From the IMG/VR virus record IMGVR_UViG_3300046387_001230, positions 1 to 28,776 of that record: a stretch of 28,776 nucleotides of DNA. The stretch is one strand, 5' to 3'. Position numbers and translations under genes: made by a program. The stretch comes from a virus. The notes under the pieces were generated by a model. The model searched no databases, was not told the origin of the DNA, and worked only from the letters and a program-made list of their open reading frames with translations. Each line of letters starts with the position of its first letter. Position 1 is the first letter of the stretch. Below, piece by piece: positions 1-28,776 of this stretch.

Positions 1-1
1 A

Positions 2-487
2 ATCTTTGCCAAAAACGCAAATGGATGCAAATTGTTAAATAGTATATCAAGCGAAGCTAATACAGAGAACTTCAATTGTGTGGATCGCAAGACTTTAAAA
101 AAATACTGGAAAAATAAAGACTTACTACTGGCTGTACCATTTTATGATTCATTTATATTTAATAATTTAATTAAATTTTGCAATTGCACACCAAACTTTG
201 ATTTTTGTAAGCCAACATTGTTTATAGAGAATAATTCTCTTCCATTTGATAATTTTGTGGCTAAAAAAGTTCAAGAGTATGCAGCTGGTAATAATTTAAA
301 AACACAACATACAAAAAGTATATATTATAAAAACAAAAAAGACGTAAAGGCTCTACAAACATATAAGTGCATCACTGGTAGAAGCTTCGGTAATAAAACA
401 TTATCAAAACCAAACTTAGATCACTTCGGCAGCAATGAATTTTGCTTCGAAAGCTGGAAGAAAAAAAATGAAAAGCAATCTAGTTAA
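2..487 (+). CDS. DNA polymerase III alpha, PHP-domain fragment (left end outside window)
   Basis: The frame is open to the left edge, so the true start lies upstream. The visible 161 residues align by eye with the second half of a bacterial DnaE PHP domain: an IFAKNANG stretch near the left edge corresponds to the family's LLAKNEEGY-type motif. The TKSIYY...CITG segment corresponds to the TNDVHY...LCIQTGK block that ends the domain, followed by an FCFESW equivalent of the FYLKS block. The protein stops there, about where intact DnaE would continue into the polymerase palm, and the rest is encoded separately at 1615. In this copy the DVH metal-binding residues read SIY, so metal-dependent phosphatase or proofreading activity is unlikely. 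It probably acts structurally, binding the polymerase and possibly the exonuclease encoded two genes downstream. Its end overlaps the next gene by 20 bases. The match is from memory of family motifs, not a search. Confidence 0.68.
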   Translation: MFAKNANGCKLLNSISSEANTENFNCVDRKTLKKYWKNKDLLLAVPFYDSFIFNNLIKFCNCTPNFDFCKPTLFIENNSLPFDNFVAKKVQEYAAGNNLKTQHTKSIYYKNKKDVKALQTYKCITGRSFGNKTLSKPNLDHFGSNEFCFESWKKKNEKQSS

Positions 488-974
488 GCCAGAATGTATT
501 TCTGTAAGAAATACAGAAAAAATGGGTAGAGGAGTTTTTGCAGATCAAAATATAGAGGCAGGAAAAGTTATCGAAGAGTGTCACTTTATCGTATCTGGTT
601 GCCCAATTGAAGTGCAGGACGCGGAGCTTAAAAGATACATTTTCTCTATGTTTTATGATAAAAAAATAAGCGCAGAACAGAATCAAAAACTCGACTTTAG
701 GAGTAAATTTTTACTTAATATAGATGACGAAGAAATTGCAAATACGTTCATTGAAGAGCTTAATTCCCTAGGTTATAAGGATTTAAATAAAATTTTTTCA
801 ACAGCCACTGTATTGGGATATGGCATGATATACAATCACTCACAAAAAAATAATATAGATTATAATATAGATTATAAAGATTTTTGTTTTCGATTTACTA
901 CAAATAAAGAAATTCTTAAAGATGAAGAATTATTTATCGATTATAACAACACACAAAGAAAAGACATTCAATGA
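468..974 (+). CDS. SET-domain protein (putative lysine methyltransferase)
   Basis: The protein has 168 residues if started at the ATG at 468, which has GGAAG seven bases upstream; an in-frame ATG at 435 is possible but lies inside the previous gene without a comparable site. SET signatures are visible: an N-terminal GRGVFADQNIEAGKVI block (S-adenosylmethionine-side strand), a central YNHS motif (NHS is the knot-forming motif), and a C-terminal DEELFIDYNN block equivalent to GEEL-xxDY. SET enzymes transfer methyl groups from S-adenosylmethionine to protein lysines. The target here is unknown; the position inside a split DNA polymerase operon makes replication proteins or host chromosomal proteins possible targets, which is inference. 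A 12-base tandem duplication near 852-875 encodes a repeated NIDY just after the NHS motif. The stop overlaps the exonuclease start by four bases (ATGA). Confidence 0.8.
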   Translation: MKSNLVKPECISVRNTEKMGRGVFADQNIEAGKVIEECHFIVSGCPIEVQDAELKRYIFSMFYDKKISAEQNQKLDFRSKFLLNIDDEEIANTFIEELNSLGYKDLNKIFSTATVLGYGMIYNHSQKNNIDYNIDYKDFCFRFTTNKEILKDEELFIDYNNTQRKDIQ

Positions 975-1615
975 AAGAATCACTGCTTAGATTTCAAAAG
1001 AATAAAAAGTATTTACTGTTCGATTATGAAACATGTAATTTAAATCTTGTTTCAAATAATAAACCATGGCAATTAGCATTTCTTGTCATAGAAAACAACA
1101 AAATTGTTGAACAGAAAGATTATTGGCTTAAGTGGGAAGAATTAAATGTATCCCCTGATGCCGCAAAAATTACTGGCTTTACCGAGGCAAAGTATAAGAA
1201 AAAAGCTACATGCCCCAAAGCCGCATTAGATCACTTTGAGAAATATTTGTATGACGACTCATATCTCAAGGTTGGCCATAATCTATTAGGTTTTGATGTT
1301 TACATGCATAATGTTCATCGAAAATTAATTGATGAAAATGCAGAGGCTGATTTTAGCTACACAGAACACCTAGTAGACACTCTTTGCCTAGCAAAAGCTC
1401 TAAAGAAAAGAATTAGATTAGACAAAGACGATAATTTTTTAGCGTGGCAATATCGACTTAACCACCTTATCGAGAGAGGCTTAAGTTGTAATCTAAAGCA
1501 ATGCTGCAAAGATTTTGATGTTGACTTTGATGAGAAAAAATTGCATGATGCTTTATATGACATTAGAGTTAACTACGAAGTATTCAAAAAAATGATATGG
1601 GAGATAGAAGTATAA
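971..1615 (+). CDS. DnaQ-like DEDDh 3'-5' exonuclease
   Basis: The 214-residue protein carries the full DEDDh set: D18 and E20 in LLFDYET, D109 in GHNLLGFD, and H192 plus D197 in LHDALYDIRVN. These coordinate two metal ions for removal of 3'-terminal nucleotides. Its place directly upstream of the polymerase core, overlapping it by the TAATG junction, argues that it is the proofreading subunit of the phage replicase, the role of DnaQ (epsilon) in Escherichia coli. The order PHP, exonuclease, polymerase recalls Gram-positive PolC, where an exonuclease domain is inserted into the PHP domain of a single chain, but here the parts are separate proteins. No strong Shine-Dalgarno site is visible, and translational coupling to the SET gene is likely. 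Confidence 0.88.
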   Translation: MKESLLRFQKNKKYLLFDYETCNLNLVSNNKPWQLAFLVIENNKIVEQKDYWLKWEELNVSPDAAKITGFTEAKYKKKATCPKAALDHFEKYLYDDSYLKVGHNLLGFDVYMHNVHRKLIDENAEADFSYTEHLVDTLCLAKALKKRIRLDKDDNFLAWQYRLNHLIERGLSCNLKQCCKDFDVDFDEKKLHDALYDIRVNYEVFKKMIWEIEV

Positions 1616-4173
1616 TGAGTTTTACAGAACAGTTTACAGATTACGAAGATTGTGCACCTCCAGGCGTAAAATTACCAGAAATTAAAATCGAAAAGAAATA
1701 CTATGAAATGCTTGATGCATCAGAAGATATTTCAAACTTCGACTTTCTACGTAAGCTATGCCATAAAGGAGTTTATGATAGAGGTATAGATAAATTTAAA
1801 AATAAGAAAGAATATTTTGATAGAGCAAAATCAGAGCTTAAAATCTTAGATGAGCTAGGGTTTATAGATTATATTTTATTAAACTGGGATATAATAAATT
1901 ATTGCCACGAAAATGATATACCTACGGGCCCAGGCAGAGGATCTGCTGCGGGCTCCCTAGTTTTATACTTAATTGGCGTAACTAATGTTGATCCAGTTAA
2001 ATACAGCTTATTTTTCGAGCGTTTTGTTTCTAAAAGTAGGGCAAGAAAAATAGAAAAAAACGGAACAACATATCTTGATGGCAGCCTTTTGGCTGACGTG
2101 GATAATGATATTGCTTATGAAAGAAGGGCTGAGGTTATAGAATACATAGAAAAAAAACATCCTGCTCGTACAGCTAAAATATTAACGCTAAACACTCTTA
2201 GCGGAAAGCTCTGTATAAAGGAATGCGGAAAAATTGCTGGAGAATTTTCTGAGCAAGAAGTTAATGAGGTTAGCGACACCATTCCAAAAAAGTTTGGAGT
2301 TGTTATGCCAATTTCATCTGCAATAGAAGAGAGTGAAAAATTTGCAGATTGGGCAGCTAATAACGCAGAAGTCTTTGAGATCGCTCTTAAGCTAGAAGGT
2401 TTAAATAAAAACACTGGCGTACACCCTAGCGGAATCGCAATTTCTTTCCAAAAAATTACTGATATTTGCCCAATTCAAAAATCAAATGATGGAGCTTTAG
2501 TGACAGGGTACGACATGAATTGGGTTGCAGAGCTTATGGTAAAGTTTGATATCTTAGGTTTAAGAACATTAAGTGTGATTTATGATGTGTGTCGCAACTT
2601 AGACATGGATATTTCCGCTGTAGACCTAAATGACGCAGACGTATATAAACCTCTGCAAGGCCTGAAGGCGCCTCACGGGCTTTTTCAGCTTGAGTCTGAC
2701 ACAAACTATAGGGTCTGCAAGAAAATCAAGCCAAAAGACCTAGAGCAGCTTAGTGCAGTTGTGGCAATTGGAAGGCCAGGTGCATTAGAATTTTTAGATA
2801 ACTATGCCACATATTCTGAAACAGAAGAGGCTCAGGTCATCCATGAATTTTTTAGTGACGTTTTAGACTATACAGGAGGAATTCCACTCTATCAAGAGCA
2901 ATTAATGCAAATGGCGGTTAAAGTTGGGTTCACTCTTGATGAAGCGGAACAGCTCAGAAGGATCGTTGGTAAGAAAAAAGTTGATCAAATGCCTGCATGG
3001 AAAAAGAAGATTGAAGACAAAGTAGAGCAAAACGATCTGCCTAGAGAAATATCCCACATTTTGTGGAGTGTAGCAGAAGATAGCGCGAACTATTCTTTTA
3101 ACAAATCGCACTCTCTTGCATACGCAACTCTATCAGCATGGACCACTTATCTAAAATTTAACTATCCACAGCAGTTTTTTATATCTTTATTAAAAATGAC
3201 CAAATACGAGCCTTCTCCACAAGAAGAAATAGCTAAAGTATGCCAAGAACTATCTAATTTCGGAATTAAATTATTATCCCCCGACTTAGCTAAGTCTGGA
3301 ATGGATTTTTCTATTGAAGGTAAAAATATTAGATTTGGACTAAATAGCATCAAGGGCGTAAGCGAGAAATCCCTTCAGTCTCTTAGAGATTTTCGTTCTA
3401 GTGAAACTCCGACAAAATACGACATCTTTCTCGCAGCAAAGCAAGCAGGATTAAACATTGGTATTTTGAGCGCGTTAATACAAGCTGGAGCTCTAGAAAG
3501 TAAAGGTAAAAATAGATCGCTAATGGTACTTGAAGCTCAAGCATTTAACCTCCTCACTGATAGAGAGAAACGCAATTTTATTTCTCTTGGTGATAAATAT
3601 GAATATAAACTTCTAAACTGCATAGCAGATGCCAAAAAAGGCGACCTAGTTGGAGATGACGGGAAGCCTTTGATGAAAGAGTCTAGATTTAAAACATTTA
3701 AGAAAAAATATGACATATATAAGTCAATTTACGATAAAAATAAAATGTATCAAGGTTTTGCTAATTGGTATTTTGAAACAGAGTTGCTTGGATACAGTCA
3801 CAGCTCTTCACTAAAATCATGCTTTATGGACTCCTATGAGGCATTAAAAGATTCAAGGGACTTAAATCTTATGAATTCAGATGACAAAGGTAAATTTATC
3901 GGAGTTGTAGAAGATTGCATCAAAAGAACTTCTCGTAATGGAAATAAATATATGAAACTATCAATTACAGATGAACATGGTAAATATGATGCCATGCTCT
4001 TAAACTCAAGAAGAGGTAATTTTTATGACAGATATTTTGAATCAAAAAAGAAAACTCCATCAAAAAAGAACATAATAGTAGTATACGGAAGAAAAGGTGA
4101 AGATATAGTTTTTTTAGATTCATTGAATATAATGGATGAAAAGATATATATGAAAATGTCTGATATTAAATAA
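1615..4173 (+). CDS. dnaE: DNA polymerase III alpha, polymerase core (lacks PHP domain)
   Basis: The ATG at 1615 was chosen because it overlaps the previous stop (TAATG) and has GGGAGAT about ten bases upstream; an ATG at 1597 is in frame. The 852 residues start where the PHP domain of normal DnaE ends. They contain the GPGRGSAAGS motif (about 105-114), the catalytic aspartates D161 and D163 in LADVDND, the third aspartate D312 in MVKFDILGLRTL, a GVHPSG motif, the fingers block with IGRPGALEF and LYQEQLM, the YSFNKSHSLAYA motif, and a C-terminal OB-fold (about residues 760-800, GKFIGVVEDC...GNKYMKLSITDE). It is therefore an apparently active family C replicative polymerase, shorter than the usual 1100-1200 residues because the PHP part is a separate gene at the left edge. 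The usual Pro before the first catalytic Asp is Ala. Host clamp binding cannot be judged. Confidence 0.93.
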   Translation: MSFTEQFTDYEDCAPPGVKLPEIKIEKKYYEMLDASEDISNFDFLRKLCHKGVYDRGIDKFKNKKEYFDRAKSELKILDELGFIDYILLNWDIINYCHENDIPTGPGRGSAAGSLVLYLIGVTNVDPVKYSLFFERFVSKSRARKIEKNGTTYLDGSLLADVDNDIAYERRAEVIEYIEKKHPARTAKILTLNTLSGKLCIKECGKIAGEFSEQEVNEVSDTIPKKFGVVMPISSAIEESEKFADWAANNAEVFEIALKLEGLNKNTGVHPSGIAISFQKITDICPIQKSNDGALVTGYDMNWVAELMVKFDILGLRTLSVIYDVCRNLDMDISAVDLNDADVYKPLQGLKAPHGLFQLESDTNYRVCKKIKPKDLEQLSAVVAIGRPGALEFLDNYATYSETEEAQVIHEFFSDVLDYTGGIPLYQEQLMQMAVKVGFTLDEAEQLRRIVGKKKVDQMPAWKKKIEDKVEQNDLPREISHILWSVAEDSANYSFNKSHSLAYATLSAWTTYLKFNYPQQFFISLLKMTKYEPSPQEEIAKVCQELSNFGIKLLSPDLAKSGMDFSIEGKNIRFGLNSIKGVSEKSLQSLRDFRSSETPTKYDIFLAAKQAGLNIGILSALIQAGALESKGKNRSLMVLEAQAFNLLTDREKRNFISLGDKYEYKLLNCIADAKKGDLVGDDGKPLMKESRFKTFKKKYDIYKSIYDKNKMYQGFANWYFETELLGYSHSSSLKSCFMDSYEALKDSRDLNLMNSDDKGKFIGVVEDCIKRTSRNGNKYMKLSITDEHGKYDAMLLNSRRGNFYDRYFESKKKTPSKKNIIVVYGRKGEDIVFLDSLNIMDEKIYMKMSDIK

Positions 4174-4180
4174 TTTACAG

Positions 4181-4190
4181 TGTAATTACA
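4181..4190. promoter_or_regulatory. Palindrome TGTAATTACA ending on a start codon
   Basis: The perfect 10-base palindrome TGTAATTACA fills most of the short gap between the polymerase stop and the Clp gene, and its last A is the A of the Clp ATG. No Shine-Dalgarno site is present. The same palindrome occurs at 24810-24819, two bases before another ATG, and a longer version (TGTAATATATTACA) ends on the ATG at 17829. A repressor site or a translation-start feature is possible; the function is unknown. Confidence 0.35.
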
Positions 4191-6667
4191 TGAAAATGAC
4201 TCCAAAACCTAACTTTACGCCTCGCGCACAACAAGCCATAAATGAAGCTAAAAAGGTTGCTAAAAAATATTTTAACGAGTATATCACATTAGATCATTTA
4301 TTTTTCGGAATGGTTAATTTAAATGCTGGAATTTTAAGTGAAATTTTATTTTTGCTGCAAATTGATCAAATGCAATTAAAAGAAAAAATTGAAGACTCTC
4401 TTTTTGTAATGTCCGACCAAGATCAGCTCAATGTAGATCCAGAAGAAAATTCCCCTGTTTATGATGAGCACTTTCATCTTGTATTAAAGGTCGCCGCTTC
4501 AATCAGCGAAAAACTCGGTCACGAATATGTTGGAATTGAACATATACTTTTAGCTTTGCTTAAATACGAAGAGTCAAATATACCAGAATATTTCGAATCA
4601 TTTAATGCTACAGAAAATGATATTATTGCCGAAGTAAGAGAATATCTTCATTTATCCAAGGAACATAAACCCAACACTAAAAGCAGAGAAAAGTACTTCA
4701 CACAACCAGCTCCTGCAAAAGATTCAAAATTACAAAACTTAGAAAAATTTGCTACTAATTTAAACAACTTAGCATCTCAAGGTAAATTTGACAATATCAT
4801 AGGTAAGAATAAAGAAATATCTGAAGTATGCGAAATCTTATGTAGAAGAACTAAAAATAACCCAGTTCTTTTGGGTGACCCAGGAGTAGGTAAAACCGCT
4901 ATAGTTGAAGGTTTAGCTCAAGAAATCACGAATGGATCTTGCTGCGATTTCTTGCTCAATAAAATAATTTATTCCCTAGATTTGGGATCTTTAATAGCGG
5001 GAACAAAATATAGAGGTCAATTTGAAGAGAGGTTAAAGGGCATTATCGAGGAGGCTAAGAAAAATAAAGATATAATATTATTTATTGACGAAATACATAC
5101 TTTAGTTGGCGCAGGTAGCGCCGAAGGAAGTATGGATGCAGCAAATTTATTAAAGCCATTATTGGCTAGAGGAGAATTAAAATGCATTGGAGCAACCACG
5201 CAAGAAGAATATAAAAAATCTATATTAAAAGACGGAGCTCTAGATAGAAGATTTCAGGGTGTAAAGGTTATTGAGCCGACAAAAGAAGAAGCTAAACAAA
5301 TAATTTATGGTATAAAAACTAAATACGAGCAATTCCATAGTATTTATTACCCAGATGAAGTGTTAGATCTGGTTGTAAACCTCTCAGCGAGATATATTGT
5401 AGATAAACAATTTCCAGACAAAGCAATTGATATCTTAGATCAAGTCGGCTCAAAAGTCAAAATTAAAAACATTGAAAGACCCCAGGAAGCCAAAGACATT
5501 GAAAAAGAATTGGAAAATTTAGCCCTGCAAGAATCAAAGGTTCACTTAACTGGCGCAAGATCTATTGAACTAGAGGATAAACAATTAGATCTACTTGAAA
5601 GATATGACGAAGTTATTTCTGAGTGGGCAACAAAAACTATAAAATCTAAAATTTCAGTTAGAAAAAAAGATATATATGAAGTTATTTCTGCCAGAACAGG
5701 AATTCCCATGTCAGAAGTCTCCAGAAAAGATTCCGAAAAAATGCTTGGACTTTTTAAACAGTTAAATAAAAAAATTGTTGGCCAACAACAAGCTATAAAA
5801 GAAATTTCAGAATGTATATTAAGATCGAAGTCCGGATTACAAGACCCAAGTAAACCTGTAGGGAGTTTTTTGCTTGTGGGCGCGAGCGGCACAGGGAAAA
5901 CATATACAGCTAAATGCATTGCTGAATTTATATACGGAAGCAAAGATAAATTAATTCAATTGGATATGAGCGAGTTTTCCGAGAAAATTTCGTCCAGTCG
6001 CCTTATTGGTGCGTCTCCAGGATATGTTGGATATGAAGAGGGTGGAGAATTAACTGAAAAAGTTAGAAGAAATCCTTATAGCGTTGTATTATTTGATGAG
6101 GTAGAGAAAGCTCACCCAGAGGTTTTAAACATTTTGTTGCAAATCCTCGAAGAAGGTTTTGTTACAGACAATTCAGGCAGAAAAATTAACTTCTCTAATT
6201 GCACAATTATTTTAACCGGTAATATAGGCAGCGAAAAAATTAGTAAACCCTCAATAGGTTTTGGTGCGCCAATAGGAGAAACAGAAGCTATGGATAAACT
6301 AAAAAATGAATTAAAGACATTTTTTAGGCCAGAGTTCTTAAATCGCTTGAATGAAATAATTTTATTCAAAAATTTTGACGCAAAAGATATATCTAAAATC
6401 GTAAAACTAGAAGCAGATAAGCTTTCAGATAAATTAAAAGATAGAAATATAAAAATATCAATCACTCCTAAAGTATCATCTTTTATAGCAGAATCTGCAG
6501 CATTAGAAAAGATGGGGGCGAGACCAGTTAAGAGATTAATTCAAAAACACATAGAAAACAAGCTCTCTAAACTCCTCTTAAGTAAAGACCTTAAAGATAA
6601 TCAAAATATCAAATTTAGCTTTAGCAAAGAAGATATTATATATAATATTACGGAAGCAAAGGTTTAA
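4190..6667 (+). CDS. Clp-family AAA+ unfoldase (ClpC/ClpA-like)
   Basis: The 825-residue protein has the class 1 Clp layout. A double Clp-N domain covers about residues 1-145. The first AAA+ module has Walker A GDPGVGKT at 229-236 and Walker B with D300-E301. A short middle region follows (about 420-500). The second AAA+ module has Walker A GASGTGKT at 564-571 and Walker B with D636-E637, ending in a Clp D2-small domain (GARPVKRLIQKHIE). SIGFG at 688-692 falls where ClpA and ClpC carry the loop (IGL, IGF or VGF) that docks on ClpP, and where ClpB has none, so partnership with host ClpP is plausible. No ClpP-like gene is seen here. Such ATPases thread proteins through the ring for unfolding or degradation. 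It is 17 bases downstream of the polymerase, its 3' end overlaps the convergent late gene by 20 bases, and no Shine-Dalgarno site is visible. Confidence 0.9.
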   Translation: MKMTPKPNFTPRAQQAINEAKKVAKKYFNEYITLDHLFFGMVNLNAGILSEILFLLQIDQMQLKEKIEDSLFVMSDQDQLNVDPEENSPVYDEHFHLVLKVAASISEKLGHEYVGIEHILLALLKYEESNIPEYFESFNATENDIIAEVREYLHLSKEHKPNTKSREKYFTQPAPAKDSKLQNLEKFATNLNNLASQGKFDNIIGKNKEISEVCEILCRRTKNNPVLLGDPGVGKTAIVEGLAQEITNGSCCDFLLNKIIYSLDLGSLIAGTKYRGQFEERLKGIIEEAKKNKDIILFIDEIHTLVGAGSAEGSMDAANLLKPLLARGELKCIGATTQEEYKKSILKDGALDRRFQGVKVIEPTKEEAKQIIYGIKTKYEQFHSIYYPDEVLDLVVNLSARYIVDKQFPDKAIDILDQVGSKVKIKNIERPQEAKDIEKELENLALQESKVHLTGARSIELEDKQLDLLERYDEVISEWATKTIKSKISVRKKDIYEVISARTGIPMSEVSRKDSEKMLGLFKQLNKKIVGQQQAIKEISECILRSKSGLQDPSKPVGSFLLVGASGTGKTYTAKCIAEFIYGSKDKLIQLDMSEFSEKISSSRLIGASPGYVGYEEGGELTEKVRRNPYSVVLFDEVEKAHPEVLNILLQILEEGFVTDNSGRKINFSNCTIILTGNIGSEKISKPSIGFGAPIGETEAMDKLKNELKTFFRPEFLNRLNEIILFKNFDAKDISKIVKLEADKLSDKLKDRNIKISITPKVSSFIAESAALEKMGARPVKRLIQKHIENKLSKLLLSKDLKDNQNIKFSFSKEDIIYNITEAKV

Positions 6668-7148
6668 CAGGATTAATTTCTTCCTTATCCTTAACTTCCA
6701 TCGGGTCTTCAAATTTCTCTCCAGGATTTGTGGATCCTTCATCTTTCTTATCATTAAAAATAGACATGCACGCCGCAAACCTATCTCCCTGAACAGGGTA
6801 TCTTTTTTTCATATTTGCGTCGAGAATGCATCTTGTCATAAATTGATCCCCAGTTTCTTGAGAAGCGGGAGTCGGATAACGCTTATCTTGATTACTAAGA
6901 TAATTATTTTTCTCTTTATCGCCGACTTCCCCCTGCTCTTTCTGATTTGGAAATATTTTTTCGTACTCAGCGTATTGTAGAGCTTGGTCTATGTTTTCGT
7001 AAGCTTCAAAAATACTTTTCTTAACCCAGTCTTCTAATACAGTTTCGTCCTTAACCATATCATACATTAATCTTGATTTTTTCCAGATATGAAATAATTG
7101 GGATTTAACTATTTTATTAGAATTATTGCTTTCGGATATATTGTCCAT
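6648..7148 (-). CDS. Late-block protein of unknown function with a YP-QR-C motif
   Basis: This is the last gene of the leftward late block, 166 residues. The N-terminal half is predicted helical. The region DANMKKRYPVQGDRFAACMS matches a short motif I have seen in phage head-gene products, where a tyrosine-proline pair is followed by (Q/D)R, A and C-S. The C-terminus is charged and low in complexity (KDKEEINPVKPLLP). It starts 17 bases after the previous gene's end and has AAGGTG 13 bases before the ATG, at an unusually long spacing. Placement downstream of the major capsid gene suggests a virion-assembly or head-associated role, but no function can be assigned. Confidence 0.65.
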   Translation of the reverse strand: MDNISESNNSNKIVKSQLFHIWKKSRLMYDMVKDETVLEDWVKKSIFEAYENIDQALQYAEYEKIFPNQKEQGEVGDKEKNNYLSNQDKRYPTPASQETGDQFMTRCILDANMKKRYPVQGDRFAACMSIFNDKKDEGSTNPGEKFEDPMEVKDKEEINPVKPLLP

Positions 7149-7165
7149 ATATTTTGTTACACCTT

Positions 7166-7675
7166 TTATTTATAATATGAATCTAAGGAAGGATTTTGCC
7201 CAGTAGATGGAGCGTCCGCACCATAAACTTGATTTGGCTTCGCGCTGTATAGATTATAAGAATAAATCAAATCTTTCAATCTGTCTTGAGATGAATCATA
7301 TGCGTCTTGATAGCTTTTAGCTATTAAATTCTGATTAGGTTTTTGTATCATTGAGTCACCTTCTTTTATCACAAGGAAATCAGAACCGTTCATTGATCCA
7401 TTTAAAACTTTTCTCTGAGCTTTTCGATTATAATCAGATATATACATTTCTCTTATAATCGATTGTTCCTCCAAATTAAAGCCTTCTGGATTATCTCCAC
7501 TAAAAGAAGTATAGATTAAGTTATTTAATTCGCCTAAATGCCCTTCTATCCAGCCAGATATTAATGTGATTTCTTTATTCCTTGCTTCTCCATGCTCTTG
7601 ATCGCCAATATCTTGATCGTAAATATTAACTGCTAGTTTACCTAGATTTGTATCTGGAAATAAATCGTGGGACAT
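7166..7675 (-). CDS. Conserved-looking head-locus protein, function unknown
   Basis: The 169-residue, acidic and mostly helical protein starts one base after the preceding stop (TAA-C-ATG), so it is translationally coupled to the SAP-like gene. Visible features are a helical N-terminal half with an EHGEARNKEITLISGWIE segment and a Gly/Asn/Pro-rich C-terminal tail (GADAPSTGQNP). No signal peptide or membrane segment is present. Its position two genes after the major capsid protein would suit a head-completion, neck or connector protein; this comes from gene order only. Confidence 0.65.
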   Translation of the reverse strand: MSHDLFPDTNLGKLAVNIYDQDIGDQEHGEARNKEITLISGWIEGHLGELNNLIYTSFSGDNPEGFNLEEQSIIREMYISDYNRKAQRKVLNGSMNGSDFLVIKEGDSMIQKPNQNLIAKSYQDAYDSSQDRLKDLIYSYNLYSAKPNQVYGADAPSTGQNPSLDSYYK

Positions 7676-7676
7676 G

Positions 7677-8072
7677 TTAATTGTTTAAATAATCAATGAC
7701 TTCTTTATGAGTAGGATTTTTAGGGTCAAGCTTCATTGGTTCACCCATAATTTGAACACTGCCTTTTCCATACAAGCTTGAATCAAATGCTCTCTTAATT
7801 TTATTTTTCAATACGGTTTTATTGCCAGAAGGAAAAACTCCAACCTTAACGGCAAAGGCTTGTAGGTCTGTTAAATTCATATCTTGAAGCATTTCCTGAA
7901 AGACTCTTTTGTCATTAGTTTTGAAAGGGTTAATCTTAGGTATTCCTAGAAGATCTTCAAGCTCTTTTGCGCGAGCCACTTTATCTTCATATACCTTGCC
8001 ATTTGTTTGCTCTAAATCTGCTAATTTTTTCTTGGAAGATTTAGCTTTACTCGATTGTTTTTTATTTGCCAT
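7677..8072 (-). CDS. Small basic protein with a SAP-like domain
   Basis: The 131-residue protein opens with a lysine/serine-rich segment (KKQSSKAKSSKKK), followed by a helix. The block LTDLQAFAVKVGVFPSGNKT (about residues 67-90) then fits the SAP pattern: a helix with leucines, a turn with Gly, then SGxK and a second helix ending KRAF. SAP domains bind DNA or RNA, and in phages they occur in small head and packaging-associated proteins. It is the first gene after the capsid terminator, so it needs its own promoter or readthrough. AAGG lies upstream of the ATG. Confidence 0.62.
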   Translation of the reverse strand: MANKKQSSKAKSSKKKLADLEQTNGKVYEDKVARAKELEDLLGIPKINPFKTNDKRVFQEMLQDMNLTDLQAFAVKVGVFPSGNKTVLKNKIKRAFDSSLYGKGSVQIMGEPMKLDPKNPTHKEVIDYLNN

Positions 8073-8132
8073 AGTGATAACCTTTTACCTTGATATATTT
8101 GTACACATTATTATAAAGAATTTAAATAAAAA

Positions 8133-8158
8133 ATCCACCCCAGTTGCCTGAGGTGGAT
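8133..8158 (-). terminator. Rho-independent terminator after the major capsid gene
   Basis: Read on the - strand, ATCCACC (8158-8152) pairs with GGTGGAT (8139-8133) across a 12-base loop, and the T run of the 3' arm continues directly to 8129. It lies about 29 bases beyond the capsid stop codon. It probably gives the capsid mRNA a defined end and reduces expression of the three genes beyond. Confidence 0.82.
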
Positions 8159-8186
8159 CTTTTATAAAACGCTAATTCGTTTAGAA

Positions 8187-9305
8187 TTAAACGATAAGAC
8201 CCATCAACACGCGGTCATCGATGATCATACGACCTTCTTCAAGAGAGCCGTAGTAACCAATTTTTGATTGACGTGTTACGAATTGGTCATCTGCAACGAG
8301 AGAGAACTCGTCTCCAGACTCGGAATCAGTTGCTACTGCGCGAATCATAGATTCACGACTAAGATCAACTCCAACAAGGATTTGTTCGCTTGCGCCGTCA
8401 AAACTACTCTTGCTAGCGCTTACTGCATAATGATCTCCATAATCGGTGTTTCCAGCAGCTGTATCAAAAACAGAATTCCATTTTTGCCCATCACCCATTT
8501 CGTTATACTCTTGGATAGATACGCCATAGAATTCAGGAATACCAGCGCTGTTAAAGATAGCGTCACGCATGCTGTCTGTACCAGCGATATCAGTGTTGTC
8601 ACCTTTAGTGTTGATCGGATTATAAGCTAAGCCACGAATTTCCTCTACGATTTCAGGAGAAACAAGAAGATCTGTGATTCCGCGTCCACGACGCTCAGCA
8701 GGAGTTCCGCCAGTCCAAGCTGCGTTGATTCTTTTTGCCTTAGTAAATAATTTATTAAGGTCAGAAAGTAAGAAACGATTTGCTTGAGCAGAACGAATAA
8801 CATGCTTTTCGCTATTTGTTTCGGCGTTGGCCAATGCGGTCATAATCATGGTGGCAGAAGTTTTTTCTTGTTTAAGAAGAATTTCTTGCGCCATGCGAGT
8901 AAATGTTTTACTTACAACGTCAAGCCTTGAACGAGAAGCGTAACGCTTATCGAAACTCAATGCACTGTCGAGAGTATAAGTCGTAAACTTAAGCTCACTT
9001 TGTGAAGGAGCGACTTGATTGGTTGGAAGGCCTCCGGGAACGGATTGACTCCAAACTTGAATGTAATCTTCGTCAGTAATATCATGATAAAGATCCAAAG
9101 GAATACTTGGACTCTCATCAGAATTAAATTGAAGAGAATTAAACATATTGCTGACTGTAGGAGCAGCATTAACAACTTCCGCTAATACTGGACCGATAAA
9201 TTCAGCAAGAGCGGTTTGAGCTTCATAAGCGACATCTCTATTTTTCGAAGCCATAGCTTTAATAAGCTCGACTTGCTCGGGTGTTCTTTCTAAAGTAATT
9301 TTCAT
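8187..9305 (-). CDS. Major capsid protein (HK97-fold candidate)
   Basis: The 372-residue soluble protein has a helical N-terminal arm (about 1-50), a domain rich in polar and acidic residues, and a regular alternation of strands and helices expected of an HK97-fold shell protein. The segment YTLDSALSFDKRYASRSRLD (about 103-122) and the long helix after it resemble the spine-helix region. The gene order terminase, protease-scaffold, decoration-like protein, this gene is the classic order for the major capsid protein. It also has the strongest expression signals nearby: AAAGGA nine bases before ATG and a terminator right after the gene. No convincing alternative for the shell protein exists in the window. 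The assignment rests on context and composition rather than a sequence match. Confidence 0.8.
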   Translation of the reverse strand: MKITLERTPEQVELIKAMASKNRDVAYEAQTALAEFIGPVLAEVVNAAPTVSNMFNSLQFNSDESPSIPLDLYHDITDEDYIQVWSQSVPGGLPTNQVAPSQSELKFTTYTLDSALSFDKRYASRSRLDVVSKTFTRMAQEILLKQEKTSATMIMTALANAETNSEKHVIRSAQANRFLLSDLNKLFTKAKRINAAWTGGTPAERRGRGITDLLVSPEIVEEIRGLAYNPINTKGDNTDIAGTDSMRDAIFNSAGIPEFYGVSIQEYNEMGDGQKWNSVFDTAAGNTDYGDHYAVSASKSSFDGASEQILVGVDLSRESMIRAVATDSESGDEFSLVADDQFVTRQSKIGYYGSLEEGRMIIDDRVLMGLIV

Positions 9306-9323
9306 TATTCTTTAATTCCTTTC

Positions 9324-9944
9324 TTAGAAGCTGACTTTGCAGAGATATTTCTTTGCAGATGAATCATTGCTTTCTTCTCCAATAGCGATTACAGAACCTA
9401 CTACTGAACCAGAAGCTTGTGTTCCTAATTTACCGCCAGATTTAACCTCAAGATCGTCTCCAACAGATGGAGTTCCACTAATTGCACTAGCAGCAAGAAG
9501 AACTAATCCTCGAGTCAAAACAGGAACTGTTTGACCGGGAAGCACTGCTTGGGCTTCATCAAGTTTTTGTTTGTAATAGAGTAATTTTTCTCCATTCTCG
9601 TCGAAAGCCAAGGTTTCACGAAGAGTGATTCCAAGTCCACGACTGCCAGCTGCAGCAGGAGCAACGGTCATACCGTTAGCGGGGTATCCGTTGAATCCAA
9701 TATGCGCACCACTAAAACTAGCGCCAAGATAATCACGAAGATTATCTGGAGTTGATGCACGCAATTCGGAAACCTCACCAGGTAGAGCTCCCGCGCTTAC
9801 AGAAACAACAACGCCTGCGTCGAACTTTCCACCGCCATTAGAGACGAATGTAGATAAATCGTCTCCGCTGCCAATTTCAAGTGCGAACATATTAAGGACA
9901 TCATGCTCACTGTAGTCTCGGTATGGTAGTATTCTTTTTGCCAT
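9324..9944 (-). CDS. Putative capsid decoration/stabilisation protein
   Basis: The 206-residue protein is rich in Gly, Ala, Ser and Val, predicted mainly beta, and lacks a signal peptide. It sits between the protease-scaffold gene and the major capsid gene, the same place as gpD in phage lambda. The C-terminal part alternates valine strands with Gly-rich turns (GKLGTQASGSVVGSVIAIGE), a texture common in capsid-surface beta-tulip or beta-sandwich proteins. AGGAAA lies about nine bases before ATG. The exact family is not recognised; a minor head protein or a head-fibre base is the alternative. Confidence 0.6.
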   Translation of the reverse strand: MAKRILPYRDYSEHDVLNMFALEIGSGDDLSTFVSNGGGKFDAGVVVSVSAGALPGEVSELRASTPDNLRDYLGASFSGAHIGFNGYPANGMTVAPAAAGSRGLGITLRETLAFDENGEKLLYYKQKLDEAQAVLPGQTVPVLTRGLVLLAASAISGTPSVGDDLEVKSGGKLGTQASGSVVGSVIAIGEESNDSSAKKYLCKVSF

Positions 9945-9963
9945 AATTTATTTTCCTATATTA

Positions 9964-11571
9964 TTAATATGAAATTTTAACAGATTCTTTAAAGGTCTTT
10001 GCGAAACGATCGCGAAGAGAATCTCCCTCTGAAGAACTTTCGTTGTTATTGATAACAGCTGCTTCTTCAACCTCAAGAGAATCAAGAGCTTCAGCGACTT
10101 CATCACTTTCTTCTACTTCCTCTTCAGTTTCTGACGCTTCTGAAACCTCAACTTTTTCGCTATTATCTGAAGCTTCCGCGGTTTGAGATAAACGTTTTTC
10201 AACTTCTTGAGTCACGCGATTTTCAAACGCTTTTTGTTCAGCGGCGATAAATTCTTTATTTTTATGTTTCCAAACTTTAGCTAATTTTTCTTGATACCCG
10301 GCAAAACTTTCTTCAGTTTCGTCTAAGCTTGCAAGCTCAGAAGCTACGATTTTAGAATCGTCTTCGTCAAGTTCATAAATTTCGTTTAGCGCCTCCATGC
10401 GAGAATTAAAACGAACTTCTGCTTCACGAGCAGAATTCTCTTCTTCGAGGACTGCAAGTTTTTCTTGAGTGGATTGTAATTGCTGCTCTACTTCTCCCAT
10501 TTTCTCTTGAAGAGAATTTTGAGCCTGAACAGCTTCTTCTTTTTCAGCTTTAGCTTTTTCAAGATCAGCGACATACTGTTCGCCTTTCTCGCGGATAGCC
10601 TCGATAAACACCTTGGAGATGCTGGCGACGCTTTCTTCAGAGAAATCTTGGTTGCCAAGCTTTTCGTCTAAAGCTGCTCGGAATTCATTTATGATTGTAT
10701 CTTTGTCCATAATGGTATTATGATTGGTTTCTTTGTTTAGTACATTTTCTTCTGCGGAATGGGAAGTTTTTTCGGTTTTTGTGATTAATTGATTAATTGG
10801 TTCATTTCTGTTTTGCTTAACTTCAGGTGCATCACCCTTTTCTGCAATAAGACCTTTTACGTCTGCAGCAGGGTTAGATGTGAATCCAATGCCAAGAGGG
10901 TAAATGTCTCCAATAATTAATCGATTAACCTTTCTGCCGTCTTTCAATACTCCTTTTCCGCCTAAAGATTTTAAATAAGGAGAGTAAGCTTTAATTTCTT
11001 GAGGGTCTGATATAATAGTAGATCCATATAGATCGTCTCCGCCAACAGAAATTACATATTCATTAAATCCAACTTCCCAACTAGCTGAAACGGTTGCGTG
11101 ATAATCACTCTCTTCATCGGTTGAGTTTACAACTAGATCTGCAAACTCTTTACTTGCTGTTTTATAAATCACAGCAGCGAGAGCAATATTGTACGCATTA
11201 TCTTCAATCAAAGCCTCCTCTTCTGACATAAGTTTGGATGAGTCATCATATCTTGAAAAACCTGCAGAAACAATATGTCCAACTATTTTGTCTCTATCGT
11301 GCTCAATGTTTGTTGGCTTATGAACGAAATAATCCTTAATGGCTACAGCCGCCTCGCTATCAATACCATCTCCATTTTTATTAAATTTATTAACTACAGC
11401 CGCATTAAACGCAACACCAAGAAGATCAATGTTTCTATCTAAATTAATGTCTTTTGGAATTAGGGGCCTAAGTGACTCAAGTGAAGCTTTGCTTATATTA
11501 GATTCTTCAATATCACTAGAAGCAAAAACTACACTATCAAAAGTTGTTGTATATTTATATTTTTTAGACAT
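9964..11571 (-). CDS. Prohead protease fused to a scaffold protein
   Basis: The 535 residues fall into two parts. Residues about 1-245 look like a prohead serine protease: H91 in the NIEHDRDKIVGHI block, a serine in HATVSASWEVGF (S162 or S164), and the PLGIGFTSNPAADVKGLI block that typically closes the domain. Residues about 285-535 are charged, coiled-coil-rich (320-420, repeated EEK and QLQ heptads) and end in a strongly acidic tail with a basic helix (RDRFAKTFKESVKISY), the texture of an internal scaffold that binds capsid subunits. An in-frame ATG at codon 288 (position 10710) could give a separate 248-residue scaffold, as lambda C/Nu3 does, although no strong ribosome site precedes it. 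The protease would cut the scaffold and probably itself during head maturation. Confidence 0.82.
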   Translation of the reverse strand: MSKKYKYTTTFDSVVFASSDIEESNISKASLESLRPLIPKDINLDRNIDLLGVAFNAAVVNKFNKNGDGIDSEAAVAIKDYFVHKPTNIEHDRDKIVGHIVSAGFSRYDDSSKLMSEEEALIEDNAYNIALAAVIYKTASKEFADLVVNSTDEESDYHATVSASWEVGFNEYVISVGGDDLYGSTIISDPQEIKAYSPYLKSLGGKGVLKDGRKVNRLIIGDIYPLGIGFTSNPAADVKGLIAEKGDAPEVKQNRNEPINQLITKTEKTSHSAEENVLNKETNHNTIMDKDTIINEFRAALDEKLGNQDFSEESVASISKVFIEAIREKGEQYVADLEKAKAEKEEAVQAQNSLQEKMGEVEQQLQSTQEKLAVLEEENSAREAEVRFNSRMEALNEIYELDEDDSKIVASELASLDETEESFAGYQEKLAKVWKHKNKEFIAAEQKAFENRVTQEVEKRLSQTAEASDNSEKVEVSEASETEEEVEESDEVAEALDSLEVEEAAVINNNESSSEGDSLRDRFAKTFKESVKISY

Positions 11572-11588
11572 TTACGTAAAAGGTACAC

Positions 11589-13460
11589 CTAGTTTATAAA
11601 CATGGGAGTAAAAGTATAATTCACATTTTCCGCCTTAACATTCATCATATCATAATAAAGCTTAATCATCCAATTTCCAAGAACTAATGCAGAATAAGAA
11701 TCTTTTCTGGCTTTCTCTGGACCTGTTTGTCTTTTTAAGCTCGATGGCAAATCGAAAGTTTGTGTTCCTCCTGCAGAAGTCGATATTTGAATAAGGGAGC
11801 ATTGCGTTTTAATTAAGTTCATCATGTCAAATTGATGCTCTACGAAATCAATCATTTTTGCAGCGTTAGTTTGCCTCTCTAAGCTTTGAGAAGTTCTTAA
11901 GAATTTAATATCTTGTATAGGTATTTTTTTATTTCTTTGTTCGTTATATGCATCATCTATTGCCCTGCTCGCGAAATATATTCTATGGTGATCAAAATTT
12001 GCTTGAAGTAATTCATTTGCTAATCTAATCCATTGGCTTGTAGGTTTGCGCAGATAACAAATCGTCTTATCCTGTAAATTGTATTCCTTTTTTCCTTCTA
12101 TTAATTTTTGTTGATAATGTTCTATATCATCAAAGTTTGTATTCATACATCCAATATTTAATTTATTCTTTTTAAATAATGAACTTTCATTGCATGCATT
12201 TATAAACTGAACTCCTCCATTATAATCTCCTACAATAGATACAATATTAAAATGAGTTAGCAAATAATAAAAATAAAATATATGTTGTTTTAAGTTTGTT
12301 CCAGATAATGCATAGCTATGAACTACAGTGCCAATTTTTTTATCATCATTTAATTTGAATACCATCATCGCAAAGTCGTCACTGCTCTCACTCTCCGCCC
12401 AACTTGGATCAAATGCCAATATATATTTTGCACCAACTTCTCCACAAACTTCTATATGAGGGTTTTCCCCATCTTTAAGTGTGCAAGATGCCATTTTAGA
12501 GGTTTTAAAATACCCACTACTATCATCTGTGAATATAGAACCAAACTCCCGATCGAACTGGCTTTGACTCATTGTGGATTTAGCTTGATCTAGAAGATTT
12601 TGATCGTACAACTGTTTTGGGGCGCAATCATAACTAAACTGCATTATTACTCTATGAGCGTCACTTTGTTTTGTGCTGCCAGCCATTATTAACTCTTCGA
12701 ATTGCTCGTAAGCTTTATACATGTATTCGAATTTATAACTTGCAGAGCTTAGTGCAATTAATTTATTGTTTCTCCAAACATGCCTATCGTCTTCAGACAT
12801 TTCTCCTTTTTGGATTAAATTTGTCTCTAGATTGTAAAGCTCTTCTCGCTGAGTTGGATTCTCAACAACACTAAGAAAAGGTATGATGACCTCATTATAA
12901 ATCCTTTCGGGCATCAAAGCAAACTCATCAATAATAATTCTGTGAAAACGAAATCCCCGTAACTTTTCTCCATCTCCGAGAGGTAATGCGCGTATTCTAC
13001 TGCTACCTATTTCAAGCAACCATTCGTCATTGCTTTTTGATTTATGAGATATGCATTGCGCTAGATAAGTCGCACCAGGTTTTGAAGCAATGTCTTCAAT
13101 TTTTTTAAAGATCATTTTTGCTTGACGAAAAGACTTAGATAATATACCAATCTCAACACCTTGATTTAATATTGCATCTAGATAAGCGTATATTGCAGTA
13201 GTAAAAGATTTACTCATTCCTCGAGACCAAACTCCCATAAAGTAATCTGTGCTGAACATAGCTTTAATCGCCATGTGCTGAAAAGGGAATAGCTGAACGC
13301 CGCTAACTAAGTCAGCGGTAAATGTGATATTTTCTCTAAGAAATTTATACAATAAAATTTTAGCTTCCTTCTCTTCGATGAAACCTTTAATTTCTTCAAG
13401 TTGCTCGTTGAAGCTCATTTCTGAATTTCTAGATAATTGATTTCCTGTTTCCCACGCCAT
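11589..13460 (-). CDS. terL: Terminase large subunit
   Basis: The 623-residue packaging motor has an ATPase with a Walker A-like SRGMSKS (79-85), Walker B IIIDEF (D178, E179), and a coupling motif near IALSSAS (235-241). It also has an RNase H-like nuclease with D351 in LAFDPSW, D361/D362, and D412 in VGDYNGG. The usual GxGKS loop reads RGMSKS, so the Gly before Lys is Ser; the lysine is kept. The enzyme cuts concatemeric DNA and pumps it into the prohead. Its ATG overlaps the stop of the nuclease gene upstream (TAATG). The next gene downstream is the protease, with no portal in between. Confidence 0.94.
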   Translation of the reverse strand: MAWETGNQLSRNSEMSFNEQLEEIKGFIEEKEAKILLYKFLRENITFTADLVSGVQLFPFQHMAIKAMFSTDYFMGVWSRGMSKSFTTAIYAYLDAILNQGVEIGILSKSFRQAKMIFKKIEDIASKPGATYLAQCISHKSKSNDEWLLEIGSSRIRALPLGDGEKLRGFRFHRIIIDEFALMPERIYNEVIIPFLSVVENPTQREELYNLETNLIQKGEMSEDDRHVWRNNKLIALSSASYKFEYMYKAYEQFEELIMAGSTKQSDAHRVIMQFSYDCAPKQLYDQNLLDQAKSTMSQSQFDREFGSIFTDDSSGYFKTSKMASCTLKDGENPHIEVCGEVGAKYILAFDPSWAESESSDDFAMMVFKLNDDKKIGTVVHSYALSGTNLKQHIFYFYYLLTHFNIVSIVGDYNGGVQFINACNESSLFKKNKLNIGCMNTNFDDIEHYQQKLIEGKKEYNLQDKTICYLRKPTSQWIRLANELLQANFDHHRIYFASRAIDDAYNEQRNKKIPIQDIKFLRTSQSLERQTNAAKMIDFVEHQFDMMNLIKTQCSLIQISTSAGGTQTFDLPSSLKRQTGPEKARKDSYSALVLGNWMIKLYYDMMNVKAENVNYTFTPMFIN

Positions 13461-14398
13461 TATATTAAATTATTATCTATGTAATACTGCAAATCAACGC
13501 CCCAAAGCTTTTTTCCTAACGTTAATATCTTTGGAATAATTCTTTCTGATTCTTCTCTGCTCCCAGTGAAAATAAATTGGCAGCTACCTGCGAATTCATG
13601 AGCTAATACTCTCATGTTATGGTAAATGTATTTCATGTTAGACATATGAGGCGCCCAACGATTATTTTTTTCTATACTAGATATACTACCTTCCGTTACA
13701 ATAAATAAATATGAATCTAAATTCTTGGTTCTCTCCAACTCATATTTAAATCTTTCCAGGTTATTTTTGCTTAATGTTGACTTAAAATCTTGCTCGCCTT
13801 TGCGGTCTACATAAGTATAGTCATAATGTTTTCCTCCAACTGCGTAATCTCCGAAATCCAATTTTAATAATTCCGAATTAGGAAAAGTCAAAGGCTGCTG
13901 TTCTCTTGTATCAATAAATATTTTTATCGTAGGGTCTACATCCTTAGTCCACTCATTTGGTAATTTAGATCCAAACATTGGCTTCGCTCCAACTTCATTG
14001 CAAGCGGATGAATATGACCCAAAATGTTTTTGATAAAGCTCGATAGTTGGCATTTCATTCACCGCCAACTCTAGATGAGAGGGAGCGAAGTTTAAATCTT
14101 TCCCCTCTATTCTTTTTTTTAGCAATCTTAATATATATGGCTTAACAATTTCTGCAGACTCACTTTCACACCATTTTAAAAGTTGTTCTCTTGTGGAGAA
14201 ATCTTTAGAAAAATATTGCTCTTTGTTTTTAAAAGGGAGAAGCTCTTCTTTGCCTATAGATTGTAAATATAAATTATACCTGGGGTAATACTTTAAGTAA
14301 TATTCCGCCAAAGTAATCTTGTGAGACCTCAAGTGCATATGAAGTTTCTTTTCGCTCTCAAACTCAAGAGAGCAAATCTTACAAATATTAGACGACAT
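13460..14398 (-). CDS. ERCC4-type nuclease with N-terminal C2H2 zinc finger
   Basis: Three modules can be read in the 312 residues. A C2H2 finger (C6-x2-C9-x12-H22-x3-H26) comes first. A helical block at about 103-137 ends in FGSYSSACNEVG, the signature of repeats found next to homing endonucleases. The third module is an ERCC4 (XPF/Mus81) nuclease with IDTRE (D163, R165, E166), FGDY (183-185) and VDRK (D198, R199, K200); the usual ERK is DRK here. Such domains cut structured or branched DNA. The gene lies between the small-terminase candidate (11-base overlap) and TerL (TAATG overlap), so it is co-expressed with packaging genes and may process branched replicating DNA before packaging. The finger and the homing-type repeat also allow an origin as a mobile or specificity-bearing nuclease. 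Confidence 0.86.
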   Translation of the reverse strand: MSSNICKICSLEFESEKKLHMHLRSHKITLAEYYLKYYPRYNLYLQSIGKEELLPFKNKEQYFSKDFSTREQLLKWCESESAEIVKPYILRLLKKRIEGKDLNFAPSHLELAVNEMPTIELYQKHFGSYSSACNEVGAKPMFGSKLPNEWTKDVDPTIKIFIDTREQQPLTFPNSELLKLDFGDYAVGGKHYDYTYVDRKGEQDFKSTLSKNNLERFKYELERTKNLDSYLFIVTEGSISSIEKNNRWAPHMSNMKYIYHNMRVLAHEFAGSCQFIFTGSREESERIIPKILTLGKKLWGVDLQYYIDNNLI

Positions 14399-15440
14399 CT
14401 TCTTTTGAAATTCCGAGTACTCTTGCCTTCCAATCCGGCATGGATTCTAATCTGTCAGCCTCCTTACTTGCCGCCTGTTTCTGTAGCTCTGCTATTTTCA
14501 ACATCACGCCCCTTTCTTCTTCTTCTTGAAATAGCTGAACCAAAGCCAAGATATTAGCATTTTGTTGTTGTTTTGAAGATATTCTTTTTGATCGATCTCC
14601 CTGCAATTTCTGGATCAGAGATTCCATTCTTTTTTCGCATTGATTATATTCTTCGCTTTTTGTCTTTAGCAATTCTGCCAATCTTACAGTTAAATCTTGC
14701 TGATCTTCTGCTTCGTCGAACATTCTATTTAGTTTATTAATTGCGCTTTGAATGTTTTTTAAATGTATATAATCCATGCAAACATTAATGTATAAATTAA
14801 TTTCATCACTCGTAAGATCTGGTTTATCCCATGTTGCTCGAACAAATTCAGCTTCAAATAAATCTCTATCTGCCTGCGCGTCATAAGTATTTATAACCTG
14901 AATAAACCTAGGAGAAGCAAGAAACGCTCCCAGAGATTCAACACTTTTCCTTTCACTCATTGTTAGTTTGTCTTCATTAACATTTGTCTGAGCTGAGTCG
15001 TTTATTTTTTTTATTATTTTACTCGCCGCTTTAGGTGGAAAATAACGTCGATTTATAGCGTCTTCCGATGCTGGCGTCTTAATTTTTTCGTTAGAGTCGA
15101 CGTATTCAAATACGGCTTGATATTCCTTAGTTGCTTGAGTAACTCTGACTTCAGGAAAAAGAACTGTAGCTGTTTGTGCGCAAGTCATCCCATCTTGGAT
15201 AGATTTGTCTACAAAATCTTTCTGCTCTTCAGTTAACTGAATATCATCTTTTGGTTGAAAATGTTTTGTTTGGTAATCAATTTTATTACTTAATAAAAAC
15301 TCCCTCACAGCTCTGCCTTGCTTGCTTCTTCCATCTATTTTTTTGGCATCAGGAAAAACCAATCTTGTTAATTCCGTTAGGTCTGTGATTTCCGCAGAAT
15401 TATCTCTGATTATGTTTTTTTGGTCTTCGTCTAACTCCAT
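14388..15440 (-). CDS. Candidate terminase small subunit
   Basis: The 350-residue protein has two similar N-terminal helical units: LTELTRLVFPDA...AVREFLL (about 20-50) and AQTATVLFPEV...AVFEYVD (about 87-115). Each looks like a helix-turn-helix DNA-binding unit. A long helical and coiled-coil C-terminal half (about 225-335, rich in E, K and Q) could mediate ring formation. Its position two genes before TerL is where a small subunit is expected, and DNA binding plus oligomerisation matches the role of choosing the packaging start site. The length is greater than common small subunits (100-200 residues). It overlaps the sigma-like gene by ten bases. A regulatory protein that partners the sigma-like product is the alternative. 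Confidence 0.55.
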   Translation of the reverse strand: MELDEDQKNIIRDNSAEITDLTELTRLVFPDAKKIDGRSKQGRAVREFLLSNKIDYQTKHFQPKDDIQLTEEQKDFVDKSIQDGMTCAQTATVLFPEVRVTQATKEYQAVFEYVDSNEKIKTPASEDAINRRYFPPKAASKIIKKINDSAQTNVNEDKLTMSERKSVESLGAFLASPRFIQVINTYDAQADRDLFEAEFVRATWDKPDLTSDEINLYINVCMDYIHLKNIQSAINKLNRMFDEAEDQQDLTVRLAELLKTKSEEYNQCEKRMESLIQKLQGDRSKRISSKQQQNANILALVQLFQEEEERGVMLKIAELQKQAASKEADRLESMPDWKARVLGISKEDVV

Positions 15441-16174
15441 AATATTGTTGATCCAACAGAAATAATATCTTCTCTTTTTAGTATGTCTTGAGCTTTTTGC
15501 TTGAATATTTTTTTGAGATTTTTAATTTGTTTATACCCTGCCTTTCTTCCTTTTTCGGTAGTCTTATAACCCATTTTTCTTGCTACATCTTCTTCATCTA
15601 AATGTTGAACAAAAAGCAGGTCGTAGACTTGATATTGCTTTTGAGATAATTCATTCTTCATGTGCTCATTTAATTTTTTCTGAGCTTCCATTAAATCAAA
15701 ATTTTGATCTTGCATAGCCGATACTTCGTAGCTATGATTTTCAAGAGCGAGAGCCATTTTTATTCCATACGCTGGTTTTTTAGTTCTCTCCCATTTTGCA
15801 TACAACGGACAAGTAGAATCCTGCAATCCGCTTTTTGTGAAACCGCAAAGAGAAGATTCTCCACCGTCTTTTGCGGCGCAAGATTGATTAAATGGGCAAT
15901 TCAAGCAAGGCCTAACAAAATTACTATAGTTATTTCGCAAAATATTTTTCATCTGATTTGTAATTATTTTATTTATCCATGGTTTTAAAGACCTAGACTG
16001 GTCCCATTGATGCCATTTTTTATGGATATGCGCTTTTATAATTTGCTCAACATCTTCAAAATCAAACCAAGCCAAAGAATCTAAAAACCACTTACCCTTT
16101 CTTTTTCTGACTTCTAAATCAATTTCGTCAGATTTATCTTCGTAGGTAAACTTAGGATTTTCTTGGTTTACCAC
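15431..16174 (-). CDS. Sigma-like protein with a cysteine-rich insert
   Basis: The start is a GTG at 16174; no ATG occurs upstream in this frame. Residues 40-85 contain a region 2-like helix pair with a kPWINKIITNQMKNILR block, similar to the core-binding and -10-contacting helices of sigma70 family proteins. Residues 172-225 give a region 4-like helix-turn-helix (SQKQYQVYDLLF...EEDVARKMGY). Between them lie cysteines at 90, 93, 99, 110 and 122, probably a zinc-binding insert. The protein may direct host RNA polymerase to late phage promoters, the role of T4 gp55, and its location in the late block beside a zinc-ribbon gene suits that. Which promoters it reads is unknown. It overlaps genes on both sides (10 and 23 bases). 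Confidence 0.7.
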   Translation of the reverse strand: MVNQENPKFTYEDKSDEIDLEVRKRKGKWFLDSLAWFDFEDVEQIIKAHIHKKWHQWDQSRSLKPWINKIITNQMKNILRNNYSNFVRPCLNCPFNQSCAAKDGGESSLCGFTKSGLQDSTCPLYAKWERTKKPAYGIKMALALENHSYEVSAMQDQNFDLMEAQKKLNEHMKNELSQKQYQVYDLLFVQHLDEEDVARKMGYKTTEKGRKAGYKQIKNLKKIFKQKAQDILKREDIISVGSTILWS

Positions 16175-16499
16175 GTTTTTTTGTTTTCTTTATAGGCTCA
16201 TCTTCTTCCTGAAACTTTTCTAAAACTTCTAGCGGAATCAAGTCCTTTAAGTTAAATTTATTTTTATCACTTTCGACACTATATGATAATTTTGAAATAT
16301 TCGGAACCTCATAAATATCCACACCATCAGGGTCATCTATAGTTTCAACTATTTTTTTAGTTGATCTGCGTGAGTCAGCAGCTTTTGTTTTTGCTGCAGA
16401 TAATATACTTAAACCCTCTCCACATCCACCACAAAATTTTGGTGCCTGCATAGAGTACATATTTTTAAATCCACAATGAGGACAGTACGAAAAAGCCAT
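16152..16499 (-). CDS. Small zinc-ribbon protein
   Basis: The 115-residue protein has a zinc ribbon at its N-terminus (YCPHCG with C6 and C9; FCGGCG with C23 and C26), then a mostly disordered charged region with a basic C-terminus (KKTKKRGKPRK). It overlaps the sigma-like gene by 23 bases, so the two are coupled. Zinc ribbon plus flexible tail suggests a nucleic-acid or RNA-polymerase binding adaptor, perhaps a partner of the sigma-like protein; this is inference from adjacency. Confidence 0.68.
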   Translation of the reverse strand: MAFSYCPHCGFKNMYSMQAPKFCGGCGEGLSILSAAKTKAADSRRSTKKIVETIDDPDGVDIYEVPNISKLSYSVESDKNKFNLKDLIPLEVLEKFQEEDEPIKKTKKRGKPRKS

Positions 16500-16526
16500 A
16501 ATAATATATTATAGCTAAAAAATTAA

Positions 16527-17117
16527 TTATATCAAATAACCTGCAATAACTACACTCTGTTTTTTTGTAAACTCCTCTGCATCAACTCCCCATTCTCTTT
16601 TCTCTTTGACGTACTCAAGGCAAATAGTTCCCAGTATTTTTCCATTTAAAGTTTTAATAGGTCGAGCAAATAAACTTTTAACACCTTTTTCTTGCAAGAA
16701 AGATTTAAAGCCTATATCCTCTCCATAATTTTCTACATCTTTACATATAAAAGTTTTTTCGGCGGCAATCGATTTTGTTAATCCGTGAAGATTCGAAACT
16801 CTTATGTTTTGCATAGTTTGGCATTCAGAGCTTATTCCTTCGCTAATCACTTCGTATGTACAGCTTAGTTTTTGTTGACTCCTCCCAGAAAAGTAATGTT
16901 CCCCATTATGAAATTCCATAATGTAAACCCTATCAGCCTCTGTTTTTTCCATAACAAAATTAAGTGCAGAAATAATATTTCCATGCGCCGAAGGGTCATA
17001 ATTTAATTCCTTACTTTTCTTTTCATCGTATTTTATTTTCAACCACATTCCAATAACAGCTGTCGCCGCAGAAACAACACCTGTTAGCACGCTTATAATA
17101 TCAAGTCCACTATTCAT
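16527..17117 (-). CDS. Membrane-anchored GAF-like protein
   Basis: The 196-residue protein begins with one hydrophobic segment (about residues 6-25, VLTGVVSAATAVIGMWL) followed by a basic/acidic linker. The rest resembles a GAF-type sensor fold: strand VYIMEFHNGEH, a variable loop region with cysteines, and the ending VKSLFARPIKTLNGKILGTI plus CLEY and a late EW. GAF domains bind small ligands or redox groups; the ligand here is unknown. The start overlaps the previous gene by four bases (ATGA), placing it in a membrane-protein cassette with a holin-like and a lipoprotein-like gene. A sensor controlling lysis timing is an attractive but unproven idea. Confidence 0.6.
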   Translation of the reverse strand: MNSGLDIISVLTGVVSAATAVIGMWLKIKYDEKKSKELNYDPSAHGNIISALNFVMEKTEADRVYIMEFHNGEHYFSGRSQQKLSCTYEVISEGISSECQTMQNIRVSNLHGLTKSIAAEKTFICKDVENYGEDIGFKSFLQEKGVKSLFARPIKTLNGKILGTICLEYVKEKREWGVDAEEFTKKQSVVIAGYLI

Positions 17118-17341
17118 TTTTTAAAAATTAAAGGTATAATTGCTGATAGCAAAACGATTAATATAATAATCCCGAACCAAATTAACGGATCTTGATGATT
17201 ATAGGTTTCAGTGCTTTCAGCGATATTAAATACATCTGATTTATCTTTAATAGAACCAGTATCTGGCTTTTTACTTAAACTTTTTGCTACCTTGCTTGCG
17301 CATCCATTAAAAAACAAGATTATAAATAATAAAAATCTCAT
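17114..17341 (-). CDS. Small lipoprotein-like membrane protein
   Basis: The 75-residue protein has an N-terminal hydrophobic signal followed by FFNGCAS, a loose lipobox with the cysteine at residue 14. A polar stretch with a YNHQDP turn follows, then a C-terminal transmembrane helix (about 53-72, WFGIIILIVLLSAIIPLIF). The gene overlaps both neighbours by four bases (ATGA junctions). The double-anchor layout next to a holin-like gene would fit a spanin-type or other lysis accessory, but the periplasmic span is short. The lipobox does not fit the strict consensus, so lipidation is uncertain. Confidence 0.55.
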   Translation of the reverse strand: MRFLLFIILFFNGCASKVAKSLSKKPDTGSIKDKSDVFNIAESTETYNHQDPLIWFGIIILIVLLSAIIPLIFKK

Positions 17342-17772
17342 CTGCGCTTACTGGGTATTGCATAAAAACCAATCACCATGAAACATAAATCCATAAACGA
17401 TGCAAGCATCAATCCTCCGGTCATAGTCACCAGTTCCCAGTCTTTTCCTCCAAAAACCCAACCAAAAAAACCCCACTTAGCGTTATCTCCTTTTGGAACA
17501 ATTAAATCGTATGATATATGTGGATTCATTGCATAATAAATCATCAAAAAACACATTGTAAACGTAATACTCATAAATAAAATTCTTCTTGTTACTTTTA
17601 CAAAAGGATCTTTCGCATTAGCCTCCTGACTTGCGATTAAAGCGTTTAACATTTTTTCGTCCCTTGCAGCTAAAGCTAATTGATCTTGTCTTTTTTGTTC
17701 TAGCCACGCATTAATTAAATTACATGCTAGTTTTATTCCGGCTCCTATAATAGTATTTAATATTGGCCCCAT
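17338..17772 (-). CDS. Holin-like membrane protein
   Basis: The 144-residue protein has an amphipathic N-terminal helix (GPILNTIIGAGIKLACNLIN) and a charged coil (EQKRQDQLALAARDEK). A transmembrane helix follows (about 62-82, ILFMSITFTMCFLMIYYAM), then a WGFFGWVFGGKDWE loop and a second transmembrane helix (about 117-138), ending in a basic tail (PSKRR). Two or more membrane helices, small size, a charged tail and the position at the head of a small membrane-protein cassette fit a holin. No endolysin is found in this window, so the lysis assignment stays tentative. Confidence 0.5.
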   Translation of the reverse strand: MGPILNTIIGAGIKLACNLINAWLEQKRQDQLALAARDEKMLNALIASQEANAKDPFVKVTRRILFMSITFTMCFLMIYYAMNPHISYDLIVPKGDNAKWGFFGWVFGGKDWELVTMTGGLMLASFMDLCFMVIGFYAIPSKRR

Positions 17773-17815
17773 AGGTTATATGTTACACCTTCTAGTTAAA
17801 AAAATATAAAAAACG

Positions 17816-17829
17816 TGTAATATATTACA
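17816..17829. promoter_or_regulatory. Palindrome TGTAATATATTACA in a divergent gap
   Basis: The perfect 14-base palindrome lies between the divergent holin-like gene and the + strand gene at 17829, and its last A is the A of the latter's ATG. One mismatch lets it extend to 20 bases (17813-17832). It contains a TAATAT -10-like hexamer (17818-17823) five bases before the ATG. The + strand product has an antitoxin-like domain, and such proteins often bind their own promoter, so an autoregulatory operator is plausible. Confidence 0.4.
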
Positions 17830-18023
17830 TGTCACAAAAGTCAATTCTTGAAACATTAAGTAAAAATTTAAATTCTTATCAATCTACCTGCTGGCTAAAA
17901 ACAGAAAATGCAAAATTAAACGGCTCAACCCCAGCAGAACTAATGATGGAAAATCAAACAGATAAAGTTGTTAAAATTTTACCAGACGAAATAAAAAGAA
18001 TTAAAAGTAAAAAAAATAAATAA
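17829..18023 (+). CDS. Small protein with MbcA/ParS/Xre antitoxin-like C-terminal domain
   Basis: The 64-residue protein contains CWLKTENAKLNGSTPAELM followed by a valine-leucine helix (KVVKILPDEI). This matches the pattern of the MbcA/ParS/Xre antitoxin C-terminal domain (formerly DUF2384): a WL-x-T/x-N start, a conserved L-x-G-x-TP, an ELM/ELL turn and an ending V-x-x-L. In full antitoxins this follows a helix-turn-helix and neutralises a RES-type toxin. Here the N-terminal DNA-binding part is mostly missing and no toxin gene is adjacent, so it is an orphan and may counter a host toxin. No Shine-Dalgarno site is present. It is one of three short + strand genes inside the leftward late block, and its stop abuts that of the next gene. 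Confidence 0.6.
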   Translation: MSQKSILETLSKNLNSYQSTCWLKTENAKLNGSTPAELMMENQTDKVVKILPDEIKRIKSKKNK

Positions 18024-18530
18024 TTACATATACGCATGCATATAAACATCCAGTTTACTATTTGCGCTATGCGGAATATTATATAAACTATAGTATATTA
18101 CTCCATTAACTATTGGAACAAAACAAGTTGTAACCGACTGTTGGTCACTACTACTTAAATTAAGGTATTTTAATTCATGCATATTATTGATTGAGTAATT
18201 AGATGATGTAAAAAATCTAAAACCAAAAGCCGGATCATCGTCTCCGCTATTATCTATAGATAAGAACGCTGCAGATGCTGTATCTGGTACATTCGCTGAA
18301 TCAACGCTAAAAGAACTATTCTGCCAACTTCCTGCAGTTCCGCCGAAAGATTCCACAAAGTAGCTTTTACTTAAAAACTTCAGGCCGACAGAGACCGTAT
18401 TCGTTACTACGTTTCCAGGAGTCATTTTGAATGTTCCTCCATTAGGTTTTTGAACAATTAAAACATCGCTCGAAGGATCAAAGTTTGCCGGACTTAAAGA
18501 TTGAAGTTGATCTATTCTAAAATTTGCCAT
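18024..18530 (-). CDS. Fibre/virion surface protein, short
   Basis: The 168-residue protein starts with MANFRIDQLQSLSPANFDPS then DVLIVQ...GGTFKMTPGN. This is the pattern at the N-terminus of many phage fibre proteins: a lysine/arginine-I-x-x-L opening, then a strand with a 'value in use' turn. The rest is Ser/Asn-rich and predicted beta, ending in strands. Its stop directly abuts that of the antitoxin-like + strand gene. A virion appendage or baseplate-tip adaptor is likely; receptor specificity is unknown. Confidence 0.6.
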   Translation of the reverse strand: MANFRIDQLQSLSPANFDPSSDVLIVQKPNGGTFKMTPGNVVTNTVSVGLKFLSKSYFVESFGGTAGSWQNSSFSVDSANVPDTASAAFLSIDNSGDDDPAFGFRFFTSSNYSINNMHELKYLNLSSSDQQSVTTCFVPIVNGVIYYSLYNIPHSANSKLDVYMHAYM

Positions 18531-18585
18531 ATTAAGTAGTTACACGAAGTATACTTTTTACAACGTTTAATTATTTTCGCGATTA

Positions 18586-20403
18586 TTATTCATTCCACTT
18601 CCTAATTCCAGGATTCATATCAAGCACTTTTTCTCCGCTTTGAACTGTAAGCTCTTCAAGTATCAATCTTTCTAAAGTTTCTTGAGCGAAAGATCTTTGT
18701 GGGCGACCCTGTAAATAATTTACTCCGTTGGGGTTCCCATCTGGCCGAGCATCTATCAAAGTCACGGGGCTTGGGCATAAGATATATATAGCAGGAAATA
18801 TATGCGCGTTCGCTGTTTGCCATTCGTTTAAATATTCTTGCTTGAGAACGTATCTCATCACATTCAAAAGGTGGTCCATTCCAGGAATTACTTTATCAAA
18901 TTCATACATTGTAAAAAGCTCTGCCCATGATATTTCTGCAGATCCAGGCAATTCTTCTTTATCGTCATCCAAGATAGACGCACTGTATGGCAGGGGCTGC
19001 TGACCATACTGATTAACACTATGATTTTCAATATGTATTCCATCTTCCGTAATCAGAACGAAGTCAAGGCTGCAGTAAATTGCTAGTATATTTGACTCAC
19101 TATCTAAAAAATCATGGGCAACTAAATCTTCATCAGTCAAATTAGATTTTGTTTGATAGGTAGATCTATCAGATGTGTAGTTGTACATTTTTGTAGTATC
19201 ACTTTTTAATACTATGCGACAAAGATCATTTTGTTCGTGAATAGTTATAGCTTGTATCTCATGAGCTTTAATATTTAAGTTGAATTTTATTGAACCCCAT
19301 GAACTATGCGAAGCATCGTAATAAATCCACCATAGATCTCTGCTAAAATCTTCACATATAAATGCGGCATCTTTATTGTTTTCTACAAAGTCAGATGCAC
19401 TAGACGAGTTCCTTGAAATATCTGCGGCGACTATAGATCTTATCTTGCTTTTGATGATTGGAGGATTTTGCATTTTTTCAGGGTTTGTCCAGTCTGCACT
19501 AACCAAGTCTCCATTACCCATAAGGCATATTGATATGAATGCATACTTCGCAGGGAAATGACGTAAGTCTCGGATATTTTCTATATTTTCACTCAACCAA
19601 CTATAATAATTATTATTCGTTTGATCATCTAAATTACCATAGGATTGAACCCCAGTGTCATATCCGTTGAAATGCAAGATTCCGGTTCGATATGCAAGCA
19701 TTCCTCTAAAGACGTCGTATGCGATAAAAAGTACGTCATTTACCCTGCTCCATTTATATTTGAAATCAGAATAAACATAATCGCTCAACGTTATATCCTG
19801 ATATTCAAGGTAACCTCCGAAATCGTTAATGATCTGGTACGATGCATTGTTTTCTTTTTTAACGTCCGCAAGTGATGCGTCCGACGTCTCGCTTTCTATG
19901 TCTTTGTAAGAAATATTATAATGCCAAGTATCACCTTCTCCAAACCACGCCTGACCTCCTGCTTTTAAAAAGTAATAGCTACCACCTAAAGTATAATTGG
20001 TGGGCACCTGCGCTATCCCATCATCTCTTAATCCAATATAATTTAAGTACATTGAGGATGGTCGATCTATAGTTATTAATCTAGTAACCTCTTCTGCGGG
20101 CTGATTCGCTACATCTTTTACATTATATCTTATTCTGTATTGAGCTCCAGGTTGTGTAGTATCAATGTGCGGCACGGTCCACCCCTCAATTTTAACATCT
20201 CCAACATTTACTCCTTCCGGAAGCTCATCTTCTTCGCTCCACAACTCTTGATTTTGATGAGCGTCATTAATTTGACCAATAATGTCCCATTCCCCTGTTT
20301 CTTCATTGTATTTTTCTATAGTTTTGGTGATATACTCCGTGATGTCAGTATCGGCGGCGTCTGTAGCTACTGCACCTTTTTCTTGATAATAATCTGCGCT
20401 CAT
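18586..20403 (-). CDS. Large virion protein with N-terminal Ig-like domain
   Basis: In this 605-residue protein the N-terminal ~110 residues have the layout of a DUF5011-type immunoglobulin-like domain: GAVATDAADTDITEYI, then IDTTQPGAQYRIRYNVKD, then an RLITI strand. The same block occurs in the 350-residue protein at 21392. The middle (about 120-500) is beta-rich with many aromatic residues and few cysteines, suiting an appendage or propeller-like domain. The C-terminal ~50 residues are helical (QRSFAQETLERLILEELTVQ). No signal peptide is present. Tail fibre, adhesin or surface protein is the best reading. No good Shine-Dalgarno site is visible before the ATG. The exact family is not recognised. 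Confidence 0.62.
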   Translation of the reverse strand: MSADYYQEKGAVATDAADTDITEYITKTIEKYNEETGEWDIIGQINDAHQNQELWSEEDELPEGVNVGDVKIEGWTVPHIDTTQPGAQYRIRYNVKDVANQPAEEVTRLITIDRPSSMYLNYIGLRDDGIAQVPTNYTLGGSYYFLKAGGQAWFGEGDTWHYNISYKDIESETSDASLADVKKENNASYQIINDFGGYLEYQDITLSDYVYSDFKYKWSRVNDVLFIAYDVFRGMLAYRTGILHFNGYDTGVQSYGNLDDQTNNNYYSWLSENIENIRDLRHFPAKYAFISICLMGNGDLVSADWTNPEKMQNPPIIKSKIRSIVAADISRNSSSASDFVENNKDAAFICEDFSRDLWWIYYDASHSSWGSIKFNLNIKAHEIQAITIHEQNDLCRIVLKSDTTKMYNYTSDRSTYQTKSNLTDEDLVAHDFLDSESNILAIYCSLDFVLITEDGIHIENHSVNQYGQQPLPYSASILDDDKEELPGSAEISWAELFTMYEFDKVIPGMDHLLNVMRYVLKQEYLNEWQTANAHIFPAIYILCPSPVTLIDARPDGNPNGVNYLQGRPQRSFAQETLERLILEELTVQSGEKVLDMNPGIRKWNE

Positions 20404-20531
20404 TTAAATTGTTTATGTTTATCTAATATTTTTACACTAAAAATTTTATATAGATTACTGCAGAAACTCTCTGCATTTTATAATATATTATTGTTTAAAT
20501 TATATCTTTTTCAAATAAATAAATATTATAA

Positions 20532-20559
20532 TTGAAACAAAAAACTATACTATTATTAT
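20532..20559 (+). promoter_or_regulatory. Promoter for the gene at 20566
   Basis: TTGAAA (20532-20537), 16 bases, TATTAT (20554-20559), then six bases to the ATG. This is the same close -10 to ATG layout as in the right-hand block and implies a leaderless mRNA. Confidence 0.5.
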
Positions 20560-20565
20560 AACTTA

Positions 20566-20760
20566 ATGAATGATCATTTAACTATCGTGAGCTTACTATT
20601 AGCTTTATTTTTTATAATGTGGTTTGCATGGGATCAGAATGAATTGGTAAATAATCAAAATAAAGAAATAAATAGATTACAACAACAAGTATTATTTCAT
20701 AATTTATTTACTCAAAGAATATACAACAATCAAAACCCAACATATCAAAATACAGATTAA
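20566..20760 (+). CDS. Small single-pass membrane protein
   Basis: The 64-residue protein has one transmembrane helix (about residues 6-23, TIVSLLLALFFIMWFAW), followed by a short coiled coil (NELVNNQNKEINRLQQQVL) and a polar tail. It has no signal cleavage site, so the C-terminus is probably exposed on one side of the membrane. It lies opposite to the flanking late genes and is followed after 36 bases by another + strand gene. It has no recognised family. Its own near-ATG promoter suggests expression at a different time from the late genes; a small inhibitor or host-membrane modifier is possible. Confidence 0.55.
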   Translation: MNDHLTIVSLLLALFFIMWFAWDQNELVNNQNKEINRLQQQVLFHNLFTQRIYNNQNPTYQNTD

Positions 20761-20783
20761 TACTTTAAAAAAAATTAAAATCA

Positions 20784-20789
20784 TATAAT
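20784..20789 (+). promoter_or_regulatory. TATAAT -10 element before the gene at 20797
   Basis: A perfect TATAAT hexamer ends seven bases before the ATG and no Shine-Dalgarno site is present, so a leaderless transcript is likely. No convincing -35 is seen at 16-18 bases. Confidence 0.45.
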
Positions 20790-20796
20790 ATAAAAC

Positions 20797-21102
20797 ATGA
20801 CAGATCAAAATACTCAAAACACAGACGAAAAAGTATCGCAAGAACGCGAAGATGCAGTGGTAGCATTGGCTAATGAATTTCTTGGCCGAGCAACGCTTGC
20901 AGAAGCGCTTTCTCAAGTTTCCCTTAATGCAGTACTTCAACTAGTTCAAAATCAAGCCTTAGCGCAAGGTCGCGAACAAGTGAAGGATATGACCGACGAA
21001 CAAGTTTCTGAACTTCTCACCGCGGTAGAAAAATCAAAAACTGAAAATGCCGCGAATGAAGCTGTTGAACAGGTTAGCGAAGAAACTGCTGCAGCGAGTT
21101 AA
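20797..21102 (+). CDS. Small acidic helical protein of unknown function
   Basis: The 101-residue, acidic (about pH 4 by composition), entirely helical-looking protein has heptad-like leucine patterns (LANEFLGRATLAEALSQVSL) and a disordered E/T/S-rich ends. No signal, cysteine cluster or catalytic motif is present. Codon use resembles the neighbouring genes. It is followed by a strong + strand terminator at 21151-21189, making it and 20566 a possible short bicistronic + strand unit inside the late block. Its 3' end overlaps the convergent gene at 21074 by 29 bases. Function is unknown; a soluble host-interaction protein is plausible. Confidence 0.7.
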   Translation: MTDQNTQNTDEKVSQEREDAVVALANEFLGRATLAEALSQVSLNAVLQLVQNQALAQGREQVKDMTDEQVSELLTAVEKSKTENAANEAVEQVSEETAAAS

Positions 21103-21388
21103 TAATTTCGCTTAGATTATAGCAGGCGATACGGTCTGTAACAATATTATAACCCGGGGTAGTTCCAATACTATACCCGGGTTCTTTTTGGCTTGAAAGA
21201 ATTAATTCTGAAATAAAATCATGCGCACCTTGACTTTTTAACCAATGCCAATATATTGATCGCGTACCAGGTTCGCATTCAAGTAATACATCTTCAAAAA
21301 TATAAGTTTTTGCATATAATGTAACATCGCGAAAACAAGATATTTCACTCGGAGGTTCTGATAGACAAGATTGTATTTTTAGTTGCAT
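21074..21388 (-). CDS. Small late-block protein of unknown function
   Basis: The 104-residue protein starts three bases after the stop of the cupredoxin-containing gene, which supports co-expression. It contains four cysteines (C8, C18, C38, C89) and aromatic residues (SIYWHWLK), and looks like a small alpha/beta protein. The repeated PGYSIGTTPGYNI segment is encoded by the terminator inverted repeat that acts on the opposite strand, so this sequence is under double use. Its end overlaps the + strand gene at 20797 by 29 bases. A fibre-assembly chaperone is a possible role by position only; the gene could also be spurious at its 3' end. Confidence 0.5.
   Translation of the reverse strand: MQLKIQSCLSEPPSEISCFRDVTLYAKTYIFEDVLLECEPGTRSIYWHWLKSQGAHDFISELILSSQKEPGYSIGTTPGYNIVTDRIACYNLSEIINSLQQFLR
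21151..21189 (+). terminator. Strong terminator for the + strand pair, inside a - strand gene
   Basis: AACCCGGG (21151-21158) pairs with CCCGGGTT (21176-21183), and an inner GTAG/CTAT stem extends it, followed by CTTTTT (21184-21189). The - strand side has no T run, so it acts on + strand transcripts only. Confidence 0.85.
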
Positions 21389-21391
21389 TAT

Positions 21392-22444
21392 TTATGAATT
21401 CATGTATCTGTCTCTCCAATGTTCTATGTTAAGACCCTTCGTAAAAGCTGTATTTTCCCAAATTAAATCTTGCGTGCTATTCCACTGATCTCCTGTGGTT
21501 TCGTTTAATAAAGTTCCAGTATCATCAGCAATTTTTAAAGTAAAAGTGAAATGTGGCGCTTCAGGGTTAAAAGTCCCGCCAACGTTCACTACATCATGGG
21601 GTCCGTCCCAATTTGACATGGATACAATACCGTCTGCTGAGACTTCATATGTACCGTAAAATTTCATCTCCCACGTTCCACTACCAACACCAAAGTCTAT
21701 AAATCCGGCAATTTGCAGTGTAACTTCCGTATCAGAAGTAAAATTGTAACCGCACCACTCTTCTATAGTTCCTTCCCATTTAGTATTACTGACAGCCCAT
21801 TCATTTGAAACAGGATTCGAGCCTGACCCCGACCCGGATGTAATGATATTTATATATCTTTCTAATGGTTGATTAGATGCATCAATATTATCAAGACCTT
21901 TTGCATTATATTCTATTTTATAAGATGCTTGCTCAGTTATATCAATATCTAAAACTTCCCATGGATTACCATGAGGGTCATCGATGGACGCTACTAACTG
22001 AAATACATTATTTCCATCTTTTTTGTATATTTTTTTTGTTATTCTGTTTGTTATGTCACCATCTTGTGCGTCGTATGCGGTAGCTCCAAGATCTGTGAAC
22101 TTTGTTTGTACTGACGTAATGCTTGAGCCCATATTAGCGTGATGCTCACAATAATAGTAAAAAATACCATCCAGTGCAGGAGTAAACATAATTTGTGCAT
22201 TAGGATCGCCAGGATCTCCGTTATTAACTATAGCTGTAGCGTCGTCCAGTTCTGTGCCTTGGTTCCCATTTTCATCAACTCCATGGGTTCCGTCTTTAGT
22301 TGTGGATATTTTTAATGGATGATCTGTGTTACTAGGATGAGAAACGTCGAAAGTTATTGTATTCCCCGTTGTTACAAAGATAGATGAATAAGACTCATCA
22401 TTTATAATATATCGACCGTATTGAGCTTTTACTATATATGCCAT
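21392..22444 (-). CDS. Virion protein with cupredoxin-like and Ig-like domains
   Basis: The 350 residues show three parts. Residues 1-115 have the layout of a cupredoxin: GNTITFDVSH, H42 in the DHPL turn, a central loop, then FYYYCEHHANMGSSI with C99, H102 and M105. The C-x2-H-x2-M spacing equals that of amicyanin, a type 1 copper protein, so copper binding is possible. Residues about 118-205 form a DUF5011-type Ig-like domain (ATAYDAQDGDITNRI) shared with the 605-residue protein. The rest is a beta-rich domain with many Trp and Gly (WEMKFYGTYE), probably a surface or sugar-binding domain. No signal peptide is present, so it would reach the medium only as part of the virion. It sits among fibre genes. 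Confidence 0.72.
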   Translation of the reverse strand: MAYIVKAQYGRYIINDESYSSIFVTTGNTITFDVSHPSNTDHPLKISTTKDGTHGVDENGNQGTELDDATAIVNNGDPGDPNAQIMFTPALDGIFYYYCEHHANMGSSITSVQTKFTDLGATAYDAQDGDITNRITKKIYKKDGNNVFQLVASIDDPHGNPWEVLDIDITEQASYKIEYNAKGLDNIDASNQPLERYINIITSGSGSGSNPVSNEWAVSNTKWEGTIEEWCGYNFTSDTEVTLQIAGFIDFGVGSGTWEMKFYGTYEVSADGIVSMSNWDGPHDVVNVGGTFNPEAPHFTFTLKIADDTGTLLNETTGDQWNSTQDLIWENTAFTKGLNIEHWRDRYMNS

Positions 22445-22482
22445 AATTTTATATTTTTGCGAATTTAAAACAAAGAATAGAT

Positions 22483-23766
22483 TTACTGTGGTGGGTTATC
22501 GATAAATTTATGTACTTGCGACCAACCTTTATTTCCCCCGGATGAACTCCAAGCTTGCTGATTAACGGTCATTCCCGCGGTAGTCCAGTAATCCCAGCTA
22601 GAAGCTTTCGGGCCAGCACAACCATCAAGCCATCCAGAATTTATATTTTGTGCGTCACCGAGTGACGCTACAGCTCTATATGACGGGTCTGAACCATATT
22701 CTATAAAGTTATTTATTTGAAAATCTCCTTCAAATAAATCACTCCAATTAATACTATTTGCGCTCGCGACATAACTAGCGCCAATCCGTGGATAACCTGC
22801 CCCACGACCGTATGGTGATGCGGGGCCATATAAAGCGTCAAACCCAAGATTTCTAGCAACACATATTCCATTTGTCCAACCCCCTGGAATGTCCCCTAGT
22901 GTTTCCTGAGTGAAGTGACCATCTGGAATGCTTTGTCCTTGCGGAGACCACGCTGTAGTACATGCATCTGTATATATTGAAACTCCAGAATGTGGATGTT
23001 TTAAAACTGATGTATCATGGTCTGTTGTATTGTCTCTCCCGATATTATACCAACCCTCACCTGTATATTTGACCAATCTAATGTAAGTGCAGGTATGTTC
23101 TCTTCGGCCGTCCGCAGCTGATGTATACACATCTCCATATGCACTCCATGACTGAGAAAGTGGATGATACTCCATTCCGTCTAAACCTAAGCTAAACCAA
23201 TGGTGACCAAATGTCTGAGATTGGAAAATAAACATCATACCAAGGTAGTCATTATTTAATCCAAGTGTTGAGCATGTTGCTTTTACTAAGACAGGTAAAT
23301 GCATATGCCCGACTCCGTTTTGATATTCATAAGGCATGAAATATCGCTGACTACCATTATTAATCGATATCTGCGCTTTAGATATAACTGGCTCTGGGGG
23401 CGCAGGAGGTTCAAAATTTAAAGTGATATCATTAGGTCCAATTCCAAAAATATAAGGAGGCACTTCATCACCAACATCAAGAATAATTTCATCCTGGGTC
23501 CAGGTGATTTCATTTCCATCTTGATCGAGTAGTCGAAGAATTGGAGATCCAGGAGGAACAGTGCTATAATTCATTCCAAGAAATTCGCTCATTTTATGAG
23601 GTGCAGTATAATCTCCATTAGGTAAAATTATACCGTTTTCTTGAGCGATAGCAAATAAACTTTTTAAGCTAATATTATTTGCTCCGATATCAACACCATT
23701 ATGGTCATTCATGAAGTCTACGACTTCTGACAAGCTGAATTCATAATCTGGTGTAAAATCGGGCAT
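22483..23766 (-). CDS. Tail-fibre-like virion protein
   Basis: The 427-residue protein has an N-terminal 75-residue block rich in small helices ending APHKMSEFLGM, a pattern I recognise at the start of marine phage tail-fibre and structural proteins. A Pro-rich hinge follows (NFEPPAPPEPVIS, about 128-145), then a ~280-residue aromatic, Gly/Ser/His-rich beta domain with several histidines (QTFGHHWFSLGLDG, HPHSGVSIYTD). The C-terminal domain has the composition of a receptor-binding tip. No chaperone gene is recognised beside it. It begins four bases after the PhoH stop. Confidence 0.65.
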   Translation of the reverse strand: MPDFTPDYEFSLSEVVDFMNDHNGVDIGANNISLKSLFAIAQENGIILPNGDYTAPHKMSEFLGMNYSTVPPGSPILRLLDQDGNEITWTQDEIILDVGDEVPPYIFGIGPNDITLNFEPPAPPEPVISKAQISINNGSQRYFMPYEYQNGVGHMHLPVLVKATCSTLGLNNDYLGMMFIFQSQTFGHHWFSLGLDGMEYHPLSQSWSAYGDVYTSAADGRREHTCTYIRLVKYTGEGWYNIGRDNTTDHDTSVLKHPHSGVSIYTDACTTAWSPQGQSIPDGHFTQETLGDIPGGWTNGICVARNLGFDALYGPASPYGRGAGYPRIGASYVASANSINWSDLFEGDFQINNFIEYGSDPSYRAVASLGDAQNINSGWLDGCAGPKASSWDYWTTAGMTVNQQAWSSSGGNKGWSQVHKFIDNPPQ

Positions 23767-23769
23767 AAT

Positions 23770-24504
23770 TTATTTTTTGTTGTTTTGTATTTTATTTATT
23801 ACATATTTTAATATTTCACTGCGTTTAATATCTTCTGCGCCGAAATAGAAAGTGTGAATACCTTGCTCTTTACTTTCGATATCGTTAAATAATGAATACA
23901 TATCTGCGAATCCACTTTTACCATTAATATCGCTTTGCATAGGATCACCGCAAATTAATAATTTACTTCCTTCTCCTAATCGCGTCATTAACGTAGTTAA
24001 TTCTTTAAATGTGAAATTTTGAGATTCATCCGCGATTACTATTTCATTTCGCCAACTCGCGCCACGTAAATAGTTAATCGGCATGCCTTTTATTATTTCT
24101 TTGTCTTTTACTATGCTTGCTTGACCAGGAATTAATAATTCATCTAGCTTTTCATTCATTGGCATCATGTATGGATTGATTTTTTCCGCCATTTCACCAG
24201 GTAATGCTCCAAGACTCTTTTCGCCACTTTCTGCAATGGTTCGAACATAAGTAATTCCGCGCTCATTGTTCATGTTGTAAAGCTGTAAAGCTCCGTAAAT
24301 CGCGACATATGTTTTACTTGTTCCCGCGGGACCACTAATAAATATTATTTTTGAATTACTGTCAAAGATTATTTTTAATAGTTCTCGTTGTTTTTCAGTT
24401 AAACTAATTTTTTTGAGTTTTATATTAGTTTTTGTTAATGATTTGCGAATTCTTTCGATTTCGTCTTCATTCACGATTTCAGTTTGTTTCTTGCGTCGAG
24501 GCAT
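23770..24504 (-). CDS. phoH: PhoH-like ATPase
   Basis: The 244-residue PhoH-family P-loop NTPase has Walker A GPAGTSKT (58-65), Walker B VIADESQNF, and the family sequences AESGEKSLGALPGEM and ICGDPMQSDI. PhoH proteins are ATPases possibly linked to RNA handling, and are very common in marine phages, where phosphate-stress roles have been proposed but not proven. A basic N-terminus (PRRKKQ) may bind nucleic acid. It is the first gene of the leftward late block as drawn. A TATAAT ends about eight bases before the ATG and no Shine-Dalgarno site is seen, similar to the right-hand genes. Confidence 0.93.
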   Translation of the reverse strand: MPRRKKQTEIVNEDEIERIRKSLTKTNIKLKKISLTEKQRELLKIIFDSNSKIIFISGPAGTSKTYVAIYGALQLYNMNNERGITYVRTIAESGEKSLGALPGEMAEKINPYMMPMNEKLDELLIPGQASIVKDKEIIKGMPINYLRGASWRNEIVIADESQNFTFKELTTLMTRLGEGSKLLICGDPMQSDINGKSGFADMYSLFNDIESKEQGIHTFYFGAEDIKRSEILKYVINKIQNNKK

Positions 24505-24663
24505 GTTTATATATTATATTCTATAATGTACACTTTTTAAGTGTTTTATATAGGCGCCGATTATATTATTTTGTATTGTTTTGGATGATTTATTATATGG
24601 TGCCGATTTTTTTTGACCTTAACATATGTTATAATTAAATGTATTGTGTTGTATATTGAGAAA

Positions 24664-24743
24664 ACCCACCCCCGGCTGTTCTTGAACAGTTCGATTAAAA
24701 AATGAATCCATTTAATGGGTAGGGTCACACCGGGGCTGGGGGT
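24664..24743 (+). ncRNA. Strongly structured element, possible regulatory RNA
   Basis: Two alternative helices can form. ACCCCCGGC (24668-24676) pairs with GCTGGGGGT (24735-24743) over nine pairs (one G-U). ACCCACCC (24664-24671) pairs with GGGTAGGGT (24717-24725) with one bulged A. The two share bases 24668-24671, so they exclude each other, a layout seen in riboswitch or attenuator switching. Short hairpins TGTT-CTTG-AACA (24677-24688) and CCAT-TTA-ATGG (24708-24718) sit between the arms. In 35% GC surroundings the C and G runs are unusual. It is directly followed by the module shared with the 62-64 base repeats. No known RNA family is recognised. Confidence 0.45.
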
Positions 24744-24746
24744 ATA

Positions 24747-24765
24747 GTGCAATAAAATAGTTGAA
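24747..24765 (+). repeat. Repeat family, half copy R0 (3' module only)
   Basis: GTGCAATAAAATAGTTGAA, identical to the 3' half of the 62-64 base elements at 26400, 27500 and 28568, but joined to a different structured 5' part at 24664-24743. It lies 18 bases before a TTGCAA -35 element. Confidence 0.85.
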
Positions 24766-24783
24766 TCTTTTTTCGCTTTTTTC

Positions 24784-24812
24784 TTGCAATTTTTAAAAAA
24801 ATACATTAATGT
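24784..24812 (+). promoter_or_regulatory. Promoter for the gene at 24821
   Basis: TTGCAA (24784-24789), 17 bases, TAATGT (24807-24812), eight bases, ATG. The -10 is the weakest of the series; the palindrome TGTAATTACA (24810-24819) overlaps it and may hold an operator. Confidence 0.5.
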
Positions 24813-24820
24813 AATTACAT

Positions 24821-25027
24821 ATGATTAAGAAAATAAGAATTAAAAAGTGGTCAACCCACTACAGCGTTAAAGTTTGGGATAACCCATCCCAAGAATATCC
24901 ACGAGTTCGTTCCGCGAACATCGACCGCAAAACAGGTCGAGCTCCATACCTTGACAGAATACTTGCGGAAGAGCAAGACATTTCTTTCTCTCAAATCCAC
25001 GACGATGTGGAAACAATTTGGCAATAA
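24821..25027 (+). CDS. Small basic protein of unknown function
   Basis: The 68-residue protein starts with a basic beta-rich half (IKKIRIKKWSTHYSVKVWDN) and continues with an IDRKTGRAPYLDRI turn and an acidic C-terminus (FSQIHDDVETIWQ). Its IDRKTG hexamer recurs in the protein at 25438, which may be a remote relative. There is no Shine-Dalgarno site; the ATG follows a promoter-type -10 closely. It is the first gene of the rightward block. Small, soluble, non-membrane; function unknown. Confidence 0.7.
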   Translation: MIKKIRIKKWSTHYSVKVWDNPSQEYPRVRSANIDRKTGRAPYLDRILAEEQDISFSQIHDDVETIWQ

Positions 25028-25030
25028 GGC

Positions 25031-25058
25031 TTGACCTTTGCTAGTAAACCTTTAGAAT
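25031..25058 (+). promoter_or_regulatory. Promoter for the gene at 25067
   Basis: TTGACC (25031-25036), 16 bases, TAGAAT (25053-25058), eight bases, ATG. Confidence 0.65.
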
Positions 25059-25066
25059 AAATAATT

Positions 25067-25225
25067 ATGATTAATGTATTCAGAAACCCAAACTTTCAAA
25101 ATTGGTTCAATGTTCTTTACAACGGCAAGCTCGTTGACAACGCAAAGAGTTACTCGAAAGCTTTAGAAATAGCAAAGCAATTAAGCAAGAAAACTCGCTC
25201 GCCTATCCTGTCAAGTAATAAGTAA
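25067..25225 (+). CDS. 52-residue protein, paralogue of the gene at 25693
   Basis: This short gene encodes a protein that aligns end to end with the product at 25693: both have NPNF..WFN...NGKL-DNAKS followed by a basic helix with AKQL and a (T)R-(S/E)PI turn. The two are duplicates within one kilobase, both beginning directly after a leaderless-type promoter. The fold looks like a short beta hairpin plus one helix, with no catalytic motif; such a unit could bind nucleic acid or a protein. The ATG at 25067 gives the best homology and promoter spacing. Confidence 0.75.
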   Translation: MINVFRNPNFQNWFNVLYNGKLVDNAKSYSKALEIAKQLSKKTRSPILSSNK

Positions 25226-25244
25226 CCTAAACAACTAAAAAATT

Positions 25245-25322
25245 ATGATCTTAGAAATTATCTTTTTCGCCAATATGTCTCTCGTATTCTACTTTATGTT
25301 TAGCGATCTACTAACTGACTAA
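25245..25322 (+). CDS. Tiny hydrophobic peptide (25 residues)
   Basis: MILEIIFFANMSLVFYFMF is followed by a short polar end, so almost the whole chain is one membrane helix. It lies 19 bases after the previous stop, with no ribosome site, and its stop codon is the TAA that starts repeat copy R1. The reading frame is short, so this is uncertain; two similar hydrophobic peptides precede copy R4. Confidence 0.4.
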   Translation: MILEIIFFANMSLVFYFMFSDLLTD

Positions 25323-25382
25323 AAAGTTGCCCGATCCAACTGGGGCCCCCCGGCGGTTGAATTGTGCAATAAAATAAGAGAA
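25320..25382 (+). repeat. Boundary repeat copy R1
   Basis: It begins TAAAAAGTTGCCCGATCC, then CAACTGGGGCCCCCC, and ends in a GTGCAATAAAAT module that diverges from the others after that (AAGAG instead of AGTTG). The initial TAA is the stop of the tiny gene before it. The GCCC/GGGC stem keeps four pairs with one inner G-G mismatch. Confidence 0.9.
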
Positions 25383-25400
25383 TCTTTTTTCACTTTTTGC

Positions 25401-25429
25401 TTGCAATTTCTGACCTGATGTGCTACCTT
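25401..25429 (+). promoter_or_regulatory. Promoter for the gene at 25438
   Basis: TTGCAA (25401-25406), 17 bases, TACCTT (25424-25429), eight bases, ATG. Confidence 0.65.
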
Positions 25430-25437
25430 GTAGGTAT

Positions 25438-25629
25438 ATGATTAAGATAAATAATAAAGTAAACGGCTTCATTGCCAAAGTAAATATAATTGACCGCAAA
25501 ACCGGCGAGTTAATCAGCGAAAATGTCATGATGAAATGCGAGCATCACGCATCAATTGAAGACTTAAACAAAGATCTCGCCAAGTTTGGACTGCCTAGAA
25601 AGTTTGAACTTGTCGAATGGATAGCGTAA
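25438..25629 (+). CDS. Small protein of unknown function (63 residues)
   Basis: The ATG at 25438 fits the promoter spacing; a GTG at 25420 in the same frame would lie upstream of the expected transcript start. The product has a beta-strand half (KVNGFIAKVNIIDRKTGEL) and a helical half (SIEDLNKDLAKFGLP), with a possible metal-type H-H pair (CEHH) in the middle. The IDRKTG run is shared with the product at 24821. It ends in an acid/aromatic tail (FELVEWIA). No known family. Confidence 0.7.
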   Translation: MIKINNKVNGFIAKVNIIDRKTGELISENVMMKCEHHASIEDLNKDLAKFGLPRKFELVEWIA

Positions 25630-25657
25630 AAAAAACTTAAAAAACTTTCTTTTTTTC

Positions 25658-25686
25658 TTGCAATTGCACAAAAATTTTCATAGATT
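25658..25686 (+). promoter_or_regulatory. Promoter for the operon at 25693
   Basis: TTGCAA (25658-25663), 17 bases, TAGATT (25681-25686), six bases, ATG. This is the consensus layout of the block. Confidence 0.78.
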
Positions 25687-25692
25687 AATATC

Positions 25693-25875
25693 ATGATTAA
25701 GATAATACAAAACCCAAACTTCTCACAATGGTTCAACATCTCGTTTAACGGAAAGCTAATTGACAACGCAAAATCTCGTGCCGAAGCGGTAAGAATCGCA
25801 AAACAATTAAAAGCACAAACACGCGAGCCAATCAAAACAGGAGCTCGCATCATCTCATCAATAGAAAGCGTTTAA
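25693..25875 (+). CDS. 60-residue protein, paralogue of the gene at 25067
   Basis: It shares NPNFSQWFN..FNGKLIDNAKS and AKQLKAQTREPI with the 52-residue product at 25067, with an extra C-terminal tail (GARIISSIESV). It is basic overall. It is the first gene of a three-gene run with 25880 and 26086 (gaps of four and two bases), where no other promoter or ribosome site is visible. Function unknown; duplication suggests a dosage or target-diversity role, which is inference. Confidence 0.78.
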   Translation: MIKIIQNPNFSQWFNISFNGKLIDNAKSRAEAVRIAKQLKAQTREPIKTGARIISSIESV

Positions 25876-25879
25876 TGCT

Positions 25880-26083
25880 ATGACAGAACAAAAAAGATTC
25901 ATTGAACTAGAACTCGGACTCGCTCTTTCTAAAGCCGAAGGGAACCTAAACTTCCTTGCCAATGCAGAAATGAAAACATTCACGCAAGGCGAAGCCGTCT
26001 TGGATGCGTTGCACGCAATACAAGAAGCAAGAAAACAATTGCAAGCAATCCTTCACAAACAAAGACAAAACCAAACAAAATAA
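25880..26083 (+). CDS. Small helical protein, distant paralogue of the gene at 27605
   Basis: The 67-residue, all-helical protein shares its opening with the 67-residue product at 27605: ELELGLALSKAEGNLNFL against ELDFGIKLAQIKGSIEFL, both followed by a variable middle and a final helix. The C-terminus is basic and Gln-rich (QLQAILHKQRQNQTK). Translation is probably coupled to the upstream gene, four bases away. No motif of known function. Confidence 0.7.
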   Translation: MTEQKRFIELELGLALSKAEGNLNFLANAEMKTFTQGEAVLDALHAIQEARKQLQAILHKQRQNQTK

Positions 26084-26085
26084 TT

Positions 26086-26394
26086 ATGCGAAAAGTAACA
26101 GCACAAATAAAAGCAGCCTTCGAGCAAGGCACATCTTTAAAAGTCGGCAACACCGAGACAGACGGCAAAACCGTTTGGCTACATGGTAACGCAATTGTCA
26201 AACGCGATCCTGACGGGCTTGTTAGGTGGTCGCTTGCGGGATGGAATACACCCACCACACGCGAACGCGTCAACGGCATAGCTAACGCGGGCGTCTATCA
26301 GTACAAATTCGAGCCTGTGCTAAATGGTCAAGAAATTAACCCATCCGACTGGTTCGCTTCTAATACTGCTGAGCCAGATCTTCTTGTGTTTTAA
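26086..26394 (+). CDS. Conserved small phage/plasmid-type protein
   Basis: The 102-residue protein shows a pattern I associate with a widespread unnamed family in phages and plasmids: AF near the start, a VGNTETDGKTVWLHGN core, then a GW-x-TPTTRERVNGI ending. The C-terminal third diverges (YKFEPVLNGQEINPSDWF). Function is unknown. It is the last gene of the 25693 run; its end is six bases before repeat copy R2. It starts two bases after the previous stop, with no Shine-Dalgarno site. Confidence 0.75.
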   Translation: MRKVTAQIKAAFEQGTSLKVGNTETDGKTVWLHGNAIVKRDPDGLVRWSLAGWNTPTTRERVNGIANAGVYQYKFEPVLNGQEINPSDWFASNTAEPDLLVF

Positions 26395-26399
26395 CCAAC

Positions 26400-26462
26400 T
26401 AAAAAGTTGCCCGATCCAACTCGGGCCCCCCTGCGAGCAAATTGTGCAATAAAATAGTTGAA
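26400..26462 (+). repeat. Boundary repeat copy R2
   Basis: It begins TAAAAAGTTGCCCGATCC, with a perfect six-pair hairpin GCCCGA-TCCAAC-TCGGGC, then a C run, a TGCGAGC linker and GTGCAATAAAATAGTTGAA. It ends eight bases before the TTGACT of the next promoter, sharing the AGTTTTTC spacer with copy R4. Confidence 0.92.
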
Positions 26463-26470
26463 AGTTTTTC

Positions 26471-26499
26471 TTGACTTTTCGGGGTTTCTGTGCGATGTT
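26471..26499 (+). promoter_or_regulatory. Promoter for the gene at 26505
   Basis: TTGACT (26471-26476), 17 bases, GATGTT (26494-26499), five bases, ATG. The -10 departs from TAnnnT at its first base. Confidence 0.55.
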
Positions 26500-26504
26500 T
26501 AGGT

Positions 26505-26588
26505 ATGAATCAAAAAGATAGACAACCACTCACAGAAAGAGAAAAAATCCTCCTCGCCTTCAAACTTAAAAAACTCAAAAAAAAGTAA
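26505..26588 (+). CDS. Tiny basic peptide (27 residues)
   Basis: The 27 residues begin MNQKDRQPLTEREKILLAF and end in a Lys/Leu tail (LKKLKKK). A single amphipathic, strongly basic helix is expected, so it may bind RNA, DNA or a membrane surface. It is supported by its own promoter rather than by length, so its reality depends on transcript data. Confidence 0.5.
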   Translation: MNQKDRQPLTEREKILLAFKLKKLKKK

Positions 26589-26596
26589 AATAAAGT

Positions 26597-26625
26597 TTGA
26601 CTTTTGCTAAAATATATAATAGATT
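26597..26625 (+). promoter_or_regulatory. Promoter for the gene at 26632
   Basis: TTGACT (26597-26602), 17 bases, TAGATT (26620-26625), six bases, ATG; consensus layout. Confidence 0.8.
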
Positions 26626-26631
26626 GTAAAT

Positions 26632-26832
26632 ATGATTAAGACAACAGAACAAATAAAAAACGAAATCGCAATAGAAAAAAACCAACTTGCAATGTGGCAA
26701 GGTAAAATGGATCAAAGCGAAATTGATTGGATCAATGCAAAAATTTCTGACCTCAAGGCTATGCTTCCACAAGCTCGCTATAATGACAAAGTTTTAGCTT
26801 ATGGTTGGAAATCAGTAGAAAGAAACGCTTGA
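26632..26832 (+). CDS. Small helical protein of unknown function (66 residues)
   Basis: It opens MIKTTEQIKNEIAIEKNQL and is predicted to be a helical hairpin (WQGKMDQSEIDWINAKISDL), followed by a short basic tail. It is charged, soluble and lacks cysteine. The MIK-type start recurs in several genes of the block. Downstream, the stop (TGA at 26830) overlaps a TTGACA -35-like hexamer (26829-26834) of the next gene. Function unknown. Confidence 0.7.
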   Translation: MIKTTEQIKNEIAIEKNQLAMWQGKMDQSEIDWINAKISDLKAMLPQARYNDKVLAYGWKSVERNA

Positions 26833-26856
26833 CAGAAAAAAAAATTTATATAAACT
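26829..26856 (+). promoter_or_regulatory. Promoter for the nuclease gene at 26885
   Basis: TTGACA (26829-26834), 16 bases, TAAACT (26851-26856), then 28 bases to ATG. This is the only one of the block with a longer leader, and still without a Shine-Dalgarno site. The -35 includes the previous stop codon. Confidence 0.5.
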
Positions 26857-26884
26857 CAAATCTAATTGCTTAAAAAATAAAATT

Positions 26885-27502
26885 ATGAAACTTGCACAAA
26901 AATCATTCCCAAAAATCAAACAATATGTTCGTAATATCAGCGTACACAACAAACAAAGAGGAAAGCACGGCAAAGCGTTTGAACGCTTCATCTCTGATTA
27001 CTTTGGCTTTCCTACTCATGAACAGCACAACGCAGAAGTTGACTTTCCTGAAGAAATTGTTCGCCAAGGCGGAGTTCCTAAAAAATTGATCGGAGATTGG
27101 GAAGTAAAATACTACAATATAAAAAGCAAAGAAATTCAACTCGGAGACATTGCAAGAAAATTAAAAACAATTAAAAAAGGTTTGGTTTTGGTTGTCGGCT
27201 TTTGGGATGGAACGCCTGAGAATTTAGTTGATGTAAAATTTTACAGAATTAGAACAAATGTTGAAATCTTGAAAATGAAAAATGTTTGGCTTCAAACCTC
27301 TGACTTTGTCAAAGACAAATCAAATCCAATCAAAGAAACAAGAGAATTGTGCAAGGTAGTGAATAGACTGCACGAAGGAGCTTTTTCTGTGATGAATCTA
27401 TCTAGAAATAAAAGGTTCAGCAATAGTTCACAAAAATGGCAGAATGAGGCAAGGCAAATCACTCTCACAGCAAAAATAAATAGACTAACCCAAATCGTCT
27501 AA
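26885..27502 (+). CDS. PD-(D/E)XK-like nuclease
   Basis: This is the largest gene of the block, 205 residues. The early helix (KHGKAFERFISDYFGF, with E32) is followed by AEVDFPEE (D56) and then GDWEVKYY (E-x-K at about 77-79). This is the ordered E, D, ExK set of PD-(D/E)XK nucleases, with a beta strand carrying E-V-K and a following KSKEIQLGDIARK helix. Restriction enzymes, recombination nucleases and small phage nucleases share this core. The C-terminal third is basic and Asn/Ser-rich and may bind DNA. Its TAA stop begins repeat copy R3. Host DNA degradation or a defence role is possible but not shown. Confidence 0.72.
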   Translation: MKLAQKSFPKIKQYVRNISVHNKQRGKHGKAFERFISDYFGFPTHEQHNAEVDFPEEIVRQGGVPKKLIGDWEVKYYNIKSKEIQLGDIARKLKTIKKGLVLVVGFWDGTPENLVDVKFYRIRTNVEILKMKNVWLQTSDFVKDKSNPIKETRELCKVVNRLHEGAFSVMNLSRNKRFSNSSQKWQNEARQITLTAKINRLTQIV

Positions 27503-27561
27503 AAAGTTGCCCGATCCAACTCGGGCCCCCCGCGAGCGGATTGTGCAATAAAATAGTTGAA
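27500..27561 (+). repeat. Boundary repeat copy R3
   Basis: TAAAAAGTTGCCCGATCC, perfect GCCCGA/TCGGGC hairpin, C run, CGCGAGCGGA linker, and GTGCAATAAAATAGTTGAA. Its first three bases are the stop of the nuclease gene. Confidence 0.92.
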
Positions 27562-27569
27562 TTTTAGGC

Positions 27570-27598
27570 TTGTGTTTTGCCGGTTTCTGTGGTAGTTT
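27570..27598 (+). promoter_or_regulatory. Promoter for the gene at 27605
   Basis: TTGTGT (27570-27575), 17 bases, TAGTTT (27593-27598), six bases, ATG. Confidence 0.65.
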
Positions 27599-27604
27599 TT
27601 ACTT

Positions 27605-27808
27605 ATGATTAAGACAAAAGAAACACTCCTCCAAGAACTCGACTTCGGAATTAAGCTCGCTCAAATCAAAGGGTCTATTGAGTTTTTGCATTACATGAAC
27701 ACAGAAAAAAAAGAATCCGCAAGGACTTTGACTGAAGAAATGACAACGCAAGGACTCATTGAAAAGGTTGAAGCTCTTCAAAAAATGTTTAAAGAAATTC
27801 AAAAATAA
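27605..27808 (+). CDS. Small helical protein, distant paralogue of the gene at 25880
   Basis: The 67-residue helical protein has the shared ELDFGIKLAQIKGSIEFL segment, then an acidic/Thr-rich centre (EKKESARTLTEEMTTQG) and a final helix (IEKVEALQKMFKEIQK). Length and layout equal those of the product at 25880. No catalytic motif. Its own promoter is directly upstream. Confidence 0.7.
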   Translation: MIKTKETLLQELDFGIKLAQIKGSIEFLHYMNTEKKESARTLTEEMTTQGLIEKVEALQKMFKEIQK

Positions 27809-27820
27809 ATCGTTTTTAGC

Positions 27821-27849
27821 TTGCAATAAATTAAAAAATCAACTAGATT
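27821..27849 (+). promoter_or_regulatory. Promoter for the gene at 27856
   Basis: TTGCAA (27821-27826), 17 bases, TAGATT (27844-27849), six bases, ATG; consensus layout. Confidence 0.8.
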
Positions 27850-27855
27850 ACTACC

Positions 27856-28041
27856 ATGGACAAAATAAAAGAACTCAAAGAAATCATTCGAATCCAAACA
27901 CCTCTTGCCGATCTTGGCAACATTGAATCCATGCAAATGGTCATCAATGCCCAAATTGAGCTTGACGAGATTCAAGACAATCAAAAAGCACAAAAAACTT
28001 TCATGAAGTTTTTGCTTGCAAAACCTGAAAAATTCGTTTAA
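27856..28041 (+). CDS. Small helical protein of unknown function (61 residues)
   Basis: The all-helical protein has a DKIKELKEIIRIQT start, a NIESMQMVINAQIELDE helix and a basic end (AKPEKFV). No recognised family. Its last codons and stop are shared with the promoter of the next gene: the -35 TTGCAA is inside its C-terminal codons and the TAA is part of the -10. Confidence 0.7.
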   Translation: MDKIKELKEIIRIQTPLADLGNIESMQMVINAQIELDEIQDNQKAQKTFMKFLLAKPEKFV

Positions 28042-28044
28042 TCT
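28016..28044 (+). promoter_or_regulatory. Promoter for the gene at 28052, inside the upstream gene's end
   Basis: TTGCAA (28016-28021), 17 bases, TAATCT (28039-28044), seven bases, ATG. The stop codon of the previous gene supplies TAA of the -10. Confidence 0.65.
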
Positions 28045-28051
28045 AATTACT

Positions 28052-28345
28052 ATGACAGAATCACAAAGACTAGAAAACATCCGTAGAATTGCGGAAAATA
28101 ATAATGCCGAAGTAAGTCCTGTACTTCAAAACTTCATTGAAGAATTAAAGGTCGAAAAGCTTGCTGAAGATCTCGTTCTCGAATATGGCTTACTTAACGC
28201 AAAAAAAGAAGATGTTCAAGATGAAGTTCAAGAGCTTGCTTCTTTTGATGACAAAGCCGAAGAAGATGATGACTTTGACAATGACGAAAATCTTCACGAC
28301 ATGAAATCCGTGAGTCCGTCAATGCGTGAAATCTTCGGAGAATAG
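28052..28345 (+). CDS. Acidic protein of unknown function (97 residues)
   Basis: The start is taken as ATG at 28052; a TTG at 28016 in frame lies in the promoter. The N-terminal half is helical (RLENIRRIAENNNAEVSP, EELKVEKLAEDLVLEYGLL), and the C-terminal half is highly acidic (DDKAEEDDDFDNDENL) with a short basic/aromatic end (MREIFGE). Acidic tails of this kind occur in DNA-mimic and host-enzyme inhibitor proteins of phages, but nothing shows that role here. The stop TAG overlaps the terminator stem. Confidence 0.72.
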   Translation: MTESQRLENIRRIAENNNAEVSPVLQNFIEELKVEKLAEDLVLEYGLLNAKKEDVQDEVQELASFDDKAEEDDDFDNDENLHDMKSVSPSMREIFGE

Positions 28346-28368
28346 GCTTGACTAACAAGCCTTTTTTT
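28345..28368 (+). terminator. Terminator that overlaps the next promoter
   Basis: GGCTTG (28345-28350), loop ACTAA, CAAGCC (28356-28361), then seven T (28362-28368). The stem starts on the last base of the preceding stop codon, and TTGACT inside it is the -35 of the next promoter. Confidence 0.88.
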
Positions 28369-28376
28369 GCTACAAT
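28348..28376 (+). promoter_or_regulatory. Promoter for the peptide genes at 28383
   Basis: TTGACT (28348-28353), 17 bases, TACAAT (28371-28376), six bases, ATG. The spacer is the terminator's 3' arm and T run. Confidence 0.82.
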
Positions 28377-28382
28377 TAGATT

Positions 28383-28457
28383 ATGGAATTAGCACTACTT
28401 CTCTCAATAGCGTTCGTCATTGGCATTTTTCGTGGAATAACCGATTCAGTTTTCTAA
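28383..28457 (+). CDS. Tiny membrane peptide (24 residues)
   Basis: MELALLLSIAFVIGIF then a short polar end (RGITDSVF): a single membrane-helix peptide. It is supported by a strong promoter exactly placed before the ATG. A second similar peptide gene follows after one base. Small hydrophobic phage peptides can act on host membranes, but no role is shown. Confidence 0.52.
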   Translation: MELALLLSIAFVIGIFRGITDSVF

Positions 28458-28458
28458 A

Positions 28459-28530
28459 ATGGAATTACTTTTACTAGAACTAGGTTGCATAATCCTCTCT
28501 CCATTATTCTTTCTTTGGTTCATGCTTTAG
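28459..28530 (+). CDS. Tiny membrane peptide (23 residues)
   Basis: MELLLLELGCIILSPLFFLWF plus two residues; one membrane helix with a cysteine. It starts one base after the previous stop and begins with the same MEL, as if duplicated. Its TAG stop starts the inverted repeat at 28529. Confidence 0.48.
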   Translation: MELLLLELGCIILSPLFFLWFML

Positions 28531-28560
28531 GTCAATAGGTCACTTTTAGTGACCTGACCT
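28529..28560. repeat. Long interrupted inverted repeat
   Basis: AGGTCA-ATA-GGTCAC, loop TTTTA, GTGACC-TGACCT: twelve pairs with a three-base bulge on the left arm. No long T run follows, so it is more likely a transcript-end stabiliser, weak terminator or protein site than a standard terminator. It lies just before repeat copy R4. Confidence 0.75.
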
Positions 28561-28567
28561 TTAGCGT

Positions 28568-28631
28568 TAAAAAGTTGCCCGATCCAACCCGGGCCCCCCT
28601 GCGAGCGAATTGTGCAATAAAATAGTTGAAA
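28568..28631 (+). repeat. Boundary repeat copy R4
   Basis: TAAAAAGTTGCCCGATCC, then CAACCCGGGCCCCCC (five-pair stem with one A-C mismatch), TGCGAGCGAA and GTGCAATAAAATAGTTGAA. It ends eight bases before a TTGACT -35. It is the only full copy not attached to a stop codon. Confidence 0.92.
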
Positions 28632-28639
28632 GTTTTTCT

Positions 28640-28668
28640 TGACTTTTGTGAAAAATTTGACTACATTA
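28640..28668 (+). promoter_or_regulatory. Promoter for the gene at 28675
   Basis: TTGACT (28640-28645), 17 bases, TACATT (28663-28668), six bases, ATG. Confidence 0.78.
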
Positions 28669-28674
28669 CTATCA

Positions 28675-28776
28675 TGACAGATACAACATACAACGGATGG
28701 AAAAATTGGGCAACTTGGAATGTCGCTCTTTGGTTAGATAATGACGAATTCCTTTACAAGCTCTCTCGTAGATTTG
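28675..28776 (+). CDS. Start of a small YNGW...TWNVALW protein (cut by window end)
   Basis: The 34 visible residues include TTYNGWKNWATWNVALWLDN then DEFLYKL. This matches a pattern I recall in a small domain-of-unknown-function family in phages and plasmids (NGW-x-N-x-ATW-x-V-x-LW-x-x-ND). The right end lies outside the window. It starts a new unit after repeat R4. Function unknown. Confidence 0.65.

Follow-up and report, generated by a model that had tools for sequence, protein, structure and literature searches.

The phoH-proximal region and its repeated elements

The window, by which we mean the whole 28.8-kb stretch analyzed, is a fragment of a tailed-phage genome encoding TerL, PhoH, a DnaE-type polymerase, and a Clp-family ATPase. 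Long genes, including the terminase and a structural block, occupy ~6.6 to 24.5 kb, mostly on the minus strand, and phoH is the last of them; beyond it, the right side of the window carries small ORFs arrayed on the plus strand. The ORF at 26086-26394 is a homologue of Kyanoviridae Gp96 (PF23790), homologues of which are also known from cyanophages and from Campylobacter, Vibrio, and Roseobacter phages; in our gene maps, this Gp96-like gene is frequently the final gene ahead of an element. Two further small ORFs, 25067-25225 and 25693-25875, are paralogues in adjoining cassettes (DNA ~72% identical over the first 83 nt).

An earlier note on this DNA described four near-identical elements in the array, and all four are found where it placed them (25320, 26400, 27499/27500, and 28568; start-to-start distances of 1080, 1099/1100, and 1068/1069). 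The window holds exactly four copies of the 20-base head, AAAAAGTTGCCCGATCCAAC, with 0.01 expected by chance, and five of the tail, GTGCAATAAAATAGTTGAA, the fifth being a tail-only copy at 24747 (element 0) preceded by unrelated G-rich sequence. The structural details given for the copies also held: the R1 tail is partly diverged (three mismatches to GTGCAATAAAATAGTTGAA), the GCCCGA-TCCAAC-TCGGGC hairpin is perfect at 26400 and 27500 with one mismatch in each other copy, and the TAA of the head is the stop codon of the preceding ORF at 25320 (a 25-aa ORF, 25245-25322) and at 27500 (ORF 26885-27502). A promoter does lie just downstream of each copy, although the -10 of R2 is poor. The ~1.08-kb spacing corresponds to a typical cassette length and not to a strict period, which is ruled out by the range of same-strand spacings across the family (90 to 5474 bp; median, 1069; bulk, ~880 to 1520). 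The phoH neighborhood of element 0 is the same in several relatives according to the gene maps. This element has its own conserved upstream sequence at 24700-24743, AATGAATYCATTTAATGGGTAGGGT or close variants, and sequence of this type also precedes the phoH-proximal element of L338, L334, L353, L340, L348, L378, and L379. Genes internal to the window cassettes carry box-less promoters of the same form as the element promoters (see the table).

Table. Coordinates of phoH, the elements with their promoters, and the box-less promoters in the window
Feature	Position	Strand	Details
phoH	23770..24504	-	Pfam PhoH, E=7e-45; divergent neighbor of element 0
Element 0	24744..24820	+	Box 24744-24765; no R-type head, G-rich stretch before
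Element 0 promoter	-35 TTGCAA at 24784, -10 TAATGT, ATG 24821	+	Box-to-35 = 40
Element R1	25320..25437	+	Head 25320-25339; box 25361-25382, diverged
Element R1 promoter	-35 TTGCAA at 25401, -10 TACCTT, ATG 25438	+	Box-to-35 = 40
Element R2	26400..26504	+	Head; box 26441-26462; -35 TTGACT at 26471; poor -10; ATG 26505
Element R3	27500..27604	+	Head; box 27540-27561
Element R3 promoter	-35 TTGTGT at 27570, -10 TAGTTT, ATG 27605	+	Box-to-35 = 30
Element R4	28568..28673	+	Head; box 28609-28630
Element R4 promoter	-35 TTGACT at 28639, -10 TACATT, ATG 28674	+	Box-to-35 = 30
Predicted box-less leaderless promoter	25658..25692	+	TTGCAA-17-TAGATT-6-ATG; inside a cassette
Predicted box-less leaderless promoter	26597..26631	+	TTGACT-17-TAGATT-6-ATG
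Predicted box-less leaderless promoter	27821..27855	+	TTGCAA-17-TAGATT-6-ATG; near cassette junction in G029
Predicted box-less leaderless promoter	28348..28382	+	TTGACT-17-TACAAT-6-ATG

The 22-bp box and its promoter across the phage family

The tail is conserved in relatives along with what follows it, namely, a 22-bp box (ATYGTGCAAnAAAATAGTTGAA) and then a sigma70-type promoter, whereas the head differs between phages and even between copies within one phage. Used as a family probe, the head pattern GTTGCCCGATCCAAC matched mostly unrelated sequence and was rejected; among its matches, only the relative IMGVR_UViG_3300048030_000536 carries the element. The R1 to R4 heads are near-identical within the window and wholly replaced in a sister phage with 98% identical TerL (window versus G029 and G006), a comparison in which the heads appear to undergo concerted evolution.

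Exact searches of IMG/VR, based on the tail or on a relaxed version of its core, located the tail in dozens of viral contigs, many of them with multiple copies; the element and box counts given here include related sequences scored as separate, nonindependent cases, and the contigs are fragmentary. TerL was matched in 21 of the 25 contigs of a first set, every one 63 to 91% identical to that of the window (the remaining four are short contigs without a TerL match), and in 12 of the 18 contigs of a second set, 11 at 63 to 98% and one weakly at 27%. Apart from that one exception, every contig that includes the terminase region has a TerL 63 to 98% identical to that of the window, which places the element in a single phage family. 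Contigs of this family reach 205 kb, and in four of them (184 to 205 kb), most near-exact tails (≤1 mismatch) are confined to one few-kb region. The closest isolate TerL in the phage collection is only ~27% identical (tblastn), and isolated phages gave no credible match to the element with its promoter. In cellular genomes, at least 117 exact core matches were found; among the matches listed there was no convincing element copy, and we read them as chance because, of the two in that list with promoter geometry, neither continues as the box. WhiB, sought as a clue to the host, was absent from eight large contigs. The view that the elements are better conserved than the small genes around them needs qualifying: compared with the nearest syntenic relative (G005), identity is 88.9% and 93.6% throughout the region, genes included, but the view holds in the sense that many unrelated gene families have this one element in front of them and that it stays in place through gene swaps.

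The promoters follow a rigid grammar. The pattern TTG[AC]nn-17-TAnnnT lies exactly 6 nt before an ATG in 173 cases, versus 3.9 in shuffled sequences, and its count has a sharp optimum at a spacer of 17. As in leaderless sigma70 promoters, the -10 box ends 6 nt before the start codon; a -10 at -12 to -7 would place the start site on the A of the ATG, and the mRNAs are therefore predicted to be leaderless. Motifs resembling Shine-Dalgarno sequences are scarce (12 of 103 ORFs versus 6 shuffled). Leaderless-type promoters, searched for as TTGAC-18-TAnnnT-6-ATG (i.e., TTGACn-17), occur genome-wide in the 184- to 205-kb genomes (G001 to G004), at 12 to 20 each and beyond the early array too, and the reversed pattern has zero matches in the same genomes. 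A promoter behind the window copies and this fixed geometry support the boundary role proposed in the earlier note, with the copies marking the starts of transcription units. A counterpoint is that the strict promoter pattern is missing at 27 of 85 box-like sites.

The distance from box start to -35 in 59 pairs is 29 to 30 bp (39 pairs), 40 bp (18 pairs), or 50 to 51 bp (2 pairs) and nowhere else; ten additional pairs from separate searches fall at 30 (8 pairs) and 40 (2 pairs), and a reversed decoy motif gave scattered distances. Because the insert sequences of the longer class differ among themselves, that class is not a single inherited insertion. Such a register of whole helical turns points to a DNA-bound function, either an UP element or an activator site; a one-turn rule is expected of a DNA site on the polymerase's face, whereas neither an RNA hairpin nor a terminator would be expected to follow it. 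Were transcription to start on the A of the ATG, the box in the commonest class would span -65 to -44, where UP elements and class I activator sites lie. In addition, the core ATTGTGCAA is overrepresented (29 of 70 copies outside tails; composition-matched mean, 4.4), and several elements contain an inverted copy of it in the head (9 of 61 versus 1.0 expected), suggesting a putative protein site. A dedicated activator, host encoded or phage delivered, might bind the 22-bp box and drive leaderless early promoters one helical turn apart, with the whole ~200-kb family depending on leaderless initiation and making little or no use of Shine-Dalgarno sequences; we offer this as a tentative proposal, possible rather than probable.

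Cassette rearrangement among close relatives

Gene maps of 16 loci contain the same gene families in different orders, with the elements at the heads of cassettes of one to five genes in a plastic region beside phoH; the orientation of each element follows its downstream gene, on either strand. Two genes that are neighbors in one phage are also neighbors in another in 7 of 43 comparisons when an element lies between them versus 93 of 228 when none does (p=0.002, although the comparisons are not independent). Two relatives, G029 and G038, have TerL 98% identical to that of the window (in G038, over the 419 residues present). In both, phoH and the element 0 box are ~95 to 97% identical to the window, and homology ends at 24769-24791. 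The gene behind element 0 is relocated in G029 behind the homologue of 27605-27808, and in G038 the box of element 0 runs straight into the gene of R1. The R3 unit is homologous from 27539 and the R4 unit from 28617, with their order swapped and their heads different. Compared with these relatives, cassettes have thus been moved or are missing, with break points inside elements.

The suggestion that the copies are exchange points for small-gene units is supported by homology blocks that start or stop within elements. Element cores account for 7.4% of the region but contain 7 of the 20 block boundaries (binomial p, 4e-4, for two relatives with a shared history). The remaining boundaries are at gene ends or box-less promoters, and elements are therefore preferred but not sole junctions. 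In sister phages, the head is replaced while box and promoter stay; the R4 gene of G029 keeps its core promoter without the box, which is therefore not indispensable. Homologous recombination between copies may have caused the cassette changes.

Function of the elements and comparison with known systems

Taken together, we hypothesize, with a probability of about 0.74, that each element heads a transcription unit, combining a phased DNA box with a leaderless sigma70-type promoter and doubling as a homology patch for cassette swapping, the hairpin being accessory. The elements would thus act as multicopy promoter modules, each turning on a set of tiny genes, in uncultured phages of ~200 kb. The box, which lies a set distance upstream of the promoter (TTGAC/TTGCA, 17 bp, TAnnnT) or is farther away by one or two helical turns, may act as DNA: the alpha C-terminal domain of RNA polymerase could contact it as an extended UP element, or a putative activator could bind it. 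Transcription would start on the A of the ATG, yielding a leaderless mRNA for a cassette of one to five small, probably early, genes. Since the same module precedes many cassettes, it could also provide the homology through which cassettes are swapped, lost, or gained. The variable head with its hairpin would most likely insulate or terminate between neighboring or converging units. The sequences themselves show the multiple copies, the geometry of the promoters, the helical register, conservation throughout the family, and cassette rearrangement at elements; all of the regulation is proposed on that basis.

The hairpin is central to the main alternative, namely, that the element chiefly terminates transcription of the upstream gene or forms its 3'-end hairpin, the downstream promoter being a neighbor and not a part of it. 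Heads begin at or right after stop codons, in L334 and L340 the array closes with a promoterless copy (head and GTGCAAT) ahead of converging genes, ordinary sense terminators stand before the box (directly before ATTGTGCAAT) in L342 and L350, and three window copies resemble an intrinsic terminator on the minus strand; antisense terminator-like hairpins exceed expectation family-wide (12 of 61 versus 3 expected). The window copies have no sense-strand T-run, however, and sense-strand terminator-like sites occur at chance frequency (1 of 61 elements versus 0.75 expected), which leaves the termination sites suggested in the earlier note unsupported on the sense strand of the window. The retention of box and promoter where heads are replaced and the helical register of the two also weigh against this alternative, which we consider unlikely. 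A terminator or insulator role for the hairpin in some lineages is plausible. An RNA-binding hairpin is similarly unsupported: the high head:tail complementarity (8.9/12) is equaled by partner-shuffled pairs (9.1), leaving no covariation between head and tail, although a short local stem pairs slightly better with its own partner than by chance. Overall, the elements fold weakly (mean z, -0.67), with 12 of 61 scoring below -2. Rfam returned only a chance-level match elsewhere in the region and no described structured RNA family. Separately, a sense-strand terminator-like hairpin at 28344-28383 (AGGCTTGACTAACAAGCCT and then a T-run) overlaps the -35 of a box-less promoter.

The excess of ATTGTGCAA outside tails and its inverted copies in heads would also suit a repressor operator, stoperator- or immunity-like, in place of an activating site. 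A repressor usually overlaps its promoter, whereas the box core lies ~57 to 64 bp upstream of the predicted start and shifts in helical steps; its placement, like that of UP elements or class I activator sites, makes repression less likely, and we judge an operator improbable. More improbable still is a replication, packaging, or mobile-element end lying between genes by happenstance. Multiple copies, a GC-rich palindromic center, and travel with gene blocks would fit such an end, but the fixed distance to promoters and start codons and the orientation with the downstream gene on either strand would not; neither a transposase nor a target duplication was seen at the element, and nothing points to the packaging or replication signal once suggested.

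The closest parallel lies in the promoter-early stem-loops (PeSLs) of T4-type phages (Arbiol et al. 2010; Comeau et al. 2014), as summarized in PMC4503421 and PMC5348500. According to these summaries, PeSLs likewise combine a multicopy host-type promoter with a stem-loop between small plastic-region genes and are linked to module shuffling. The window family has the multicopy arrangement at small-gene module borders in a plastic region, comparative evidence of shuffling with break points at elements, and sigma70-type geometry in 59 copies, "early" being assigned by analogy. For the stem-loop, the results are mixed, given the weak mean folding and the antisense excess, with sense terminators in some relatives; in the window, the variable stem-loop is terminator-like solely on the opposite strand. 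Also unlike PeSLs as summarized there, the element combines predicted leaderless promoters with a 22-bp upstream box in helical register, and its phage has a DnaE-type polymerase and TerL matches of at most ~27% to listed organisms that are not T4-type. Because the phage family differs and the stem-loop results are mixed, we regard the element as PeSL-like but not a PeSL, the parallel being functional; the repeat family is new in sequence, as claimed, but not in kind.

The haloarchaeal myovirus HGTV-1 has a conserved promoter/inverted-repeat motif before many ORFs that has been likened to PeSLs (PMC3950731); compared by description, it shares the repeated promoter and inverted repeat, although its promoter is archaeal and TATA-like. 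The SAS/ESAS of Cluster K mycobacteriophages, SAS being a 13-bp sequence with a proposed role in translation initiation (PMC3203893), resemble the element in layout but differ in sequence and proposed role; the 13-bp GGGATAGGAGCCC found near start codons has zero matches in the window with up to two mismatches allowed. In TANNNT leaderless promoters of Actinobacteria and Deinococcus-Thermus (PMC3160421), the -10 lies ~12 bp upstream of the start codon with no leader. The window promoters match this -10 position, hence the leaderless prediction, but they differ in a strict TTGAC -35 at 17 bp, in the 22-bp box at cassette heads, and in belonging to a phage. The promoter grammar leads us to expect that the host translates leaderless mRNA, and it would fix the starts of the many tiny ORFs accurately; the 22-bp box provides a probe for finding more phages of this uncultured ~200-kb family. 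Further, these comparisons add an uncultured family to T4-type phages and HGTV-1 as settings for promoter/stem-loop-bounded cassette shuffling, with relatives near enough (TerL 98% identical) to reveal single cassettes moved or missing between element copies.
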